In this document: positions 1 through 64,000 of the stretch, in pieces | Layout of the letters: each line of letters opens with the position of its first letter | How positions within the stretch are numbered: the stretch's first letter is position 1 | Assembly (NCBI GenBank): GCA_004376575.1 | Contig: SOJN01000070.1 | Location: forward strand, 1 to 64,000 | Reading direction: 5' to 3' | DNA length: 64,000 bases | Source: a candidate division TA06 bacterium | GTDB lineage: Bacteria > Hydrothermota > DG-26 > E44-bin18 | Position numbers and translations under genes: made by a program | The notes under the pieces: model-generated | What the model saw: the letters and a program-made list of their open reading frames with translations, nothing else | Database searches by the model: none | Told to the model about the DNA's origin: nothing

Positions 1-501
1 CCAATTTTACAATTTTGGGGTGGAATCCCCGGAATCCTGTGAAAAGCAGATTCTTCCCCCCTTTGCCTAATCGGCTTCGGGGGACTTCGCCCGACTCAGA
101 GGTATTCCCTTAGTCGGGCTTGCGTCTTGTACGGCTCTGAAGGACAGCTGGGCTCCTCCAGAATGACAGTAAGCGACAATGGGCGCGGAAATACCTCTCA
201 CACTTAGATTGCCGCGTCGCTAACGCTTTCCTTCGATACACTCCCTTCGACACTCTCAGGACAGGCTTCCTCCGTCGGCTTATGCCGACGAAGGATCAAA
301 AATGCCTCGTCCTTTCTATGGAAAGGCCGGGCCTTTTTGACTCGCAATGACATTTTTTCTTTTGTGGTGGGCATTTTGGCTTTGGGGACGGTCACACTTC
401 ACAACTTAGAACATAGATCGTAGAACTTAGATCGAAAAACATGTGAAATGGAGACCCGGAGATTATACCTGTCACCCGGCCCAATCGCATCTCCCTTTAT
501 G
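1..501. repeat. Intergenic repeat mosaic, left edge
   Basis: No gene is seen here. The stretch is built from repeat pieces that recur in the window. A GCAGATTCTTCC element (about 42-80) matches 40400-40440. An AGAATGACA/TAAGCGACAATGGG block (about 155-190) matches 2785-2820. A stem-loop block (about 270-345) has CGTCGGC/GCCGACG arms and ends in GGCCGGGCCTTTTTGACTC; it is the uninterrupted version of 40623-40733. A GGGGACGGT tag at 384-392 recurs near 2589, 2714 and 56021. Confidence 0.7.
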
Positions 502-1143
502 CTACTGAGAATATTCCAGCACGAAGTCCAGCAATCCGAGCGGGCCAGCGCCATAGATTTTGTAGCCACGTGCCACCCTCCCCGGTGTACCCTGTTTGGG
601 CACATAGACCTTCACAGGTACCCAGATCACCTGGCCGAGTAGTTCAAGGGACCAATCGGGAGGATCTTTGTGGCTGACAGAGAGAGCCGGAAGCTTTTCG
701 CTAAAGGGATTCTGAAAACTCGAAGGCAATAGTGTGTCTATAGACTTATTAGCCTTTTCCATCCTCGGAAATCCCAGGGCGACAAGAACATCGCGGACCG
801 TTTGGTGGCGTTCAACTGGATAAGCGCCCTCTGCCATCGTGGAGAAATCTTCAAGAGCAAGCTGTGTCCTATGCATGTTGGATCTGAGTTCTTTTTCTTT
901 GAAACTGTCCTCTGCCAGCTTCTGAAGCTCGTCAGCAAAGGCCCTGGCCAGCGCCCTGCCAGCCTCTTCAGCGTCCGCCTTCTTGAGGCTCTCCCTTGCT
1001 AGTTTTGCCAGCTCCTCTACGAACGCCCGTGCCATAATCCTGCCGGTTTCCGCAGCCTTTTCCTCTTCCGTCATCTCTTGCGTGCAACCACAGAACGCAA
1101 TCAGACAGGAGAACACCAGGACTGTAGTGGGAAACTGTCTCAT
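502..1143 (-). CDS. Lipoprotein with pseudopilin-like C-terminal region
   Basis: A 213-residue protein with a lipoprotein signal (hydrophobic stretch ending CGC around residues 17-20) and an AAGGAAGG ribosome binding site before the ATG. Residues about 25-85 are Glu/Lys/Ala-rich and contain two related helices (ARAFVEELAKLARESLKKA and ARAFADELQKLAEDSFKEK), an internal duplication. From about residue 90, 'NMHRTQLALEDFSTMAEGAYP' followed by 'NPFSEKLPAL' and a terminal 'GYKIYGAGPLGLL' resembles the globular part of type II secretion or type IV pseudopilins. The usual pilin N-terminal helix is replaced by a lipid anchor. The function is unknown, and the pilin similarity is judged by eye. Confidence 0.75.
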   Translation of the reverse strand: MRQFPTTVLVFSCLIAFCGCTQEMTEEEKAAETGRIMARAFVEELAKLARESLKKADAEEAGRALARAFADELQKLAEDSFKEKELRSNMHRTQLALEDFSTMAEGAYPVERHQTVRDVLVALGFPRMEKANKSIDTLLPSSFQNPFSEKLPALSVSHKDPPDWSLELLGQVIWVPVKVYVPKQGTPGRVARGYKIYGAGPLGLLDFVLEYSQ

Positions 1144-1295
1144 CGCGCCTTCCTTGTGTTAGTGGTTCGCGTCCCTTTTCACTCGCGATCCATAGTACTT
1201 TGTTCACCTTCCACAATCAAGCACCATCTGATTTCAGGGGGTGGGGAGCTCGTGGAAATGATGTTGTTTGGAGACGCCGTCCCGGGCACACACAA

Positions 1296-2447
1296 CTATC
1301 GTCCACCGAGGATATCAAGAAGTTCTTGAGCACAGTAGATTCGGCTGCGTTTGCGGCCGGATACTTCTTTGAGTATTCCCAGTTTGACAAGGCGCTCAAC
1401 CGATGCTTTGGCCGTGGGCCAGGTTATCTTCAGGTAGTCACTTACTCCTGGCAAACTGACGAACGGATTCAAAAACAGCATGTCTAATAACTGGAAGGCT
1501 GATCGAGAAACTGACTCTGTCTGAAGTTGCTGACGGTATTTCTTCTGCAGATTCAAAATCTTATGTCCAGTTTCTTCAGCAACTCTTGACTGCTCGGCAA
1601 CTCCGCGAATGAAATACCTTAGCCATCCGTCCCAGTTGCCATCTCGACTGACTTCGAATAGAAGGTCGTAATACTCATTTCTGTATCTTTCAAAGAAATC
1701 ACTGAGGTAAAAGATCGGGTACTCAAGATAACCCTTTTCACAAAGGTAAAGAGTAATCAAAAGCCGCCCCACCCTCCCATTACCGTCGAGAAATGGATGG
1801 ATTGCTTCAAATTGGTAGTGCATTAAAGCACACTTGATGAGAGGTACAATGGAATCATCACTGTGCAGAAACCCTTCCCACTGGGCGAGTGCTTCTGTCA
1901 TTTCTGAGACGGGCGGCGGTACAAATGTCGCATCAGCAAGAGAGCATCCGGGAGGTCCAATCCAGTTCTGAGTGGTCCGGAATTCGCCGGGCCTCATCTT
2001 CTCTCCCCTGACATTCTCCATCAGTTTCAGATGAATCTCCTTGACTAATCTCAAACTGAGCGGCAATTCCTTCAGTCTGGAAAGCCCATGATTCATTGCC
2101 CTCACATAGTTCAGGACTTCCAAAGTGTCTGCATGTTTTGGTTTCTCTTTAGAGGCTTCGTAATAGAAAATGTCGGAAAGTGAAGCTTGAGTACCTTCGA
2201 TTCTTGAGCTTTGGACTGCCTCCTTTCTCACGTAAGGAGCCACCAGCAAATTGGGATTTGGAACAAGTCTGCTTAAAGCCTTGAGTGCCCCGATCCCTCG
2301 GTCTGCCTCAGACAGGATTCCAATGAAATCTGCTGAGAACCTATCCAGACCCGATGGAGGTAAGGGATTAGGGACAAAGGCCCAGTGATCCTTCGAAGTC
2401 CTGATAAGCCGCCCTGTTGGACTCCTCTTGAGTCTTTCCACGTCCAT
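1296..2447 (-). CDS. Fic family protein (putative AMPylase) with C-terminal winged helix
   Basis: A 383-residue Fic protein, an enzyme family that usually transfers AMP to hydroxyl side chains. The complete catalytic motif HPFLDGNGRVGR lies at about residues 217-228. An N-terminal inhibitory helix motif of the S/T-x3-E-G type (SSRIEG, residues 80-85) makes it a class II, self-inhibited Fic protein. Residues about 310-383 resemble a winged helix, common in the Fic subgroup with a 'Fic_N' domain and compatible with DNA binding or autoregulation. No strong ribosome binding site precedes the ATG. The gene stands alone, and the upstream DNA carries two equally spaced inverted repeats that could be its operator. 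The target protein is unknown. Confidence 0.92.
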   Translation of the reverse strand: MDVERLKRSPTGRLIRTSKDHWAFVPNPLPPSGLDRFSADFIGILSEADRGIGALKALSRLVPNPNLLVAPYVRKEAVQSSRIEGTQASLSDIFYYEASKEKPKHADTLEVLNYVRAMNHGLSRLKELPLSLRLVKEIHLKLMENVRGEKMRPGEFRTTQNWIGPPGCSLADATFVPPPVSEMTEALAQWEGFLHSDDSIVPLIKCALMHYQFEAIHPFLDGNGRVGRLLITLYLCEKGYLEYPIFYLSDFFERYRNEYYDLLFEVSRDGNWDGWLRYFIRGVAEQSRVAEETGHKILNLQKKYRQQLQTESVSRSAFQLLDMLFLNPFVSLPGVSDYLKITWPTAKASVERLVKLGILKEVSGRKRSRIYCAQELLDILGGR

Positions 2448-2849
2448 TTGGCGACATTTTGCATTGTTATCAAAGGAATGTCAAGTATTTTTTGATAAGG
2501 GACGAACTTATGTAAGTTGCCTTAGATTAGATTCTTGCTTATCAAAATAAATCCCCATCTGTTTTGATAGCAGTGCGGGGAGTATGTTGGGGACGGTGCT
2601 TGACCCTCCGAATACTCGAAGGATTTTCAACTTGACATTTGACATTTTGTCCTCTTCTCAGATTGACAGCCCTTTCGATGTACTTGTGTTTTATGCGCTT
2701 ACGCGTTCAGCTCAGGGACGGTGCTTGACATTTGACAAAAGTAGCGTCAGAAGCAGATTCTTCGTCGGCCTGACGGCCTCCTCCAGAATGACAATAAGCG
2801 ACAATGGGTGTGGAAACCGCATTTCTAAATGCAAGTACGAGGTGGGGAC
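2448..2849. repeat. Intergenic region with operator-like repeats and mosaic repeats
   Basis: The left part (2467-2570) holds the inverted repeats described separately. The right part holds two copies of a GGGACGGTGCTTGAC tag (2589-2604 and 2714-2729), several TTGACA-like words, and a GCAGATTCTTCGTCGGC...AGAATGACAATAAGCGAC element (about 2751-2808) related to those at 150-190, 29821, 40283 and 61640. No convincing gene is seen. Confidence 0.65.
2467..2570. promoter_or_regulatory. Paired inverted repeats upstream of the Fic gene
   Basis: TTATCAAA (2467-2474) and TTTGATAA (2491-2498) form an inverted repeat with a 16-bp spacer. The same layout recurs 72 bp further on: TTATCAAA (2539-2546), 16 bp, TTTGATAG (2563-2570). 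A perfect palindrome AACTTA-TG-TAAGTT (2505-2518) lies between them. The first pair starts 20 bp upstream of the Fic start codon. Two identically spaced sites suggest a dimeric regulator, possibly the winged helix of the Fic protein itself; this is inference. Confidence 0.5.
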
Positions 2850-3863
2850 TTAGTACTCTGCAATTTGTACTTCGTACTTCGATAGACCGGTTGACCGAAG
2901 TATTCGCTTCGCGCTGTGATCGGTGAAGATTATGATCAGTCCTTCGACGTCAGGTAGCCTCTCGATCAGTTCCATTCCTTTTTCTGGGCCGAGGACAAAG
3001 ACTGCCGTGGCGATGGCATCTGCATCGCATGCCTCATCTGTTATGATGGTCACACTGCAGCAGCCTCTTGCCGGAAATCCAGTGGCAGGATCGAGTATGT
3101 GATGGTATCTCACTCCATCTTTTAGAAAATAGCGCTCATAGTCACCTGATGTCGCTATTGCTCTGTCCTCGACTTCAAACACGGTTACTAGAGAATCTAG
3201 CATCCTGGGATCTCTTAAGCCGATTCTCCAGAGACCACCGTCGGGCCTCCTACCGAAAACTCTTATATCCCCACCAGCGTCTATCAGTCCTCCGCTCGCG
3301 CCAAGGTTTTCCAAAACGGCAATGCCTCTATCCACAGCATATCCTTTTGCCACAGCCCCAAGGTCTATGGAGCCACCTTCAGTGGAAATTCTCACTGATG
3401 AGCCATCGACAGCTATGCTTCTATAATCTACAAAAGAAAGAGCAGAGGCAATTGACTGCCGGGATGGCACAGAGAGGCTTTCGCCTTCGAATCTGTGCCA
3501 GAGCCTGAAAATAGGGTCTATGGTTACATCAAGCGCACCATTCGAAAGTCGAGAGTACTTGACCGATTTCTGCACGATCTCCGCAACCTCGGATGGTACA
3601 GAAACGAATCTTCCAGTGTTGGAGTTGATTCTGTCAACTTCGCTTCCGCTCTGGTAGCCGCAGATGCTGTCTATCAGGTCCATCTCCTGGAAGGCTGCAT
3701 TCACACAGGTGAGGGCATCGCGTTTGCTGTCTGCATGTGCCTTCACCGTGACGGCTGTGCCCAGAAGAATGCGTGTCCTTTTTGTAATGGGAGTTGTTCT
3801 GGTGCAACCCGCAAGGGTGCAGAAGAGGCATAGGAAGTAGAAAAGCTTCAGGTAGATCCTCAT
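2850..3863 (-). CDS. apbE: FAD:protein FMN transferase, lipoprotein
   Basis: A 337-residue ApbE family protein. These enzymes attach FMN covalently to Thr/Ser of periplasmic flavoproteins such as NqrC or RnfG. The start is placed at 3863 because a lipoprotein signal with lipobox LAGC follows directly and the ATG overlaps the stop of the upstream gene (ATGA). Longer in-frame starts would place non-signal sequence in front. Typical ApbE features are the early 'LLGTAVTVKAHA', 'DVTIDPIFRLWHRF', 'SIDLGAVAKGYAVDRG', 'LIDAGGDIRVFG' and 'ATSGDYERYF' blocks and the HHILDPATGFPA metal/flavin region. No flavoprotein substrate is encoded nearby. Co-transcription with the prenyl synthase-like gene is likely. 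Confidence 0.93.
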   Translation of the reverse strand: MRIYLKLFYFLCLFCTLAGCTRTTPITKRTRILLGTAVTVKAHADSKRDALTCVNAAFQEMDLIDSICGYQSGSEVDRINSNTGRFVSVPSEVAEIVQKSVKYSRLSNGALDVTIDPIFRLWHRFEGESLSVPSRQSIASALSFVDYRSIAVDGSSVRISTEGGSIDLGAVAKGYAVDRGIAVLENLGASGGLIDAGGDIRVFGRRPDGGLWRIGLRDPRMLDSLVTVFEVEDRAIATSGDYERYFLKDGVRYHHILDPATGFPARGCCSVTIITDEACDADAIATAVFVLGPEKGMELIERLPDVEGLIIIFTDHSAKRILRSTGLSKYEVQIAEY

Positions 3864-4735
3864 CGGGCTATTCTTTGGCCAACCCAGAGACACAGGTCTT
3901 CCATCGGTTTTGATCTCAGGCCGGATGAGGAGAGCGCCGACAGCGCCTTCCTGCCAAACTCCACCACATCCTCCGTTGCTCTTTTGGGGCCATTGGCTGT
4001 CTCGCACCAACGCGTGAGCCTTTTCGCGTCCTTTTCTTTGGATATCGAGTTCGTTCCGCCATCATTCTCTTTCGCATATAGGACAGGTAGAGTCACCCTT
4101 CTTCTACTTGCTAGCTCTTCAAGTCTTAGTATTTCATCACCAATCTGATATGCCATTCCCAGACTGGTGCCGTACTCCCGCACATACTCAAGCGTTTTGT
4201 CGTCTAGATTCCCGGAGAGCCCACCCAGTTCTGCGCAGGCTTCGAACAATGAACCGTACTTATTGGCAATCATGTCTATGTGGTCTTTGGGTGAACCCCC
4301 AGGGGTCTCGCGGACGTATTGAATCTCCCCGCGAGCCATACTGCTCATCATCTTCGAGGCAACATCCCCCGCCCGTCCAGGGCCTGATGAGAGCAGGGTG
4401 AGGGCTGTAGAGAATATATGGTCTCCGTTGATTATCATCCAGTCCTGCGGCCATCCAGTAACGGTAACGCCGTCGATCACAGCATCATGGGTCCAGACTG
4501 CAAGATAAAAGAGTTGACAGCCAGCAGCCATGGATATCGCTGCCTCATCAACCCCTTCACCTGCAAGTGCGGTAAGCAGACAGACTGACGGCAGAATCGA
4601 GTCACGGCTAGCAGAGAGGGTAAGTCTTTTTGCCACGCGAGCGCTCAGAATGTCTGGGACCAGAGTCTCACGTACGGCACTGGCAACAATGGCCAGTTCT
4701 TCCTTTATGGATGTTTGAATGGCAGATATGTCCAA
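3860..4735 (-). CDS. Polyprenyl synthetase family protein with degenerate Asp motifs
   Basis: A 291-residue member of the all-alpha trans-prenyltransferase fold, a family that condenses isopentenyl diphosphate with allylic diphosphates. The fold landmarks are recognisable in order: 'THDAVIDG' where the first aspartate-rich motif should be, 'NGDHIFSTALTLL', 'NKYGSLFEACAELGG' for the K-T region, and 'GMAYQIGDEILRLEE' for the second motif. The first motif reads D-A-x-x-D rather than DDxxD, and the second is D-E-x-x-R without its last aspartate, so metal binding may be weakened or lost. It could be a divergent quinone side-chain synthase, a non-catalytic subunit, or a new activity. It overlaps apbE by 4 bp. 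Confidence 0.85.
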   Translation of the reverse strand: MDISAIQTSIKEELAIVASAVRETLVPDILSARVAKRLTLSASRDSILPSVCLLTALAGEGVDEAAISMAAGCQLFYLAVWTHDAVIDGVTVTGWPQDWMIINGDHIFSTALTLLSSGPGRAGDVASKMMSSMARGEIQYVRETPGGSPKDHIDMIANKYGSLFEACAELGGLSGNLDDKTLEYVREYGTSLGMAYQIGDEILRLEELASRRRVTLPVLYAKENDGGTNSISKEKDAKRLTRWCETANGPKRATEDVVEFGRKALSALSSSGLRSKPMEDLCLWVGQRIAR

Positions 4736-4816
4736 TCGGCCCTCCTATTGGATCTTGGCACACGGAGACGTGGCTTTATTCCAATGGGAATTCTCGAGGG
4801 TGACTGCAGAGATGCA

Positions 4817-5260
4817 TCACAATGGATGGGGGTGTTCGTCGGTCATGAAGACCATGCTCTGACCTTCATCGAGAACCAGGACGAACTTGCCTATAAGGTC
4901 TCTGCCCATCAGGCTTGGTATCTGTTTCTTGATCTCATCAGGGAGCCCCTTCTCACGGTTCACCAGCACTTCGTCAAGATTCTCAATATGTCCGCCGTCG
5001 CCGGAGGCAAACTGAAAAACGACGTCACGCAGCCTGAAGGTTTCGCTGAAGCCTCCCAGGCTAAGTAGTTCTTCTTCCAATCTCTCCAACCTCTCAAGAT
5101 TGAGCCCCAACTTGAGAGCATCTCTTTCACTGATTATCGTCTTAGGTGTTCCGGTGTCGATAAGAAATGATACTTTGCGCTTGATGCCCTCATTCTCAAG
5201 AGAGATCAAAGCATCCATGTAGGGAGACTTGTCTCTATGGAGGTATCCCCTTATCCTCAC
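4817..5260 (-). CDS. Retropepsin-like aspartyl protease
   Basis: A 147-residue protein with the clan AA (retropepsin-like) signature FLIDTGTPKTII, the catalytic DTG, near residue 33. A downstream 'IPSLMGRDLIGKFVLVLD' hydrophobic-hydrophobic-Gly block is the usual second half of such domains. The start is a GTG whose last bases overlap the upstream stop (GTGA), with AGGTGG five bases before it; this supports coupled translation and argues against longer starts. No signal peptide or membrane segment is seen, so it is probably cytoplasmic. Such small proteases are often found next to short DUF5678-like proteins, as here. The substrate is unknown. Confidence 0.8.
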   Translation of the reverse strand: MRIRGYLHRDKSPYMDALISLENEGIKRKVSFLIDTGTPKTIISERDALKLGLNLERLERLEEELLSLGGFSETFRLRDVVFQFASGDGGHIENLDEVLVNREKGLPDEIKKQIPSLMGRDLIGKFVLVLDEGQSMVFMTDEHPHPL

Positions 5261-5532
5261 CTGATCCACCTTACGTCTTTTAGACTGATGAACTCGGTGG
5301 TTACGAAGTCTTTCCTGTGTGGGAACTCCTTGTCCACGATTTCCATGAGTCTTTTCATGCTCTTGTGATGCGCAATAACCCTGCAATCGAGTACTGCTAC
5401 AAAACTGTTTGCATACTTATCCTTCAGACGGTCCCACTCCTTGACCACCCACTTTGAATCTTTCAGCGTCTTGGCAAGCATCTTGGTGTCAGAAGCTTTT
5501 GGTCTAAAGGAAGACCGAGGAACTTGTGCCAT
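5257..5532 (-). CDS. Small DUF5678-like protein upstream of the protease
   Basis: A 91-residue protein with a strong ribosome binding site (GAGGAGGTGA) before its ATG. The core 'YANSFVAVLDCRVIAHHKSM' followed by 'FPHRKDFVTTEFI' resembles the short DUF5678 family, whose members typically read as 'a protein keeps its own value and is carried ahead of an aspartyl protease gene'. No catalytic residues are recognisable. The 4-bp overlap with the protease gene suggests that the two proteins act together, for example as a partner or as substrate and protease. The family assignment is by pattern memory and is not firm. Confidence 0.7.
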   Translation of the reverse strand: MAQVPRSSFRPKASDTKMLAKTLKDSKWVVKEWDRLKDKYANSFVAVLDCRVIAHHKSMKRLMEIVDKEFPHRKDFVTTEFISLKDVRWIR

Positions 5533-5546
5533 CGGGGGTCACCTCC

Positions 5547-6143
5547 TCAAAAGTTGAAGCTCAATATTGCAGACTCATTTCTAGTTACCAGCCATCCTAC
5601 GCAGATGCCAACTCCAGCTCCTCCCAGCACGTCAGATGGGTAGTGCCTTCCCCGATACACTCTGGCGATACCTATGCCGGATGCAAGCACATATAGTGGA
5701 ATTCTCCAACTTTTGTATCTGGCTCCAACGACAGATGCCACAGCAAAAGCACCAGATACGTGTCCTGAAGGAAAGGAAGAGTTGAACCTGTTATCTGAAT
5801 CGCCGTCTGGCCTTGTCCTGTTCATTGCAAACTTCAGGCTGGCTGTGACAGCACTGGCCCCCAGCATTGAGACGAGTGCCAATTTGCCAGTTTCGTGAGC
5901 CCTTTGTTCCCCAAAGGCCAATAGAGTAGAGCAGAAAACTATGCCCACCTCGCCATCGCCCATATGGCTCACCCCGTTCATCAAACGGTTCATGAAGGGG
6001 GATTGCCAATCTTCGTGTATCGTCCTGTACAAACTTTCGTCGATTGAGTCTGCAGTAGCCGGCCTGACTGCAGATGTCAGACCGAAGCATATGATCAAAA
6101 GCAGATTCACCAATTGGAACGGTACAGCCATTTCGCGCAACAT
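5547..6143 (-). CDS. PAP2 superfamily phosphatase, secreted or membrane-bound
   Basis: A protein of about 198 residues with the three PAP2 phosphatase motifs: KFAMNRTRP, the PSGH box within 'SSFPSGHVSGAF', and 'SRVYRG'-type 'ARVYRGRHYPSDVLGG'. An N-terminal signal-like hydrophobic stretch ends near 'ATADS'. Hydrophobic segments around the motifs suggest a membrane-associated enzyme acting on lipid phosphates such as undecaprenyl diphosphate or phosphatidic acid in the periplasm. No start has a good ribosome binding site; ATG at 6143, ATG at 6131 and TTG at 6167 are all possible. The gene lies just downstream of an intergenic repeat cluster and could be transcribed with the two genes after it. 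Confidence 0.88.
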   Translation of the reverse strand: MLREMAVPFQLVNLLLIICFGLTSAVRPATADSIDESLYRTIHEDWQSPFMNRLMNGVSHMGDGEVGIVFCSTLLAFGEQRAHETGKLALVSMLGASAVTASLKFAMNRTRPDGDSDNRFNSSFPSGHVSGAFAVASVVGARYKSWRIPLYVLASGIGIARVYRGRHYPSDVLGGAGVGICVGWLVTRNESAILSFNF

Positions 6144-6167
6144 ATCACAAGGTCGGCCTAAAGTCAA

Positions 6168-6660
6168 GGCAATTGCCTAATCCCCAAGGCCGGGAATGAC
6201 GAAATTCCCCGTCTTCGCCAGCCTACATCTTCGTTGACTTCGGCTGGCTATGCTTTTGTCAGCCACGGCCGTCGTAGCCAGAGGCTGGGGATCGGGGAGG
6301 GAGGAGGCGTAGACGGCTTCGACGGGCTTCGCCCTTGACCCTTCCCCGAGCCTTCGAAATTAGGAAATTCCACTCATCCCGCCACGCAACCTTCGAAAAT
6401 AGAAGATCGAAAATCGAAATTCCTCCCTACCACGCGCCACACCTTCGAAATTACGAAACTCCCTTCACTGCCGCCCAACACCTTCGAAATTCCTCCCAAC
6501 CCGCCACGCAACCTTCGAAAATGGAAAGCGGAAAAGCAAAGTCCCCCGTGCCCGCCCGGCTCGTTTTACGAGCGGCCGTTTCACGGCCTCCTGGGCATTT
6601 CGCTCCGCTCTGCATAAACTCCGCCGAGGGGAGTGCATCGGGGGAGGATTTTGGTGCCGA
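6168..6660. repeat. Intergenic repeats including CCTTCGAAATT units
   Basis: No gene is supported. Between about 6335 and 6530 the phrase CCTTCGAAAT or CCTTCGAAAAT appears six times at irregular spacing, often preceded by CGCCACGCAA. This is an imperfect local repeat and is not a regular array. From 6545 to 6640 there is a GC-rich stretch with short palindromes (CTCGTTTTACGAG, GGCCGTTTCACGGCC). Confidence 0.6.
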
Positions 6661-6666
6661 TTGGTC

Positions 6667-6718
6667 TTGACAACTCTCTCCATATTGGTCATACTATGGT
6701 ATGACTGTAGTATGACCA
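6667..6718 (+). promoter_or_regulatory. Promoter and operator of the toxin-antitoxin pair
   Basis: TTGACA (6667-6672), 17 bp, CATACT (6690-6695) form a sigma-70-like promoter. An 11-bp inverted repeat TGGTCATACTA (6686-6696) and TAGTATGACCA (6708-6718) covers the -10 box and the antitoxin start codon. Transcription would begin about 10 bases before the ATG, with no room for a ribosome binding site, so the message is probably near-leaderless. Autorepression by the RHH antitoxin is the expected mode. Confidence 0.75.
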
Positions 6719-6984
6719 GAAAGGAATCAGTGGGAAAGTCGCAGAAAATAGCCATAACCATCCCGAAGAACCTATTCAAAGAGGCTGAGAAAGCCAGAAG
6801 AGAGATAGGGGAGAGCCGTAGCGCCTTCATCCAGAGAACGATCAGGCGATATCTCGAGACCCGCAGGGAAAAGGACGCGGTCCGCCACTATGTCGAGGGT
6901 TACCAGCGGTTTCCTGAAACAGAAGAGGAGATCGAAGCGGCAGAACAGGCCGCGACGGAAATCCTGACGGAGGAGCCCTGGTAA
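6712..6984 (+). CDS. Ribbon-helix-helix antitoxin
   Basis: A 90-residue protein whose N-terminal part 'KIAITIPKNLFKEAEKAR...SRSAFIQRTIRRYL' is a CopG/MetJ-type ribbon-helix-helix DNA-binding domain. The acidic C-terminal tail (E-rich after residue 65) is typical of the part of an antitoxin that wraps the toxin. The start at 6712 is chosen over a TTG at 6661 because the extra residues would be translated from promoter DNA. The stop overlaps the toxin start by one base (TAATG). It probably neutralises the MazF-like toxin and represses the pair through the inverted repeat that overlaps its own start codon. Confidence 0.9.
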   Translation: MTRKESVGKSQKIAITIPKNLFKEAEKARREIGESRSAFIQRTIRRYLETRREKDAVRHYVEGYQRFPETEEEIEAAEQAATEILTEEPW

Positions 6985-7307
6985 TGAGGCGCGGTGAGGT
7001 TTGGTGGACCGAACTACCTGCGCCGGCCAGGCGTCGTCCCGTGGTTTTGCTGTCACGTGACGAGGCCTACCAGGTTAGAGAGCTGGTGACAGTTGCACCT
7101 GTTACTACACGTATACGCAGTATTCCTTCGGAGGTGCAATTGGGAAAGGCGGAAGGGCTGCCAAAGAAGTGCGTGGTCAACCTCGATACGATAACTACAA
7201 TTCCGAAGCGGCTCCTGGCTGAGCGGATCTGTTTGCTGCCCGAAGGAGTAATCCAGAATATCGAAAACGCCATCCGCTTTTCCCTGGGAATGCGCAGAGC
7301 TGAGTGA
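6984..7307 (+). CDS. PemK/MazF-type mRNA interferase toxin
   Basis: A 107-residue protein beginning 'MRRGEVWWTELP' and continuing 'RRPVVLLSRDEAY', 'VTVAPVTTRIR', 'GLPKKCVVNLDTITTIPK', all conserved blocks of MazF/PemK endoribonucleases, which cleave mRNA at short motifs. Length and order match the family. Translation is coupled to the antitoxin through the TAATG overlap. A possible intrinsic terminator follows at 7358-7400. Nothing indicates inactivation. Confidence 0.92.
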   Translation: MRRGEVWWTELPAPARRRPVVLLSRDEAYQVRELVTVAPVTTRIRSIPSEVQLGKAEGLPKKCVVNLDTITTIPKRLLAERICLLPEGVIQNIENAIRFSLGMRRAE

Positions 7308-7357
7308 GCGCGAGCCATCCTGCCCCGCGGAACGCGGCACCGTGAGACGCCGCAGGC

Positions 7358-7400
7358 AGGCCTCACTCCGTCCAAGGACGGATTGGGCCTGTTTCGTTTT
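7358..7400 (+). terminator. Possible terminator after the toxin gene
   Basis: A hairpin with outer arms AGGCC/GGCCT and inner arms CCGTCC/GGACGG around a two-base loop, followed by GTTTCGTTTT. The U tract is imperfect. Confidence 0.45.
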
Positions 7401-7505
7401 CGATTTGTGATCTTCGGGTTTTGGAATCTTGTGCAATCTCGTGGTTCCAGTATTTTGGGATGAGACCTTGCACGTTGACCTTTGCAGCGTGAGGACACTT
7501 TTCAC

Positions 7506-7534
7506 TTGACCATTCGCATAGAGTGGGATAAAAT
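7506..7534 (+). promoter_or_regulatory. Promoter of the TPR operon
   Basis: TTGACC (7506-7511), 17 bp, TAAAAT (7529-7534), then GGGAG seven bases before the ATG at 7556. A good sigma-70-type promoter with a short 5' leader. Confidence 0.7.
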
Positions 7535-7555
7535 ATATACTTACGGGAGTGTCAA

Positions 7556-10500
7556 ATGCTGGAGTTTTTTGGCTCATCGGGTCCTGAGAGGATCCTAGAG
7601 AAGGCAAGAAAGCTGATCGAGCAAGGCAAGGCCGACCGCGCTGTTCGCACGCTGGAGAAAGGCCTCCTGGGAGACAAGGAGGACTTCATCCTGCTGGTGG
7701 AATTGGGCAAGCTGAACCTCAAACAGGGCTCCCCAAAGGAGGCAGTTGGATATCTGAAACGTGCTTATGCTTCAGACCCCGAGCGGTCAGATGAACTGAT
7801 AACCGAGGCCGAGACCCTGCACTATGAATCGGAGAGGCCGCTTGAGACTGGCGCATTTCTTTATGAGCTCTCACTTGAGAGAAGAGACTTTGATCAAGCC
7901 AACAAATACCTTGACGGACTCGAGGAAGATGATCTCAAAGTACTTACTGAAAGGTATGAGCAGCGTCTAGACACCATCACCAAGTACAAATCCGAAAAGG
8001 ATATGGACAAAAAGGATGTTTCTTTCTTCTACAAGGCAGCTCTTCTTTTCGCCAGGGCCAACAGATTTGACGAAGCTGATGCACTGTTCAACAGAGCCGT
8101 CGATATCATCCCGGCAGACAAACCAAAGTTGATTTCCGAGTACGAACGCCTGACAGCAGCAACGTATGGTGATCCTCGGCCAAGGATTGCCTTCGGGGAT
8201 TTCCTGGTCAAGTCTGGCGACATCAAGAGGGCGATGAAGCAGTACAAATCGGCGATAGAATTTGACGAGACGATAGCCAACCAGGTCACAGAGAGACTCG
8301 AGAAGATCAAAGCCGAGACGCGCGATTCTGAAGTAGAGGATTACCTGGCCAGGTTGTACGTGGCACATAACCAGGTTGAAGAAGCTATGAATGTGGTAAA
8401 AGAGGGTATATCGGCCGGGACCATTGAGCTTGGTGAGGCTGTCAAGAAGCTGCATGAAGTGGCGCGGCTAGAGCCGGAGAATCCTGATGTGCACCTGAGC
8501 CTGGGAGATGCCTACAGGGACACTGATTCGATTGATCAGGCGATATCACAATATAAGGAGGTTTTTCAGCTCAATTCGAGCTTAGCCGACACGGTTGTAG
8601 AAAGGCTCAAGAAGATAATTGACGCAAAGCCCAGAAGCCCAATGGCGATCGCTCTGCTGGCAGACATATACATGTATCAAGACGACGTGTCAAGTGCTGT
8701 TGAGACGCTGAGAGAGGCGTATGAAGCTGATGAGGCGATGGCTGATGAACTCGTCCCCAGCGTGAAAAAGGTTCTTGAGAAGGATATTGAGAACTCCACT
8801 GCGCTCCTACTCCTTGCCAAGGCCTGTTCCAGTGCGGGCAAAGACAGAGAAGCAGTTGTGGTGCTGGACACTCTCATATCCTTGGGAGCTGATGGCGCAA
8901 AGGGAGCGGTTGAGCTGCTTCGGCTAATTGTGAAGAGTGATGAGGACAACCTTGAAGCCGCGACAATATTAGGTGCAGGCCTTCTGGCCATCGGCCTCGT
9001 TGATGAAGCCGCAGAGGTCTTCCACGGTCTTCCCGACCTTCCAGAGCGTGCCCCGAGGATAATGGAAAGAGCATTCGAAATGTGCAGGAAGAGACCTGAG
9101 CTGGCAGCAGATGCTTCCAAGATTCTTACTTCGTTTGCGACAAAGGACACGGACGTGTTCACTCTGTCAATGGTGCTTGGTGAACTCCTTGCTCTATCCG
9201 GGGACCTGGAGGGAGCTGCGGCAAAGTTCAAAGAAAGTCTCGGGGTTAAGCCTGAACGAGGATCAGATGTAGCCGGAGCCTTCGAAAGGTTACTGGAGAA
9301 GAACGATCAACTTCTATCGGCGCATATGGGTCTCGCGAACTGTCTCCTCAAGGCAGGTGACCTTGATGGAGCAGCTCAGGAATTCTCAAGAGTACTCTCT
9401 CTGGATCAGGAGAAGTTCGATGAGATTGTTGACAAGTACTATGAGATGGTCAGAGAAAATCCCAAGAGCACGGCGGTGAGAGTGGCAATAGTGGATGCTC
9501 TTGTAGAAAGGCGCATGTGGGATCAGGTAAGAGACGAGTGCACGAAAGCACTGAAGGTCGTGCCGGCAGAACAATCTGGTTATTTCTACCTTAAGAAGGG
9601 GCAGTCGTTTCTCGAAAAAGGACTTTTCAGCGAGGCCGTTACGTTAGTGGATAAGGGAGTTTCCCTTGATACTGAACTTCTTGAAGAAGGTCGTGGTCTT
9701 GTTGAGAAGATAGTGAGGCTGGATCCGAAGAGTACGGCCGGGGGGTACTCCAGAGCGAGAATAGCCTCCCGGCTGGGCGACTTCGAGTCTGCGTCTTCAC
9801 AGTTTCTGGTCATACAAAAGATGCATCCCGATCATACTGAGAAGGTCATTGCAGAAGTTAGAAAAGTCTTGGCAGAGAACACGGCCGATCCCCATCTCCA
9901 TTTTGCTCTCGGTGAGCTCCTTCTTGAAGCTGGGAACTTCGAAGAATCCTCGGGCGAGTTCGAGATTGCTTTCCAGAGGGATGCGTCCTTTGCCGATAGG
10001 GCGATTGAGAAATACGAACAGATAATATCTGCGAAAGGAGCCTATGCTTCTGTCTCCCTTTCGCTGGGCAGAGCCTACATGAAGAAGGGTTCCTATCCCT
10101 TGGCTACCCAAAATCTCGTAGCAGCTCTAAGGGCAGGTCCTTCACTGCGTGGACCCGTTCTCCACGACCTAAATGAAATACTTGAGAAGGACTCCAGAGA
10201 TATTACAGTCAGGTTCGCTCTGTCTGACATCTACCGGGATGACGGAGACACTGAAAGGTCAGTGGACATACTCAGAGAGATAGCGGAACTGGCCCCGACC
10301 CAGGTTGATGCCGTGTCTGAGAGATTGCGGAGAATGATTGAACAACACAGAGAAGACCTCTCGCTCAGGTACCTGCTCGGCGACTTACTGATGAAGAAAG
10401 GTGCATTGCAGATCGGCGTGAGAGAGTATGAGAAGATTATGGCTGAGCATCCCCTGGAGACGGAGCATGTGGTAGAGAAACTGAGAGAAGCGGCTAGAGG

Positions 10501-11389
10501 GGGGCATCCGAGGGCACTCGTTGGTCTTGCCACTGCACTCGTGAACAACAAGTGGTACGAAGAAGCAACAGATGTGATATCGCGTATGACCCTGAAGGAT
10601 GTTAACACGGTCTCCTATGCGGTATCCCTTCTCGAACGGATTCAGACGTCGGATTCCAGCATATCGTCTGCATCCATGCTGCTGGGCAGACTCCTTATTG
10701 AAACAGAAGACTATAGGAGAGCGACAGTTGTTCTTGCATCAGCTCTGGACAATTCAGATGAGAAAGAAGTAACTCTGGAGAGTATGCTCCTTCTCTCAAG
10801 GGCCCTCAAGTACAGCGGACAGGTCGACAGGGCGAAGTCAGAGATTGAGCTTGCGCTTTCGACTGTTGAAGATCCGAAAGAGGTTTACACCAAGCTTACA
10901 GAGATGATCGAATCTGAAAAATCTAGGGAACTGGCCAGGGTACTTACGGAACTGAAACGTAACCCTGATGATGAACTCCTGAGGATTCAGGCTGCGGTAC
11001 TCAAGCGTCGGATGGGCGATGTGAGCGCGGCGGCCAATCTTCTCAGTTTTACGTCGGAGAACCCGGATACGGAGGCAAAGAGGAGAATTGAGCTGGCAAT
11101 ATGCCTGGATGTTCTGGAAGAGCCGGCTGTCAGTATAGAGGTACTGAAAGGACTGGATCTCTCTGACATGTTAGAAAGCGACACAGGCAAAGAGGTTTTG
11201 AGCACCCTGGCATACCTTTACGAGAAGACCCAACAGTTTATTTCCGTCGTTTCTACTCTCAATTTGCTGGTGTCTCAAGATCCAAACTTCAAGGGTGCAC
11301 AGCAGAGACTGAGTAGAGCGAGTAACAACATGGTTGTCCATATCCTAGGGGACAGACCAAATCTAATAGATGGAGTGATTGCCAAATGA
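7556..11389 (+). CDS. Giant cytoplasmic TPR-like repeat protein
   Basis: A 1277-residue protein made almost wholly of helical repeats, without signal peptide, membrane segment or recognisable catalytic domain. The first about 100 residues hold ordinary TPRs ('KARKLIEQGKADRAVRTLEKGL'). After that the repeat unit is about 52 residues: a TPR of the 'LGDAYRDTDSIDQAISQYKEV' type, then a third helix of the 'ADTVVERLKKIIDAKP' type. Successive units start at a spacing of 50-52 residues (for example LSLGDAY, ALLADIY, ALLLLAK, and later FALGELL, LSLGRAY, FALSDIY, YLLGDLL). TPR arrays bind peptides and act as scaffolds; no specific partner can be named. The stop overlaps the next start (ATGA), so a joint function with the next protein is likely. 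It is probably longer than ordinary TPR proteins of related genomes. Confidence 0.88.
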   Translation: MLEFFGSSGPERILEKARKLIEQGKADRAVRTLEKGLLGDKEDFILLVELGKLNLKQGSPKEAVGYLKRAYASDPERSDELITEAETLHYESERPLETGAFLYELSLERRDFDQANKYLDGLEEDDLKVLTERYEQRLDTITKYKSEKDMDKKDVSFFYKAALLFARANRFDEADALFNRAVDIIPADKPKLISEYERLTAATYGDPRPRIAFGDFLVKSGDIKRAMKQYKSAIEFDETIANQVTERLEKIKAETRDSEVEDYLARLYVAHNQVEEAMNVVKEGISAGTIELGEAVKKLHEVARLEPENPDVHLSLGDAYRDTDSIDQAISQYKEVFQLNSSLADTVVERLKKIIDAKPRSPMAIALLADIYMYQDDVSSAVETLREAYEADEAMADELVPSVKKVLEKDIENSTALLLLAKACSSAGKDREAVVVLDTLISLGADGAKGAVELLRLIVKSDEDNLEAATILGAGLLAIGLVDEAAEVFHGLPDLPERAPRIMERAFEMCRKRPELAADASKILTSFATKDTDVFTLSMVLGELLALSGDLEGAAAKFKESLGVKPERGSDVAGAFERLLEKNDQLLSAHMGLANCLLKAGDLDGAAQEFSRVLSLDQEKFDEIVDKYYEMVRENPKSTAVRVAIVDALVERRMWDQVRDECTKALKVVPAEQSGYFYLKKGQSFLEKGLFSEAVTLVDKGVSLDTELLEEGRGLVEKIVRLDPKSTAGGYSRARIASRLGDFESASSQFLVIQKMHPDHTEKVIAEVRKVLAENTADPHLHFALGELLLEAGNFEESSGEFEIAFQRDASFADRAIEKYEQIISAKGAYASVSLSLGRAYMKKGSYPLATQNLVAALRAGPSLRGPVLHDLNEILEKDSRDITVRFALSDIYRDDGDTERSVDILREIAELAPTQVDAVSERLRRMIEQHREDLSLRYLLGDLLMKKGALQIGVREYEKIMAEHPLETEHVVEKLREAARGGHPRALVGLATALVNNKWYEEATDVISRMTLKDVNTVSYAVSLLERIQTSDSSISSASMLLGRLLIETEDYRRATVVLASALDNSDEKEVTLESMLLLSRALKYSGQVDRAKSEIELALSTVEDPKEVYTKLTEMIESEKSRELARVLTELKRNPDDELLRIQAAVLKRRMGDVSAAANLLSFTSENPDTEAKRRIELAICLDVLEEPAVSIEVLKGLDLSDMLESDTGKEVLSTLAYLYEKTQQFISVVSTLNLLVSQDPNFKGAQQRLSRASNNMVVHILGDRPNLIDGVIAK

Positions 11390-12834
11390 TATGCCCATTT
11401 CTGAGTGTCGAACGTACGACAAGAGAAGTAAAGTATGACGTGGATGGCAAGATCGTGGAGGCGAAGGAGATTCCTGAAAGAGAATTGGTGGAATGCCGGA
11501 AGGCTGACTGCTACCTGTATGATGAAGGCCTCTCCAACTGCTCGCTTGTGGCTCTTGCGAAAGGTTCGGAAGCTGTGGATGCTCTTCTTGAGTCTGTGCG
11601 TAAGATGAGCGATGCGTTCAGCGGCATGAAGGAATCGACGGAGAAGAGCGTGGAAGGACAGAGCAGGATGCTTGAGTCCCTGAGCAAGGCCCAGCGGGAA
11701 AGCGGAGTTTCCACGCTGTCGTTTGCCAGCAAGTTAGATGAGAATTTCAAAGAGATAGCACAGAGTGTCGCCAACATGAGCCAAAGCATGGAAGGACTGG
11801 CGGAAAAGCTTGAAGGCTACCATGATAAGATAGAGAGCACATCAAGCGAGTCGATTGAGAAGCTCGGCGGGAAGCTGGCGGACTACAGCAATAATCTCAC
11901 AGACGTTACTAACGATTTGGCTAAGAAGCTGCGGGAGGGGCTCGACTTTTACAGCGGCAGGACCATAGATGCAGCGAAAGAGTCAACGGATAGGCTCATT
12001 GAAAAGATGGGGGACTACGCCGATAAGGTGGAGGAGCAGAAAAGGGCGACAGAAGCAGCAACAGAGGAGAACGGAAAGCTTCTGTCTTCTATTTCGGAAA
12101 GCACTTCCCGGTGGGTCGATATGTCAAAGGATTTGTTTTCTGAGCTAACGACCGGGCTGGAGCAGATGAGGGCTGAAATTGGGGTGCGTGGCGAAGCTCA
12201 CCTGGAAGAACAGAAACGGACGAATTCACTCACGGAAGCGCTCTACGCTACTCTTGGTGCCCTTTCTGAGCGGATGGAGTCGATATCAGAAAGAGTGGTT
12301 GAGGCAAGCAGAGACATGAAGGAGTTCGTCCAGAGAGTGAAGGACGAGAGGGAAGAAGAAAAACGGAGAGTGACTCTCGATAAAGCTCGAGCCCACAACG
12401 ACAGAGGAGTAGCACTTTACTTCAGAAAAACATATGCAGGTGCCCTGGAGGAGCTGGAGAAAGCGATAGAGCTTGACCCCACCATGGCAGAAGCTCATAG
12501 CAATATGGCGCTGTGTCTCACAAGTCTTGGAAAGAATGATGAGGCAGCGTCGAGTTTCAAGCGCGCCCTGGAGATTGATCCGGACATGGCCGAGGCCTAC
12601 AACAATCTTGGGTTGCTCCATTTCAAGAAGAAGAAATACGAAGAGGCAGTAGGCATGTTTGAAGAGGCTGTGAAGAAGAGGGAAGACTATCCCAACGCCT
12701 ACTTCAATCTGGGTAGTGCATTCGAAGAAATGGATATGCATGCGAAAGCAATAGACGCTTGGGAGCGTACTCTGGAGCTCGACCCTGGAAACGTGAAGGC
12801 TAAAGAGGCAATGGGAGAGATAAGTGGACTGTGA
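11386..12834 (+). CDS. Four-cysteine, coiled-coil and TPR protein
   Basis: A 482-residue protein with three parts. Residues 1-55 contain four cysteines (C3, C37, C42, C52) in 'MICPF...VECRKADCYLYDEGLSNC', which could bind zinc or an Fe-S cluster. Residues about 60-325 are a long, polar, heptad-like coiled coil with little hydrophobic content, loosely like chemoreceptor signalling helices; no membrane segment is present. Residues about 330-482 are three to four canonical TPRs ('AHNDRGVALYFRKTYAGALE', 'AEAHSNMALCLTSLGKNDEA', 'AEAYNNLGLLHFKKKKYEEA', 'PNAYFNLGSAFEEMDMHAKA'). The gene overlaps the giant TPR gene by 4 bp. A cytoplasmic sensor or scaffold is a guess; no family name is recognised. 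Confidence 0.85.
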   Translation: MICPFLSVERTTREVKYDVDGKIVEAKEIPERELVECRKADCYLYDEGLSNCSLVALAKGSEAVDALLESVRKMSDAFSGMKESTEKSVEGQSRMLESLSKAQRESGVSTLSFASKLDENFKEIAQSVANMSQSMEGLAEKLEGYHDKIESTSSESIEKLGGKLADYSNNLTDVTNDLAKKLREGLDFYSGRTIDAAKESTDRLIEKMGDYADKVEEQKRATEAATEENGKLLSSISESTSRWVDMSKDLFSELTTGLEQMRAEIGVRGEAHLEEQKRTNSLTEALYATLGALSERMESISERVVEASRDMKEFVQRVKDEREEEKRRVTLDKARAHNDRGVALYFRKTYAGALEELEKAIELDPTMAEAHSNMALCLTSLGKNDEAASSFKRALEIDPDMAEAYNNLGLLHFKKKKYEEAVGMFEEAVKKREDYPNAYFNLGSAFEEMDMHAKAIDAWERTLELDPGNVKAKEAMGEISGL

Positions 12835-12855
12835 TGGACTTTGGACGCTTGAACC

Positions 12856-13347
12856 ATGGACGATATTCTTAAGAAACTGAGACAAAAGAAGAAACGCGAC
12901 AAAAGCTCATCACCTCTGGGTAATATTTTTGGCGAGGTCGTGAAGGATGAGCCAGAAGAAAAGCCTGAGGACGAGATGGAGATCACCCACCACGACACGA
13001 AGGTTCGGGAAGAAATAGTGACAAAAGGAAAAGGTCTCCGGAGAGTTGATTTTGAAAAAGAACCTGTCGCTCCGGTTGACACCCTGGGGGGAGATGGAGT
13101 ACGTGAACTGTCTATTGGCGACCTTAGGGTTCAACATCCTGAGGCTGACCGCGGAGATCCCACCCACCTGGAGAAAGCGGCACAGCCAGTGCGGGACGCT
13201 GACCAGAATGATAACGAGATAGTACTGAAAACACAGGACAGTGCCAAAGTCAAATTCCTGAAGTTGGTGGTGGCTCTACTTGAGTCTGGCTACTACGATC
13301 AGGCCATAGAGACCATTCATGAGCTCCGCAGGGCTACCGAGCACTGA
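12856..13347 (+). CDS. Small charged protein, third gene of the TPR operon
   Basis: A 163-residue hydrophilic protein with no recognised family. Residues 1-45 are basic then acidic and look disordered. The middle is polar. The C-terminal 40 residues ('AKVKFLKLVVALLESGYYDQAIETIHELRR') form an amphipathic helical pair that resembles a single TPR-like hairpin and could dock on the two TPR proteins encoded upstream. It starts 21 bp after the preceding stop; no clear ribosome binding site is visible. Its position suggests it is part of the same complex. Confidence 0.7.
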   Translation: MDDILKKLRQKKKRDKSSSPLGNIFGEVVKDEPEEKPEDEMEITHHDTKVREEIVTKGKGLRRVDFEKEPVAPVDTLGGDGVRELSIGDLRVQHPEADRGDPTHLEKAAQPVRDADQNDNEIVLKTQDSAKVKFLKLVVALLESGYYDQAIETIHELRRATEH

Positions 13348-13871
13348 GCACTTAAAACCAAAAGTACAGAGTACGGAGCACAAAGTACGAAAAGCAACCA
13401 CCCGTGCCTCTTCCCTGACACTAGGAAAAAAGAGCCATGCCGTCGCTTGGCGGGATGAGGTATTTTTCGTCGTGTTTAGTCTTTGTTAGAGGTCACAAGC
13501 GAAGCGCAGTGAGCTCCTTACAAAGAGTTAATCCTGCTTAGTCTCTCTTGCTGAGACGGAGTCGAAGCTTAGAGAGAATTAGTCCTGAGGTAGCGCCGAA
13601 GGGAGCAGCCGCAGGCTGTCGAAGGGTTTACTTCCTGTGAGGGTCGCAAGCGAAGCGCAGTGAACTCGTTACAAAGAGCTAATCCTTCGGCGGCGTAAGC
13701 CGACGGAGGGTTTACTCTTTCTTAATGAGACCGACTAACAATGAAGGTCGAATTCTAGAAAGCGTGAGTCCTCTTTGGACTCCCGCTTTTGTTTCTAGCA
13801 TACAGCGTATAGCTGTCTTACATCTTACGTCTTGGGCAGAAAATGCAAAAATATAAGATCCGACCCCGGGC
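13348..13871. repeat. Intergenic repeat mosaic
   Basis: No gene is seen. Two copies of a repeat reading CACAAGCGAAGCGCAGTGA then (C/G)TTACAAAGAG(T/C)TAATCC lie at 13469-13534 and 13641-13685; further copies are at 28145-28210 and 61691-61755. A CGGCGGCGTAAGCCGACGG stem-loop lies near 13687-13706. A strong hairpin terminator is at 13759-13795. The phrase AAAATATAAGATCCGACCC (about 13847-13866) recurs as AAAATGTAGGATCCGACCC near 28430. Confidence 0.65.
13759..13795 (+). terminator. Rho-independent terminator
   Basis: Arms AGCG-T-GAGTCC and GGACTC-C-CGCT around a five-base loop, followed by TTTTGTTT. Outer TCTAGAAA/TTTCTAG extends the symmetry. It probably ends transcription of the TPR operon, about 410 bp upstream, reading toward the opposing DUF5916 gene. 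Confidence 0.7.
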
Positions 13872-16022
13872 TTACAAGTTTAGCAGGTAAGTCAGTTTCA
13901 TAAAGCCTATTCGGTCTTTAAACCTCATGTCTCCCAGCGAATCGTTTCTAACCTCAGTATATGCCAGGTATATCCTGCTTTGCGGCGCGAACTCCCATTC
14001 AACAAGGCCATTACCTGTATAGCGCTTTGTGTAGGTGTTCTCCAGGGCATATACTCTCAAGTGGAGATCTCTGGTGAGAGATATTCTGAGATGCTGGCTG
14101 GCTGTCAATGTTGATTCATCCAAAGACCAGTCCTCAGTGTACTCTCTTAGATATTCAAAATCTCCACTAAGGTGGATGTTGGTTGAAGGCCTTATTTCTA
14201 TTGTTGCATAACCCTTCCTGTGATGCCCAAAATATTGCTTGCTGTAGTTGTAGGTGCTCAATTGCCTGAAATGGACAGTCGCTGATACGGGAAGCCTGTA
14301 GTCTGAAGCGACTCCACCATAGATGTTCGAATAGGGTTTTTCTTCACCTACTTCATACTTGTTTCCAAGGTAGCCCCCGGCCCAGGCACTCCATTGCTCC
14401 ATGAAATTGATAGAAATGAGAGGACCTATGTACTGACTGTATGAAGGGTGTTCATACCTCTTGTCTGCGAGATATTTGAGAGAGGCACTGAGAGACCTGA
14501 TGCCCATTCTGTTCAGCCTTGGATGGAATGAAACCTCTGAGCGATGAGACTTTGAACCATACTGTGGAACGTAACCGAATTCCTCAATATAGAAGTTCCT
14601 ATCTATGTCCGTGTAGCTGCCTCCAAAGCTCCAGTCTGCCGAGTTAAAGTGCGCGCTTATGCTGCCCAGATATCCATCCAGGTCAGGAGACACGTTCCAT
14701 GACTTCGCGGCCTGCGCGGTCATGTCAAATCTGGAGAGAAGTCTCAGATTCGTATCAAAGGAGGTGCATCTTGAATATCCATTGAGTGTATCTTTACCAG
14801 CGACCAGGATACCGAAGTTTGATGATTCAAGGATGTCCCATTTGATTCTGCCCACTGAATAGAGAGCAGGGGGCTCACGATAGTCAGCGGACCGGACACC
14901 CTCTGTTGCGGCGGCAGAGAGGAGGAATGATGTGTTCCATATTTTCCCACTGAGTCTGGTTCCACCCAGTATGGGAACTTCTGTGCCGTCGTCGAGCTTC
15001 TTGCCCACCCTTCTCGAATAGAAGATAGTATAGGGATTGGCGAGCAGTTCCTTTCCTTCCAGGAAGAACGGCCGCCTCTCCTTGAGGTAGTACTCGTACC
15101 TGGAGAGATTTACGAACTCCGGATCAGCTTCCACCTGCCCGAAGTCGGGATTGAAAGTAGCGTCTGCGGTTACATTCGGAGTGATTTGCCACTTAATATC
15201 CACACCTCCGTCCGCAAAGGCTTCCTTCGTTTCGACCAGCGGTGTGTCCACATACCCAGCCGTATCAGTTACAATGCTGTCATACTGCGACATTTCTCCT
15301 CTGCCCAAAGCATAAGATATAATCTCCAGATGGAGACCGGGCCGGATATCTTTCATCTTTCCAAGCCTCCCAAATCTTGAAATCCTCACGCCTTCAGCCC
15401 TACTTACGGGTACCCAGTACGAGGTTTCATCAAGCCTTTCAATGTATCTCCAGAACTGGACACCCCATATCTGAATAAGTTCGGGCGGGAACCTCAGTGT
15501 CTTGAATGGAATCTCTATCTCAACGAACCAGCCTCTGGTGGTCAGCCTCCCTTCTGCGCGCCAGATACCATCCCATGACTCATCCGTCCTGGAACCGTCC
15601 TCAAAGACGCGTGCATCCAGCTGTATCCCAAGAGCGTTTGTCTGAAATAGAAATGCATTCTGTCGGTCATGGAAGGTATCCAGAAAGAGCGCCACGCAGT
15701 CTCCCATCTCGTATGACTCCCTCGGTGTCAACTTCGCGCTCATTTCCTTATATCTGGAATCGAGACAGGCAAATCCAAAGTAGATGTTGTTTGCATCATA
15801 CACGCAATACACAAATGTCTTCTCCTGTGATGGAACACCCTCCTCTGGAGAGAATTGGGTGAAATTCCCGACAGGCCTGGCCAGTTTCCAGCACGGATCA
15901 GTCAGATACCCGTCTATATTGGGTGGTTTCCTCACTCTGACAGGGGAAATGGCGTACGTCTGGCCTGCCGGATTAGGGGCAGACGCAAGAAGGCAAACCA
16001 GAAGAGATAGTTGTGTAATCAC
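13872..16022 (-). CDS. DUF5916-type outer-membrane protein with CBM9-like domain
   Basis: A 716-residue secreted protein starting at a GTG preceded by GAGG. After a signal peptide (to about residue 22), residues about 25-210 form a carbohydrate-binding-module-9-like beta domain: 'PPNIDGYLTDPCWKLARPV', 'ANNIYFGFACLDS', 'GDCVALFLDTFHDRQNAFLFQTNALG', 'GWFVEIEIPFKTLRF'. The rest is the DUF5916 barrel-like region ('FNPDFGQVEADPEFVNLSRY', 'RRPFFLEGKELL', 'LGGTRLSGK'), and the end alternates hydrophobic and polar residues like an outer-membrane strand. It probably sits in the outer membrane and binds or moves a glycan or other ligand. It is divergent from an ECF sigma factor that might control it. 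Confidence 0.87.
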   Translation of the reverse strand: MITQLSLLVCLLASAPNPAGQTYAISPVRVRKPPNIDGYLTDPCWKLARPVGNFTQFSPEEGVPSQEKTFVYCVYDANNIYFGFACLDSRYKEMSAKLTPRESYEMGDCVALFLDTFHDRQNAFLFQTNALGIQLDARVFEDGSRTDESWDGIWRAEGRLTTRGWFVEIEIPFKTLRFPPELIQIWGVQFWRYIERLDETSYWVPVSRAEGVRISRFGRLGKMKDIRPGLHLEIISYALGRGEMSQYDSIVTDTAGYVDTPLVETKEAFADGGVDIKWQITPNVTADATFNPDFGQVEADPEFVNLSRYEYYLKERRPFFLEGKELLANPYTIFYSRRVGKKLDDGTEVPILGGTRLSGKIWNTSFLLSAAATEGVRSADYREPPALYSVGRIKWDILESSNFGILVAGKDTLNGYSRCTSFDTNLRLLSRFDMTAQAAKSWNVSPDLDGYLGSISAHFNSADWSFGGSYTDIDRNFYIEEFGYVPQYGSKSHRSEVSFHPRLNRMGIRSLSASLKYLADKRYEHPSYSQYIGPLISINFMEQWSAWAGGYLGNKYEVGEEKPYSNIYGGVASDYRLPVSATVHFRQLSTYNYSKQYFGHHRKGYATIEIRPSTNIHLSGDFEYLREYTEDWSLDESTLTASQHLRISLTRDLHLRVYALENTYTKRYTGNGLVEWEFAPQSRIYLAYTEVRNDSLGDMRFKDRIGFMKLTYLLNL

Positions 16023-16211
16023 TTTGGCCTCAATGGAATCTAGCAGTTACATCAGAGCCTGTCAACAGTCTGATGGGAGAGGCCGAACAAATCATGTGCT
16101 CATCTGTTTGTACTGTTCCGGAGGGCCGTTGGATCACAGCTCGAATCCGGGAACGAAAAGAAGGAAATAACGTCTTATCGCTCAGAAAGGCAGGGGAAAC
16201 CGTAAGGCCCA

Positions 16212-16835
16212 ATGATTACAGCAAAAGGCATATGTCTTTCCTATCCAGGATTCAGTGTGGCCCCGCCTGCAACCACTGATGCAGAGTTGGCAGTAAAGTG
16301 TAGGAAAGGGGATACTGAGGCCTTTGAAATCCTCTACAAGAAGTACAGCAAGAGTCTCTTCAATTACATTTACAGAATGGTTGGCGATCATGATAGAGCT
16401 CGAGATCTGTACCAGGATACCTTCATCAGGGTTCTGACAGCCAAGAACTATCAGCCGCGCGCTAAGTTTTCAACATGGCTCTACAGAATCGCAACTAATC
16501 TCTGCATAAACGACTTGAAGAGGAAGAAACCAGTGTCCTTAGATGCTAAACTGAAGATGGGCGCAGGATTTGAGGCGAGGACAATCTCACCTGAGGATTA
16601 CGCAAACAGCCAGGAACTCGCCGAGAAGATAAAGACGGCCCTTGAGGGGTTGACCGACATACAGCGGGCAGTTTTCACTCTGAGGCATTATCAGGGGCTT
16701 TCATACCAGGAGATTGCCCGCGTGCTGAGATGCCCACTGGGCACGGTCAAATCCAGACTGAGTTCTGCGGTAAATGCATTGAGAAAAGTTCTGAGCGGGG
16801 AGTTGAAGGAGGTGTTCACAAATGAGATGCAATAA
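16212..16835 (+). CDS. ECF-type RNA polymerase sigma factor
   Basis: A 207-residue sigma-70 family factor of the extracytoplasmic-function group. Region 2 is clear ('EAFEILYKKYSKSLFNYIYRMVGDHDRARDLYQDTFIRVL', 'KFSTWLYRIATNLCINDLKRK'), and region 4 follows ('LEGLTDIQRAVFTLRHYQGLSYQEIARVLRCPLGTVKSRL'). About 20 extra N-terminal residues precede region 2. The gene overlaps its anti-sigma gene by 14 bp, the classical arrangement. The divergent DUF5916 gene is a plausible target, but no shared promoter motif was identified. Confidence 0.93.
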   Translation: MITAKGICLSYPGFSVAPPATTDAELAVKCRKGDTEAFEILYKKYSKSLFNYIYRMVGDHDRARDLYQDTFIRVLTAKNYQPRAKFSTWLYRIATNLCINDLKRKKPVSLDAKLKMGAGFEARTISPEDYANSQELAEKIKTALEGLTDIQRAVFTLRHYQGLSYQEIARVLRCPLGTVKSRLSSAVNALRKVLSGELKEVFTNEMQ

Positions 16836-17370
16836 AATCAAAGAAAGGCTGACCGAGTACGCATACGGCGATTTGTCGGATAAGGCTGCTAGTGTGGTGG
16901 AGTCACATATTACCGACTGCGCGAGTTGCAGGCAGGATCTGCAGGAAATCAAAACAGTGCTCTCCGCGGCTCTCCAGTATGAAGATGTGGATCCTCCGGA
17001 GGAGATCCACAGAACGCTCAAGAGACAAGTACAGGCAGTTCTTCAAGGGAGATGGTCAGGGCTTTCACTATTGTTGAAGCCAGCTTCAGCCTATGTTGCC
17101 GTTGCGGCGATAGCCCTCTTCGCAGTGGTATCTGGAATTGGAACCAGGATCGAGGTAGAGAGACTCGAGAGGATGAATTCACTCTTCTCAGATTCACTGA
17201 GAATACTGAACGCCCACTCTGCGGGCATACCCCGATCCCTTCGGCCAGCTCCCCTCGATAACCTCGGGAGGTCGTGGAACGGCCCGGGCGTGCAGGACTC
17301 TGCCGAGCTATCCGACAGCAGCGACTCCTTCCTTACCACGCCGCCCTCAGAATCAATCCCCAGCGACTGA
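16822..17370 (+). CDS. Anti-sigma factor with zinc-finger domain
   Basis: A 182-residue single-pass membrane protein. The N-terminal 45 residues contain the zf-HC2 anti-sigma motif H-x3-C-x2-C ('ESHITDCASCRQDL'). A hydrophobic segment 'AYVAVAAIALFAVVSG' at about residues 90-107 spans the membrane. The remaining about 75 residues would be periplasmic and are Ser/Pro-rich without a known domain. It should hold the sigma factor at the membrane until a signal releases it. Confidence 0.88.
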   Translation: MRCNKIKERLTEYAYGDLSDKAASVVESHITDCASCRQDLQEIKTVLSAALQYEDVDPPEEIHRTLKRQVQAVLQGRWSGLSLLLKPASAYVAVAAIALFAVVSGIGTRIEVERLERMNSLFSDSLRILNAHSAGIPRSLRPAPLDNLGRSWNGPGVQDSAELSDSSDSFLTTPPSESIPSD

Positions 17371-17753
17371 GCGCTTTTTCACCCGGGGCCGGACCTTATC
17401 CTCCGACGGAGTTTATGCTTGGCGAAGCCGAGTGCGAAGGATCTTGACGTTTTTACATTCTGGGCCAAAAGTCCATAAGTTTGGCTCTTCTCCGAAAAAG
17501 TTGATGACAGGGAGGAGTTGGGGAACGTACGGAGAATCCTTGCTTGTAGCGCCGAGCCCCGTCGGACAGGGCAGGCAAGCTCGGCTACTCCTGAATGTAT
17601 GGAGTAGCGCCGCTTGCGGCGCGCTAGGTTAGCGCCCATTTCCAGGAAAACATAGCACCCCATTGTCAAGCACTACCGCCAACTGAATTGGAGAAGAGCC
17701 ATAAGTTTATGCCTGCCTGCCCGGGCCGTTCGACGGCCGGGCGTTTCACGGGC

Positions 17754-17784
17754 CCCCGTTTCTCGCGAAGCAAGATGCACCGGG
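17754..17784 (-). repeat. 31-bp palindromic repeat, copy 1 (reverse, diverged)
   Basis: Reverse-strand copy of the CCCCGTGTNTCTCGC-TTC-GCGAGAAACGGGG family; here the second arm is diverged (AAGATGCACCGGG). Other copies are at 29639, 40659, 52610 and 61581. Confidence 0.65.
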
Positions 17785-17868
17785 CCCTTCGGCGGCCGCC
17801 CGTCTCACGGTTCCCAGCTCCCTTCGTCCTTTGTACTTCGGCCCTGGTATCGGAAGAGATAATTTGGG

Positions 17869-17897
17869 TTGACTGTGCCAAATTTATCGAATAACAT
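17869..17897 (+). promoter_or_regulatory. Promoter of the tldD-pyr-recJ operon
   Basis: TTGACT (17869-17874), 17 bp, TAACAT (17892-17897), about 65 bp upstream of tldD. No other good promoter is seen within the operon, which is tightly packed to 28085 except for the 145-bp pyrD-rlpA gap. Confidence 0.6.
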
Positions 17898-17962
17898 ACG
17901 ATGGCCGTTTTGCAATGGTTTTGCCGGTTTCCTGAATCATTCATCAAAAATTGGGGGTAGTA

Positions 17963-19396
17963 ATGAAAGATTTTGCCAAGATGCTGGCTGAAATGCTTGG
18001 GGGAAAAGTTGACTACGGCGATGCCCGGGTTGTCGAATCGGGCGACGAATCCCTGGTGGTAAAGAACGGCAGGGTCGAATCGGTCAGTTCCTCAACTGAC
18101 ATTGGTTTTGGTGTCAGAGTCCTGGTAGATGGATGCTGGGGATTCTCTGCCAGCTCAACGATCAGCAAAGATGAGGCCGAAAGGGTCGTTAAGCAGGCGA
18201 TAGGAATAGCGAAAGCCAGCAGCATAGTTGCAGGTGAAAAGGTGAAGCTGGATGCGACAAAGCCAGCGGTTGGGAAGTATAGCTCGAAATATGAGAAGGA
18301 TCCGTTCGAAGTTCCCATTGCTGAGAAGATAGAACTCCTTCTAGAAGTCGATTCCGAAATCAGAAAAGAGAAGGGGATAAAGGTATCCAGGGCGCGCATG
18401 GGTTTCGAAAGAACTGACAAGGTGTTTGCATCAACTGAGGGTGCATTGATTGAACAGAGATTTCTTGAGTCTGGCTGCGGGATAAGCGCACTTGCCGTTA
18501 AGGAGGGAGATGTGCAGGAGAGGTCGTACCCCTCGAGCTTCGGCGGCAATTATGCGAACAGCGGCTATGAGTTTATACTGGGAATGGACCTTGTCGGCAA
18601 TGCGCCCAAAATAGCTGAAGAGGCAGTCAAGCTTTTGAATGCCAAAAAGTGCCCGGAAAAAGTGACGACTATCATACTTGAGTCGAGCCAGCTTGCCTTG
18701 CAGATACATGAGTCGATAGGGCACCCTGTTGAACTGGATAGAGTGCTGGGCACTGAGGCCAGCTATGCCGGAACGAGTTTCGTGACCACAGAGAAGCTGG
18801 ACAAGTTCCGGTATGGCTCTGATCTTGTGAACGTGTATGCAGATGCTACAGTGGAGGGCGGCCTGGGTACTTTTGGATTTGATGATGAAGGCGTGCCCGG
18901 CCAGAGAATACCAATAATCAAAGGCGGGATATTCAGTGGATACCTTTCTTCGAGGGAGACTGCACCGATCATAGGTAGAAAAAGCTCGAGTGCGATGAGA
19001 GCGGACGGTTGGGATAGGATTCCTTTGATTAGAATGACGAACATAAATCTCGAGCCTGGTGAGTGGAAACTCGAGGACCTCATAGCTGATACAGACGATG
19101 GTTTGTTTCTTGCCACCAACAAGTCCTGGTCAATAGACGACAAGAGGTTGAACTTCCAGTTTGGCACAGAAGCTGCCTACAGGATAAAGAAAGGCAAACT
19201 TGGTGAGCTCTATAAGAACGCGGTCTACACAGGCATAACCCCTGAGTTCTGGGCTTCCTGTGATGCCATCTGCAGCGAAGAATACTGGAAGCTTTGGGGT
19301 GTTCCCAACTGCGGTAAAGGGCAGCCCGGCCAGACTGCTCATGTGGGGCACGGAACCGCACCGGCAAGATTCAGAAATGTCAGGGTAGGCATATGA
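17963..19396 (+). CDS. tldD: TldD family metalloprotease
   Basis: A 477-residue TldD/PmbA family protein; TldD with TldE forms a zinc protease that trims modified peptides and helps degrade CcdA antitoxin in E. coli. The metal motif H-E-x3-H (HESIGHPVELD, residues 249-259) is intact, followed by 'VLGTEASYAGTSF'. The ATG at 17963 is preceded by GGGGGT and is preferred to the TTG 12 bases upstream. No TldE/PmbA partner is seen beside it, although the two are often adjacent, so a partner may lie elsewhere. It is the first gene of a long operon and overlaps the next start by 4 bp. Confidence 0.9.
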   Translation: MKDFAKMLAEMLGGKVDYGDARVVESGDESLVVKNGRVESVSSSTDIGFGVRVLVDGCWGFSASSTISKDEAERVVKQAIGIAKASSIVAGEKVKLDATKPAVGKYSSKYEKDPFEVPIAEKIELLLEVDSEIRKEKGIKVSRARMGFERTDKVFASTEGALIEQRFLESGCGISALAVKEGDVQERSYPSSFGGNYANSGYEFILGMDLVGNAPKIAEEAVKLLNAKKCPEKVTTIILESSQLALQIHESIGHPVELDRVLGTEASYAGTSFVTTEKLDKFRYGSDLVNVYADATVEGGLGTFGFDDEGVPGQRIPIIKGGIFSGYLSSRETAPIIGRKSSSAMRADGWDRIPLIRMTNINLEPGEWKLEDLIADTDDGLFLATNKSWSIDDKRLNFQFGTEAAYRIKKGKLGELYKNAVYTGITPEFWASCDAICSEEYWKLWGVPNCGKGQPGQTAHVGHGTAPARFRNVRVGI

Positions 19397-20751
19397 GGCT
19401 GCTTCTACGGCCAATTGCAGTACTCATTCTTGTTCTTCTGACAGGCTGCATATATTACAATACCTTCTACAACGCGAAGAAGAACTTCGCCGGTGCTGTC
19501 AGGGGAACAGACGTTGAACCGGGCAGAGCGAACAAGGACCTTCTCGAGAAGTGCGTAACCAGATGTGAGAAGGTTGTCAAGTACCACCCGCATTCCAAAT
19601 GGGCAGATGATGCCGTCCTCCTGATGGGAAAGTGCTTCTATTATATGGCGGAGCACAGAAAGGCTCTCAGAAAGTTCGAGGAGCTCGAGACATACTACCC
19701 GAAAAGTGGACTGCTTGCAGAAGCCTACTACTACCAGGGGCTGGCCAATCAGGCTCTCCAGAACAGAGATGATGCAATCGAGAGTTTCAGGAACTCGGCA
19801 GCAGACGATCCGAAAGCGAAGTTCGCAGATGCTGCCGCTTATCAGGTCGTGAACACTCACTATCTTGGTGAGGAATACGGTGATGCTCTCCGTTCGAGTG
19901 ATGATTTCCTTTCAGCACACGCGAAAAGCAAGTATAGACGTGAAGTCATCTTCATAAGAGCGCAGTCCCTCTTTGAACTGGAGAAGTATGAAGAGTCGAT
20001 AACCGCTTTTGGGAAGTTCATAGATCTGAAGGCAAAGAAGGAGTCTCGTTTCCAGGCCCGCCTGAAGATCGGTGAGGCGTATCTCAAATTGGGGAGGACA
20101 CAAGAGGCTTTGGATGTTTTCCTCGCTTTGAGAAAAGAGGTTCTTGGACCTCTGGAAGATGCCAGGCTTGCTATCAGGATAGCAGAGAGCAGCCGATCGT
20201 TGGGTGACACAGAGCAAGCCCTCGAGCAGTTAGAGGAGGTGACTGTTCTCTACCCAAGAACCGAAGCATCAGCAGAGGCATACTATACAATGGGTGAGAT
20301 TTGTGAACAGGATCTTCGAGATCTTGAAAAAGCTCGGGAATACTATGACAAGGCCAGGACTGAGGCTCCTTACTCAGAATTCTCCAATGAAGCCCTCATG
20401 AGATCCACATCAATAGCAAAGCTGGGAGAGTATAGGGAGAAGGTGAAAAGCGGGGAAGAGAGCGAGTTGGCCGAGACTCAATTTCTTCTAGCAGAACTCT
20501 ACTACCTTGAGTTCAACAGGGTAGACGAGGCTCTTCCCGAGTACAGAAAAGTCGTCGACGACTATCCCGGAAGCGAATATGGACCGAAAGCGGCATTTGC
20601 CATTGCGTGGATACTTGACCACGTGAAGAAGGACTACAACGAAGCAAGGGAGGCGTATCTGAAGGTGGTAACCAGGTACCCAAATACCACATACAGCGAC
20701 GCTTCAGAGAAAGCGGCAAAAAGGATCGAGAGGGAGAGTTCCAGCCAGTAG
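19393..20751 (+). CDS. TPR outer-membrane lipoprotein
   Basis: A 452-residue lipoprotein: a short signal with lipobox LTGC, then the 'IYYNTFYNAKKNF' segment characteristic of a TPR lipoprotein family in FCB-type and candidate phyla. Residues about 50-445 hold nine or more TPR/Sel1-like helical hairpins ('HPHSKWADDAVLLMGKCFYYMAEHRKALRKFEEL', 'SKYRREVIFIRAQSLFELEKYEESITAF', and similar). Spacing and the 'YP.S..A..A.' pattern resemble BamD or YbgF/CpoB repeats, so a role in outer-membrane assembly or envelope upkeep is plausible. The start overlaps tldD (ATGA). Confidence 0.88.
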   Translation: MRLLLRPIAVLILVLLTGCIYYNTFYNAKKNFAGAVRGTDVEPGRANKDLLEKCVTRCEKVVKYHPHSKWADDAVLLMGKCFYYMAEHRKALRKFEELETYYPKSGLLAEAYYYQGLANQALQNRDDAIESFRNSAADDPKAKFADAAAYQVVNTHYLGEEYGDALRSSDDFLSAHAKSKYRREVIFIRAQSLFELEKYEESITAFGKFIDLKAKKESRFQARLKIGEAYLKLGRTQEALDVFLALRKEVLGPLEDARLAIRIAESSRSLGDTEQALEQLEEVTVLYPRTEASAEAYYTMGEICEQDLRDLEKAREYYDKARTEAPYSEFSNEALMRSTSIAKLGEYREKVKSGEESELAETQFLLAELYYLEFNRVDEALPEYRKVVDDYPGSEYGPKAAFAIAWILDHVKKDYNEAREAYLKVVTRYPNTTYSDASEKAAKRIERESSSQ

Positions 20752-20772
20752 TTATTCTTACCGGTAGAGAAA

Positions 20773-21534
20773 ATGAATCAGGAAAAAGGAAAGGTGTTGG
20801 AAAATGAGCGGCTTTGTGAGGATGTGTATAGGATAAGAATCAGATCTCCCAGGATTTCAAAAGAGGTGAAGGCAGGACAGTTTGTTATGCTCAGGATTAC
20901 TGAAGGGTTTGACCCACTCCTGCTGAGGCCGTTCAGTTTTCACGATGTTCAATCGGAAAGTTATGAGCTGGTTTATCAGGTTGTTGGGAGGGGAACTTCA
21001 ATCCTTTCCAAGAAGTCTATTGGTGATGTGATGGACTCAATAGGCCCACTGGGAAATGGTTTCGAGTCTGCACAGGGAGAGGCTATTCTAGTAGCAGGCG
21101 GGATTGGCATAGCACCACTTTTTCTTCTTGCGAGGTCACTGACCGGACAAAAGATGAAGACGGTCCTGGTCTATGGTGCGAAGACAGCTTCATCTCTGGT
21201 GTGCAGAGAGAGATTCGATTCTCTGGGTGTTTCAGTCAAACTGGCCACCGAGGATGGCAGTGCAGGGTTCAAGGGTACGTGTGTGGGGTTGCTGGAGCCG
21301 CTTCTGGGAAGCTCGGCTGTTGAGGCTGTTTATGCCTGCGGTCCCGCTGCCATGCTGAGGGAGGTAGCAAAGCTCTGCAAAGGCCACGATATCTCCTGTC
21401 AGATGTCTGTGGAGGAGCGCATGGCCTGCGGGGTGGGTGCATGTAAGGGGTGCTCAATCACGCGGACTGATGGGGGCTACCTGACCGTGTGCGAAGACGG
21501 ACCAGTATTTGACGCAGGGAAGGTGAAGATTTGA
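20773..21534 (+). CDS. pyrK: Dihydroorotate dehydrogenase B, electron transfer subunit
   Basis: A 253-residue PyrK: an FAD/[2Fe-2S] ferredoxin-reductase-type protein that passes electrons from PyrD to NAD+. The FAD-binding 'LLLRPFSFHDV', the pyridine-nucleotide 'ILVAGGIGIAPLFLLARS', and the C-terminal cluster cysteines in 'MACGVGACKGCSITR' with a last Cys in 'YLTVCEDGPVF' are all present. It is next to pyrD and overlaps it by 4 bp, as expected for the two-subunit class 1B enzyme. Confidence 0.95.
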   Translation: MNQEKGKVLENERLCEDVYRIRIRSPRISKEVKAGQFVMLRITEGFDPLLLRPFSFHDVQSESYELVYQVVGRGTSILSKKSIGDVMDSIGPLGNGFESAQGEAILVAGGIGIAPLFLLARSLTGQKMKTVLVYGAKTASSLVCRERFDSLGVSVKLATEDGSAGFKGTCVGLLEPLLGSSAVEAVYACGPAAMLREVAKLCKGHDISCQMSVEERMACGVGACKGCSITRTDGGYLTVCEDGPVFDAGKVKI

Positions 21535-22445
21535 GTGTCGATCTAACAGTAACGCTTGGAGGACTGGATCTTGCAAACCCTGTGATTCTTGCATCAGGGA
21601 CATTCGGATATGGCACAGAGTACTCTGGTCTCCTTGATGTGACAGAGGTTGGTGGATTCGTGAGTAAAGGTTTAACCCTGGAAAAGAGAGAAGGGAACAC
21701 TCCGCCCCGGATTGCAGAAACGCCTTGCGGGATGTTGAACTCGGTGGGTCTGGAGAATGTAGGGCTTGACCATTTCATCTCGGAGAAACTAGAGGCGATG
21801 AAGAACCTCAATACAAAGGTGATTGTAAACGTTGCGGGCTCCAGCGTGGATGAGTATGTCGCAGTTGTTTCCGGACTGGATGGGAAAGAGGGGATTGACG
21901 CATTTGAGTTGAACGTCTCCTGCCCCAACGTTAAGGATGGCGTCATGTTTGGTTCCGATCCAGACTTGATACATAGACTCGTCTCAGAATCAAGGGATGA
22001 GACGGACTTGCCTCTGTTTGTGAAGTTGAATCCAAATACAGATAGGATTCTGCAAGTTGCCTCCAGTGCTGTGGAAGCTGGCGCCGACGGTCTGTCCCTG
22101 ATAAACACGCTCTACGGCATGGCGATAGATGTCGAGCAAAGGAAGCCACTTCTTGGCAATGTGACCGGTGGCCTGTCAGGTCCTGCCATCAGGCCTGTCG
22201 CAGTTTACTATGTACATGTGGTTAGCCAAAACGTGAAGGTCCCTGTCATAGGTATGGGGGGGATAATGAACTGGCGCGATGCTCTGGAGTTCATCCTGGC
22301 GGGAGCGTCCGCGGTCCAGGTGGGCACAGCGGTATTCACAAATCCCAGGGCGCCTGCAGCAATAGTCAACGGCCTAAAGGTCTACTGCGAGAAGCATGGG
22401 ATAGACAGAATTGCTGACCTGGTTGGCAAACTGGAGTTGGAATGA
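21531..22445 (+). CDS. pyrD: Dihydroorotate dehydrogenase, class 1B catalytic subunit
   Basis: A 304-residue PyrD oxidising dihydroorotate to orotate with FMN. Family blocks: 'ANPVILASGTFGYGTEY', 'SKGLTLEKREGNTPPRI', 'ELNVSCPNVKDG', 'LFVKLNPNT', 'GGLSGPAIRPVAV', 'VPVIGMGGIMNWRDALEFILAGASAVQVGTA'. The class 1B catalytic Cys lies in the SCPN segment. The start is TTG overlapping the pyrK stop (TTGA), with AAGGTGA upstream. No PyrC or PyrB is in the window. Confidence 0.96.
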   Translation: MSVDLTVTLGGLDLANPVILASGTFGYGTEYSGLLDVTEVGGFVSKGLTLEKREGNTPPRIAETPCGMLNSVGLENVGLDHFISEKLEAMKNLNTKVIVNVAGSSVDEYVAVVSGLDGKEGIDAFELNVSCPNVKDGVMFGSDPDLIHRLVSESRDETDLPLFVKLNPNTDRILQVASSAVEAGADGLSLINTLYGMAIDVEQRKPLLGNVTGGLSGPAIRPVAVYYVHVVSQNVKVPVIGMGGIMNWRDALEFILAGASAVQVGTAVFTNPRAPAAIVNGLKVYCEKHGIDRIADLVGKLELE

Positions 22446-22580
22446 CTGCCTCACTACAAACAAATTCCAATGACCATGCACCAAATTACAAATAATCACC
22501 AATGACCCAAATTCCAAACATAAGACGCAAATCACAAACAAACCCGAATGCTCAAGCACCAAATCGCGAACAAAATCGGA
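22446..22580. repeat. CAAAT-rich repeat between pyrD and rlpA
   Basis: An AT-rich stretch of CAAATTCCAA/CAAATCACAAAC-like words. It belongs to the same repeat class as 35098-35245 and 39372-39535. It lies inside the operon and may be transcribed. Confidence 0.6.
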
Positions 22581-22590
22581 GGAGAGCGGA

Positions 22591-22977
22591 ATGACTATGA
22601 CAAGTAGGAAGATGACAGCGGTCGTCATTTTGCTTCTTCTGTCGCTGTTTCAATGTGGGTGTTGTACCTCCAGCCCGCGGCCGCACAGGGGAAGAGCTGT
22701 CACTGGAATTGCCTCCTATTATGGGAAGAAGTTTCATGGGAAGAGGACTGCGAGCGGTGAGATTTTTGACATGTACAAACTGACTGCCGCACACAAGACG
22801 CTCCCCTTTGGAACCCGCGTACTGGTAACTAGCCTGGAGAATGACAGGTCAGTGGTGGTCAAGATAAATGATAGAGGTCCCTTTGTGAAGGGAAGGATAA
22901 TAGACCTTTCATACGAAGCGGCCAGGCGCATCGGTATGACCGGCATTGCAAAGGTCAAATTGGTGATTCTCAATTAA
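22591..22977 (+). CDS. rlpA: RlpA-like double-psi beta-barrel lipoprotein
   Basis: A 128-residue septal ring lytic transglycosylase family protein. A signal peptide with Cys at the lipobox (QCGC) is followed by the RlpA double-psi barrel: '[22 protein letters not shown]', '[17 protein letters not shown]', '[29 protein letters not shown]'. The catalytic-type Asp and the HxxT-like residues are retained. No SPOR domain is present, so it is a short form. GGAGGAG precedes the ATG. Placement between pyrD and pyrF is not related to pyrimidine synthesis. Confidence 0.9.
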
Positions 22978-22994
22978 CTGTATTGGGAGGAAGC

Positions 22995-23720
22995 ATGCGA
23001 GTGGATGTGACTGAAAAATTGATAGTAGCTCTCGATTTCGGCACGCTGGATGAGGCCAGGAAGCTGATTGACAGGCTGGAAGGAAGCGCAAAGACCTTCA
23101 AAGTGGGCTCCAGGCTCTTCACCAGCGCGGGTCCAGATGCCGTGAAGCTGGTCAAGGACAAAGGGGCCAAGGTGTTTCTGGATTTGAAGTTTCATGATAT
23201 CCCTAAGACTGTTGCGGAGGCATGTGAGGCTGCCGCCGAGATAGGCGTAGAAATGCTCACTCTTCACACGTTCGGCGGCTTTGACATGATGGAGTCGGCA
23301 GTGAAACTCATGTGGAGTAGAGAAGAGGCTATTAGGCCCCTCCTGCTAGGCGTAACAGTGCTCACCAGTCTGAATGAGGCAGCACTGCAAGATATTATTG
23401 GAGCGTCCGAAAGAACGATTCAAGAAGAGGTTCTGCTTCTTGCCAGACTTGCGCAATCGGCAGGGCTTGAAGGAGTTGTGGCCTCTCCACATGAGATTGA
23501 GGCTGTGAAGGAACAGTGCGGCGCGGAGTTCGTAGTAGTGACTCCGGGAGTGAGGCCAAAGGGAGAAGACAGGGGCGATCAAGCCAGGGTGAGAACTCCT
23601 GGAGAAGCAGTGGCTGCCGGTGCTGACTATATAGTCGTGGGACGCCCGATAATACGGGCTAAAGATCCTAGGGTCGCAGCGCTGGCCATATTGAAAGAAA
23701 TGGAGGAGGCCCTGAGGTGA
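22995..23720 (+). CDS. pyrF: Orotidine 5'-phosphate decarboxylase
   Basis: A 241-residue OMP decarboxylase, last step of UMP synthesis. The catalytic 'FLDLKFHDIPKTVAEA' (D-K-x-x-D) is intact, together with 'VVTPGVRPKGEDRGDQARVRTPGEAVAAGADYIVVGRPI'. The ATG at 22995 with GGGAGGA before it is preferred to a TTG 12 bases earlier. The stop overlaps pyrE (GTGA). Confidence 0.96.
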   Translation: MRVDVTEKLIVALDFGTLDEARKLIDRLEGSAKTFKVGSRLFTSAGPDAVKLVKDKGAKVFLDLKFHDIPKTVAEACEAAAEIGVEMLTLHTFGGFDMMESAVKLMWSREEAIRPLLLGVTVLTSLNEAALQDIIGASERTIQEEVLLLARLAQSAGLEGVVASPHEIEAVKEQCGAEFVVVTPGVRPKGEDRGDQARVRTPGEAVAAGADYIVVGRPIIRAKDPRVAALAILKEMEEALR

Positions 23721-24298
23721 AAAAAGAAGAGCTGGAAAAAACGTTTGAAGAAGCTGGAGTGATAAGAGGAGGCCACTTTCTTCTCAGTTCCGGACTCCAC
23801 AGTGGAATATACTTTGAGAAGTTCAGGTTGCTTGAGAATCCTAATCTTACCATTCAGATTTGCCAGGAAATCGCAAAGGAGTTTTCCAGGTCGAACATAA
23901 GTAAAATTGCCGGGCCCACATTGGGAGGTGTGGTGGTGGCGTACGAGGTGGCAAGGCAGCTTGGGAAGAAGTGGCTCGTTGCAGAACGAGTAGAAGAGGG
24001 CAGAGATTTCAGGCGCGGTTTCGATGTTGAAGAAGGGGAGAACATCCTGGTTGTCGACGACATTCTGACTACTGGGACCTCTGCTCTGGATACGACCGCT
24101 GCAGTGGAACGGAGAAAGGGGAAGGTGGTGGGTGTGGCGGTCCTCGTGGACCGGAGGGAAGAAGATACAGAATTCCCCTTCAAGTTGTACAGTGTGTACA
24201 GGAGCCGCGCGAAAAATTTCTCTCCCCATGAGTGTCCCCTGTGCAAGGAAGGGGTGAAGCTCGAAAAGCCCGGGAGCGCACAAAGACAATTGAGATGA
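23717..24298 (+). CDS. pyrE: Orotate phosphoribosyltransferase
   Basis: A 193-residue OPRTase, forming OMP from orotate and PRPP. The PRPP motif 'ILVVDDILTTGTSALDT' is intact, with 'GHFLLSSGLHSGIYFEKFRLLENP' at the N terminus and 'KIAGPTLGGVVVAYEVARQLGKK' in the middle. The start is GTG overlapping pyrF by 4 bp; the end overlaps recJ by 4 bp. The C-terminal 'CPLCKEG' extension is unusual but short. Confidence 0.95.
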   Translation: MKKEELEKTFEEAGVIRGGHFLLSSGLHSGIYFEKFRLLENPNLTIQICQEIAKEFSRSNISKIAGPTLGGVVVAYEVARQLGKKWLVAERVEEGRDFRRGFDVEEGENILVVDDILTTGTSALDTTAAVERRKGKVVGVAVLVDRREEDTEFPFKLYSVYRSRAKNFSPHECPLCKEGVKLEKPGSAQRQLR

Positions 24299-25998
24299 AA
24301 GCCGAGAGAATCTGGAAGATTAGAGATCTCGATCCGGAGAAAGTCGAGAAGTCAAAAGAACAACTCTCAATTTCGCATCTTCTCGCTTCGCTTCTGGTAG
24401 CGCGAGGAATAGAGACGGCAGAAGAGGCGACTGCATTCCTCAACCCTTCGCTGGCAGGGATACACGATCCAAATACGATGGAGGGGATGAGGCAGGCTGT
24501 CGCCTTAATTGATGATGTCGTAGCCAGAGGGAAGAAGATACTCATTTGGGGTCACGAGGATGCAGATGGAATTGCGAGCATAATTATTCTTCACGAGACG
24601 ATACGGGACCTTCGCGGCAGTGTCTCCTATTATGTTCCTAACCGACTGAGAGAGGGGCATGGTCTGAGCGAGGGTGGGATCCGTGAAGCCAAGCGGAGAG
24701 GCATTGACTTGATCATAACTGTTGACTGCGGAATCTCGAATGTTGATCCGGCCGCTGTAGCTCGGGAAATGGGAGTGGGACTGGTTATCACTGATCATCA
24801 TGAGATTCTGGGTTCGCTTCCTGGAGCTCTTGCTGTTGTGGATCCGAAAAGGCCCGACTGCAAGTATCCCTTTAAGGAACTTTCTGGTTGCGGAGTCGCC
24901 TTCAAGCTGGCACAGGCTCTGGTAGAAAAGAGACTGGGGCTTGATGTGAAGCAGTGGATTGATGTAAAAGAGGATATCCTTGGTCTTTCTGTTCTCGGGA
25001 CCATTTCGGACAAAGTTCCTCTGATAGACGAGAACAGAATTCTGGTGAAATTCGGCCTTGGAGGTCTGATTGGCTCAAGAAGACTCGGCATCAACGCGAT
25101 AATAAACAATGCTCCCAAGTATCAGGATAAGGTTCCTACCTCCATGGAGATAGTCAGGCTCATCATTCAGATACTCTCTTCTGGCAGATCTGAGAAAGGC
25201 ACGAATCAAAGTTGTGAACTACTTCTAACAAAGGACACGGAGAAAGCAGAGCGCCTGGTTCTTGGGCTTTTGAGTAGCAGCCGGAAGTGGCAGGATGAAG
25301 CCAAGAAAACGTATATGAAGGCCTCAAGAAGTGTAAACATATCCCCATCAATGAAGATGCTGGTGGTCGTTGACAAGGAGGCTCCATGCAACCTTCTGGG
25401 GTACTGCGCATCGAGGCTGAAGGAGGATTACACTAGACCCGTGGTAGCAATAGGCCATAGGGGTGATATAGCCATAGGAGAATGCAGGGGTCCGAAGGGG
25501 TTTGATTTCGTAGACTGCTTGAAGAGCTGCGGCGATCTCTTCATCGATTATGGTGGGCACAAACAGGCAGCTGGGTTCTCTGTCTTGCCCGAGAGAATAG
25601 GTCAGCTTCAGAGGGCTCTTGAGGCATACGCTGCATCCAATTTTATGGATGATGCGATGCAGCCGGTACTATGGATAGATTGTAGCTTTCCGCTTTCCGA
25701 AATGAGCACGGAGCTGGCCAATGAAATCTCCGCGCTTGCTCCTTTTGGGGAAGGAAATCCCCAGCCCTTAATCATCTCGAGGAAGGTGATGCTTGAAAAG
25801 ACCGATGGTGGCTACGTTTTCAAATCTGACAACGGCAAACTGTTCATAAAGAAAGGGAGCCCTGTTGGTGACTGGGTTAACCTATCCGGAGATTTGGTTG
25901 AACTGGACGTTATTTACTCCATAGATGAGACCGGTGGGCTGGTTCTCAGGGACTGCAGGCCGAGCGTCTTTGGGGACTGGCCAGAAGAGAATCCATGA
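24295..25998 (+). CDS. recJ: Single-stranded-DNA-specific exonuclease RecJ
   Basis: A 567-residue RecJ/DHH-family 5'-3' exonuclease used in recombination and mismatch repair. DHH-domain motifs are in order: HEDADG (87-92), DCGIS (144-148), and TDHHE (166-170). The DHHA1 domain shows 'DYGGHKQAAGFSV', and a C-terminal OB-like domain follows. The start at 24295 is chosen because ATG overlaps the pyrE stop (ATGA) and the following residues match the family start. Length is close to that of bacterial RecJ proteins. Confidence 0.94.
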   Translation: MKAERIWKIRDLDPEKVEKSKEQLSISHLLASLLVARGIETAEEATAFLNPSLAGIHDPNTMEGMRQAVALIDDVVARGKKILIWGHEDADGIASIIILHETIRDLRGSVSYYVPNRLREGHGLSEGGIREAKRRGIDLIITVDCGISNVDPAAVAREMGVGLVITDHHEILGSLPGALAVVDPKRPDCKYPFKELSGCGVAFKLAQALVEKRLGLDVKQWIDVKEDILGLSVLGTISDKVPLIDENRILVKFGLGGLIGSRRLGINAIINNAPKYQDKVPTSMEIVRLIIQILSSGRSEKGTNQSCELLLTKDTEKAERLVLGLLSSSRKWQDEAKKTYMKASRSVNISPSMKMLVVVDKEAPCNLLGYCASRLKEDYTRPVVAIGHRGDIAIGECRGPKGFDFVDCLKSCGDLFIDYGGHKQAAGFSVLPERIGQLQRALEAYAASNFMDDAMQPVLWIDCSFPLSEMSTELANEISALAPFGEGNPQPLIISRKVMLEKTDGGYVFKSDNGKLFIKKGSPVGDWVNLSGDLVELDVIYSIDETGGLVLRDCRPSVFGDWPEENP

Positions 25999-26438
25999 AA
26001 GTCGTAATCGTTTTTCTCTTAGTTATATCTGCATCTGGATGGCCTGTAAGCAACGCTAGTGAGGAACCATGGGAGCCCCCGCCCGTTGATAGATCGATTG
26101 AGCCCGAGAAGAGTGAAGTTCCAAAAGAGACGACGGTGCTTGGTTTTGTCATTGACACCGCAATCAGTGCGTACCAGTTTTTTCTCTCAGATCAGCAGGG
26201 CGATGTGTGTGCTTTTGCGCCTTCCTGTTCTCAATATGCCCAACAGGCTATTGATTCCTGCGGTCTGATATTGGGAGCCATCATGACTGCCGACAGGCTA
26301 CAGAGGTGCAACTGGTTTACATGGAGCTATGCTCCGCGTTACTACAGGCCAGTACTCGAAAATGAAAAGCTGCGGCTGTCAGACCCTGTGAGCAACAACT
26401 CCCCACGTGGAAGCGAACAAAGATGCGGCCTGCCCTGA
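25995..26438 (+). CDS. yidD: YidD-like protein with signal peptide
   Basis: A 147-residue protein. Residues about 50-125 are a YidD domain ('ISAYQFFLSDQQGDVCAFAPSCSQYAQQAI...GLILGAIMTADRLQRCNWF'), a family thought to help membrane protein insertion. Unlike ordinary YidD (about 70-85 residues, between rnpA and yidC), it has an N-terminal signal peptide and a Pro/Glu-rich linker, which would place the domain outside the cytoplasm. It overlaps recJ by 4 bp and the next gene by 16 bp. The domain assignment is sure, the role less so. Confidence 0.9.
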   Translation: MKVVIVFLLVISASGWPVSNASEEPWEPPPVDRSIEPEKSEVPKETTVLGFVIDTAISAYQFFLSDQQGDVCAFAPSCSQYAQQAIDSCGLILGAIMTADRLQRCNWFTWSYAPRYYRPVLENEKLRLSDPVSNNSPRGSEQRCGLP

Positions 26439-27310
26439 AGTCATGCTTGATTGTGCTTCTTGTAGCTCTCACTCTCCTGGCAGAGACGTGCGCTTCTCAG
26501 GCAGATGACATGAAGTGGGTCTCTGGGCCTTCCAACATCCTCACCTTTGCGGATCATCTTTACGAGACCCGCGATTATTTCCGGGGCATTAGTGAATACA
26601 AAAGGTTCATCTATCTCTTTCCGAATGAGCCGCGGGTAGGGCGGGCAAATTTCAGGATTGGCCTTTGCTACCAGAAGTCGGGGAATCTGGAGAATGCCAT
26701 CCACACTTTCAGGGAGATTTTGAGAAGAGACTCTTCTCCTGAAGCTGCCCGCAGTGTCAAGTATGAGATTGGCAAGTGCTACTTTCTGGGCAGAGATTAC
26801 CAGAAGGCCGGTCAGGTTCTGGGGGAGCTCAACACTGACAGGTCCCTGGTGATGGCGGGCTGGTCGATGCTGAGAGGAGGAAGATACGCTGAAGCCTCCG
26901 GCTACTTTGAGAGGGCTCAGAATGTAAGGCCAGGTGGTTACCTTTCAGAGCTCTCCAGCAAACTGTCCAGAGAATCACTGGAAGGGGAAGGGATACTAAA
27001 GAATAGCCCTGTGCTGGCAGCTTTTCTCTCTGTACCACTCCCAGGCGCTGGAAGGACCTACTGCGGAAGGCTTGGTGATGGTATTTTCTCTTTCCTGCTC
27101 GTTTCTGCTTCGTATGTAGCCGCATACCATTACTATGACGACGATCAGGATGTTGCGGCGCTCGGTTTCTTGGCTGCGGGCCTCTTTCTGCATACTGGTG
27201 ATATCTACGGAGCCGCCATTTCAGCTAGGAGATTCAATGCAGTTTCTGAAGAAGATTTCCTCAAGAAGATTGAGAATAAGCATAATCTTGGCAGCATTCT
27301 CCTTGATTGA
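26423..27310 (+). CDS. TPR plus hydrophobic C-terminal domain protein, paralogue A
   Basis: A 295-residue exported protein: a signal peptide, about 150 residues of TPR-like repeats ('YRFIYLFPNEP...ANFRIGLCYQKSGNLENAI', 'KYEIGKCYFLGRDYQKA'), then a hydrophobic C-terminal region 'FLSVPLPGAGRTYCGRLGDGIFSFLLVSASYVAAYHYY' with Gly-rich turns, resembling DUF5683/TM2-like membrane domains. It follows yidD with a 16-bp overlap and is followed by a clear paralogue. A role with YidD at the membrane is inferred from the neighbourhood only. Confidence 0.82.
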   Translation: MRPALKSCLIVLLVALTLLAETCASQADDMKWVSGPSNILTFADHLYETRDYFRGISEYKRFIYLFPNEPRVGRANFRIGLCYQKSGNLENAIHTFREILRRDSSPEAARSVKYEIGKCYFLGRDYQKAGQVLGELNTDRSLVMAGWSMLRGGRYAEASGYFERAQNVRPGGYLSELSSKLSRESLEGEGILKNSPVLAAFLSVPLPGAGRTYCGRLGDGIFSFLLVSASYVAAYHYYDDDQDVAALGFLAAGLFLHTGDIYGAAISARRFNAVSEEDFLKKIENKHNLGSILLD

Positions 27311-28085
27311 GACCTTCCCCCTTTGCGCCTTCGGGGAGAAGTCCTCTACTTTTGCCGACAGACTGTTCAAAAATAGGGATTACTACAGAGCAATAACTGA
27401 ATACAAGAGGTTCTCTTACTTCTCCAACGAAAGCGGGCAAAAGAGACGGGCCAGTTTCAGGATTGGTGAATCCTACAGAAAGAGTGGCAGACCTGAAAAG
27501 GGGATCCCGTATCTTCTGGGTGCAGCGCGCTTCAATCCGCCAGATGCCCTGACAGATTCATGCTCATTCTCTCTGGCTAAATCATGGATGGAGCTGGGCC
27601 AATACGAGATGGCCAGGCATATACTCGATTCACTCCAATCTGAAGAAGATTCGACAATAATGGTGCTGGAGGCCTGGTCATACTTTCTGGAGGGTGACTT
27701 TCAGAATGCGCGGAGCAGCTTCCTGTCAGCTCATGCTTCTCCGCTTGCGGAGTTAGCTGTGAAGGGAGAGGAGCTGAGAACGAAGTCTCCCAGGGCTGCG
27801 AGCGTGATGTCGGCAGTACTTCCGGGCACAGGACAGATTTATGCAGGAGCGTACAGGCAGGGTTTCATATCTATGGCCCTGCACGGATTGATGGGATATT
27901 TGCTTTATCGATCGATAGTGGATCAGAGATATTTTGAGGCCGCGGCAGCTTTCTATACAGGATTTTCAAGATTCTACGTGAGTAACATAGCATCCGCTTC
28001 CAGGCTCGCGGGGGAACACAACGAGGCGCAGAGATCTAGGCTGGTCGAGGAAGCGAGGAGTATGTACGGGGACGACCTGGAGTAG
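27237..28085 (+). CDS. TPR plus hydrophobic C-terminal domain protein, paralogue B
   Basis: A 282-residue paralogue of the previous gene: signal peptide, 'FADRLFKNRDYYRAITEYKRFSYF', 'ASFRIGESYRKSGRPEKGI', then 'MSAVLPGTGQIYAGAYRQGFISMALHGLMGYLLYRS'. The start at 27237 has AGGAG six bases before it and gives a proper signal peptide; longer starts do not. It overlaps the end of paralogue A by 74 bp in a different frame, long for an overlap but supported by the signal peptide and ribosome binding site. Confidence 0.8.
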   Translation: MQFLKKISSRRLRISIILAAFSLIETFPLCAFGEKSSTFADRLFKNRDYYRAITEYKRFSYFSNESGQKRRASFRIGESYRKSGRPEKGIPYLLGAARFNPPDALTDSCSFSLAKSWMELGQYEMARHILDSLQSEEDSTIMVLEAWSYFLEGDFQNARSSFLSAHASPLAELAVKGEELRTKSPRAASVMSAVLPGTGQIYAGAYRQGFISMALHGLMGYLLYRSIVDQRYFEAAAAFYTGFSRFYVSNIASASRLAGEHNEAQRSRLVEEARSMYGDDLE

Positions 28086-28482
28086 TGAAAAAGGCCCAGC
28101 TGAAAAAGACCCAGCCTGTCGATAGACAGGGTAGGGTATTTTTCATCGTGTTTGGTCTTTGTTAGAAGTCGCAAGCGAAGCGCAGTGAACTCGTTACAAA
28201 GAGCTAATCCTGGCTGCCCTGAGCGATAGTCGAAGGGAGGGTACCCGAAGGGAGGCCGGTAGGCCGAAGGACCTGCTTGACGGCTGATGCGGGACTTGAT
28301 GAGGCATTTTTCATCCTTCATCGGCGTGAGCCGATGGAGGGGAAGCCAGCGCGGCGAAGGAATCTCCGGAGAGGTCTTCAATTTCGTAATTTCGTGTTCT
28401 GTGGTTTGGCGGGCGCTGCCAGTGGCGGAAAATGTAGGATCCGACCCCATACTTCACTAGAGCATGGGAACAGGGATCGCTA
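28086..28482. repeat. Intergenic repeat mosaic with possible terminator
   Basis: A hairpin CCTGTC-GATA-GACAGG with TATTTTT (28115-28145) may end the tldD operon. The CAAGCGAAGCGCAGTGAACTCGTTACAAAGAGCTAATCC repeat family member lies at 28145-28210. A reverse copy of the CTCCGTCGGC stem-loop repeat with GGATGAAAAATGCC (28290-28344) follows. AAAATGTAGGATCCGACCCC is near 28430. No gene is seen. Confidence 0.6.
28115..28145 (+). terminator. Possible terminator of the tldD operon
   Basis: CCTGTC (28115-28120), GATA, GACAGG (28125-28130), then GTAGGGTATTTTT. The distance to the T run is longer than usual. Confidence 0.4.
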
Positions 28483-28532
28483 TTGACATTGTAGTCAGCA
28501 TAGACTACAATTGTAGTCAGGGAAGACTACAG
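28483..28532 (+). promoter_or_regulatory. Promoter with tandem inverted-repeat operator, wHTH-MNT gene
   Basis: TTGACA (28483-28488), 17 bp, TACAAT (28506-28511). Two back-to-back inverted repeats overlap it: TTGTAGTC-N6-GACTACAA (28489-28510) and TTGTAGTC-N6-GACTACAG (28511-28532). The start codon follows at 28534. The layout suggests cooperative binding of a dimeric winged-helix repressor, most likely the product of the first gene. Confidence 0.8.
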
Positions 28533-28533
28533 T

Positions 28534-29106
28534 ATGGACATCACCAAGATAGTCGAATCAAGACTGAGGAAAGAGCTTCTTGCCCTCTACTTCACCAATC
28601 CCGAGAAAGGATACTACCTCAGGGAATTAGAACGCATTCTGGGTTTTTCGGTGGGCAATATTCGGCGGGAGCTCTTGAGATTGGAGAGAGCTGGCCTGTT
28701 TGAAAGAAGGGCTGTCGGAAATTTGGTCTACTATCACCTAAACAAAAGCTATCCTCTCTTCGAGGAAATGAAGAGCATCGTTTTCAAAACGGTGGGCATC
28801 GTGGGAAGTCTGAGGGAAGCTTTTGGGAGAATCAGAGGCATACAATTTGCGATAATCTATGGTTCCTATGCAACAGGTACAGAAGGGGTGGCAAGCGACA
28901 TAGATGTATTGATCGTTGGCGAGCCCGACACAGATGAGCTCATTGAGATAGTCGACAAAGCTGAGAAAAGACTGCAGAGGGAGATCAACTATACAGTGTA
29001 CGATAGGCAGGACTTCGAGAAGAAGAAGAAAGCAAAAGAGTCATTCATTTTGGATGTAATTAAGAAGCCAAAGATATTCTTGGTCGGCGATGAAGAACGA
29101 TTATAG
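28534..29106 (+). CDS. Winged-helix nucleotidyltransferase (MNT-type antitoxin)
   Basis: A 190-residue fusion. Residues about 1-75 form an ArsR-like winged helix ('LLALYFTNPEKGYYLRELERILGFSVGNIRRELLRLERAGLFERR'). Residues about 100-185 are a minimal nucleotidyltransferase with 'IIYGSYATGTEGVASDIDVLIVG': the G-S pair is at 110-111 and the two catalytic Asp at 122 and 124. MNT proteins paired with HEPN proteins are antitoxins that can AMPylate the toxin. Here the DNA-binding domain on the same chain suggests it also represses the operon via the tandem operator upstream. The stop overlaps the HEPN gene by 17 bp. Confidence 0.9.
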   Translation: MDITKIVESRLRKELLALYFTNPEKGYYLRELERILGFSVGNIRRELLRLERAGLFERRAVGNLVYYHLNKSYPLFEEMKSIVFKTVGIVGSLREAFGRIRGIQFAIIYGSYATGTEGVASDIDVLIVGEPDTDELIEIVDKAEKRLQREINYTVYDRQDFEKKKKAKESFILDVIKKPKIFLVGDEERL

Positions 29107-29557
29107 GGCCTATGTTCAAAGGATGTTGAGGGAGGGGCTCCTCAAGAGCCAGAAGGTTGAGTTCGACAGAATATCAAGGTTCTTGGTTCGTGCTGTGAAA
29201 GACCTGGAGACAGCGCAGGCAAATCTCACCATTGATGAAGAGGCGGCATACACCTTTGCGTATCTCGGAATGCTGCGTGCAGGTAGAGCCATTGTGTTTC
29301 TTCAGGGGTTTCGGCCTGCAGGCACGCAGCAGCACAAAACAGTGGTTGAGTTCTCTGGGTTTGTACTCGGGGAAGAATTCAGGAGACTGATAAAGAGGTT
29401 TGATGCAATGCGGAGAAAAAGGCACGAGTTCACGTATGAGCCGGTGTTCCCCGTGACAATGAAAGAGGCAAAGGACGCCCTGCATACAGCACGTGAGTTT
29501 GTGGAGAAGCTCATTGGGTTCGTGAAAGAGAAGAATCCGCAGATGGATCTGCTGTGA
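29090..29557 (+). CDS. HEPN domain protein, putative RNase toxin
   Basis: A 155-residue all-helical HEPN protein encoded directly after the MNT gene, the usual order of the pair. The region 'RLIKRFDAMRRKRHEFTYE' (about residues 99-117) holds the Arg/His/Tyr cluster of HEPN RNases; the R-x3-H spacing (R108, H112) is shorter than the common R-x4-6-H, so catalysis should be tested. An earlier 'AAYTFAYLGMLRAGRAIVFLQGFRP' helix is typical of HEPN. It could be a toxin blocked by AMPylation, or a non-catalytic HEPN scaffold. Confidence 0.85.
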   Translation: MKNDYRAYVQRMLREGLLKSQKVEFDRISRFLVRAVKDLETAQANLTIDEEAAYTFAYLGMLRAGRAIVFLQGFRPAGTQQHKTVVEFSGFVLGEEFRRLIKRFDAMRRKRHEFTYEPVFPVTMKEAKDALHTAREFVEKLIGFVKEKNPQMDLL

Positions 29558-29947
29558 ATCGGACCTTCAAGATGTGGTTGCACCTCGATACTCCCTTCGG
29601 CCACCTCAGCTCGATTGCTCTCAGGACAAGCGGGCAGGCCTCGTGTATCTCGCTTCGCGAGAAACGGGGCAGGCAGGATAAACTCCGTCGAAGGGCAAAA
29701 CACAAAGTATCAGAGATCCCGAGCGAAGCCGAGGGGCAAAAGTCAAATTACTTCCTTCCCCTACATGAGAAAACATGTCATTGCGAGACTCGCGGAGCGA
29801 GTCGAAGCAATCTCGGTCAAAAGCAGATTCTTCGGCCCGTTGGGCCTCAGAATGACATTTCGTTTCTTGTCACTACTTGTTGTAGGGGCGCGGCCTGTCC
29901 TACGAAGCCACGAAGGGCGAAGGAGGGTCTCCGCGCCCACTTTTCTC
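29558..29947. repeat. Intergenic repeats upstream of the ArsR-ABC operon
   Basis: No gene is supported. Holds the 31-bp palindrome copy at 29639-29669 with GCAGGC flanks, an AAGCAGATTCTTCGGCC...AGAATGACA element (29819-29856), and a block GGCGAAGGAGGGTCTCCGCGC (29916-29936) whose reverse complement is at 51646-51666. Confidence 0.6.
29639..29669 (+). repeat. 31-bp palindromic repeat, copy 2
   Basis: CCTCGTGTATCTCGC-TTC-GCGAGAAACGGGG. Stem of about 12 bp with a TTC loop. It is flanked on both sides by GGGCAGGC/GGCAGG. Confidence 0.75.
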
Positions 29948-29991
29948 TTGACAAAACCCACCCCGTGGTTTATATTAGTAAATGCTAATAT
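29948..29991 (+). promoter_or_regulatory. Promoter and operator of the ArsR-ABC operon
   Basis: TTGACA (29948-29953), 17 bp, TATATT (29971-29976). An inverted repeat ATATTAG (29972-29978), N6, CTAATAT (29985-29991) overlaps the -10 box, as usual for ArsR-family operators. Confidence 0.75.
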
Positions 29992-30003
29992 GCTTATAGG
30001 ACG

Positions 30004-30321
30004 ATGAAAAACCTTTCAGATACATTCCGGATTCTAGGTGTAGAAGCGAGGCTGAAGATAGTCACTTTGCTTCTGAAGTCTTCGCCACTCTGTGTGAGCG
30101 CGATCACTGAGCAGCTCCAGATCTCTCAATCAGCAGTCTCACAGCATCTCCGTGTCTTGAAGATGGCCGGGTGGGTGAAAGCTGAGAAGATAGGGTACTG
30201 GGTGCACTATTCGCTCAAAAGAAAGAAACTCGAGGAGTTGCGGAGGGCTGTGGAGAAGCTGGTAGCCCAGAGGGGCCAGAAGTCCTGCCGGAGCAGCAGC
30301 AAAGCAAAGTGCAGAAAGTAG
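30004..30321 (+). CDS. ArsR family transcriptional regulator
   Basis: A 105-residue winged-helix protein: 'RILGVEARLKIVTLLLKSSPLCVSAITEQLQISQSAVSQHLRVLKMAGWVKAEKIGYWVHYSL'. The L-C-V position holds one of the two Cys of the classic ELCVC metal site, and the C terminus adds two more Cys (about C95 and C103), so thiol or metal sensing is possible. It probably represses its own operon through ATATTAG-N6-CTAATAT. It is followed by a 43-residue Cys-rich protein and an ABC-2 exporter, presumably its regulon. Confidence 0.92.
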   Translation: MKNLSDTFRILGVEARLKIVTLLLKSSPLCVSAITEQLQISQSAVSQHLRVLKMAGWVKAEKIGYWVHYSLKRKKLEELRRAVEKLVAQRGQKSCRSSSKAKCRK

Positions 30322-30337
30322 AAAGGAGGGTGAAAAG

Positions 30338-30469
30338 ATGTCTGGAGGCAAGTCTGAATGCAAGAAGCCAGAAAAGCTCAAAGGTAAGCCGGAAGAGTGC
30401 ACACCTGAGCAGATAAAAGAATGCCACGGGGAAGAGGCAAAACATCCCTGTGTTGAGGAGAAAGAATAG
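30338..30469 (+). CDS. 43-residue cysteine-containing protein
   Basis: A short gene with AAAGGAGGG before its ATG. The product has Cys at 8, 21, 29 and 38 in the context 'KPEKLKGKPEECTPEQIKECHG' (Lys-Pro-Glu rich, split by Cys). Similar small 'KPEKLKGKPEECSPEQIKKCHG' proteins are remembered from anaerobes, next to ArsR genes. Four spaced Cys suggest metal or thiol binding. It is 17 bp after arsR and 16 bp before the ABC gene, so it is co-transcribed. Confidence 0.7.
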   Translation: MSGGKSECKKPEKLKGKPEECTPEQIKECHGEEAKHPCVEEKE

Positions 30470-30484
30470 CCTTGCGGGAGTAGC

Positions 30485-31444
30485 TTGGTGGAAGTACCGA
30501 TTGAGGCGCGGCAACTGACGAGACGATTTAACGACCTGGTTGCGGTTGACGAGGTCAACTTCGGGGTGCGCAGGGGGGAGGTCTTCGGGTTTCTCGGCCC
30601 AAATGGCGCGGGGAAAACAACGACGGTACGCATGCTCACCGGTGTGCTTGAACCAACGGCAGGCACTGCCATGGTTGATGGTTACGATGTCCGCCGTCAT
30701 CCTGTTACTGCTAGAAAAAGAATGGCCAGCGTGCCGGAGGATGCGAATATATATGTTGACCTCACAGTCTGGCAGAACATCATGCTTACAGCTGCGTTCT
30801 ATCGGATACCCCGGCGGACTGGCGAAGAAAACGCCGCTGAGCTGCTGCGCGCCTTCGGCCTCTATGAGCGCAAGAACGAGAAGGGCTATGAGCTCTCAAA
30901 GGGCCTGAAGCGACGGCTGATGCTGTGTATGGCCCTCGTGAGCAATCCTGCTATTCTCTTCCTGGATGAGCCCACCGGTGGACTTGATGTGGTCAGCGCC
31001 AGGATGGTTCGCGAAGAGATACGCAAGATGAGTAAGCAGGGGCTGACGGTATTCCTGACCACACACAACATAGCTGAAGCAGAGCAGCTTTGCTCACGTG
31101 TGGCCATAATCAACAATGGAAGGATCGTGGCCATTGATACGCCTGAGGCTCTCAAGGCAAAGATCGCGGAAACATGTGCAGTTGAGCTCAAATTCGAAGG
31201 TTCCAGCTTGAGAGAAGAGGAGATCCAGGCAGTGGAGCAGGTCAGGGAGGTTAGAAAGACAGAATCAGGATATTTAATCTATACGAGATCTCCGGGCAGA
31301 GTAGCCCAGCGGCTGGGTTGTCTTGCCTCCGAGAAAGGCCTCCATATAAGGAGCATAAACACTTTGGGGCCTGACCTGGAGGAGGTCTTTGTGCAGATGA
31401 CGGGTTCAGATACCAAGGATGCCAAAAGTGGTGGTGATGCATGA
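30485..31444 (+). CDS. ABC-2 type transporter ATP-binding protein
   Basis: A 319-residue ATPase of an ABC-2 exporter. Walker A 'GPNGAGKTTT', Q-loop region 'VPEDANIYVDLTVWQNI', signature 'LSKGLKRRLMLCMALV' (in place of LSGGQ, common in this class), Walker B 'ILFLDEPTGGLD' and the H-loop 'LTTHN' are intact. About 90 extra C-terminal residues ('PEALKAKIAETCAVELKF') are the usual tail. The start is TTG 30485 or GTG 30488; a GGGAG lies upstream. The stop overlaps the permease gene by 4 bp. The substrate is unknown; ArsR control hints at metal or drug stress. Confidence 0.92.
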   Translation: MVEVPIEARQLTRRFNDLVAVDEVNFGVRRGEVFGFLGPNGAGKTTTVRMLTGVLEPTAGTAMVDGYDVRRHPVTARKRMASVPEDANIYVDLTVWQNIMLTAAFYRIPRRTGEENAAELLRAFGLYERKNEKGYELSKGLKRRLMLCMALVSNPAILFLDEPTGGLDVVSARMVREEIRKMSKQGLTVFLTTHNIAEAEQLCSRVAIINNGRIVAIDTPEALKAKIAETCAVELKFEGSSLREEEIQAVEQVREVRKTESGYLIYTRSPGRVAQRLGCLASEKGLHIRSINTLGPDLEEVFVQMTGSDTKDAKSGGDA

Positions 31445-32205
31445 TTGAGCGGTCAAAGGCTGGCCCCACTCACACGCTGAGAGTAGCATTGGTGGTGGCA
31501 AAGAAGGACGCACTCATATACTACTTCAAGGCACCGGTGGTCATCTTTGGCATACTGTTCCCACTTTTCTTCTTTCTTGCTTTTGCCATCGGCAGGCCGA
31601 TGAGCCAGAGTTCCATTGCTCCCAGCATGATAGCTATGGCTGTCTTTTTCACCGCCTCTGCGATTGGACCGCTTGTTACACCATGGGAGCGGTCAGCGAA
31701 GACTTACGAGAGGCTTCTTTCCTGTCCGCTGTCAGTTTTCTCTATTGTTCTTGGCGATGTTATAGCAGGGTTTGCCTTTGGTTTGACTCTGACTGCCGTA
31801 CCCCTGATAATAGTGATTTTTTTCACAAGTGCTCGGGTCGCACACTGGAATCTCCTCCTGCCTGGGCTCCTGCTATCCTCTTTTTGCTTTGCAGCGCTTG
31901 GTACTCTGCTGTCTTCTCCTTCGGCTAGGGCTCCCTCTAAGATTATGATGCTCTCTAGCCTTGTCAGAATCCCTCTTATCTTCATCAGCGGGATCTTTGT
32001 GCCCCTTTCGGCTATGCCCTCATGGAGTCGGTTGCTCTCTCCCCTTTCCCCACTTTCTTATTGTGCTGATGTAGTGCGGTTCAGTTTTGGGGAAGGGCCT
32101 TTCTTCCCAATATGGCTCAGTTACCTGATGTTGGCAGGGTTTTCTGGTGTCTTCCTTGCTATTGCTCGTCATTTCCATCGGAGGGCCAAAGCCACCGGCC
32201 TTTAG
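31441..32205 (+). CDS. ABC-2 type transporter permease
   Basis: A 254-residue integral membrane protein with about six hydrophobic helices ('VVIFGILFPLFFFLAFAIG', 'SMIAMAVFFTASAIGPL', 'FSIVLGDVIAGFAFGLTLTAVPLIIVIFF', 'LLPGLLLSSFCFAALGTLLSS', 'MMLSSLVRIPLIFISGIFVPL', 'YLMLAGFSGVFLAIARHF'). Pattern and 'ISGIFVPLSAMPSWSRLLSPLSPLSY' match ABC-2 exporters. It overlaps the ATPase gene (ATGA). Confidence 0.9.
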   Translation: MIERSKAGPTHTLRVALVVAKKDALIYYFKAPVVIFGILFPLFFFLAFAIGRPMSQSSIAPSMIAMAVFFTASAIGPLVTPWERSAKTYERLLSCPLSVFSIVLGDVIAGFAFGLTLTAVPLIIVIFFTSARVAHWNLLLPGLLLSSFCFAALGTLLSSPSARAPSKIMMLSSLVRIPLIFISGIFVPLSAMPSWSRLLSPLSPLSYCADVVRFSFGEGPFFPIWLSYLMLAGFSGVFLAIARHFHRRAKATGL

Positions 32206-32481
32206 GCCGTGGTATTAGGCACCTACTTGGAACCCGAAAATAGAAGATAGGAAATCGAAAACGAAATCAATAACGGCAAGATTAACGCAGACAGCGATGA
32301 TCCTATGACAAAGCCATAAATAAAGAATCTTGTGGTAATCTGTGGTTCCAGAATTCAACTTTCAAGCTTTGACCCCAATTCCCTATTGACAAATACGGGG
32401 AACTGCTGCATCATACGCTTTCTGACTCCCGACGGCTCCCGTTCCAAAACAACCATAACCTGTATTGGAAGAGGTTTTGCA
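32206..32481. other. Intergenic, no gene
   Basis: Contains a partial repeat TCTTGTGGTAATCTGTGGTTCCAG (about 32328-32351) related to the palindromic family at 41099-41353, and a TTGACAA word near 32386. An open frame extends here in phase with the next gene, but its residues look non-coding. Confidence 0.5.
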
Positions 32482-33876
32482 ATGCTCAAACTTCTTGCCA
32501 AAGTAAAAAAGACGAGAAGACTCGATAGCTTCAGGGGCGAGGATGGTCTGCTCCGGTCCAGAGTGCACTGCTATGTGGCCATAAGATCAGCGGCCCGGAG
32601 CACAATGAAGCTGCCCAAGGGTCTCAAGGGAAAATCCGTTCGAGTCCTGAGGACTTATATCCATCCCTGGGAGATAAAGCCTGGCGACTTGATCGTCCTT
32701 GATACGAACGAGTCACGAGCTGCTGTCAAAAAGCACGTGAGAACGAGTGTGGGTAAGAGAGCTGAGGTCGGGTTTGGGTCTAAGAACGTGACTGTTGGCG
32801 ACTTCAACTCTGATGGATTGAAGGAGTATGCCATCGAGAATGCATTCTTGCGTTCCATCATATCCCCGGACTATGGGGCAAGAATACTGGAGCTGTGGAA
32901 CCTGGGTACGGACAAGAATGAACTCTATGGCGGAAACAGCTATGAGCCAGGAGGCTACATAGAGATAGGTGGCGTGGAAGAGAGTCTATCCCGGATTGGG
33001 AGCCCCGGGGATCTCTGGAATGCTTCCTACAAGAAGAGGGATGTTGCCGGTTCTGACCTGGGATTTGAACACAATCTGAAGAAGAAAGAGGGACTGAAGG
33101 AGGTGAAGTCTTTCTTCGTCTTGCCCGATGCCCCTGTGTTCTGTCAACTCTCGACTTTTGAATACAAGCCAAAGAAACCGAAGAAGAAGAAGGGGAAGAT
33201 TCCAGAGACGGAATTGGAGTACGTGCCCAGGATTTTCTTTGCAATCGGTGGGAAGGCTGATCACACGAACCTTTTCTTCATTCCGACCGATGAGCGATTG
33301 GTGAGGTCGAGATACAACGCCTTTCCCTGGTGGACGAGATGGGGCGGAGGCATATGGTTATGGAAGAAGATGTGGCACGCAGTAAAGCCGGGTTTTGTTC
33401 TTCTGGGCAATGAAATGACCAACGAATGTATGGCTGTCTTTGTAAACCCAAAGGAGTTGAGCTACGTCTGGGTTGGGAATGACAGGTGGACCCCCAGGCT
33501 TTTTCTTGCTCATCATCCAAGGAAGATGAAAGCGAAGAGGAGCGTAGATTATGGGTTAGCCTTTTCCTTGGGTGTCGGTTATGACGTCACCAAGAACTCT
33601 TTGCTAATGCTTTCGAAAGGCAGGAAGGTAAAAGGAGGAATACCTTACGCGGTCATATACAGGAGCCTGTTTAAAGCTGGGCCGCGAAGAGCAGTGTTTA
33701 CGTTTGACGGTGAAATAAAAACTGTCGAGTTGAAGAAGGAGCGCATGAAAGGCGCGGGAAACATCTACTACTCGTCCCTTCTTTTGGAAGCCGAACCGGG
33801 AATGGTGAGTGTGGAGATCAAGACAAGCAAAGAGCGTCTTAGAGCATCCTGGAGGAAAAATGAGACCACTGTTTGA
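32482..33876 (+). CDS. Putative galactose-mutarotase-fold protein
   Basis: A 464-residue soluble protein without signal peptide. The start at 32482 has GAAGAGG upstream. The segment 'VGDFNSDGLKEYAIENAFLRSIISPDYGARILELWNLGTDKNELYGG' is like the opening of galactose-mutarotase-like beta-sandwich proteins, where residues of the substrate site follow 'GARI..L'. The 'DFNSDG' stretch resembles FG-GAP/EF-like turns. Later blocks: 'GGYIEIGGVEES', 'WWTRWGGGIWLWKKMWHAV', 'VEIKTSKERLRA'. I do not recognise a named family; the fold guess is moderate. It overlaps the GCS2 gene by 17 bp, suggesting a shared pathway. Confidence 0.65.
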   Translation: MLKLLAKVKKTRRLDSFRGEDGLLRSRVHCYVAIRSAARSTMKLPKGLKGKSVRVLRTYIHPWEIKPGDLIVLDTNESRAAVKKHVRTSVGKRAEVGFGSKNVTVGDFNSDGLKEYAIENAFLRSIISPDYGARILELWNLGTDKNELYGGNSYEPGGYIEIGGVEESLSRIGSPGDLWNASYKKRDVAGSDLGFEHNLKKKEGLKEVKSFFVLPDAPVFCQLSTFEYKPKKPKKKKGKIPETELEYVPRIFFAIGGKADHTNLFFIPTDERLVRSRYNAFPWWTRWGGGIWLWKKMWHAVKPGFVLLGNEMTNECMAVFVNPKELSYVWVGNDRWTPRLFLAHHPRKMKAKRSVDYGLAFSLGVGYDVTKNSLLMLSKGRKVKGGIPYAVIYRSLFKAGPRRAVFTFDGEIKTVELKKERMKGAGNIYYSSLLLEAEPGMVSVEIKTSKERLRASWRKNETTV

Positions 33877-35080
33877 TCCACTGACAATGGGCTACGACTG
33901 GGAGATGGCCGTCCTTAAGGAGGCGATGGAATCTGCTGGCGATGATGAGATAATAAGACTCTCAGACAGGATTAGAAATGCTCTTCCATGGTCAAGGGTT
34001 GGCGTTGACCTGGACCTCCTTGAGGCCAGACTGGGGACAGTCAAAAGGTGGGAGGAGCTGGTAGAGAAGAATACCGAATACATGGAAGTTGCGCGAAGGC
34101 TTGCCGCTAAGAAGAAGTACATTGTTCTTCCCATTGGTGCTCGTCCTACTGAGGAGATGCCAATCGGCTCACACATACATGTTGGAACGTGCACTGAGTT
34201 TGCCAGGGCAATGGCGCTCAAGAACAGGATGTTCCGCTTTGTACCTGTTTTCGTGGCAATAGCGGCGAACAGTCCGGTATATCGTTTCAGATCTGGTGAG
34301 TATAAAAGCTACAGAATATTCACGAATGCCGAGTGGTGTTCGAGACCACAACAGGCGTTCCATCCCAGGTTTAGCAGAGGAAGCTGGGGTGAGGACACAA
34401 CTGTGAAGGCATGGTGGAATAACACTATTGAATTGAGGTGCTGTGACAGCGCATCTGATGTGAACTTGATGTGCGAACTGACCGTACTTGCGGCAGGGGT
34501 GATGCATGCGCTCTCAAACAACCTGTACGTTGAAGCTATTGAATGCGATGGTGAGGACTTCTACTGGTCTGCGATAAACAGGTGGAAGGCGGCCAAGTAT
34601 GGACTACAGGCAAAACTCACGTGGGATGGACAAGAGAAGCCTGTCTCAGAGATAGCAAGGTCAATGATTGACATCGCCGAAGAGGGGATGTCAATTCTTG
34701 GCGCAAAAAAGTCTGACCTGATTCTCATCCGGAAGATGCTTAAAAAAAGGCAGACTCAAGCTGACTTCCTGATTGCCCTGCAGAAGTCAGACCCTAATCC
34801 TGACAGGCTTCTTAGAGCCATTGCCAATGTTTACGAGAAGGACCATGATGCATTCAAGAAGTATCTGGATATGGCACCAACGCTGCCTGCGCTCAAGCCT
34901 CTGAGCATGGAGGAGTTCTTGCTTTCGAAGATAACAAAAGAGGTACCCGCGTTTCAGCTTGCTATACACACTCCTCTTGTTCCCTATGATTTCGACAGAC
35001 TAATAGAAAAACTGGAGGATGAAGGAAAGATAAGGGTGGAGAAGGATGAGATATGGGGAAGGACGATGACCAGGCTGTAG
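33860..35080 (+). CDS. Carboxylate-amine ligase, glutamate-cysteine ligase GCS2-like
   Basis: A 406-residue protein of the glutamate-cysteine ligase type 2 (YbdK-like) superfamily. Landmarks: 'FDPLTMGYDWEMAVLKE' in place of the N-terminal 'GVEEE' acidic motif, 'MPIGSHIHVGT' (H-x-H), and 'NNTIELRCCDSASDVNLM' for the acidic strand. These enzymes form amide bonds between glutamate or other acids and amines using ATP. GGAGG precedes the ATG. It overlaps the previous gene by 17 bp. The exact substrates are unknown. Confidence 0.8.
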   Translation: MRPLFDPLTMGYDWEMAVLKEAMESAGDDEIIRLSDRIRNALPWSRVGVDLDLLEARLGTVKRWEELVEKNTEYMEVARRLAAKKKYIVLPIGARPTEEMPIGSHIHVGTCTEFARAMALKNRMFRFVPVFVAIAANSPVYRFRSGEYKSYRIFTNAEWCSRPQQAFHPRFSRGSWGEDTTVKAWWNNTIELRCCDSASDVNLMCELTVLAAGVMHALSNNLYVEAIECDGEDFYWSAINRWKAAKYGLQAKLTWDGQEKPVSEIARSMIDIAEEGMSILGAKKSDLILIRKMLKKRQTQADFLIALQKSDPNPDRLLRAIANVYEKDHDAFKKYLDMAPTLPALKPLSMEEFLLSKITKEVPAFQLAIHTPLVPYDFDRLIEKLEDEGKIRVEKDEIWGRTMTRL

Positions 35081-35097
35081 TCGCGCAGGACCAGAAA

Positions 35098-35245
35098 AGC
35101 CCCAAACTCCAAATCACAAATTCCAAGCTCGAAACAATAACCTAAATCCCAAATAACGGGCGGTTCTAGTTTGGAGCTTGAGATTTGGTTATTGGAATTT
35201 GTTTGTGGTTTGGAATTTGGTGGTTGGGATCTGTTTTAAGTTTGT
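35098..35245. repeat. CAAATCACAAAT repeat forming an imperfect inverted repeat
   Basis: Left part CAAACTCCAAATCACAAATTCCAAGC-like, right part of TTTGGAATTTGTTTGTGGTTTGG-like words: an imperfect hairpin of about 70-bp arms. A 34-bp segment around 35158-35190 is repeated in the other orientation near 39422-39455 with one mismatch. Confidence 0.65.
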
Positions 35246-35270
35246 GATTTGTTTGTAATGGTGAATTGTC

Positions 35271-35298
35271 TTGACTTGGCGTGTTGTGGTCATATAAT
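35271..35298 (+). promoter_or_regulatory. Promoter of the subtilase gene
   Basis: TTGACT (35271-35276), 16 bp, TATAAT (35293-35298), followed by AAGGAGG before the ATG at 35332. Confidence 0.75.
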
Positions 35299-35331
35299 GG
35301 GTTGCGATTTCACGTTCAAGGAGGCGTCAGA

Positions 35332-38244
35332 ATGTCGAAAAGCAAGTTACTGGTGGTATTTTTTGTTTCTATTGTTCTCCTGTCAATAGGTACGGTTTGG
35401 GGAGTCAGTAGGGCGGGCCATATGGGTAAGATTGATCCCGTCCTGAAAGAGAAACTGGCACGCATGGGTCCGAATTCTACTGTGCTCGTCTGGGTGATGT
35501 TCAAGGATAAGGGTGAAGGTGGTGCCTCGCTTTCAAGGGCGACTGAACTTGCTGAGCGCTACTTGAGTCCAGACACCTACAGAAGAAGAAGAGCGGCACT
35601 CAAGCGCGGTCGGGTCGTGCTCTATGATGACCTTCCTCTGTATGAAGATTACATTCGTGGAATAGAGGACAGGGGCGGTCGGCTCAGAGCGATGTCGAGA
35701 TGGCTCAATGCGGCAAGTTTCGTCATACCGGCCGGGCAGGTGGAGAAGGCCTCAAATCTGGAATATGTGAAAGACATCAGAGAGGTTGCCCTTTTCAAGA
35801 GTAGAGAGTACAGGAAAACCGTGTCCAGGAATGCACTTGGAGATGGGAAAAAGCGGAATGTGAAGCTGGTCGATTATGGTCCTTCTTATGAGCAGCTGAA
35901 CATCATAAACGTGACGAAGGTTCACGATGAATTGGGTTTTTTTGGAGAAGGGGCTAACATAGGCATTCTTGACACAGGGTTCAGAACTTCGATTAAGGCT
36001 ATAGAGCACGTCAATGTGCAGGCTGAGCACGACTTTCTTGGCGGTGACCAGATTCCATTCTACAGATCTTCTGGGCTGGGCAGCTGGGGCTCCGTTGGGA
36101 CGGTTAGCCAGCGGGTCAAGCTACTGGAGAACCTGGCGATGACTGTTGATGCTAGCGATACGATACACGCATTCTGGGAGGGAGATACGATAAGGTTCAC
36201 AGACGCAAGTGCCCGCGACATCTGGTACTCCAGAAGCAGCGATGGAGGTGTCACATGGGGTACGGTAGGCAACATATCTGCGAGCGCGGGACTCTCCAGA
36301 AGGCCCTCTGTTGTCGCATCTGACACAGTTTACCTTTTCTGGGAAGATGGGCTCGACACACTGCTGAATCTAGATGGAGACCAGGACATATTCATGGTGA
36401 AATGGTTCAATAATTCTGTTATTGACCGGAGAAACATATCGAACGACCTGACATGGTCTACATGGCCTTCCGCCTTCATCGTTCCAGGCTTCCCGGATAG
36501 GATTGACCTCGCATGGGTTGATAATGATTCGACCATAATGTACGCGAACTCGTCCAACTGGTCTAATACGTCCAATGTGTCCGGGACGACTGGACGGGTG
36601 TCACCCGCATCAATTGGAGTTGATGATTCAGGTTATATTCACATAGTCTGGTCAACTGAGCCAGATGGGGAGTTGATCCATGCAAGGTCCACAGACGGTG
36701 GGTCCAATTTCTCCTCTAATACCGTCCCGTCCAGTGGTTCGGAGGATCCGGTTCTTGTTGTCTCAGATTCCATTCTTCACCTTTTCTTCAGTGACTTCCC
36801 CAGCGCAGCCGTCGGTCAAGTCGTTTATATGCGTTCCACAGACCACGGTGCGAACTGGACTGGCACTTCTGTAATCTCTGGAGACCTTTCCCCATTTCTT
36901 GGTCGGGTGAGCGCCTCAGCCTCTGGCTCGAGAGTCGTCTGCGCATGGGAAAACAACAGAGTTATATATGTCAGGCGTTCAACAGATGACGGCCAGACCT
37001 GGGGAGTGACCGACTCTGTTGACCTTTCTTTCAGTTACGACCCCGTGGTTTACTCTTCAGGTCCTTGGGATTATCTTACCTTCAAGAGAAGAGGAGATGA
37101 CAATACTGATTGGGAGCCAGGTCAGGATGGCGACAGACAGCACTGGCACGGGACTGAGATGCTCTCCATAATGGGAGGTTTCAAACCAACCCAGTTGTTC
37201 GGCCCCGCCTTCAGGGCGAACTTCTTTTTGGCCAAAACAGAGAAGTACGTGAACATCAAGGGGTATCCTCACTTCTATGAGAAGCCCTGTGAGGAGGACA
37301 CGTGGATCGAGGGTCTGGAGTGGCTGGAGGCCCAGGGTGTGGACATAGTTTCCAGCAGCCTCGGCTACCCCGATCTCTACGAGTACTACAAGAGAGATGG
37401 AAAGACTGCTCTGGTAAGCCAGGCTGCGTACAAAGCATACAAGCTGGGAGTTCTGGTGGTGAGTGCCATAGGTAACGCCGCGAAGGATGATACTCTTGAG
37501 GCTGGTTCCCTCTATCCCCCTTCAGATGCAGATTCAATTGTTTCTGTGGGCGGCGTACTCCCGGACAGAAGGTGGCTTGGCCCTTATGAAGAGGGATACA
37601 GTTTCTACAGCTCCAAGGGTCCCTCTGCAGATGGAAGGAGAAAACCTGAGGTTGTGGCGCCGATTGAAGTCTACATGGTCAATCCGGCATACTCGGATTC
37701 TTTCTGGTACGGCGTCGGTACCTCTGGGGCAACCGCTCTGGTGGCAGGTGTGGCAGGGCTTCTTATTGAAGCACACCCCTCGTGGCGCGGTAGTCCAGAG
37801 AAGTTGCGCGATTGCTTGATGAACACTGCGACCATGCATAGCTCACCCAATGACACAATGGGATGGGGAATCGTGGACGCCTACAAGGCTATCAATTGTG
37901 AAGCCATTGAAGAGACTGAACCATTCAGACCAGACTCTCTTGGAAGGACTTTTCCGAACCCTGTTAGGGGAGACAGAGGATATGTGACCATAACCTTTCA
38001 TATCAGGAACCAGTCCATTCCGAGAATTCGCGTCTACACTATGTCCGGAGAGCTGGTTAGGAAGTGGGAAAAGGAGGACCTGGAAGGCCTGCTTAATGTT
38101 TCTTTTCCGATTTTGCCCGGGCGATATAAGATTGACTGGAATCTGAAAAACGAAGCCGGCAACGAAGTGGCAAGCGGGATTTACCTCGTCACCTTGCAGG
38201 GTTTCGCAACTACCAGCGCGAGAAAACTCGCGATAGTCCGTTAG
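35332..38244 (+). CDS. Secreted subtilisin-like protease with internal beta-propeller-like insert
   Basis: A 970-residue secreted protein with a signal peptide (to about residue 27). The start is chosen at 35332 with AAGGAGG. The S8 catalytic triad is complete: Asp214 ('GILDTGF'), His606 ('WHGTEM'), Ser798 ('GTSGAT'), with the oxyanion Asn in 'SAIGNAAKDD'. About 390 residues separate Asp from His, where about 30-40 is usual. The insert contains repeats of 'SSDGGVTWG', 'STDGGSNFSS' and 'STDDGQTWG' type, typical Asp-box (BNR/sialidase-like) turns, suggesting a beta-propeller. The C terminus ('GRTFPNPVRG...GLLNVSF...LPGRYKIDWNLKNEAGNEVASGIYLVTLQ') is a FlgD/T9SS-like Ig domain. It stands alone with its own promoter. 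Confidence 0.9.
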   Translation: MSKSKLLVVFFVSIVLLSIGTVWGVSRAGHMGKIDPVLKEKLARMGPNSTVLVWVMFKDKGEGGASLSRATELAERYLSPDTYRRRRAALKRGRVVLYDDLPLYEDYIRGIEDRGGRLRAMSRWLNAASFVIPAGQVEKASNLEYVKDIREVALFKSREYRKTVSRNALGDGKKRNVKLVDYGPSYEQLNIINVTKVHDELGFFGEGANIGILDTGFRTSIKAIEHVNVQAEHDFLGGDQIPFYRSSGLGSWGSVGTVSQRVKLLENLAMTVDASDTIHAFWEGDTIRFTDASARDIWYSRSSDGGVTWGTVGNISASAGLSRRPSVVASDTVYLFWEDGLDTLLNLDGDQDIFMVKWFNNSVIDRRNISNDLTWSTWPSAFIVPGFPDRIDLAWVDNDSTIMYANSSNWSNTSNVSGTTGRVSPASIGVDDSGYIHIVWSTEPDGELIHARSTDGGSNFSSNTVPSSGSEDPVLVVSDSILHLFFSDFPSAAVGQVVYMRSTDHGANWTGTSVISGDLSPFLGRVSASASGSRVVCAWENNRVIYVRRSTDDGQTWGVTDSVDLSFSYDPVVYSSGPWDYLTFKRRGDDNTDWEPGQDGDRQHWHGTEMLSIMGGFKPTQLFGPAFRANFFLAKTEKYVNIKGYPHFYEKPCEEDTWIEGLEWLEAQGVDIVSSSLGYPDLYEYYKRDGKTALVSQAAYKAYKLGVLVVSAIGNAAKDDTLEAGSLYPPSDADSIVSVGGVLPDRRWLGPYEEGYSFYSSKGPSADGRRKPEVVAPIEVYMVNPAYSDSFWYGVGTSGATALVAGVAGLLIEAHPSWRGSPEKLRDCLMNTATMHSSPNDTMGWGIVDAYKAINCEAIEETEPFRPDSLGRTFPNPVRGDRGYVTITFHIRNQSIPRIRVYTMSGELVRKWEKEDLEGLLNVSFPILPGRYKIDWNLKNEAGNEVASGIYLVTLQGFATTSARKLAIVR

Positions 38245-38302
38245 TAGCTTTCGAGAAGAAAACGATCCTTCCGGGGAGGACCCATACTCCCCATTTTTGC
38301 CC

Positions 38303-39367
38303 ATGATCTCAGTTCAAAAAGAAATAGAGAAGTGTTTCAAGTGTGGCATGTGCCGTGCTGTGTGTCCAGTGTTGGAAGCTGAGAATGTAGAAATAGTGAG
38401 TCCGAGGGCGAAGGTGGTCCTGTGTGAAGCAGTGGAGGCTGGTAGGATTGGATTCTCGAAAACAACTCTGGGCATTCTGGATATGTGTACCGGTTGCCAG
38501 GCATGCAGTTTGAACTGTCCGAGTGGAACCGACCCCTATGCCCTGGCAACTCTTGTCAGATTTGAAAACAAGAGGGCGAAGCCCGCATTGCTCGAACCTA
38601 CAGGCCCGGTCTCTTCTCTTCTGGTTCACGTTCTTTCAAATCCGCAGAAGAACCTGGATGGATTGAACAGAAGGAGACAGCGTGGTTCAGTTCGCGTAGG
38701 TTACTTCGTTGGCTGCGTAGAGGCAAACAGGCTCAGGGCGGTCCCGGAAAATGCTCTGACTATTCTGGAAAACCTTGGGATAACTGTTGGAGTTCCTGAA
38801 GACCAGGTATGCTGTGGCTGGCCATACATTCTTGTGGGCAGACTCGATTCAGCAAGGGAACTCGCGCTCAGGAACAAGAAGGCCTTTGAAGGTTTTGATG
38901 TTGTGCTGGCAAGTTGTCCTCACTGCATCACCACTCTGTCCAGAGAGTACGCATCCTTGCTCGGAATAGGGGCCTTCGGCAAGGTTGTCAAGGACGTACT
39001 TCGTTTTCTTGTGGAGAAAGATTTGGACAGACTGCTCACCTTAGAAGGGAATGCCCCACGGACTCTTTACAGCCACCCGTGCCGGATGGGAAGGGGAAAA
39101 GACAAGGATATGACTCACATCCTCTTTTTGAGGAAGCATCTGGGCAAGTCCTTAATTGAATTGGATGCCGAGCTCTGCTGTGGTGCGCCGCTTGAGTTGG
39201 TCTCGCCTGCCCTTGGCCGAACCATCTTTGAGAGGAAGATGGACAGAATCACACACTCAGGTAGTTCAGTGGTCAGGTCGGGGTGCCCTTTCTGCGTCCT
39301 GGCTATTGGCTCAGGCTTCGATACTCCGGCAAAACATGTGATGGAAGATATAAGAATAGCGACCTGA
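38303..39367 (+). CDS. (4Fe-4S)-binding protein with two CCG domains
   Basis: A 354-residue soluble iron-sulfur protein like GlcF/HdrD. Two ferredoxin-type motifs occur: 'CFKCGMCRAVC' (Cys 11, 14, 17, 21) and 'CTGCQACSLNC'. Two CCG-type half-motifs follow, 'CCGWPY' (with later 'SCPHCITTL') and 'CCGAPLEL' (with 'SGCPFCVLAI'). It likely carries electrons to or from an oxidoreductase partner not encoded in this window. The ATG lies at 38303; a TTG six bases earlier is possible, and the GGGGAGGA is further upstream than usual. Confidence 0.88.
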   Translation: MISVQKEIEKCFKCGMCRAVCPVLEAENVEIVSPRAKVVLCEAVEAGRIGFSKTTLGILDMCTGCQACSLNCPSGTDPYALATLVRFENKRAKPALLEPTGPVSSLLVHVLSNPQKNLDGLNRRRQRGSVRVGYFVGCVEANRLRAVPENALTILENLGITVGVPEDQVCCGWPYILVGRLDSARELALRNKKAFEGFDVVLASCPHCITTLSREYASLLGIGAFGKVVKDVLRFLVEKDLDRLLTLEGNAPRTLYSHPCRMGRGKDKDMTHILFLRKHLGKSLIELDAELCCGAPLELVSPALGRTIFERKMDRITHSGSSVVRSGCPFCVLAIGSGFDTPAKHVMEDIRIAT

Positions 39368-39371
39368 GCCT

Positions 39372-39535
39372 AGCATCAAATCACAAATTCCAAGCACCAA
39401 ATCACAAACAAATCGCAATAACCAAATCTCAAGCTCCAAACTAGAATCGCCCGTTGTCTGGGATTTGGGTCATCGGTTATTGGTCATTATTTGGAGATTG
39501 GAATTTGGTGCCTGGGATTTGCTTTCAGTTTGGGG
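39372..39535. repeat. CAAATCACAAAC repeat, second copy
   Basis: Composition and phrases match 35098-35245 and 22446-22580. Its left arm contains the reverse complement of 35158-35190 (one mismatch) at about 39422-39455, and it is itself an imperfect inverted repeat. Confidence 0.65.
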
Positions 39536-39707
39536 TTTATAGCGTGTGTCACTTTATTGTGTGTGAGTGTCACACTGACTTGCGGTTATCGGTCGGGGCT
39601 CATTTCGTTACAGGTGTAAGACTAAGCACACCAATCAGTTCCGGGCACAGATTTTCGTGGATGAGGGCATGAGAATTGCTGTAGACAGAAGTGACTGGAG
39701 GTACGAA

Positions 39708-40064
39708 ATGAAAGTTCTATTGGAAACAAAGTGTGGTATTTGCGGAAGAAAGAGGTTTGTCAGTCCGGAGGAACTGATCCATGAAGATCCCGACCAGAGG
39801 GTGAGAACACTCTACTGTATGGCGTGTGCAAACAATCTTAATGCCTGCGACCAATTGAGAGTGCTTGGCGGGCTGCTTTCCGCAGTGAGCAACAAGCGGA
39901 GGCATGTGAGTGCCGCTCTGCACACTGCCAGGATGCTCATGACCAGGCTGGAGAAGAAATATCCCTGGAAACTCAAGATTTCTGTCATTGCGCAGAAGCC
40001 GACCCGAACAAGGAGATGCTCTGCAACCATCTCGATAGGCAATAAGAGGATCATCCACATCTAG
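39708..40064 (+). CDS. Small protein with two CxxC pairs
   Basis: A 118-residue protein. 'CGICGRKRFV' (C9, C12) and 'CMACANNLNAC' form a zinc-ribbon-like unit in the first 45 residues; the rest is basic and helical. The ATG at 39708 has TGGAGGT six bases before it, preferred to the upstream start that lacks one. No family is recognised. It is isolated on both sides by repeats. Confidence 0.7.
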   Translation: MKVLLETKCGICGRKRFVSPEELIHEDPDQRVRTLYCMACANNLNACDQLRVLGGLLSAVSNKRRHVSAALHTARMLMTRLEKKYPWKLKISVIAQKPTRTRRCSATISIGNKRIIHI

Positions 40065-40658
40065 GGAGCTGCAGACCTGGTTGATGATAGAGAATTCGCT
40101 GATTCGGCCGGGCTTTGCGTGGGACTCCGCGAGGAAATGCGCTCCCTTGGACTACACCCGAAATTACGAAATTGAAGACCTTGCCTACCCACTCGAAAAT
40201 CGACCCGCCTACGTCCTACGTGACTTCGGCGGCAACCCCCACAATGACACTCCTTTTCTTTTGTGATGGGATTTAGGGAGAAGCAGATTCTTCGTCGCCT
40301 TCGGTTCCTTCAGAATAACAATTGTTAATTTGTCATCCTGGGCGAATGCGAAGGATCCGCTTTTGGGGTTTGGCTGTATAGCCATTAGCGATAAGCGCTC
40401 AAAAGGCAGATTCTTCCCCCCTTCGCCTAATCGGCTTCCCGCCTCCGCTGTCCCTAGCTCCGACGGGCTTGCGCAGCCCGACGAAGCCACTTGGGCGTAG
40501 TCGGGTCATCCTGCCTGTCCCGTTCCACGGGGAGCGAATGCGAAGGATCTGCTTTTGGGGTTTGGCTGTATAGCCATTAGCGATAAGCGTTCAAAAAGCA
40601 GATTCTTCGTCGCCACACTTCTCCTCCGTCGGCTCGGGCCGACGAAGGATCAAAAATG

Positions 40659-40689
40659 CCCCGTGTACCTCGCTTCGCGAGAAACGGGG
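40659..40689 (+). repeat. 31-bp palindromic repeat, copy 3 (inside another repeat)
   Basis: CCCCGTGTACCTCGC-TTC-GCGAGAAACGGGG. The 35 bp 40661-40695 interrupt a copy of the stem-loop repeat, whose uninterrupted version is at 270-345: AAAAATGCC joins TCGTC directly there. Confidence 0.8.
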
Positions 40690-40922
40690 CAGGGCTCGTC
40701 TTTTCTCTGGAAAAGCCGGGCCTTTTTGACTCCAGAATCTGCGCTGAGGAGATCCTTCGACTTTGTCCTTTGATGAATCTCCCCGCGACTTGGGTCGCGG
40801 TAACATAATGTAGCCCCCAAGTCATGCCTTGTTGCAGGCTAAGCCATGTACACCAGACAGTGACAGTTTGTGCCTTCCTATGCTGTTGTAAAATAGAGAC
40901 TTAGACAGGTGGCTAATTCGGG

Positions 40923-41021
40923 TTGGCGGCACGGAATTTGCTTTACTATGGTAGCGGACAGAAAAGGAGGATCGCCTATGGAGACTGGACTGGCCTAGAA
41001 GCTTCACTTGACAACCTCTAA
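40923..41021 (+). CDS. Possible 32-residue small protein
   Basis: An open frame from TTG (GGTGG 10 bases upstream) reading 'LAARNLLYYGSGQKRRIAYG' and then 'DWTGLEASLDNL'. It ends 10 bp before a strong terminator. It could equally be part of an RNA; the frame has no known family. Confidence 0.25.
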   Translation: MAARNLLYYGSGQKRRIAYGDWTGLEASLDNL

Positions 41022-41030
41022 CCTCTTGGG

Positions 41031-41076
41031 AACCTGCGGATCGAGACAATGGCTGTGACCGCAGGTTCTCTTTTTT
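41031..41076 (+). terminator. Strong intrinsic terminator
   Basis: Perfect 10-bp arms GAACCTGCGG and CCGCAGGTTC around a 19-base loop, then TCTTTTTT. It stands free, with no ordinary gene in the 950 bp upstream, which is why a small RNA or small protein upstream is suspected. Confidence 0.8.
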
Positions 41077-41098
41077 CCCCTGCGGGCTTAAACCCTGT

Positions 41099-41353
41099 AA
41101 CCACAGATTAGCACGGATTTTCACAAGATTATTTTTCTGGTTCGGTTTCAGCTTGGAAGACGTGTTTGAATCTGTGTTAATCTCGTGTAATCTCGTGGTT
41201 TCAGGTTTTCAATTTTGTAATTTCGGAACCACAGATTTCACAGATTACCACAAGATTATTCTTCTGGTTTGCGTTTAGCCATGAATATATAGTTTGAATC
41301 TGTGTTAATCTCGTGTAATCTCGTGGTTTCAGGTTTTCAATTTTGTAATTTCG
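41099..41353. repeat. Tandem 127-bp palindromic repeats
   Basis: Two units (41099-41226 and 41227-41353). Each runs from AACCACAGATT...CACAAGATTA to TTGAATCTGTGTTAATCTCGTG...GGTTTCAGG...TTTTGTAATTTCG and is an imperfect palindrome. Degenerate pieces lie near 7418 and 32328. Confidence 0.75.
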
Positions 41354-41469
41354 TCTTTCGTGTCGTGCAATCTCATGGTTCATCATTTCTCAACCCTGCA
41401 AGAGGAGACGGTTTAGGATTGCATTCCAGGTTGGAGATGATTAGAATCCGTTGAGATCATAATCGCGGA

Positions 41470-41844
41470 ATGCTTATGGATACTTCGAGATTTCTTAAGC
41501 TGGTTCAAGAGGCAATGGAAGAGCTGCCGGATGAGTTCAGGCAAGCGCTCAAGTACATTCACGTGGATGTTGAAGATTGGCCTGACCCTGAGCTGCTGGA
41601 GAGGTTGGGCTATGGCAAAGGAGCCCTGCTTCTGGGCTTATATCATGGGGTTCCTTTGACAAAGCGGAGAGGATGGTCTCTTCCAGGAATGCCTGATAGA
41701 ATAGTCATATACAAGGGTCCAATTGAGAAGGTCTGCTCAAGTGATGAGGAGATAAAGGAGAAAGTGCGTACTACTGTCTTGCATGAGATTGGCCACCTCT
41801 TTGGCCTTGATGATCAGAAATTGAAGGAGGATGGGTACGGTTGA
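41470..41844 (+). CDS. Small metallopeptidase-like protein (HExxH)
   Basis: A 124-residue soluble protein with the zinc-binding 'VLHEIGHLFGLDD' motif at about residues 103-115. It matches the minimal gluzincin/zincin family of about 120 residues (DUF1025-like) with 'YHGVPLTKRRGWS' and 'PDRIVIYKGPIE' upstream. No ribosome binding site is clear; ATG 41470 or 41476. The function is unknown; it may act on a small cytoplasmic substrate. Confidence 0.82.
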   Translation: MLMDTSRFLKLVQEAMEELPDEFRQALKYIHVDVEDWPDPELLERLGYGKGALLLGLYHGVPLTKRRGWSLPGMPDRIVIYKGPIEKVCSSDEEIKEKVRTTVLHEIGHLFGLDDQKLKEDGYG

Positions 41845-41964
41845 CTTTTCTACATTTTGCTCTGAGGCGCAAATAGACACAGCCTTCTGCTCGACTACTG
41901 ACTGCAGACCTCCAACTACTAGCTCCGAAGTACGAAGTCCAAATTGCTAAGTACGAAACAGCAC

Positions 41965-43044
41965 CTATGTTTTACTTCGTACTTCGTACTCTGCACCTTG
42001 TACTTCATTTTGAAAGATGAATCTGGTCTTCTTGCACAGCCACACTAAGAAAAGCATGATTGGCACTTCTGTCAGTACCCCAACTACTGTGGCCAGCGCG
42101 GCACCTGAGTTGGCGCCGAACAGAGTTATCGCTACCGCAATTGCCACCTCGAAGTGATTGCTGCCTGCGATAATTGCAGTGGGAGCCGCGTCCTCATATC
42201 TCAGACGGATTATCTTTGCAACGCCGTAAGTGAGAGCAAATACTACAAGTATGTTCACAAAAATTGCCACTGTTATCATGGCAATTATTGCCGGCAGCTT
42301 TACTATGACATAACCCTGAAGGCTGAAGAGCACTACCAAAGTCACAAGAAGTGCTACGATGGCAACTGTCCTCAGAGGTGCCACGAGTCTCCCTTCAAAC
42401 CAGGTTAGGCCTTTTCTCTTTATGGCCAGAGTCCTTGTCACATATCCTGCTGCCAGGGGCAGACAGATGTATATCAACACCGAGAAAGCGATTGTGCCCC
42501 ACGGAATTCTAATGCCGGAAAGTCCAAGCAGAAGACCCGCGAGCGGCGCATACAGGAAGATCATGGTGAGCGAGTTGACGGCGCACATCACCAGAGTGTG
42601 TCCCATATTCCCTTCTGCCAGATAGGACCACATGAGAACCATTGCGGTACATGGTGCCACTCCGAGGAGAATCATGCCCGCCCGGTATTGCAGGGCGTCA
42701 TCATATGGGATAAACCTCTTGAAGACGACGGCCATGAATAACCAGGCAAGGAAGGCCATGGTGAAAGGTTTTATGCCCCAGTTCGAGATCAAAGTGGCAG
42801 CAATCGGTTTGGGTGTTCTTCCTGCCTTCACCACTCTCTTGAAATCTATCTGCACCATTATGGGGTATATCATCCAGAAAAGGCAGAAGGCAACCGGGAT
42901 GGAAACACGGGCAACTTCCATTCTGGACAGGACATCCGAGATCTGAGGCAACAGCCTGCCCATCGCGATGCCCGCGGTGATGCACAACAACACCCATACG
43001 GTCAGAAATCTCTCCCACACACCGAGTTTACGTTTCTTTTCCAT
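41965..43044 (-). CDS. acr3: ACR3 family arsenite efflux permease
   Basis: A 359-residue polytopic membrane protein of the Acr3 (BART superfamily) arsenite exporter family. The signature 'LLGVAPCTAMVLMWSYLAEGN' contains the essential Cys, with 'SIPVAFCLFWMIYPIMVQIDF', 'NWGIKPFTMAFLAW' and 'AGSNHFEVAIAVAITLFGANSGAALATVVGVLTEVPIML'. About ten hydrophobic helices. GAGGAT precedes the ATG. It is preceded by an arsR gene 11 bp upstream and forms the resistance half of a divergent pair. Confidence 0.95.
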   Translation of the reverse strand: MEKKRKLGVWERFLTVWVLLCITAGIAMGRLLPQISDVLSRMEVARVSIPVAFCLFWMIYPIMVQIDFKRVVKAGRTPKPIAATLISNWGIKPFTMAFLAWLFMAVVFKRFIPYDDALQYRAGMILLGVAPCTAMVLMWSYLAEGNMGHTLVMCAVNSLTMIFLYAPLAGLLLGLSGIRIPWGTIAFSVLIYICLPLAAGYVTRTLAIKRKGLTWFEGRLVAPLRTVAIVALLVTLVVLFSLQGYVIVKLPAIIAMITVAIFVNILVVFALTYGVAKIIRLRYEDAAPTAIIAGSNHFEVAIAVAITLFGANSGAALATVVGVLTEVPIMLFLVWLCKKTRFIFQNEVQGAEYEVRSKT

Positions 43045-43055
43045 CGTTTATCCTC

Positions 43056-43391
43056 TCAGCACGCGTGCGTCTTAGAGGCTCTAACGAGTTTCTTGAGATC
43101 AGCTCTAAGTAGACTGTTCTGGTTTCGGGAAAGCCTCACCGCCTTGAGCAATTGCCTGTGGACGGCATTCCTTGGACTCGTGAGGGAGTAGTAGATCCAG
43201 AGCCGCTTACGTTTGTGTTTCACCAGGCCGGCATTCTTAAGATATGTAAGGTGTCTTGAAGACTTTGATTGAGTCGCACCCAGGATCTGCATCACCTCAC
43301 AGACGCATAACTCTCCTTCGAGCAGAAGGTTGACTATCCTCAGCCTTGTCCTGTCTGAGAGGGCCTTGAACATAGAGAGGGTCTGTTCCAA
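43056..43391 (-). CDS. arsR: ArsR family repressor upstream of acr3
   Basis: A 111-residue ArsR/SmtB winged-helix protein: 'FKALSDRTRLRIVNLLLEGELCVCEVMQILGATQSKSSRHLTYLKNAGLVKHKRKRLWIYYSL'. The ELCVCE pair of Cys is the classical As(III)/metal site. The start is set at a TTG (43391) by analogy to the divergent arsR, where 'VEKTLRLFKALS' aligns with 'LEQTLSMFKALS', and because GGGGA precedes it; the longer frames run into the promoter. The C terminus ends in a Cys (THAC). It should repress acr3 through TATATCCG-N6-CGAATATA. Confidence 0.9.
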   Translation of the reverse strand: MEQTLSMFKALSDRTRLRIVNLLLEGELCVCEVMQILGATQSKSSRHLTYLKNAGLVKHKRKRLWIYYSLTSPRNAVHRQLLKAVRLSRNQNSLLRADLKKLVRASKTHAC

Positions 43392-43410
43392 TGACTTTCC
43401 CCTTTTACCG

Positions 43411-43454
43411 TATATCCGCATAAACGAATATAGGCGTTCCTCTCGTTTTGTCAA
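43411..43454 (-). promoter_or_regulatory. Promoter and operator of arsR-acr3
   Basis: Minus strand TTGACA (43454-43449), 16 bp, TATATT (43432-43427). An inverted repeat TATATCCG (43411-43418), N6, CGAATATA (43425-43432) covers the -10 box. Confidence 0.75.
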
Positions 43455-43498
43455 GACCAAAGTACAGCTTCAGTTTCACGGATGGCCTGCTTTCGTCC

Positions 43499-43547
43499 TT
43501 GACAAAAACGTGGGACCCGTGTATGTTACATGCGGATATGCGCATAT
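43499..43547 (+). promoter_or_regulatory. Promoter and operator of the second arsR
   Basis: TTGACA (43499-43504), 17 bp, TATGTT (43522-43527). A perfect 12-bp palindrome ATATGCGCATAT (43536-43547) follows, just upstream of the ribosome binding site AAAGGAGGAGG. Confidence 0.75.
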
Positions 43548-43565
43548 AAGCATAAAGGAGGAGGC

Positions 43566-43925
43566 GTGGAAAAGACTCTGAGACTCTTCAAAGCCCTCTC
43601 GGGCGAGACCCGTTTGAGGGTTGTCAGGCTGCTTCAGCACAGGGACAACCTCTGCGTGTGTGAGATAATGCAGGCGCTCGACATATCCCAGACCAGGGCA
43701 TCCAGGAATTTGGGCATATTGAAGGAGGCAGGCCTGGTGTCGAGCAGGAGAGCGGGTTTGTGGGTTGAGTATTACTTGGACAAAAACGGGATGGGCGCAA
43801 ATGCAAAAGCTCTGCTCAAGGTTCTGTCCGGCTGGGCCGATAAATCAGGCGTGCTCAAGAAAGACCGAAAGAGGTTGGCAACCTCATGTCGAGTCGGTCC
43901 AAAGGCAGTAGGAAGATGCAGGTGA
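43566..43925 (+). CDS. Second ArsR family repressor (of the thiol/permease operon)
   Basis: A 119-residue ArsR protein: 'VEKTLRLFKALSGETRLRVVRLLQHRDNLCVCEIMQALDISQTRASRNLGILKEAGLVSSRRAGLWVEYYL', with the NLCVCE pair. It starts at a GTG with AAAGGAGGAGG; a second conserved Cys is near the C-terminal end 'LATSCRVGPKAVGRC'. It is divergent from the arsR-acr3 pair, and begins a long operon of permease and redox genes to 49069. Confidence 0.9.
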   Translation: MEKTLRLFKALSGETRLRVVRLLQHRDNLCVCEIMQALDISQTRASRNLGILKEAGLVSSRRAGLWVEYYLDKNGMGANAKALLKVLSGWADKSGVLKKDRKRLATSCRVGPKAVGRCR

Positions 43926-43932
43926 CCTGAGG

Positions 43933-45123
43933 ATGCGTGAATACTGGAAATTTATCCTGATCGTTCTTGTATTTCTTGCGGCCTATCTCATGCCGCTGGC
44001 CAGTTCCCGATTCCACAGTGCAATATATGAGGCGTTGGTGATGGTTCAGGAGTATGCTCGGGAGCATGTGCTCTTCTGCCTTGTCCCAGCCTTTTTCATA
44101 GCTGGCGCGATAGCGGTTTTTGTTTCGCAAGCGGCTGTTATCAAGTACTTTGGCGCTAAAGCGAAGAAATGGTTATCCTATAGTGTGGCGTCTGTGTCTG
44201 GAGCGATTCTTGCGGTCTGCTCTTGCACCGTCTTGCCTCTTTTTGCGGGGATATACAAGAGGGGAGCAGGCATCGGACCTGCTACCGCCTTCCTGTATTC
44301 CGGCCCTGCGATAAATGTCCTTGCCATTATCTTGACGGCACGGGTTCTCGGGTGGCAGCTTGGCCTGGCCAGAGCGGTAGGGGCTGTTTTTTTCGCGGTC
44401 GTGATTGGGTTACTTATGGCGCTCATATTCAGAAAGGAAGACCGTGAAAGAAGTGCGACTGGTTTTGACCAGGACGAGGAAACAAGGCAGAGTCCCATTC
44501 AGAGCCTGATCTATTTCCTGACTCTGGTCTTGATACTCATCTTTGCCGCATGGGCCAGGCCGAAGGAGCCTGCCGGGCTCTGGTGGGGGGTCTACCGTAT
44601 CCACTGGTATCTCGTGGCGGCCCTGCTTGTGGCTCTTGGTTTTGAACTTGTGAGGTGGTTTAGGAAAGCTGAACTCCGGCAGTGGGTGGATTCCACATGG
44701 GGTTTCTCTAAACAGATACTCCCTCTTCTTTTTGCTGGCGTGCTTGTAGCAGGTTTCCTGATGGGAATGCCAGGTTCTGACAGAGGTATTATCCCTTCAC
44801 GCTACATCACAACCCTAGTTGGTGGAAACTCGTTGTTGTCGAATTTCACAGCCTCAGTGATCGGGGCCCTTATGTACTTCGCTACTCTCACTGAGGTGCC
44901 GATCCTTCAGGGACTGCTGGGCAGCGGGATGGGTTATGGGCCGGCACTGGCTCTTCTCCTCGCGGGACCGGCACTGAGCCTTCCCAACATGTTTGTCATA
45001 CGTAGTGTTCTTGGGTCGAAAAAGACGCTTGTATACATACTACTGGTGGTAATTATGGCCACAATCACGGGTCTTATCTTTGGGTCCATGATGGAAGGGG
45101 GGGCAAAAATATGGCCTGGTTAG
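43933..45123 (+). CDS. ArsP-like permease (DUF318)
   Basis: A 396-residue membrane protein of the DUF318 permease family, which includes ArsP organoarsenical exporters. The hallmark 'VCSCTVLPLFAGIYKRGAGIGPATAFLYSGPAINVLAI' has the C-x-C pair expected to handle soft metals; a later 'GPALALLLAGPALSLPNMFVIR' matches the second half. About ten helices, with a central polar loop near residue 170. It is 7 bp after arsR and overlaps the ferredoxin gene by 13 bp. Substrate could be an organoarsenical, arsenite-thiol complex or another thiophilic species. Confidence 0.9.
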   Translation: MREYWKFILIVLVFLAAYLMPLASSRFHSAIYEALVMVQEYAREHVLFCLVPAFFIAGAIAVFVSQAAVIKYFGAKAKKWLSYSVASVSGAILAVCSCTVLPLFAGIYKRGAGIGPATAFLYSGPAINVLAIILTARVLGWQLGLARAVGAVFFAVVIGLLMALIFRKEDRERSATGFDQDEETRQSPIQSLIYFLTLVLILIFAAWARPKEPAGLWWGVYRIHWYLVAALLVALGFELVRWFRKAELRQWVDSTWGFSKQILPLLFAGVLVAGFLMGMPGSDRGIIPSRYITTLVGGNSLLSNFTASVIGALMYFATLTEVPILQGLLGSGMGYGPALALLLAGPALSLPNMFVIRSVLGSKKTLVYILLVVIMATITGLIFGSMMEGGAKIWPG

Positions 45124-45443
45124 TGGGTTATCCCAGGGACAAGATAGATTGGTATCCCGCAATTGATTCAGAAAAGTGTGTTCAATGTGGGGTGTGTATG
45201 AATTGCGGCAAGAAAGTATACGACTGGACCGATAAGGGGGCTGTTGTCGCGCGACCATACCAATGCGTGGTAGGATGCTCGACCTGCGCAAATCTATGCC
45301 AGGGAGAGGCCATTTCTTTTCCGAACATAGAAGGGATACGGGAGATCTATAGAAGAGAGCGCATCTGGAAAAAGATCAAGAAGCATTTAACTGCACAGGG
45401 CAAACTGGAAGTCAAAGAAAGACAGCAGAATAACGGGGAATAA
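45111..45443 (+). CDS. 4Fe-4S ferredoxin-type protein
   Basis: A 110-residue ferredoxin. First cluster ligands are 'CVQCGVCMNC' (C23, C26, C29, C32); second 'CVVGCSTCANLC' (C52, C56, C59, C63), a spacing somewhat unlike standard CxxCxxCxxxCP. It is short for a two-cluster ferredoxin with extra C-terminal basic residues. The start overlaps the permease by 13 bp with GGAAGGGGGG upstream. It is a likely electron source for reduction of the metalloid or the CxxC proteins. Confidence 0.87.
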   Translation: MAWLVGYPRDKIDWYPAIDSEKCVQCGVCMNCGKKVYDWTDKGAVVARPYQCVVGCSTCANLCQGEAISFPNIEGIREIYRRERIWKKIKKHLTAQGKLEVKERQQNNGE

Positions 45444-45470
45444 GGTGCAAGTCACCCGGGCGAATGTGTA

Positions 45471-45950
45471 ATGAGAAAATCTCTTCTATTCAAAGAACGT
45501 ACCCTGGCTAATGGGGGACGCTCCAGACTGGCAACAATAGTCTTGTGTCTTGTGGGGCTGGCTCTCGTGCTTTTCTGTGTTTTGAGTTGTGATAGAGTGG
45601 GTGAACAGGGTAGTAATCCAGAAGGAACCGAAACAGAGCCAGTACAAACGGGAGCCAAGAGTGAAAAAGCAAAGGTGACTTTTATTGAGCTCGGTTCGGT
45701 CAGATGTATCCCCTGCAAGCGAATGCAGCCTATCATGAAGGAAATCGAGGAAGAATATAGAGGTCAGGTGAGGGTTATCTTTTGTGATGTGTGGACAAAT
45801 GAGGGACGGCCTTACGCCAGCAAATATCGGATAAGAGTGATTCCGACGCAGGTCTTTCTTGACAAGGATGGGAAGGAATACTTCAGGCACGAAGGGTTCT
45901 TTCCTAAGGGGGACCTTGTGGAAGTGTTGAAGCGACAGGGGGTGAAGTAG
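45471..45950 (+). CDS. Periplasmic thioredoxin-like lipoprotein 1
   Basis: A 159-residue lipoprotein (lipobox VLSC40) with a thioredoxin fold. The redox motif is CIPC (C79, C82) in 'GSVRCIPCKRMQPIMKEIEEEY', and the cis-Pro is in 'RIRVIPTQVFLDKDG'. Acts outside the cytoplasm, probably reduced by the CcdA encoded downstream. Confidence 0.9.
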   Translation: MRKSLLFKERTLANGGRSRLATIVLCLVGLALVLFCVLSCDRVGEQGSNPEGTETEPVQTGAKSEKAKVTFIELGSVRCIPCKRMQPIMKEIEEEYRGQVRVIFCDVWTNEGRPYASKYRIRVIPTQVFLDKDGKEYFRHEGFFPKGDLVEVLKRQGVK

Positions 45951-45999
45951 CAATGAATGCATCTTTGTGTACGACCTGGGACTGCAGGGGGTAGCTGTT

Positions 46000-46491
46000 G
46001 TGTCCAGCAAAGTGAAGATGCTGTGGGTTGGAAATGGCCAGGTGGGACTCGTCGGTCTGGACGAGGTCCTTGAACAAACCAAGGCAAAAGCTCTGACGGG
46101 AGAGGCTATCAAACAATTTCTTCTCAACGAGACAAGAAAAAGAAACTATGTGCCGGAATCCGCCGAAGACGAATACGCCGAGGCCCTCATGCGAGAATAC
46201 CGGCGATATTGCGGCGAAAGTGTGGATGAAGTGCCTCCTGGCGTCCTTTTTGTAGAAGTGTTGGGCCCAGGCTGTCCGGAATGTGACCATATGGAGCTAG
46301 AGGTCAAAAATGTCCTTTCAGACCTGGGCATAGGCGGACACGTTGAACATGTGAGAGATAGGGAGAAGATGAAGAAGTACAAGGTTTTTGGCGGGCCAGG
46401 ATTGGTGATAAACGGCAAATTGAAGGCCGCGGGCAGGGTTCCGAGCCGTAAGGAACTCGAGAAATGGTTGAAAGAAGCGGAAGTCAAGTAG
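46000..46491 (+). CDS. CxxC thioredoxin-like protein with shared N-terminal domain
   Basis: A protein of about 163 residues. The N-terminal about 70 residues ('NGQVGLVGLDEVLEQTKAKALTGEAIKQFLLNETRKRNYVPESAEDEYAEALMREYRRYCG') have no family that I recognise. A CxxC thioredoxin-like half follows with 'VLGPGCPECDHMELEVKNVL' (C92, C95). The 'VPES.EDEYAEAL..EYRR' pattern recurs in the C terminus of the second DGC protein (47380-47580). The GTG start at 46000 with GGGGGTAG before it is preferred over 45967. It is cytoplasmic. Confidence 0.75.
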   Translation: MSSKVKMLWVGNGQVGLVGLDEVLEQTKAKALTGEAIKQFLLNETRKRNYVPESAEDEYAEALMREYRRYCGESVDEVPPGVLFVEVLGPGCPECDHMELEVKNVLSDLGIGGHVEHVRDREKMKKYKVFGGPGLVINGKLKAAGRVPSRKELEKWLKEAEVK

Positions 46492-46904
46492 GCCAGAAGA
46501 GAGGGGAAGCGGAGAGACCCACAGTTGTCGTGGGATGTGCTGGTATTGGAAAAATCATGGGCACCATAGCTGCTGAATCGGTTCGAAGTCTTGTGAATAC
46601 CAAGGGTCTTCAGACTGTGTGCTTGCCCCTCGTGATCATGGATGATGAAGAAACGTTGGAAAGACTGCGCAGAAGTGACTGTGTAGTCGTTGAGGGCTGC
46701 CAGGAGTCCTGTGTGTCAGAGACCCTGGCCAGTAAGGGGATAGCAGCTATGGCCCGCATGGAGGTACTTCAGCTCTGGTCAAAGAATGTCGAACTGAGAC
46801 CGAAGTCTATTCTGGAGCTGGGTGAAGACGGCATCAAGCTCAGAGACATTCTAGTCGAACGCATCATGACTGAGATCGGGAAAATCAGGGGAGAAGCAGG
46901 GTGA
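46464..46904 (+). CDS. Putative zinc-binding DGC-domain protein 1
   Basis: A 146-residue member of the DGC family (Pfam 'putative zinc-binding protein'). Four Cys (C25, C53, C79, C83) in 'VVVGCAGIGKIMG', 'TVCLPLVIMDDEE' and 'VVVEGCQESCVSETL'. The family motif has an Asp-Gly-Cys; here the middle reads E-G-C. The substrate is unknown. It overlaps both neighbours by a few bases. Confidence 0.8.
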   Translation: MVERSGSQVGQKRGEAERPTVVVGCAGIGKIMGTIAAESVRSLVNTKGLQTVCLPLVIMDDEETLERLRRSDCVVVEGCQESCVSETLASKGIAAMARMEVLQLWSKNVELRPKSILELGEDGIKLRDILVERIMTEIGKIRGEAG

Positions 46905-47596
46905 CCTACCTGGGGAAGAAAGTGGGAATTGTGTGTTGCGGCGGGGATGAAAGCCCCCTTGGGATAATCTCACGTAAGGCGACACTGATGGTGCTCAGGC
47001 GCCTGAGGCGGGGGACCACAACAACCGTGTGTTTGCCCCTTTTTTCTACTGGGGATGAAGACTACAGATTGTTTGCCCGTTTTTATCCTACGATTGCCGT
47101 GGACGGTTGTGGCAAGTTGTGTGCGAAAAATGTGACGTCCGCCATGAGTGCAAAGGTGGTTACCAGCATATCTATCGAAGACTTTGTCGAAAGACTGGGC
47201 CTTGATCCCTCATCCGCGGCTTCTGACACTCTTGTGCAGAAGGTCGCGGAGGAGATTTCGTCGGCTGTTGACAGCATACTGGCAGAACGTGGCGAAATAG
47301 AGCCAGAGCCTGAGGCTGAGGATGAAGAGGGAGTCTCCTACGAGAAATGTGCTTGCGGGATAGATCTTCCCGTACAGACTCTTGTAGTCGGGGGCAAACC
47401 AATGAAGGTTCGCGCTCTTCCGCTCATATTTGAGGAGTCGTACAAGGAAAATGAAGGCCTTGGGCAGATTATGAGTCTAGTGGCTGCATACAATCCAATT
47501 CCCGAGGGGATGGAGCGGGATGTGGAAGAGTCAGTCAGCGAGGCCTACAAGAGGTTCTTGAAGAAGATGATCAAGAAGAATCGAACGACTAAATAG
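46901..47596 (+). CDS. Putative zinc-binding DGC-domain protein 2 with C-terminal extension
   Basis: A 231-residue protein. The N-terminal half is the DGC domain with Cys C12, C13, C44, C70 and C74 and the diagnostic 'IAVDGCGKLCAKNVT'. An acidic linker precedes a C-terminal domain, 'KCACGIDLPVQTLVVGGKPMKVRALPLIFEESYKENEGLGQIMSLVAAYNPIPEGMERDVEESVSEAYKRFL', resembling the N-terminal part of the CxxC protein at 46000-46491. The start is GTG overlapping the upstream stop (GTGA). Confidence 0.8.
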   Translation: MTYLGKKVGIVCCGGDESPLGIISRKATLMVLRRLRRGTTTTVCLPLFSTGDEDYRLFARFYPTIAVDGCGKLCAKNVTSAMSAKVVTSISIEDFVERLGLDPSSAASDTLVQKVAEEISSAVDSILAERGEIEPEPEAEDEEGVSYEKCACGIDLPVQTLVVGGKPMKVRALPLIFEESYKENEGLGQIMSLVAAYNPIPEGMERDVEESVSEAYKRFLKKMIKKNRTTK

Positions 47597-47605
47597 GAGG
47601 GAAGC

Positions 47606-47842
47606 GTGAAGGTCGAAGTTTTTGGGCCAGGATGTCCGCGGTGCAAGAAAACCGAGGAGAACGTTCGTGAGGTTCTTAGGTCCCTCGAGATTGATGCCGA
47701 GGTTGTTCTTGTAAAGGATATAGAGGAGATGACATCGCGAGGAGTCTTGAGAACGCCCGCGGTGTTTGTGGATGGGAAGAAAGCGTCGGAAGGAAAGGTA
47801 CCTGGACCGGAAGAGATAAAGGAGTGGCTGACCGGCAAGTAG
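47606..47842 (+). CDS. Small redox-active disulfide protein
   Basis: A 78-residue minimal thioredoxin-like protein: 'VFGPGCPRCKKTEENVREVL' with C10 and C13 and the cis-Pro in 'VLRTPAVFVDGKKASEGKVP'. It begins at a GTG with AGGAGGGAAG upstream. It resembles the CxxC half of the gene at 46000. Cytoplasmic; a likely partner of the DGC proteins or the permease. Confidence 0.87.
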   Translation: MKVEVFGPGCPRCKKTEENVREVLRSLEIDAEVVLVKDIEEMTSRGVLRTPAVFVDGKKASEGKVPGPEEIKEWLTGK

Positions 47843-47885
47843 ACAGCAGTCACAGATTGATTCGAACTGGTAGAGGTTGATTCCC

Positions 47886-48377
47886 ATGGAAAAGACACGC
47901 ACTATTGTGTCAGTCGTGATGGCAGTCGTTCTCGCCATATGGGTGCTGTGTGGGTGTTCGCGTGATAGCGAACACGCGCATTCAAACGCGCTTGAATCGA
48001 GTGACCGTTCCGCTAGTAACGGGCAGCACAAAGATGCTGCAGCAGAAGTCGCGTCAACGGCAGTTAGTGTTGACAATGTTCGCTTTGTGCTGATTGTATC
48101 TAGTGAGACTTGCCAGTGTGCTCTCGAGAAGTGCCGTGAGAACGAGAAATATCTGGCGGAGACACTTCGCAGGCTTGGCCTTGGCTCCAATCTGGACATT
48201 GTTGATCATGCCAAAGAAGAAGACAAGGCTGTTCAGCTCTTCAAGGAATACCGAGTTCACTTCATCCCTTCTTTTCTTGTGCTTGACGGAGACGGAAAAG
48301 TCCTCTTCAAGAATGAGTGGGACATCGACCACATTGCGTTTGAGGAGTTACTGACCAGCTTAGGGAATACACAATGA
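47886..48377 (+). CDS. Thioredoxin-like lipoprotein 2 with CxC...C
   Basis: A 163-residue lipoprotein (Cys24 in LCGC). The thioredoxin-like region 'VLIVSSETCQCALEKCRENEKYL' has a C-x-C-x4-C arrangement instead of CxxC. The cis-Pro equivalent is in 'YRVHFIPSFLVLDGDGKVLFKNEW'. An Asn/Ser-rich linker follows the lipobox. ATG at 47886 is preferred to a TTG nine bases earlier. It overlaps ccdA by 4 bp. Confidence 0.8.
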   Translation: MEKTRTIVSVVMAVVLAIWVLCGCSRDSEHAHSNALESSDRSASNGQHKDAAAEVASTAVSVDNVRFVLIVSSETCQCALEKCRENEKYLAETLRRLGLGSNLDIVDHAKEEDKAVQLFKEYRVHFIPSFLVLDGDGKVLFKNEWDIDHIAFEELLTSLGNTQ

Positions 48378-49069
48378 TTCAGTCTCTAATATCAGGCGCT
48401 GAGCAGGCCATAAGAAGCTCCCCGTGGCTTGCTCCCTTGCTTGTCTTCCTCGGAGGACTGCTGACAGCTTCAAATCCGTGCGTCTTGGCCATGATACCTC
48501 TGGCTATCGCTTTTGTCAGTGGGAATGAGTCAGTCAAGTCATGGCGAAGCGGTGCGCTGTTTTCACTCTTTTTTGTTTTGGGGCTTTCGTTCACATTTGC
48601 TATTTTGGGCGTGATTGCTGCGCTGGCCGGGAGGTTGCTGGGTGATGTCGGACCATTCTGGAAATACATAATCCTCATTGTATGCCTTGCCATGGGTGGC
48701 CACCTACTTGGGTTCCTCAAGTTCAGATCTTCCTTCTCGAGCCGAATCGAGGTCAGAAAAGGGGGGTTTCTCGGAGCTTTCATCTTGGGTCTCCTTTTTG
48801 GTACAGTCTCGACCCCGTGTGCAGCTCCCATTCTTGTAGTACTTCTAACGTATCTGGCAGCGAGCAAGAGCAGCGTACCTTTCGGGGTCTTGCTTCTCTT
48901 CTGCTACGCTCTGGGACACTCCGTTCTTGTCCTGGCCTCTGGAGTTTCCTTCGGGTTTGTGAAACAGGTGGTAAGTTCTGAAAGATTTGCTAGAACGAAT
49001 ATGTGGCTGCAAAAGGGCGCAGGGATCCTTATTATTGGGGTCGGCGTCTTTTTGTTCCTCTCCAGGTAG
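48374..49069 (+). CDS. ccdA: CcdA/DsbD-type thiol-disulfide transporter
   Basis: A 231-residue membrane protein with six helices. The redox-active Cys pair C36 ('TASNPCVLAMIPLA') and C149 ('STPCAAPILVVLL') carries electrons from cytoplasmic thioredoxin to periplasmic proteins. In this operon it would reduce the two thioredoxin-like lipoproteins. It is the last gene of the arsenic/thiol operon. Confidence 0.92.
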   Translation: MIQSLISGAEQAIRSSPWLAPLLVFLGGLLTASNPCVLAMIPLAIAFVSGNESVKSWRSGALFSLFFVLGLSFTFAILGVIAALAGRLLGDVGPFWKYIILIVCLAMGGHLLGFLKFRSSFSSRIEVRKGGFLGAFILGLLFGTVSTPCAAPILVVLLTYLAASKSSVPFGVLLLFCYALGHSVLVLASGVSFGFVKQVVSSERFARTNMWLQKGAGILIIGVGVFLFLSR

Positions 49070-49128
49070 ATCCTGCACATAGTACACCAACCTCCAGGAG
49101 TAGTCTCCCGGTTTTCTCAGAATACCGC

Positions 49129-49157
49129 TTGACAAGACTTGATAGTCGGCGTATATT
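49129..49157 (+). promoter_or_regulatory. Promoter of the fur-feo operon
   Basis: TTGACA (49129-49134), 17 bp, TATATT (49152-49157). The ATG at 49167 would lie within a few bases of the transcription start, so the message would be leaderless. Confidence 0.75.
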
Positions 49158-49166
49158 TAGTTGAAA

Positions 49167-49637
49167 ATGAAAGTCAAAGTCAAAAATAGTTCGGAACGGG
49201 TGGCGTTGCTCCAGTTCAAGAAGTACATTCGCTCTCAGGGCCTGAAATGGACTCAACAGAGGGAACTGATAGGGTCGTTGTTCCTCAGCAAAAGGTCCCA
49301 TCTCAGCGCCCAAGAGGTCTATGATGAAGTGAGGAAGAAGGACCCGAGAGTAGGATATTCCACGGTGTACAGAACACTGAAGCTTGCCGTTGACGCGGGT
49401 CTTGTCTCTGAACGGAGATTTGGGCCTGATGAGACCCTTTTCGAGCCTGCTACAGAAGAGAAACATCATGACCACTTGATATGCAAGAAATGCGGAAGGA
49501 TTATTGAATTTGAGAACGCAAAGATAGAGGATCTCCAGAAGGAGGTTGCCAGGGAGAAGAACTTCGAGATTAGAGAACGCAGGTTGGTCCTCTACGGTTA
49601 CTGCAGCAAATGCCACCAGCGGAGGAGGAGACAATGA
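49167..49637 (+). CDS. Fur family metal-responsive repressor
   Basis: A 156-residue Fur/PerR/Zur-like protein. N-terminal winged helix ('GLKWTQQRELIGSLFLSKRSHLSAQEVYDEVRKKDPRVGYSTVYRTLKLAVDAGLV'), metal-binding 'EEKHHDHLICKKCGRIIEF' and C-terminal 'GYCSKCHQ' with C-x-x-C pairs. With feoA and feoB directly downstream, an iron-responsive role is likely. The start is ATG 49167, near-leaderless; TTG 49161 is possible. Overlap with the next frame is short. Confidence 0.9.
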   Translation: MKVKVKNSSERVALLQFKKYIRSQGLKWTQQRELIGSLFLSKRSHLSAQEVYDEVRKKDPRVGYSTVYRTLKLAVDAGLVSERRFGPDETLFEPATEEKHHDHLICKKCGRIIEFENAKIEDLQKEVAREKNFEIRERRLVLYGYCSKCHQRRRRQ

Positions 49638-49638
49638 C

Positions 49639-49875
49639 ATGGAAACAATGAATCTTACGCAGCTGGAGTCCGGACAGTCCGGAGAAGTCGTCTTTATCGA
49701 GGGTGGTCGCAACGTGACGTGTAAGCTGAGCGTCATGGGGATAAGAGTTGGTGTGACGGTCACAAAGATCACCAGTCAGTTGATGAGAGGGCCAGTCTCA
49801 ATCCAGGTGGGAGGCACTCAGCTTGCCATAGGTTACGGCATGGCGAGAAGAATCATTGTTGAGGTAGATGAATGA
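49639..49875 (+). CDS. feoA: FeoA domain protein
   Basis: A 78-residue SH3-like FeoA, a small cytoplasmic partner of FeoB. Motif: 'MNLTQLESGQSGEVVFIEGGRNVTCKLSVMGIRVGVTVTKIT...QVGGTQLAIGYGMARRIIVE'. The ATG 49639 has GGAGGAGGAG eight bases upstream. It overlaps feoB by 4 bp. Confidence 0.92.
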   Translation: METMNLTQLESGQSGEVVFIEGGRNVTCKLSVMGIRVGVTVTKITSQLMRGPVSIQVGGTQLAIGYGMARRIIVEVDE

Positions 49876-51587
49876 AGGCCGTCCTCCTTATGGGGAACCC
49901 GAACGTGGGGAAGAGTGTACTCTTCTCACGGCTCACTGGAGTCTATGTAGTCGCCTCGAACTACCCCGGTACGACCGTAGAGTATACTAAAGGTTTCATG
50001 ATGCTGGGTGGAGAAAAGGCTGTGGTCATCGATGCTCCTGGAACCTACACTCTAGAGCCGGCCTCAAGAGCTGAGGAGGTTGCATCCGAATTGCTGGAGG
50101 AAGCTGACGTGGTCATCAATGTTGTGGATGCCACAAATCTTGAGCGCAATCTCAATCTCACCCTTGAGCTCATCAAGAAAGGAATTCCCTTCATCATCGC
50201 CCTGAATCTATGGGACGAATCGAAACATACAGGAATCTCTATTGATGTTAGGAGCCTTGAAGAGTCGCTTGGTGTGCCGGTTGTCCCAACCTCCGCCATA
50301 AGCGGAGAGGGGATCAAGACTCTGGTGTCCCGGGTGGCAGAAGCAAATCCGGGCTCCTACCAATACAAGGAAGAGGAGAGGTGGTTTGAGATCGGGAGGC
50401 TTGTGGATTTTGTGCAGAAGGTGAGCCATCGCCACCACACTTTCCTTGAAAGGCTGGCAGATGCTTCGGTAATGCCGGCCACCGGGATTCCCATAGCACT
50501 AATCGTTATGTTCGCAATCTTTCAAATCATAAGATGGGTGGGTGAGAGTCTCATAGCATATGTCTTTGAACCCATTTTTGAAAAGCTTTGGGCTCCGCTT
50601 GTAATGAGGCTCTCTGCGCTGCTTGGCTCAGGAGGTTTTATCCACGACGTATTGATCGGGAAGTTGGTTGAGGGCGAGATCGATTTTGTGGAATCCCTGG
50701 GGCTGTTGACCACAGGGCTGTTTGTCCCTTTTGCCATGGTCCTTCCGTATGTTTTCGCGTTCTATTTTGTGTTGAGCTTCCTGGAGGATTCCGGCTATCT
50801 GCCCAGATTGGGCGTCCTGGTTGACACGGTTATGCACAGGTTGGGGCTTCACGGGCTGTCAGTAATTCCCATGCTCCTGGGTTTGGGGTGCAATGTTCCA
50901 GGAGCCATGGCCACCAGGGTACTGGAGACCCGAAGGGAAAGGTTCATCGCAGCCACGTTGATGGCCATATGTGTTCCCTGTATGGCACAGATTGCAATGA
51001 TTGTAGGCCTTGTTGGGAGACACGGTGCCGCCGGGCTGGGTGTCGTTTTTGGAACCCTTTTTGCTGTCTGGATAATCATCGGTCTGGTGATGAACCGTTT
51101 TCTTAAAGGTGAGAGTCCGGAGATTTTCGTCGAGATCCCTCCGTACCGGCCCCCCTATCTTGTCGGGCTAATGAAAAAACTGTGGATGCGGACGACACAT
51201 TTTCTCAAAGAGGCGGTGCCGTGGGTCATTATTGGAGTATTCATTGTAAACATCCTCTACGCGCTTCATATAATTGACTTTATCGGAAAAATAACCGCTC
51301 CTGTCATCACACGAGTTCTGGGACTTCCTCGTGAGGCAGTTGGGGCTCTTATCATAGGGTTTCTGAGAAAAGATGTTGCGGTGGGAATGCTTTCGCCCCT
51401 GGGACTTAACTTGCGTCAACTCATCGTGGCAAGCGTGGTTCTAACCATGTATTTCCCATGTGTGGCGACATTCATCATCTTGATCAAAGAATTGGGCATA
51501 AAGGATATGGCCAAATCGGCTGTGATCATGGTCACGTCCGCTGTTGCCGTGGGCGGAATCCTTAATCTTATACTAAGAATCTTCTAG
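49872..51587 (+). CDS. feoB: Ferrous iron transport protein B
   Basis: A 571-residue Fe(II) transporter with an N-terminal GTPase. G1 'GNPNVGKS' (8-15), the switch region with 'NYPGTTVE', G3 'DAPGTY', G4 'NLWDES' (the usual NxxD reads N-L-W-D). The membrane part has Gate motifs with the 'GLGCNVPGAMATRVLETRRERFIAATLMAICVPCMAQ' Cys-containing signature and a second gate near 'FPCVATFIILIKELG'. Shorter than E. coli FeoB (773), common in some phyla. Confidence 0.95.
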   Translation: MKAVLLMGNPNVGKSVLFSRLTGVYVVASNYPGTTVEYTKGFMMLGGEKAVVIDAPGTYTLEPASRAEEVASELLEEADVVINVVDATNLERNLNLTLELIKKGIPFIIALNLWDESKHTGISIDVRSLEESLGVPVVPTSAISGEGIKTLVSRVAEANPGSYQYKEEERWFEIGRLVDFVQKVSHRHHTFLERLADASVMPATGIPIALIVMFAIFQIIRWVGESLIAYVFEPIFEKLWAPLVMRLSALLGSGGFIHDVLIGKLVEGEIDFVESLGLLTTGLFVPFAMVLPYVFAFYFVLSFLEDSGYLPRLGVLVDTVMHRLGLHGLSVIPMLLGLGCNVPGAMATRVLETRRERFIAATLMAICVPCMAQIAMIVGLVGRHGAAGLGVVFGTLFAVWIIIGLVMNRFLKGESPEIFVEIPPYRPPYLVGLMKKLWMRTTHFLKEAVPWVIIGVFIVNILYALHIIDFIGKITAPVITRVLGLPREAVGALIIGFLRKDVAVGMLSPLGLNLRQLIVASVVLTMYFPCVATFIILIKELGIKDMAKSAVIMVTSAVAVGGILNLILRIF

Positions 51588-51896
51588 CTGTTACCCAGAG
51601 CTCCCGCATTTGTAGGGGCAGGGTCTCCCTGCCCAAACGAAGAGGGCGCGGAGACCCTCCTTCGCCTTGCCTGACTACGGAGTGCAAGCTAACGCATGGC
51701 TTCGGAGGACAGACCGGCCCCTACATTGCGCATCTTAGTACGGAGGGACAGCAGATCCTTCGACTCCGTCCTTCGCCTACTGCTCAAGACTTGTCTCAGG
51801 ACGAAAAATGACTCGTGCCATCTAAGGATGGCATGGCCCTTTTCCGTTTGACTTTGATTTTTGCAATCTGCAATTTGAAATCAGTAGTTTAAGTGT
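51588..51896. repeat. Intergenic repeat and possible terminator
   Basis: TGTAGGGGCAGGGTCTCCCTGCCC and later GACCGGCCCCTACA form an inverted repeat about 51611-51726. The block GCGCGGAGACCCTCCTTCGCC (51646-51666) is the reverse complement of 29916-29936. A hairpin TGCCATC-TAAG-GATGGCA (51816-51833) with CCCTTTT may terminate feoB transcription. No gene is seen. Confidence 0.6.
51816..51842 (+). terminator. Possible terminator after feoB
   Basis: TGCCATC/GATGGCA stem with four-base loop followed by TGGCCCTTTTCC; it could act on either strand. Confidence 0.4.
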
Positions 51897-52463
51897 CTAT
51901 CTCCCGTACCTTCCCATTAGCTGTCCCTGAGCGAGGATGTGCCCTTCCATGGCTGCGAGGAGCTCTTTTTTTGTTATACCTGAATCAAGAGCAAGGTCTG
52001 TATCAAGGGCATAGAGCTTGAAAAAGTACCTGTGTGGCGCGCCTTTGGGCGGACATGGGCCGCCGTAGCCAATTCTTCTGAAGTCTGTGATTCCCTGCTT
52101 CACACTCTCCAGAACTGTCCTTTCGGCCGGCACAGCCTCTGGCAAGTCAGTCGTATCTGCAGGTATGCCATATATCACCCAGTGAACCCAGATCCCCATT
52201 GGTGCGTCGGGGTCATCGCAGATTAGAGCAAGACCCCTGGTGCCGTCCGGCACCCCTGACCAGGACAGAGCCGGTGAAACATCTTCTCCATCACAGGTGT
52301 GCTTTCTGGGAATAATCCCACCTTCTTCAAATGCACTGCTCTTAATCTCGATTGACATAACCTTGCCAACCTCCTCTTTCGCTTTCTGATGCTCAGTCTC
52401 TTGACCAGCCTGGCAGCAAGCTACGGCGACCACCACTGCAATAACAAACAAGATCCGCAGCAT
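51897..52463 (-). CDS. YbhB/YbcL family PEBP-like lipoprotein
   Basis: A 188-residue lipoprotein (lipobox Cys near residue 16-17 in 'VACCQAG') with a phosphatidylethanolamine-binding-protein/Raf-kinase-inhibitor-like fold. Motifs: 'IKSSAFEEGGIIPRKHTCDGEDVSPALSWSG', 'LALICDDPDAPMGIWVHWVIYGIP', 'GYGGPCPPKGAPHRYFFKLYALD'. AGGAGG precedes the ATG. The ligand is unknown. Confidence 0.93.
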   Translation of the reverse strand: MLRILFVIAVVVAVACCQAGQETEHQKAKEEVGKVMSIEIKSSAFEEGGIIPRKHTCDGEDVSPALSWSGVPDGTRGLALICDDPDAPMGIWVHWVIYGIPADTTDLPEAVPAERTVLESVKQGITDFRRIGYGGPCPPKGAPHRYFFKLYALDTDLALDSGITKKELLAAMEGHILAQGQLMGRYGR

Positions 52464-52739
52464 ATTTTGACCTCCTTTTCCTATTGCATTCGTTGCTACA
52501 CTCTGGCATCCACAATTCTAGGTCTTCGGCCAACAATGTCAAGCACCTTACACCTCGTGAAACGAGGGCTCGTGAGACGAGCGCCCGTGGAACGAGCCAG
52601 GCGGGCAGGCCCCGTGTGTCTCGCTTCGCGAGAAACGGGGCAAGCAGGTATGAACTTCTGAACTTTTGTTATGCCGACGTGTCGTGTGGAATTTCGAATG
52701 GGAGCGGATGGGGGTCGGGAATTTCCTAGTTTCGTTTTG
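52464..52739. repeat. Intergenic with palindromic repeat
   Basis: Contains the 31-bp palindrome copy 4 (52610-52640), preceded by a 'GAAACGAGGGCTCGTGAGACGAG' hairpin-rich block. A short gap separates the PEBP start region from the end of the reductase gene. No gene is supported. Confidence 0.55.
52610..52640 (+). repeat. 31-bp palindromic repeat, copy 4
   Basis: CCCCGTGTGTCTCGC-TTC-GCGAGAAACGGGG, followed by CAAGCAGG; a nearly exact copy of the family. Confidence 0.75.
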
Positions 52740-54383
52740 CTAGTCGTTGGCCTTCCGCGTCCAGTAGGGGCTGGAGATACCCTCAAATGCTGACATAGCT
52801 GCCGCTGCGCCTTCGCCCACAGCAGTGACGATTTGCCTTACTGCTCCAGTCACATCTCCTGCGGCATATATCCGAGGGATGTTGGTCTTGCCTTTTCGGT
52901 CCACTTTTATGAAGCCCGAATCCGACAACTCTATGCCCACTTCCGTAGCCAATTGTATGTTGGGGACCTCACCGATTGACACGAAGAGACCGTCAGTCTT
53001 TGCCTCCTGTGTAGTGTTGTCTTTCGTGTTTTTCAGTTTCACGCCATCGAGTTTGTCTTTGCCAAGGATCTCCTCGACGGCGGAGTCCCAGATAACCGGG
53101 ATGTTCTCTTTCTTCACAGATTCCTGAAGGTATTTCTCCGCCCTGAACTGGTCTCTTCTGTGGACTATCCTGACGTTTGCACGGAGGCTCTTGAGATAGA
53201 GTGCGTCGGTCAGCGCGGTATTGCCGCCACCGACCACAATCACGTCCCTTCCTTTGTAGAGGTTGCCGTCGCACATGGCGCAGTAACTGACGCCATGTCC
53301 AAAAAACCTATCCTCGCCGCGTGCCTTCAGTTTTCTATATCGGGCCCCGGTCGCCAGAATGAGCGCTTTTGCCACATAGCGGGCCCGGTTAGTGATCGCC
53401 TCTATGTTCTTTCCGATTTTGATCTCCCTCACCTCTTCACCCTCTCGAACATTCACATAGTTCTGGGCATGGGCGCTGATCATCTCCATCAGCTTCTTTC
53501 CCGCGATATTATCAAAACCAGGATAGTTCTCCACTGATGGCGTTACCAGGACCTGTCCGCCGATGGTTTCCTTCTCCAGGACAACTGCATTAAGCCCGCT
53601 TCTCTCTGCGTAGATGCCGGCTGTCAATCCTGCTGGTCCGGCACCGACTATCACCACATCTGCTTCAACCATTTCTTCGTCAACAGAAGGTGCCCACTCT
53701 TCTACTGGTTCCAGTGTGACCAGCTCAGAAATGAATCTTTCTTCAGGCTCAAATCCAAGGCCCATAGTCTTACCATTTATTACTGTATGTGGAACCGACC
53801 CCACATTGTACTTCTTGGCGAGGTCAACATTTTCGTTCGAATCAACACACTCACCAGATACAAGGTCCGGTTTTTCAATGGCGGCCCTGAAGGCGTTCAA
53901 AACCTGGCCTGGGCAGTACGGGCATGCCAGGGTTACAAAAACCTGCACATTCCTTTTCTCACTTAGCTTGGATAGAATTTCCTTTGAGGCTTTCGAAAGA
54001 CCGCTCTGTCTACGGGACACCAGCATAATTGTCTCGATAAATGACCTTCCCTCTTCACCTGCCGGCGCGCCCGTATATCGAATCCGGTATTGTTCGGGGT
54101 TGATGAGCACAGTGGGCGAGCTTGCAACGTCGTACTTCTTTGATTTTGCGTCGGCTACTGAATTCAAATTTACCTGTATCTTGCTGCTCAGTTTTGCCAG
54201 ATCCCTGGTAAACTTCACTGTCACATCATTGTACGGATCGTTCTCCCCCTTCTTGGTGAAAACCTCGAGTACCACTTTTTCCTTCATTTCCTTGAACATC
54301 TCAAACAACGTCTGCCTGGCATCTCTTTCGATAAACCAGTCTTCTTCTTTTTCTTCAGTCTTCTTCCTCCCGGTTTTGGCCAT
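52740..54383 (-). CDS. Thioredoxin reductase with N-terminal PDO-like domains (AhpF-like)
   Basis: A 547-residue flavoprotein. Residues about 20-225 hold two thioredoxin-like folds; the first lacks a CxxC, the second has CPYC (154-157) and a cis-Pro 'GSVPHTVING'. The C-terminal domain is a thioredoxin reductase: FAD 'GAGPAGLTAG' (247-256), redox 'CAMCDG' (368-373), NADPH-type 'VVGGGNTALTDALYL', and end 'AGDVTGAVRQIVTAVGEGAAAAMSA'. Similar to AhpF. Start at 54383 with AGGAG upstream, preferred over 54401. It could reduce CxxC proteins of the thiol island. Confidence 0.92.
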   Translation of the reverse strand: MAKTGRKKTEEKEEDWFIERDARQTLFEMFKEMKEKVVLEVFTKKGENDPYNDVTVKFTRDLAKLSSKIQVNLNSVADAKSKKYDVASSPTVLINPEQYRIRYTGAPAGEEGRSFIETIMLVSRRQSGLSKASKEILSKLSEKRNVQVFVTLACPYCPGQVLNAFRAAIEKPDLVSGECVDSNENVDLAKKYNVGSVPHTVINGKTMGLGFEPEERFISELVTLEPVEEWAPSVDEEMVEADVVIVGAGPAGLTAGIYAERSGLNAVVLEKETIGGQVLVTPSVENYPGFDNIAGKKLMEMISAHAQNYVNVREGEEVREIKIGKNIEAITNRARYVAKALILATGARYRKLKARGEDRFFGHGVSYCAMCDGNLYKGRDVIVVGGGNTALTDALYLKSLRANVRIVHRRDQFRAEKYLQESVKKENIPVIWDSAVEEILGKDKLDGVKLKNTKDNTTQEAKTDGLFVSIGEVPNIQLATEVGIELSDSGFIKVDRKGKTNIPRIYAAGDVTGAVRQIVTAVGEGAAAAMSAFEGISSPYWTRKAND

Positions 54384-54670
54384 GGTTTTTCTCCTTAGCA
54401 AGACTTTTCTTGCCCATATTACTCCAACACAGAGCAGTGTGCAATTAGATTGTTTCCAAGCATGGTAATCCCGCGAAGCGGGGAAGACACCTACAGACTT
54501 ATGGCAGTTGCCGCACTGCCCAAGATGTCAAATGTCAAGTCAAAGATCCTGCCTGTCGCACGCAAAGCGCCCACTTTGCCCATCCGGGAGAGCAATCTGT
54601 TTGCGCTCCAGACCTTATACTCAATCCCTATTCCGGCAATCTTCAATCTTAAATCAGCAATCTTAAATGT
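54384..54670. other. Intergenic flank of the insertion sequence
   Basis: A modest AT-rich flank without a supported gene. Immediately before 54671 lies AAATGT, repeated after the right end of the element. Confidence 0.45.
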
Positions 54671-54701
54671 AGGTAGTATACAATATGCGTAACTTTTGGT
54701 G

Positions 54702-54730
54702 TTGACGTAAGAGAAGCATCTGTCTAACCT
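54702..54730 (+). promoter_or_regulatory. Transposase promoter
   Basis: TTGACG (54702-54707), 17 bp, TAACCT (54725-54730). A weak -10; it partly overlaps the left arm of the hairpin. Confidence 0.45.
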
Positions 54731-54770
54731 GAGAAAGGAGAACACCAAACTCAGGAGGTTCAGATGCTTC
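54713..54770 (+). promoter_or_regulatory. Hairpin over the transposase start codon
   Basis: GAAGCATCTG (54713-54722) pairs with CAGATGCTTC (54761-54770), which contains the ATG at 54764. Inner arms CCTGAG (54728-54733) and CTCAGG (54750-54755) hold the AGGAGG ribosome binding site. An mRNA started upstream would fold to hide both, a known device in IS10 and IS50 against read-through transcription. Confidence 0.75.
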
Positions 54771-55972
54771 CCGGACAAACAGAAGTTCGTCCAGAAAACA
54801 ATGTAGCACCTAATGTAGCTGACGTCAATGATCTCTTTGATACCTGTGTAAGCCTTTCAGATAGTATTTGTGCTTCGCTCTTTGAGAATCTGATCTATAT
54901 CCTTCAAAAGAACTGGCTCAGAGAGGATCTGGGGCGTCCGTGGAATAAAGAGGCGAGGGCTGGTCCTCTTGTCTGTCCTCGGTGTAGCCATAAGTCCTTC
55001 ATTCGGAGAGGCTGGCGAAGTCGTAAGATCAGGACCTCCAGGGGGACGTATCAGATCCGTTTAGCTCAGGTCTCCTGTCGTAGATGCCAGAGGGTGTTTC
55101 GTCCTTATGCACTCAGACTGGGGATCCCTTCAACTCTTCGCTTTCTTCCAGAAGTCGAGGAGAAGATGATTGATCTGGCAACACAGCTTCCGTATGGTCG
55201 TTCTGGAGCAATCCTCTCAAGACTTATCGGGGTCCGGGTCTCGTGTGAAACGATCCGACGACGGATCTTCAGGAAGGGGAGCGAGGAGAAGGCTCGATCT
55301 TTGCCAGAGACAGTAGAGCACTGTATGGTAGACGACACTAAGGTGAAAGCGGGTAAGAGGACCAGAGGGGAAGAAGTCCATATGGCCATTTCTGTTGAGC
55401 GTGGTCCTTTGCTCTATGGTAGGCCCACATTGAAGAAAGATCTTCTTTTTCTCTCTCTGGGAGGGCCTAAACCATTGAAGAAGGTGTTGAAGCAGTTGAA
55501 TCCTCAGCGTCTTGTTCACGATGGGTTCCTGAACCTCTCTGGCTGTGCACAGAAGGTTCAACGGTGTCGCTGGCATCTTCCCAATGACCTTCGGATCATT
55601 TTGTCTATGGATGGTATCAGATGGCGCAACACTGTTGCTGCTGCAAGGGAACTGAGAGAGATCTTGTGGCAAGAAGGTTCCTTAGCTTACGATCGCTTTA
55701 CTCGGATGTTAGGGGAGCATGGGTTCCGAAAGTCTGCCACATATCTTAAGAATGCTCGGAAGGAGATATTTGCATATAGTGGAGACGAGAGCTTTAAGTT
55801 CACCACCACGTCGCCTCTGGAGAGAGAGATGCGAGAGTTGAATCGCCGGATGGATGTTGGAGCTCGGTGGAGCACACAGGGAGCCGAAAACATGGCCCGG
55901 GTTCTTTTTACCAGACGGTTCCGACACAGAAATCAGGTTCTCAAAGAGCAAGAACTACTAGAACCAGGTTAG
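54764..55972 (+). CDS. DDE-type transposase
   Basis: A 402-residue transposase. N-terminal zinc-finger-like region: 'CPRCSHKSFIRRGWRSRKIRTSRGTYQIRLAQVSCRRCQRVFRP' (two CxxC pairs). Core Asp residues are probably in 'MVDDTKVKAG' and 'LVHDGFLNLSG', with the Glu in 'TTSPLEREMRELNRRMDVGARWSTQGAENMARV', in the style of MULE/ISH6/ISLre2-type enzymes. CAGGAGG precedes the ATG. Frame is intact, so the element may still be active. Confidence 0.88.
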   Translation: MLPGQTEVRPENNVAPNVADVNDLFDTCVSLSDSICASLFENLIYILQKNWLREDLGRPWNKEARAGPLVCPRCSHKSFIRRGWRSRKIRTSRGTYQIRLAQVSCRRCQRVFRPYALRLGIPSTLRFLPEVEEKMIDLATQLPYGRSGAILSRLIGVRVSCETIRRRIFRKGSEEKARSLPETVEHCMVDDTKVKAGKRTRGEEVHMAISVERGPLLYGRPTLKKDLLFLSLGGPKPLKKVLKQLNPQRLVHDGFLNLSGCAQKVQRCRWHLPNDLRIILSMDGIRWRNTVAAARELREILWQEGSLAYDRFTRMLGEHGFRKSATYLKNARKEIFAYSGDESFKFTTTSPLEREMRELNRRMDVGARWSTQGAENMARVLFTRRFRHRNQVLKEQELLEPG

Positions 55973-56016
55973 GCGGAAAATGAGAAAGTTACGCTTTATG
56001 GTTGCTACCTAAATGT

Positions 56017-56343
56017 AAAGTGGCACCGTCCCCAGCCCAAATTGGACACCGCATGCATGGATCCGACTCTTTTACCGCTTTTTTTGGGTGGCGGAGGGAT
56101 AGGGATATATGCTATATAGATATAGTTGATGAGGTATCCTATTCTTCCACAACTTTCGCAGGCGTCTTATACGGCAATCGACACAGTGTTTGGGGTGTTA
56201 TGCGGATCGGCATAAACAATGTTATAATCAATGAAGAAGAATCCCAGATTAATTGACAGAAATTCATAGGATTAAGTTCATTAATAGCTTTAGTTTTTTC
56301 TTTACCGGTAATTGCAAAGACAACTAGAAAGGAGGTGAATTGA
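56017..56343. other. AT-rich intergenic region right of the insertion sequence
   Basis: Starts with AAGTGGCACCGTCCCC (reverse complement of the GGGGACGGTG tag at 384, 2589 and 2714) and becomes AT-rich. An open frame (56002-56256) has no support. An AGAAAGGAGG ribosome binding site ends the gap. Confidence 0.5.
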
Positions 56344-56763
56344 ATGAAAATTCAGTCGCCTAAAGACTTTCTTGATGTTAGAGATGGCACGATACCAGAA
56401 TGTAAATTTGATAACCTGAATATGTCGAACTCTCATTTTCACAATATCAATCTTTCCGACACAAACTTTGACGACATCAATATGAGCAAAGTGACATTTC
56501 ATAACATAAATATGAGCGATGGAACGCTTGATTGTATTAATATGGGAGGTGTTAAATTCATACATATTGGTCCTGCACCAGATGAAGATGGTAAGCAAGA
56601 GAGACAACGCCCAATAACATTCGAAGAAATGATGCTCTGTGATAGCAAGTTCAATAAGGTTGATATGTCTGGAGTTGAAATCAAAGAATGTAATATCGAG
56701 GGCATGAAAATTGATGGCATTCTTGTTTCCGAGATGATCAAAGCTTATAAGAAACAAACTTAA
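56344..56763 (+). CDS. Pentapeptide-repeat-like protein, AT-rich
   Basis: A 139-residue protein. Residues about 18-75 show a regular ten-residue pattern: 'CKFDNLNMSNSHFHNINLSDTNFDDINMSKVTFHNINMSDGTLDCINM' with F at i and N-I-N-M/L at i+3, consistent with a right-handed beta-helix of the pentapeptide type. The second half includes 'CDSKFNKVDMSGVEIKECNIEGMKI', another two coils. The DNA is markedly more AT-rich than the neighbours, suggesting recent transfer. The function is unknown; it lies just right of the insertion sequence. Confidence 0.75.
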   Translation: MKIQSPKDFLDVRDGTIPECKFDNLNMSNSHFHNINLSDTNFDDINMSKVTFHNINMSDGTLDCINMGGVKFIHIGPAPDEDGKQERQRPITFEEMMLCDSKFNKVDMSGVEIKECNIEGMKIDGILVSEMIKAYKKQT

Positions 56764-56796
56764 GGTCTTTGCTCGGTGCTTGACACTATGACAGTT

Positions 56797-56985
56797 CTAT
56801 TCCAGTTTCGTTCCGGCCCTCGTGGACGTATCAATCTTCTTGATACTTCTGCCTATCCATTTCTCGAAATCCTTTATCACCTTCTCCGCCGGTATGGTGG
56901 CACGTATGAACTTTTGCCTACTCCGGAGGGCTAGGTTGGCCGGTTTCGCCCGAAATGACGAAATCCTATCTTGCAGGCCAAGATG
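56797..56985 (-). pseudogene. Possible 3' remnant of a gene
   Basis: Reading 'RQKFIRATIPAEKVIKDFEK' and then 'WIGRSIKKIDTSTRAGTKLE' before a stop. No start codon with support, no recognised family. It may be the tail of a gene disrupted near the insertion sequence. Confidence 0.2.
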
Positions 56986-57041
56986 TCAATGTGTCACGCC
57001 TGGCACCGGGCCTGGTATTTTGTCTTCTCGAAAGAATTCGC

Positions 57042-57070
57042 TTGACAACTGCCGGCCCGTCTGATACAAA
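57042..57070 (+). promoter_or_regulatory. Promoter of carAB
   Basis: TTGACA (57042-57047), 17 bp, TACAAA (57065-57070), about 66 bp before the carA start. Confidence 0.65.
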
Positions 57071-57135
57071 GGCTTGGAGAGTTGGGATAACTTAGACCCT
57101 TCAAACTAGTCCGGTGAGGCTAGAAAGGGGGTGGA

Positions 57136-58290
57136 GTGGTAGAAGAGGAAAAAACCTTCCCGCAAAAGGCGGGGAGGTATTTTTTTGAGCCTGCCCTTCT
57201 CGTTCTCGAAGACGGTTCTCACTATTTCGGGAGATCCCTTGGAGCAAGTGGCGAGACCGGAGGCGAGGTAGTCTTCAATACCTCGATGGCGGGCTACCAG
57301 GAGATTCTCACAGATCCTTCCTACAAAGGCCAGATAGTCATAATGTCGTATCCCCAAATTGGTAACTACGGAGTGAGGGATGAAGACCAAGAGTCCTCAT
57401 CCACATATGTTGAGGGTTTCGTGGTGAAGGAATACACGCCGGCTGTCTGGCCGGACCGTAGAAGCGATCTGAATCATTTCCTGAAGGAACACTCTGTAGT
57501 TTCAATGGAGGGCGTGGACACACGGGCGATAGTCAAGCGCTTGAGAAGCAGGGGTTCCATGAGAGGGGTCATATCCAGCACGGATCTTAGTCCAGATAGT
57601 CTGCACAAGAAAGTATTGGCCGTGAGAGACATACGGGAGCTCAATCTTGTGGAGGGATGCTCATGCAAAGGGCCATATGACTGGAACGGGTTCAAGGCAA
57701 GCCAGGAACCTGGCATTCTTCGCGTGGTAGTATACGACTTTGGGGCGAAGAGAGGGATACTCAACTCTCTTTCTTCACTTGGGATCGCAGTTTCTGTAGT
57801 CCCCCATGACTTTCCGTCAGAGGAAGTGCTCAAGATGCGGCCAAATGGTGTCGTATTATCCAATGGACCGGGGGACCCGGAGATGGTAAGACACGCAATA
57901 GTGGCTGCCAGGACTCTCATGGGCAAGGTTCCTCTTTTTGGCATATGTCTCGGCCACCAGATACTCTGCCTTGCTCTGGGAGCGAGAATATACAAACTGA
58001 AGTTCGGCCATCACGGTGGAAACCATCCGGTCAAGGATGTAAGAACAGGAGAGGTGAAGATAACGTCTCAGAACCACAACTATGCAGCAGATGCAGAATC
58101 AATTGAAGCTCGCGGTGCAGAAGTTACTCACATAAACCTTTACGACGGAACTGTCGAAGGGATGAGGCACAGCGACGCGGATCTCTTTGGGATCCAGTAC
58201 CATCCTGAGGCCTGTCCCGGCCCGAACGACTCACATTACCTTTTCAAAAGCTTCGTTTCTGCAATGGAAGAAGTTGCCAAGGCGAGATGA
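57136..58290 (+). CDS. carA: Carbamoyl phosphate synthase small subunit
   Basis: A 384-residue glutaminase subunit. N-terminal domain '[54 protein letters not shown]'. Class I glutamine amidotransferase with 'LSNGPGDPE', the nucleophile Cys in '[10 protein letters not shown]', and His/Glu in '[12 protein letters not shown]'. The start is GTG preceded by GGGGGTG. It overlaps carB by 17 bp. Confidence 0.96.
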
Positions 58291-61200
58291 CATAAGGAAG
58301 ATCCTCATCATCGGCTCAGGCCCAATAGTCATAGGCCAGGCGTGCGAATTTGATTATGCCGGGACTCAGGCCTGCAGGGCGCTCCGCTCTGAAGGGTATG
58401 AGGTTGTCCTTGTCAATTCGAATCCTGCGACCATTATGACAGATCCTGAAATGGCTGAGCGGACTTACATCGAACCATTGACCACGGAGGTATGCAAGGC
58501 AATTATCTTGAGAGAAAAGCCAGATGCGGTACTGTCTACACTGGGAGGGCAGACCGGCTTGAACATCGCCTATTCGCTTGCACGTTCCGGATTCTTGGAG
58601 GAGCAAGGTGTTGAACTCCTCGGTGCTAAGCTGGAGGTGATAAAGAAGGCAGAAGATAGGTCCCTGTTCAAAACAGCAATGGACAATATATGTCTCGAGA
58701 CACCGAGAAGCGTCTTCGTTGAATCTATGGAAGAAGCTGAGAAGAAGGTTCGGAATTTCGACTTTCCGCTGATTATCAGGCCGTACTTCACACTCGGAGG
58801 AATCGGGAGCAGTGTGGTTGAAGATCAAGGACAGTTCAGGCGGTCCATCGCCGCTGCATTGAATGCGAGTCCGGTGCATGCAACCCTGATAGAAGAGTTC
58901 CTGCTCGGCTGGCGAGAGTACGAGCTCGAGGTTATGAGGGATAGAAGTGATAACGCGATAGTCGTCTGTTCCATAGAGAACTTTGACCCAATGGGAATTC
59001 ACACCGGAGACTCAATCACTGTCGCTCCTCAGCAGACGCTTCCCGACAAAGAATATCAGAAGATGAGGGATGCTGCGCTCATGGTCATCAGGGAGATAGG
59101 AGTGGACACCGGCGGGTCCAATGTTCAATTTGCATACAACCCTGAGGATGGGCGGATGCTCGTAATAGAGATGAATCCGAGGGTGTCACGATCCTCAGCT
59201 CTTGCTTCAAAGGCTACAGGATTCCCCATAGCCAAGATAGCCACCAAACTTGCCATCGGATACACTCTTGATGAAATCCCCAACGACATAACAGGAACTA
59301 CACCAGCGTCTTTCGAACCCGTCCTCGATTACTGCGTCGTGAAGCTTCCCAGGTGGGCGAGTGAGAAGTTTCCAAAGGCGGATGCAACACTCAGCTCACA
59401 GATGAAGTCTGTAGGAGAGGTGATGGCAGTAGGAAGGACCTTCAAAGAGGCTTTCCAGAAAGCAATTGCGTCCTTGGAACAACCAAAGGCAGTTGATAGG
59501 TGGATCTCGGGGAATGGCGCGACACTGGAACAGGTGAAGAAAGCGCTGGCCGTTCCCAATCCGACTAGATGTCTGTACATGAGAGATGCCTTGAGGCTTG
59601 GCATGAGCATCGAAGAAATACACAGTCTCACCAAGGTTGACAGGTGGTTCATCACCAGACTGCTGGAGATTGTCAGTCTGGAGAAAGAGATCAAGAACGC
59701 TCCTCAGTTAACGCCTGAACTCCTGCGGGAGGCAAAGCGCAATGGGTTTGCGGACCTGGAATTATCTTATCTGATAGACAGGAATGAGGGGGAGGTTAGG
59801 GAGCTGAGAAGTAGGCACCGGATCTTGCCAGTAATAAAATCCGTGGACACGTGTGCGGGTGAATTTGAGGCTCGCACTCCTTACTATTACTCGACATATG
59901 AGACAGAGGATGAGTTCAAACCGACAGATTCAAAAAAGGTTGTGATTGTGGGAAGCGGCCCAAACAGAATTGGTCAGGGGATTGAGTTTGACTACTGCTG
60001 CGTCCATGCCTCACTGGCATTGAGAGAAGAGGGGTATGAATCCATAATGATAAACTCAAATCCGGAGACTGTTTCTACGGATTACGACATCTCGGACAGA
60101 CTCTATTTTGAACCTCTGAGTTTCGAGCATGTGCTCAACATAGTAGAAAAGGAAGACCCATTCGGACTCATCGTCCAGTTGGGTGGGCAGACCGCTCTCA
60201 AACTTGCCGGGAGCCTGGCAAAATCAGGAGTGAGGATTCTTGGAACATCTCCGAACGACATAGACAGAGCAGAGGATAGGAAGAGGTTCAGAAAGGTGAT
60301 AAACTCATTGGGTCTTAGACAACCCAGAAGCGCGACCTCGACAGACCTTGCTTCTGCCATTGAAGTAGCCAGCGAGATAGGCTATCCAGCCATAGTCAGG
60401 CCCTCCTATGTTCTTGGGGGTCGGGCCATGGAAATAGTCTATGATGATGCAAGACTGAAGGAAGTCATGGAGGAGGCCCTGTCTGAGTGTCCAGGCATGC
60501 CCGTTCTCATTGAGAGGTTCCTCGAGGACGCAGTCGAGGTTGACGTCGATGGCGTGAGCGATGGAGAGGAAGTCTTTGTGGGAGCGGTCATGGAGCACAT
60601 TGAAGAAGCGGGTGTCCATTCCGGTGACTCCTCCTGCGTGATTCCAGCCTATTCTCTTGGCGAGGAGGCCATTGAAGAGATTGAAAGGCAGAGCGCACTT
60701 CTGGCAAAGGCGCTCAAAGTGTGCGGACTGTTCAATGTCCAGCTAGCAATCAGAGGCAATCGTGTATACGTTTTGGAGATAAATCCCCGAGCCTCCAGGA
60801 CGATTCCGTTCGTTTCCAAGGCAATAGGCATTCCCCTTGTTAAGGTCGCAACCAAACTGATGCTGGGACGAAAGCTTAGAGAATTCGGGCTGAAGAAAAA
60901 CGGGGCGCCAGAATACGTTAGCGTGAAGAAACCCGTCTTCCCCTTTGCAAGGTTTTCCGGAGTGGACACAATCCTCGGCCCGGAGATGCGCTCGACTGGA
61001 GAAGTAATGGGTATCGACTCCACCTTCGGAAGAGCATACGCCAAGGCTCAGCTTGCGTCTGAAGGTAGCCTGCCCATGTGCGGCACAGCTTTCATAAGCG
61101 TTAATGATAGGGATAAAAGAGCAATAATCTCATTGGCCAAAAGGCTGGAGTCCCTTGGGTTCAGGATTCTGGCCACCCGTGGTACAGCGAGGACTCTCAA

Positions 61201-61474
61201 GATGTCCGGGCTTGTTGTGCAGACCGTATACAAGGTGAAGGAAGGCAGGCCTGACATCGCACAGCTGATAACGCGGGGTGATGTTGATTTGGTGATAAAC
61301 ACCCCCCTCGGGAGAAGGTCGCGCTTTGATGAGCCTGCGATAAGAAGATCCGCGTTGAGGACAAACATACCATGTGTGACGACAATATCGTGTGCCTCCG
61401 CTCTGGTCACGGCTATTGAGGAGGCCAGAGAAAACTGGATTTCCGTCCGGTCACTCCAGGAATACCACGCCTGA
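58274..61474 (+). CDS. carB: Carbamoyl phosphate synthase large subunit
   Basis: A 1066-residue large subunit. It forms carbamoyl phosphate from bicarbonate, ammonia and ATP. Two homologous ATP-grasp halves: '[24 protein letters not shown]' and '[24 protein letters not shown]'. The C-terminal allosteric MGS-like domain has '[15 protein letters not shown]'. Start: TTG 58274 gives '[16 protein letters not shown]', which aligns to the E. coli N terminus MPKRTDIKSIL. Longer starts are out of register with the family. Overlap with carA is 17 bp. Confidence 0.96.
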
Positions 61475-61580
61475 AGACCTTCGGTCTCCACTCGAAAATA
61501 CGAATTGGAAAAGACGGAAGGCGGAGTCGTGAGAGTAGCCAGCGACGGAGTCCCTTCGATACTCTCCTCGTGGAGCGAGG

Positions 61581-61611
61581 CCCCGTGTATCTTACTTCGT
61601 GAGAAACGGGG
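61581..61611 (+). repeat. 31-bp palindromic repeat, copy 5 (diverged)
   Basis: CCCCGTGTATCTTAC-TTC-GTGAGAAACGGGG: both arms changed together (C to T on one, G to A on the other), retaining the pairing, which suggests selection for the hairpin. Confidence 0.75.
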
Positions 61612-62084
61612 TAGGCAGGATGAGCTCCGGATCTCCCAAAAGCAGATTCTTCGTCGGTCCCCTCCTCAGAATGACATCGGTCTTTTGTCATCCTGTTTAC
61701 TCTGTGTTAAAGGTCACAAGCAAGGCGTGGTGAGCTTGTTACACAGAGTTAATCCCGAGCGAAGTCCTGAGTTCTTCGAAGGACGAATCGAGGGGAGCGG
61801 AGTCCGAAGGACGGAGTCCCTTCGATACTCTCAGGATAAACTCCGGATCTGCTTGTGCCAGATTGCTTCGTCGCGCTGACGCACTCCTCGCAATGACATT
61901 TTCTCGTTTGCCTGCCCGAAGAAGTTGGCGATGCAGAAGTTGGGTCATTCTAGGAATCTTCTAAAAACCACAATGAGGGGGAAAATGGCGCCTCTACAGG
62001 TAGCCCATAAGACCTTACTGTATAGTGGTTTACGGCCTCTACCGCCCGATGTTCAGATTGACATCGACAATTGCGCAAACAGTA

Positions 62085-62227
62085 TTGACGAACGACAAAG
62101 GACATGATAAGATGAAAATTCCCCTGAGGCCGGCTGGTCTGAGTCCAGTTGCCGGCCGAGGGGAGTGTACATCACACATCTAAGTGGGGGGAGGTTCCCT
62201 GCTCAAAATATCCGGACAAATGTCCGG
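62085..62227 (+). promoter_or_regulatory. Promoter and structured leader of citrate synthase
   Basis: TTGACG (62085-62090), 17 bp, TAAGAT (62108-62113). The leader has a hairpin with arms CCCCT-GA-GGCCGGC and GCCGGCC-G-AGGGG (62121-62163) and a second, TCCGGACA-AA-TGTCCGG (62211-62227), which lies just before the AGGAGGAG ribosome binding site. Confidence 0.65.
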
Positions 62228-62246
62228 TCGTAGAAAGGAGGAGAAG

Positions 62247-63524
62247 GTGGCAGCGCTTAAGGAGAAGTTGAGGGAGAAAATCCCGGGCTGGCGTGAAAGG
62301 GCTGGTGGCTTGGTCAAGGAACACGGCGACCACGTCATATCAGATGTCACAGTCCGGCAGGCATATGGCGGCATGAGAGGCGTGAAAAGCATGGTCTGCG
62401 ACACGTCACTTGTTGAGCCTGAAGCAGGCCTGATCATACGGGGCACTCCTATCAAGGACCTGACCAAAAAACTTCCCGAGGAGATTTTCTTCCTTCTGTG
62501 CACGGGCGAGCTGCCGGATGCAGATGCCCTGAAGTCTCTTCAGGACGAGATGAGGGCAAAGGCGAAGGTTCCGGGCTATGTATGGAAGGTTCTGGAGGCG
62601 ATGCCTGAGGATTCTCATCCGATGACCATGCTCGACACCGGCATACTGTGCATGCAGAAGGAGTCCATCTTCAGGAAGAAGTATGATGAGGGTGTTCAGA
62701 AGTCCGAATACTGGGAGTGGACTCTTGAGGACGCCATCTCATTGCTTGCTAAACTGCCGACGCTGGCAGCAGGAATGTACAGGATGCGCTTCAAGAAGGG
62801 TCCTCGCATAGATCCCGATCCCAAGTTGGACTGGGGAGGCAACTACGCACACATGCTTGGCGCAAGTAACCATAAGGAATTCGCGAACTTCATGCGCCTG
62901 TATCTGGTTCTCCACTGCGACCACGAGGGCGGGAATGTGAGCGCTTTTACCTGTCGGACAGTCAATTCGGCTCTCTCCGACATCTACTACTCTCTGTCTG
63001 CTGGTCTGAACGGTCTGGCGGGGCCACTCCATGGTCTTGCCAACCAAGAGTGCCTCAGGTTCGTGCTTGGAATCCTGGAGAAGTTCGATAACAAGGTTCC
63101 GGGTGATGAGGAACTGAAGAAGTTCACGTGGGATGTTCTCAATTCCGGAAGGGTCGTTCCAGGCTACGGCCACGCTGTTCTGCGTGCTACCGACCCGCGC
63201 TTCAGCGCTTTCCATGCGTTTGGTCAGCAGGTTTGCCCTGATGATCCGGCGTTCAAGACGGTGGATCGGCTTTTTGCCCTTGTGCCAGACATACTCAAAG
63301 AGCACGGAAAAGCGAAGAACCCCTATCCGAACGTGGACGCGGGCTCTGGTTCTCTCCTGTACTTCTTCGGATTGAAGGAGTTGGACTACTACACCGTTCC
63401 ATTCGGGATTTCTCGTGCCATGGGTCTCTGCTCCCAGGCAATCGAAGCGAGAGCAATGATGAGTGCTATTACCAGACCGAAGTCAGTGGTCACCGAATGG
63501 GTGAGTAAGGAGGTTCTGAGCTAA
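62247..63524 (+). CDS. gltA: Citrate synthase
   Basis: A 425-residue citrate synthase of the eukaryote/mitochondrial-like type: 'IIRGTPIKDLTKKLPEEIFFLLCTGELP', 'LYLVLHCDHEGGNVSAFT' (His), 'GLAGPLHGLANQE' (His), 'VVPGYGHAVLRATDPR' and the catalytic Asp in 'NPYPNVDAGSGSLL'. The GTG start at 62247 is favoured by AGGAGGAG five bases upstream. An ATG at 62220 is in frame but lies in a hairpin and lacks a ribosome binding site. It is a stand-alone gene ended by the 63553 terminator. Confidence 0.94.
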   Translation: MAALKEKLREKIPGWRERAGGLVKEHGDHVISDVTVRQAYGGMRGVKSMVCDTSLVEPEAGLIIRGTPIKDLTKKLPEEIFFLLCTGELPDADALKSLQDEMRAKAKVPGYVWKVLEAMPEDSHPMTMLDTGILCMQKESIFRKKYDEGVQKSEYWEWTLEDAISLLAKLPTLAAGMYRMRFKKGPRIDPDPKLDWGGNYAHMLGASNHKEFANFMRLYLVLHCDHEGGNVSAFTCRTVNSALSDIYYSLSAGLNGLAGPLHGLANQECLRFVLGILEKFDNKVPGDEELKKFTWDVLNSGRVVPGYGHAVLRATDPRFSAFHAFGQQVCPDDPAFKTVDRLFALVPDILKEHGKAKNPYPNVDAGSGSLLYFFGLKELDYYTVPFGISRAMGLCSQAIEARAMMSAITRPKSVVTEWVSKEVLS

Positions 63525-63552
63525 GCCCGATCCTCCTGGAGTATTCAGTGTG

Positions 63553-63582
63553 AGCAGCGCCCATTGTGGCGCTGCTTTTTTT
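63553..63582 (+). terminator. Terminator of the citrate synthase gene
   Basis: AGCAGCGCC (63554-63562), CATTGT, GGCGCTGCT (63568-63576), then TTTTTTTG. Confidence 0.85.
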
Positions 63583-63596
63583 GTGGCAATCGCCAT

Positions 63597-64000
63597 GTGC
63601 AGCATGTTAATCTTGTTGAAGTTCTTCATCCGGGAGGTGAGATATGCGCCATTCCTGCTTACAAAGTGGTTGACCTTGGGCTTGTTCACATACCTGAAGG
63701 GAGGAGACTGTTTCCAGAACTGACGACCATGGAAAACCTCATCCTGGGGTCGCTGCGGCCGGAGGCAAAGACGAAAAGGGCAGATTCATTGGAATGGGTG
63801 TTCGGACTGATGCCCAGGCTGAGGGAAAGAAAAAGCCAATTCGCGGGGACATTGAGTGGGGGAGAGCAGCAGATGCTTGCTGTGGCAAGAGGACTGATGT
63901 CCAGACCCAAACTATTGATGTTTGACGAGCCATCGCTTGGCCTGGCTCCTCTTCTGGTGAAGCAGGTCTTTGATGTCGTGGAGAAGCTCAGGACAGAAGG
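63597..64000 (+). CDS. LivF-like ABC ATPase lacking the Walker A region (partial)
   Basis: The window ends inside this gene. The frame reads 'IPAYKVVDLGLVHIPEGRRLFPELTTMENLILG', 'TLSGGEQQMLAVARGLMSRPKLLMFDEPSLGLAP', which is clearly the LivF-type ATPase of branched-chain amino acid/urea ABC importers: signature LSGGEQQ and Walker B 'LLMFDEPSLG'. The part before residue 20 (about 60 residues in the family, holding Walker A GANGAGKTT) is absent; 'HPGGEI' is followed directly by 'CAIPAYKVV'. No start with a ribosome binding site is seen. This suggests a 5'-truncated pseudogene or an internal deletion. Gene continuation is outside the window. Confidence 0.75.
   Translation, partial: MQHVNLVEVLHPGGEICAIPAYKVVDLGLVHIPEGRRLFPELTTMENLILGSLRPEAKTKRADSLEWVFGLMPRLRERKSQFAGTLSGGEQQMLAVARGLMSRPKLLMFDEPSLGLAPLLVKQVFDVVEKLRTE

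Follow-up and report, generated by a model that had tools for sequence, protein, structure and literature searches.

REPs are widespread in bacteria; how single REPs come to be placed is little understood, and singlets generally count as dead remnants. Very short, mobile-looking repeats inside other repeats are also represented by the small dispersed repeats of cyanobacteria and the short nested repeats of Deinococcus. The GTAG- and CGTC-tagged REPs are palindromes of 20-40 bp with a short unpaired end tag, which occur in many, mainly intergenic copies as single-species families and mainly as head-to-head dimers (PMC3733652). Some of them sit inside other palindromes, as described for A. variabilis GTAG-15, T. 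roseum GTAG-23 and H. neapolitanus CGTC-1 (Di Nocera et al. 2013, PMC3733652), so that nesting in itself is of an already known kind. The REPIN/RAYT system combines hairpin DNA, insertion without target duplication and a RAYT accompanied by GTAG-tagged inverted pairs (Bertels and Rainey 2011, PMC3116915; PMC8266576), all of which recur in the genome studied here. The characterised TnpA_REP enzymes cleave at CT or CA beside the tagged hairpin (PMC8266576). REP singlets are thought to be immobile (PMC3116915), which counts against the mobility of a single hairpin.

The repeat analysed in this work has a 35-bp form, L, and a 19-bp form, S. It is a REP in the broad sense, being a short imperfect palindrome with a high copy number and a mainly intergenic location. 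Compared with the GTAG/CGTC REPs, it is unusual in its tag, which reads CCTG (the tail CAGG on the other strand), in being a single-hairpin unit rather than mainly a head-to-head dimer, in having two sizes that interchange at one insertion site, and in having four host families whose empty and filled states coexist in one genome. Whereas a REPIN is an inverted pair, what inserts here is a single 35- or 19-bp hairpin, and L flanks no transposase. The absence of target duplication in the filled/empty pairs sets the element apart from DDE-type MITEs, which have terminal inverted repeats and duplications of at least 2 bp, and agrees with insertion by Y1/HUH enzymes. From the cyanobacterial and Deinococcus repeats, L and S appear to differ in sequence, tag and hosts.

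The inserted hairpin and its host repeat HR

The window, i.e. the whole stretch of DNA analysed (64,000 nucleotides), comes from an assembly of 3.0 Mb in 150 contigs that is 97% complete and probably metagenome-assembled. GatB comparison places it closest, among named relatives, to a candidate division TA06 bacterium (60% identity), and the lineage is thus uncultured. The copies of L and of its first host, HR, in the window are as follows.

40619-40735, + strand: HR copy filled by L, TCCTCCGTCGGC..GCCGACGAAGGA TCAAAAATG (CCCCGTGTACCTCGCTTCGCGAGAAACGGGGCAGG) GCTCGTCTTTTCTCTGGAAAAGCCGGGCCTTTTTGACTC, the 35-bp insert in brackets
40621-40648, + strand: HR hairpin 1 (TCCTCCGTCGGC / GCCGACGAAGGA)
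40659-40693, + strand: L inside HR, hairpin at 40659-40689 plus CAGG to 40693
268-343, + strand: HR copy with an empty site, AAAAATGCCTCGTC, without the 35 bp; gapless, ..GATCAAAAATGCC joined to TCGTC..GCCGGGCCTTTTTGACTC
28303-28344, - strand: left half of HR only; junction GATGAAAAATGCC-TCATC uninterrupted, right half missing or displaced
29639-29673, + strand: L, solo (palindrome part 29639-29669)
52610-52644, + strand: L, downstream of an array of short CGT-NNN-ACG hairpins (palindrome part 52610-52640)
61581-61615, + strand: L variant (palindrome part 61581-61611)
17754-17784, - strand: L variant

An earlier note on this DNA had reported a gapless joint near 270-345 and the same flanks interrupted at 40650-40735; both are confirmed by the HR copies at 268-343 and 40619-40735, as are the four other places in the window where it saw the palindrome, namely the last four lines above. 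The 31-bp palindrome that it described holds for the hairpin, and the insert becomes 35 bp when the CAGG tail is counted. Its third, reverse copy at 28290-28344 is indeed uninterrupted at the junction, but about 200 bp separate it from the nearest CTTTTTCAC end (28083-28100); with the right half lost or displaced, this is a broken HR copy and not a clean empty site.

L consists of the imperfect hairpin CCCCGTGTATCTCGCTTCGCGAGAAACGGGG followed by the unpaired CAGG, or, on the opposite strand, of the CCTG tag followed by the hairpin. S is CCCCGTGGAACGGGGCAGG (CCCCGTGGAACGCGCCAGG in the HR copy L008); on the strand opposite to the window it has a CCCCGT/ACGGGG stem with a 3-nt loop after the unpaired CCTG tag, and L differs from it by an extra inner TCTCGC-loop-GCGAGA stem nested above the S stem. 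The two forms alternate between the same paralogous flanks at loci L105 and L148, and in some copies GGGG and CAGG are separated by an additional short hairpin. Genome-wide, we found 74 copies of L (at most 3 mismatches) and 41 S-like copies, compared with 0 for the reversed control in either search, while a 24-base core of L matched three times in the window and not once in 100 dinucleotide shuffles; a chance origin of the L copies is excluded. Folded as single-stranded DNA, the L hairpin has z = -3.8 to -4.2.

HR is a structured repeat of roughly 75 bp with the break point AAAAATG^CCTCGTC. Among the 45 copies read in a count of filled and empty sites, of the kind that the earlier note had proposed, 37 are empty, seven contain L and one (L008) contains S; a truncated copy, L006, additional to these 45, also carries L. 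Base of insertion and orientation are identical in all filled copies. L occupies two HR subfamilies, the AAAAAT type and the CGAAATAT type (L007, L009), whose covarying stems, outer as well as inner, differ from one another. Filled copies resemble each other in sequence no more than random sets do (P=0.13), and most have an empty copy as nearest neighbour, although, since HR sequences are short, this is only moderate evidence for repeated events. HR itself is a hairpin structure under strong constraint: pairing holds in 94.6% of 667 cells, both sides have changed in 14 of 29 pairs, and covariation scores 0.334, compared with 0.131 for shuffled and at most 0.092 for slid controls. Its stems vary in concert and its loops are conserved. 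In the single filled HR copy that was folded, L forms an extra arm of the single strand.

Several other arrangements were observed around L copies. Tandem 15-bp hairpins of the form NNN-CGT-NNN-ACG-NNN with changing stems occur at 52550-52601 and in many L flanks, as mosaics directly upstream of L. Locus L112 (contig C6, 3515-3643) contains three tandem L copies and a second short hairpin. At locus L115 (C18, about 20523) the L variant TCCCGTGTATCTCGCTTCGCGAGAAACGGGAT has a tRNA-Arg(CCG) gene on one side and a duplicate of that tRNA's 3' half on the other, and locus L125 (C74, about 45485) has the same layout with another tRNA; this layout is like an att-type duplication or a tRNA-derived repeat.

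Filled and empty sites in three further host repeats

Exact filled/empty pairs exist for at least four host families: HR, the AGATTCTTCG..CAGAATGACA repeat, the TCATTGCGA..AAGCAATC repeat and a GTAG-tagged inverted pair (REPIN). The window contains the following members of the second and third families.

40506-40552, - strand: AGATTCTTCG..AGGATGA host filled by S
40514-40532, - strand: S (CCCCGTGGAACGGGACAGG) inside the AGATTCTTCG host
29823-29855, + strand: empty AGATTCTTCG host, GGCCCGTTGGGCCTCAGAATGACA, junction GGCCCGTTGGGCCT^CAGAATGA; exact empty partner of the S-filled locus L226
2753-2791, + strand: empty AGATTCTTCG host
29778-29812, + strand: TCATTGCGA..AAGCAATC host, empty

At locus L044, a filled GCAGATTCTTCG..CAGAATGACA repeat, TTTCACT(35 bp)CAGGATGACAATT, and an empty one, TTTCACTCAGAATGACAATT, are about 240 bp apart on one contig. 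The GTCATTGCGA..AAGCAATC repeat is filled in L030 (GTTAGGGCGA(35 bp)CGAAGCAATCTAAATGTGATAT) and empty in L015, L047 and L139 (GGGCGAAGAAGCAATC) and in L161 (GGGCGACGAAGCAATC). The GTAG REPIN, GGAGTAGCCGAGC..GCGCCA^CAAGTGGCGCTACTCC, is empty in L246 and L247, filled by S in L067 (twice), L229 and L235, and filled by L in L129. The insertion of a small mobile palindrome, suggested by the earlier note from HR, is supported by these exact pairs in four unrelated host repeats; the three hosts beyond HR also provide the independent insertion sites whose absence would leave long and short forms as mere ancient alternatives.

In each host family the filled member of a pair is longer than the empty one by 35 or 19 bp, added at a single fixed position. 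Target duplication at the ends, for which the earlier note had suggested looking, is nowhere longer than 1 nt in the pairs of the four hosts, where at most a 1-nt ambiguity occurs; an exceptional copy at L015 is without CAGG and is bordered by CGA on either side. The flanks common to all four hosts comprise nothing beyond a C at the 3' end, and C adjoins the 3' end of the insert in 59 of 63 copies. The pair of bases before the insert is CT or CA in two host families and TG or GA in the other two. The hosts, too, are hairpin structures, and nesting can reach three levels, with L inside HR inside the TCATTGCGA repeat (e.g. L002, L003, L005). A junction test found an empty counterpart for 16 of 65 elements, compared with 4-8 in shuffled pairings; this modest excess reflects the partial genome coverage of the test and a control in which related flanks are brought together as well. 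Repeats in an assembly this fragmented are open to misassembly; the distinct flanks and the two-state pair on a single contig (L044) argue against this as a general cause.

Candidate enzymes and phyletic distribution

A Pfam Y1_Tnp search of the genome gave seven matches. One of them, a 175-aa protein (L067:1468-1995, contig C53), scores above the NCBIfam NF047646 cut-off, matches PDB 4er8 TnpArep and is a genuine RAYT, of the kind that the earlier note had proposed to seek elsewhere in the genome. The gene region (L067 1369-2159) is flanked by GTAG REPINs, two of which have S nested within them. The L067 locus is a genuine REPtron, here in a bacterium of a candidate phylum; the repeat belonging to this RAYT is the GTAG REPIN, and S occurs there just as a nested insert. 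Five larger Y1 proteins (L061-L065; 295-331 aa) fall below the NF047646 cut-off. Their genes are flanked by their own inverted repeats, e.g. GGGGACGGTGCTTGACATTTGACATT, which recur elsewhere in the genome and are unlike L, S or HR, a layout similar to the TIRYT class of TIR-flanked Y1 transposases with non-REP inverted repeats (PMC3733652). No L copy lies within 1.5 kb of these five genes, and no transposase gene flanked by L was found in the genome.

L was not found in the 146 other genomes of the phylum set (at most 3 mismatches), and neither HR nor L had a match among the 39 nearest relatives examined. The exact L core is also absent from a collection of 84,980 species, from which records of the source genome itself may be left out. 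Occurrences of the core pattern in two viral contigs (L098, L099; CCCGTTTCTCACTTCGCGAGAAACGGG) were rejected as a chance palindrome in unrelated phage DNA, and a literature search for the TGTCATTGCGAG repeat returned unrelated papers only. Within the phylum set, 58 of 147 genomes have the TCATTGCGA host; this count includes the source genome, and many of the others carry the host empty. Since this host is widespread without L, it predates L in the lineage, which makes insertion the likelier direction. The phylum set also contains, e.g. at L180-L185, repeats of the form TCATTGCGAG-(variable hairpin)-CGAAGCAATC with genome-specific inner hairpins (58 of 147 genomes), which resemble TGTC/CGTC-tagged REPs with exchangeable loops.

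Proposed mobility and alternative explanations

We consider it probable that a single non-autonomous, REP-like mobile hairpin exists in the two forms L and S and is moved in trans by a candidate Y1/HUH enzyme. The unit would insert between a variable base and C without target-site duplication, with the inside of other palindromic repeats as its preferred target. Movement would proceed via single-stranded DNA through a RAYT-type Y1/HUH transposase, a route we infer from the duplication-free insertion sites, from the imperfect hairpin with its tag and from the one RAYT and five Y1 relatives of the genome. Against it stand the CCTG tag, which differs from the GTAG that the characterised TnpA_REP enzymes need (PMC8266576), and the finding that L flanks none of the transposase genes. 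Y1/HUH transposition is expected to leave a replication-strand (lagging-template) bias; the orientation of L is consistent within contigs (28 same and 9 opposite pairs, P=0.005, compared with 6 and 11 for HR), but it agrees with the replication-type skew in 30 of 48 cases (P=0.11), and neither gene strand nor raw GC skew explains it. S may be the older form, with L derived from it through a further nested hairpin and then propagated in part by gene conversion.

Gene conversion or template switching, in which S or L is copied between existing hairpins by recombination or hairpin-mediated strand switching and no transposase is involved, could account for the alternation of L and S at one site between otherwise paralogous flanks (L105 and L148), the concerted variation of HR stems with conserved loops, and the mosaics of short CGT-NNN-ACG hairpins beside L. 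It is nevertheless an unlikely explanation of the whole, because the four hosts share no flanks beyond the 3' C and homology alone cannot place the unit in all four; it may lie behind part of the L/S exchange and some of the filled copies. The identical base and orientation in all filled HR copies would also follow from one ancient insertion into HR and multiplication of the filled repeat as a whole. This scenario conflicts with the ungrouped filled copies, the occurrence of both S and L at the site and the two HR subfamilies, and is largely refuted by the independent insertions in three other repeats, which leaves it highly improbable.

Palindromes are often deleted during replication, and the HR copy L011 (TGCCCCGTC) could be read as a scar of such an event, so that the empty sites might be the derived state after precise loss of an ancestral palindrome from its hosts. 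However, the TCATTGCGA host occurs phylum-wide without L, empty copies form the majority in HR and exact loss would be needed in four families, all of which make deletion very unlikely. The least probable of the readings is a selected RNA or DNA structure with little mobility, such as a terminator, RNA stabiliser or protein site. Strong structure and the mostly intergenic location of L (35 of the 41 copies left after thinning lie outside ORFs of 120 aa or more) would suit it, but L favours neither convergent gene ends nor one gene strand, and the window contains no Rfam match.

More tentatively, the mobile hairpin that we favour could represent a third REP tag class, CCTG, in which a single 19-35 bp hairpin and not an inverted pair is the mobile unit, docking on the loops and stems of other hairpin repeats, with three-level nesting and two interchangeable forms; we regard this extension as doubtful. 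Filled and empty states in four unrelated hosts of one genome provide the exact ends of the element and its target rule (before C, inside hairpins) without experiments. They make the question of whether a single hairpin can be a mobile unit directly testable, and an L/S element of this kind would explain part of the mosaic repeat content in such genomes.

Follow-up and report, generated by a model that had tools for sequence, protein, structure and literature searches.

Relation to Described Arsenic Systems

Arsenic detoxification is usually drawn as a sensor, an enzyme and a pump, a scheme that stops at the inner membrane. The closest described systems are the little-understood ArsEFG clusters for aromatic-arsenical resistance, whose naming follows Chen, Zhang and Rosen 2019 (as cited in the accessible text of PMC9144182), and the ars operons of Castillo and Saier 2010 (PMC2963123), in which CcdA, thioredoxin and RADP2 were proposed to function in ArsC reduction. 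Export of trivalent organoarsenicals has been shown for the ArsP permease of C. jejuni (reported in PMC6205960) and is a prediction for the ArsP described here. The accessible part of the ArsP survey by Yang et al. 2015 (PMC4435449) describes no redox neighbours and mentions neither thioredoxin nor CcdA.

The ars operon of the present bacterium, a member of an uncultured phylum, parallels both the ArsEFG clusters and the 2010 CcdA/thioredoxin operons, a point missing from the first-pass annotation of this DNA. As in ArsEFG clusters, the ArsE family is represented, here twice (TIGR00412), and the slot beside ArsR, ArsP and Acr3 is the same; unlike them, the operon has no ArsF (NF040494), its CcdA scores far under the ArsG cut-off (NF040495), and two thioredoxin-fold lipoproteins, two DGC proteins and a ferredoxin are found instead. 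CcdA, thioredoxin and RADP2/ArsE share one ars operon as in the 2010 cases, however ArsC, present in seven of the eight described cases and not strictly required, is lacking, and ArsP cluster 1, the DGC pair, the ferredoxin, the long ArsE and the CxCxxxxC lipoprotein go beyond them. The permease agrees with ArsP cluster 1, as characterized in the accessible part of PMC4435449, in belonging to PF03773 and in its N-terminal HVxxCLVPAFFIAG and LAVC(S/T)C motifs. The CcdA shares with CcdA/DsbD carriers the fold family and both membrane cysteines, from which electron transfer is predicted, and differs from them in belonging to an ars operon under ArsR control, where it is accompanied by a CxCxxxxC lipoprotein of its own.

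Operon Organization and Shared Operator

Within the window, the whole 64,000-nucleotide stretch that was analysed, the operon occupies positions 43566 to 49069 of the positive strand and is divergent from an ArsR-Acr3 unit. Gene family calls were scored against the curated cut-offs of Pfam, NCBIfam and TIGR models, given below after the bit scores.

41965–43044, minus: Acr3 arsenite efflux transporter, divergent unit (TIGR00832, 359.9 bits; cut-off 282.8)
43056–43391, minus: ArsR1 repressor, CVC motif, TTG start behind promoter and operator (NF033788, 88.9 bits; 55)
43409–43422, minus: putative operator copy 1, TATGCGGATATACG, mirror of copy 2 (12/13 match)
43427–43454, minus: sigma-70-like promoter of arsR1-acr3, TTGACA-16-TATATT (11/12 consensus matches)
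43499–43527, plus: sigma-70-like promoter of the operon, TTGACA-17-TATGTT (10/12 consensus matches)
43529–43554, plus: putative operator copy 2, beginning CATGCGGATATGCG, internally palindromic, mirror of copy 1
43566–43925, plus: ArsR2 repressor, CVC motif, GTG start at 43566, ribosome-binding site GGAGGAGG (NF033788, 81.4 bits; 55)
43933–45123, plus: ArsP permease, cluster 1, HVxxCLVPAFFIAG and LAVCSC motifs (PF03773, ArsP_1, 270 bits; 32)
45111–45443, plus: ferredoxin-like protein (Fer4), 13-nt overlap with arsP
45471–45950, plus: thioredoxin-fold lipoprotein (lipoprotein 1, TrxLP), CIPC active site, lipobox VLSC (PF00085, 39.7 bits)
45967–46491, plus: long ArsE, extra N-terminal domain of about 90 residues and CPEC thioredoxin (TIGR00412, 73.9 bits; 62)
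46464–46904, plus: DGC protein 1, four invariant cysteines (PF08859, 45.6 bits; 27)
46901–47596, plus: DGC protein 2, extra C-terminal part, four invariant cysteines (PF08859, 49.1 bits; 27)
47606–47842, plus: short ArsE, CPRC (TIGR00412, 90.1 bits; 62)
47886–48377, plus: CxCxxxxC lipoprotein (lipoprotein 2), ATG start at 47886; C77, C79 and C84 invariant in four homologues
48374–49069, plus: predicted CcdA-type transmembrane thiol electron carrier (PF02683, DsbD_TM/CcdA, 75 bits; 27.1)

The ten operon genes, running from ArsR through ArsP, ferredoxin, thioredoxin lipoprotein, long ArsE, the two DGC genes, short ArsE and CxCxxxxC lipoprotein to CcdA, are separated by gaps of −28 to +40 nt. All genes listed in the first-pass annotation are present at the location it gave, and for most of them the family models score above curated cut-offs; its span of 43411 to 49069 takes in the operon, whereas Acr3 falls outside it. 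It had counted two thioredoxin-like lipoproteins, a description that fits lipoprotein 1 (PF00085), whereas lipoprotein 2 is weakly thioredoxin-like (E = 0.008). The ArsR1 start most likely lies at 43391 rather than 43460, because the −10 element of the promoter (43427–43432) falls inside the longest open reading frame. The Fur-FeoAB genes behind CcdA were rejected as part of the operon, having their own strong promoter, TTGACA-17-TATATT (49129–49157), and not occurring near ArsP relatives.

The 12/13 mirror match between the operator copies was attained in 3 of 2000 shuffles, and the two copies are the sole sites at zero to one mismatch in the whole 3-Mb genome. Mirrored and otherwise absent from the genome, this putative operator groups the operon with arsR1-acr3. 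Elsewhere the genome encodes ArsM (365 bits; cut-off 263), and the organism can thus make its own methylarsenite.

Conserved Linkage around ArsP Relatives

Neighbours within 4.5 kb were collected for the 80 nearest ArsP relatives, spanning over 20 phyla and forming a non-random sample as the best matches to one query. ArsR was found at 61 of these loci, ArsE at 64, a CcdA-like protein at 39, TrxLP at 24 and ArsF at 17, together with Acr3 (34), ArsM (17) and DGC (14); TrxLP, ArsF and DGC were not seen more than 6 kb from the 80 relatives. ArsE was combined with CcdA or ArsG and with TrxLP or ArsF in 34 of the loci, ArsF and TrxLP co-occurred in one only, and ArsG and ArsF (NF040495 and NF040494 over cut-off) take the place of CcdA and thioredoxin in sibling operons. 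The gene set is more than a chance assembly, its order and content recurring across phyla, and similar clusters are found in many anaerobes. The first-pass annotation had made its reading depend on these families staying linked in relatives, and around ArsP relatives the linkage is conserved, so that the reading withstood this check.

The ArsP of the operon is nearest to ArsPs of Bacillota, mostly encoded without the relay, yet its CcdA is of its own phylum's type (56%). A tblastn search of plasmids with the permease returned distant homologues only, including one 37% match from Chloroflexota in the order ArsR-RADP2-permease.

Redox Proteins of the Operon

In the operon CcdA, C36 and C149 are invariant, and its profile matches the CcdA structure 5vkv (E = 1.5e-18). 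ArsG aligns with CcdA by hhalign (E = 1e-39), both match 5vkv, and the cysteine pair is retained in 15 of 16 ArsG and 26 of 26 CcdA proteins; by sequence, ArsG is homologous to CcdA. All 17 ArsF proteins carry a CxxC behind a hydrophobic, signal-like N-terminus. Three of four homologues of the CxCxxxxC lipoprotein are arranged TrxLP-CxC-CcdA in ars clusters of the same phylum. The long ArsE was modelled with a pLDDT of 84.5, its N-terminal domain forming a predicted hairpin and three helices; five homologues of this domain were found, one encoded as a separate gene. Close relatives of the ferredoxin are present in other DGC/ArsP loci, and an HgcB-like, mercury-methylation identity was rejected for it (NF040864, 30.5 against a cut-off of 99).

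The DGC proteins are accessory, occurring at 14 of the 80 ArsP loci. An AlphaFold model of DGC protein 2 (pLDDT 76.9) predicts an alpha/beta Rossmann-like DGC domain; searched against the PDB it gave no match at E < 0.001, general alpha/beta folds only, and sequence searches found no solved relative. DGC is not arsenic-specific, since in the source phylum it also adjoins minimal SUF genes. One locus (L027) holds DGC, SUF, TrxLP and CcdA together without ArsP.

Envelope Bias of the Proposed Relay

The relay was present at 42 of 60 non-Bacillota and 2 of 19 Bacillota loci (Fisher p = 7e-6), a pattern that amounts to only three to five independent pairs on the ArsP tree and is not significant there. 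Among loci flanked on each side by at least 4 kb the counts were 1/11 for Bacillota and 16/19 for others (p = 9e-5). ArsE showed no such bias (Bacillota 16/19, others 47/60). About 30% of non-Bacillota loci have no relay nearby, many of them on short contigs. The relay most likely works mainly where a periplasm exists. The Bacillota loci with the relay are L053 and L085. A Halanaerobiales locus, L035, is without it; Halanaerobiales are generally described as diderm. ArsM was found more often with the relay (12/36 versus 5/43, p = 0.03, uncorrected).

Proposed Mechanism and Alternative Explanations

We propose, with a probability of about 60%, that in this ars operon the export of (organo)arsenicals is coupled to a dithiol relay running from cytoplasm to periplasm, ArsEFG-like and serving trivalent, most likely organic, arsenicals. 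The analysis shows the gene content, the operator, conserved linkage, interchange of components, cysteine conservation and envelope bias; the direction of electrons, the partners, the substrate and the periplasmic task are inferred. Derepression by ArsR would open the two mirrored promoters, Acr3 would export As(III), and ArsP would export organoarsenicals in trivalent form, methylated or other. In the cytosol, CxxC and cysteine-rich proteins (the two ArsE, the two DGC and possibly the ferredoxin) may bind the arsenical or reduce it, and may store reducing power, which would cross the inner membrane through the CcdA cysteine pair to the two thioredoxin-fold lipoproteins (CIPC and CxCxxxxC). 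Kept reduced in the periplasm, these may accept the thiophilic arsenical after its export, buffer it or reduce it again, and may protect or repair thiols of the periplasm. The action would resemble that of ArsE-ArsF-ArsG, with the thioredoxin lipoproteins and a true CcdA standing in for ArsF and ArsG. An arsenic-dedicated thiol path from cytoplasm to periplasm, as first suggested for this DNA, is the best reading because the CcdA cysteines are kept, two lipoproteins are present, linkage to ArsR, ArsP, ArsE, Acr3 and ArsM crosses phyla, and the envelope dependence is as such a path requires; the suggested making or handling of thiolated arsenic was dropped, as no gene, neighbour or association points there.

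An unlikely alternative takes the NCBIfam names at face value (ArsF, nitrophenyl-compound nitroreductase subunit; ArsG, aromatic aminobenzylarsenical efflux permease), so that aromatic arsenicals would be reduced by ArsE with a partner, and the CcdA-like protein would act as an efflux permease rather than an electron relay. The operon CcdA does match the ArsG model weakly, however it scores 48.8 against a cut-off of 200, no operon protein matches NF040494, the cysteine pair of CcdA is kept in ArsG, and ArsF carries its CxxC after a signal-like N-terminus; monoderms would profit just as much from a second pump in the inner membrane, yet the relay is rare in them. Less likely again is that the redox genes feed electrons to arsenate reduction, as Castillo and Saier 2010 proposed for operons in which ArsC accompanies CcdA, thioredoxin and RADP2 (7/8; PMC2963123). 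Profile searches found no arsC between 41965 and 49069, the best ArsC-like match in the genome is on a different contig and under the cut-off, the relay is not commoner with ArsC (4/36 versus 9/43, p uncorrected), and ArsC is cytoplasmic, making a transmembrane carrier unneeded, as those authors themselves stated.

Another thiophilic metal (Cu, Zn or Hg) as substrate of an SO_0444- or SaoE-like exporter, with arsenic genes as chance neighbours, is improbable: the permease matches the SO_0444 Cu/Zn and SaoE models weakly, and the genome's second ArsP_1 protein has an SO_0444/SaoE look and lies near DsbD and TlpA, but the operon permease stays below both cut-offs (118.7 against 300; 117 against 325) and carries the cluster 1 motifs, and Acr3, ArsM and ArsR recur beside its relatives. 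Least probable is general periplasmic thiol maintenance, for cytochrome c or sulfur metabolism, merely located in an ars operon. CcdA and thioredoxin lipoproteins have such roles elsewhere and are found without ArsP at L027, however the mirrored, otherwise absent operator ties the operon to arsR1-acr3, two further genes of the DsbD/CcdA type are present in the genome, and linkage of the relay to ArsP recurs across phyla.

Implications for Arsenic Detoxification

The recurring cluster suggests that ArsEFG is really a redox relay, which bears on the role of ArsG, pump or electron carrier. More tentatively, ArsF/ArsG and the CcdA/thioredoxin-lipoprotein pairs replacing them may be one interchangeable, envelope-specific transmembrane dithiol relay for trivalent arsenicals after their export by ArsP to the periplasm; in that case, DGC and the CxCxxxxC lipoprotein would be new arsenical-binding or relay components. 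The proposed relay offers a testable reason for the recurrence of CcdA-like proteins in ars operons, and its occurrence mainly where a periplasm exists implies a further, periplasmic step in detoxification. The pattern spans anaerobes, among which methylation of arsenite is common and air does not remove methylarsenite by oxidation.

Operon and Control Region

The arsenic/thiol operon proposed in the first-pass annotation is present with the claimed gene families:

43566-49069, + strand: ArsR2, ArsP permease, ferredoxin, thioredoxin-fold lipoprotein with a CIPC motif (TrxLP), long ArsE, two DGC proteins, short ArsE, CxCxxxxC lipoprotein (CxC lipoprotein) and CcdA

Intergenic spacing within the operon is -28 to +40 nt, and ArsR1 and Acr3 form a divergent unit in the opposite orientation. 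A sigma-70-like promoter precedes each unit (TTGACA-16-TATATT for ArsR1-Acr3, TTGACA-17-TATGTT for the + operon) with one copy of a 13-nt element directly behind its -10 box, the copies being mirrored and matching at 12/13 positions, a likeness equalled in 3 of 2000 shuffles. At 0-1 mismatch, these copies are the sole sites in the 3.0-Mb genome (150 contigs, 97% complete, the window belonging to contig C70), suggesting that both units are probably under a single ArsR-type control. Fur-FeoAB, downstream of the operon, has a separate promoter of its own. Located 1.2 kb past FeoB is a gene of AhpF-like layout that joins a thioredoxin reductase to a protein disulfide oxidoreductase:

52740-54401, - strand: thioredoxin reductase-protein disulfide oxidoreductase fusion

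The phylum, currently named Caldifarciminota at NCBI, is shared with candidate division WOR-3 bacterium UBA2258. Elsewhere in the genome, contig C24 (L125 1406-6439) encodes a full DsbD, a TlpA-like lipoprotein and DUF1573 proteins and, about 2 kb behind them, a second ArsP_1-family permease, SO_0444-like in appearance; this is a further linkage of thiol carriers and permease. Contig C145 (L126 2069-5516) carries a third CcdA-type cluster, where a 380-aa CcdA-like protein accompanies a small ArsE-like thioredoxin; a second ArsE-like protein and a regulator of the MerR family lie nearby.

Conservation Around ArsP

The permease has the motifs of ArsP cluster 1, defined by Yang et al. 2015 (PMC4435449), and had at least 572 relatives in 84,980 genomes. 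The conserved linkage that the first-pass annotation named as a check is borne out around the best 80 of these, from more than 20 phyla: within 4.5 kb were ArsE (64), ArsR (61), CcdA-like proteins (39), Acr3 (34), TrxLP (24), ArsF and ArsM (17 each), DGC (14) and ArsC (12), and no TrxLP, ArsF or DGC was seen more than 6 kb from ArsP. ArsE, CcdA or ArsG, and TrxLP or ArsF occur together at 34/80 loci; the last two positions constitute a proposed cytoplasm-to-periplasm dithiol relay.

Proteins above the NCBIfam ArsF and ArsG cut-offs take the position after ArsE in Omnitrophota and others, and a Prevotella nigrescens plasmid is annotated by PGAP as ArsR-ArsF-ArsG-ArsE-permease-ArsC-Acr3. TrxLP and ArsF are near-exclusive, sharing only one of the 80 best loci. 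ArsG is homologous to CcdA (hhalign E 1e-39), and each of them has the solved CcdA 5vkv as a match. The first membrane-carrier cysteine is conserved in 42/42 proteins (26 CcdA, 16 ArsG) and the second in 26/26 CcdA and 15/16 ArsG, offset by one to two alignment columns (PC vs FCP), while all 17 ArsF have a CxxC after a hydrophobic N-terminus. Judged from these sequence features, ArsF/ArsG is built like a transmembrane dithiol relay, whatever other role ArsG may have. Chen, Zhang and Rosen 2019 described the ArsEFG system (as cited in PMC9144182). Under the curated cut-off, the window CcdA does not qualify as an ArsG.

Three same-phylum genomes encode homologues of the CxC lipoprotein, each flanked by TrxLP and CcdA within an ArsR-ArsP-ArsE cluster that, in two cases, is followed downstream by Acr3. 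C77, C79 and C84 of the CxCxxxxC motif are invariant. This recurrent position and the invariant cysteines rule out a stray ORF and indicate a real, recurrent part of the putative relay.

Several partner proteins show further variation. A 480-residue protein lacking a Pfam match, with a signal-peptide-like start and barrel-like appearance, lies between ArsE and TrxLP in two same-phylum ars clusters (L127 5539-6993, L128 5596-7041), and is possibly a dedicated outer-membrane protein. The long ArsE has an extra N-terminal domain, belonging to no Pfam family, that recurs fused to thioredoxin at L094, L065, L069 and L053 and as a separate 87-aa gene at L108. Some partner thioredoxins (L044, L080, L029, L027) appear, by eye only, to carry a SurA-like domain of the peptidyl-prolyl isomerase type fused ahead of the thioredoxin part.

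Envelope Dependence and Apparent Mosaic Origin

Among the best 80 relatives, 2/19 Bacillota loci, the exceptions to the pattern, have a relay gene no more than 5 kb away, vs 42/60 others (Fisher p 7e-6), in a query-biased sample with few independent pairs on the ArsP tree. Loci with at least 4 kb on both flanks gave 1/11 vs 16/19 (p 9e-5), whereas ArsE, as a control, did not differ (16/19 vs 47/60). Searching the Bacillota loci permissively brought up no relay genes near ArsP that had been overlooked. The window ArsP clusters with Bacillota ArsPs, mostly of relay-less operons (SH-aLRT 95, quick tree), with 68-71% identity to these vs 62% to its own phylum, while the closest relatives of CcdA and the CxC lipoprotein are same-phylum proteins. 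The operon therefore looks mosaic, the relay apparently following the host and not the permease.

DGC Proteins

DGC is among the commonest genes directly after ArsE around the best 80 of the at least 572 ArsP relatives, and is found in 15/147 genomes of the window's phylum. Nine non-window genes in these genomes sit within ArsP clusters, ordered ArsR-CcdA-TrxLP-ArsP-ArsE-DGC (often with Acr3) or ArsR-ferredoxin-DGC-ArsP-ArsE. Others adjoin Acr3-like transporters or minimal SUF genes. DGC is therefore not specific to arsenic and may have a general role in Fe-S or thiol handling. DGC is next to minimal SUF (ATPase and SufB/D-like) at L027 7941-12723, L028 481-4087 and L030 663-2758, with ferredoxin, OsmC-like and ArsR genes also at L028.

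Proposed Function

To the systems already described, this analysis adds scale, the ArsF/ArsG interchange, envelope dependence, and the DGC and CxC parts. After Castillo and Saier 2010, the redox genes could feed electrons to ArsC; however, ArsC is near 4/36 relay loci vs 9/43 relay-less, and ArsM near 12/36 vs 5/43 (both uncorrected). The relay being commoner with ArsM and not with ArsC favours organoarsenicals over electron supply to ArsC. C. jejuni ArsP is known to accept methylarsenite (PMC6205960), which could arise inside the window's organism, since a good ArsM match is encoded on contig C78. Gene content, control region, linkage, cysteines and envelope bias are observed directly; the path proposed from them begins with ArsE or another cytosolic dithiol, which would reduce CcdA, and, more speculatively, the reductase-oxidoreductase fusion could supply the chain with electrons. 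CcdA would in turn reduce the lipoproteins, which may then deal with arsenicals let out into the periplasm by ArsP.
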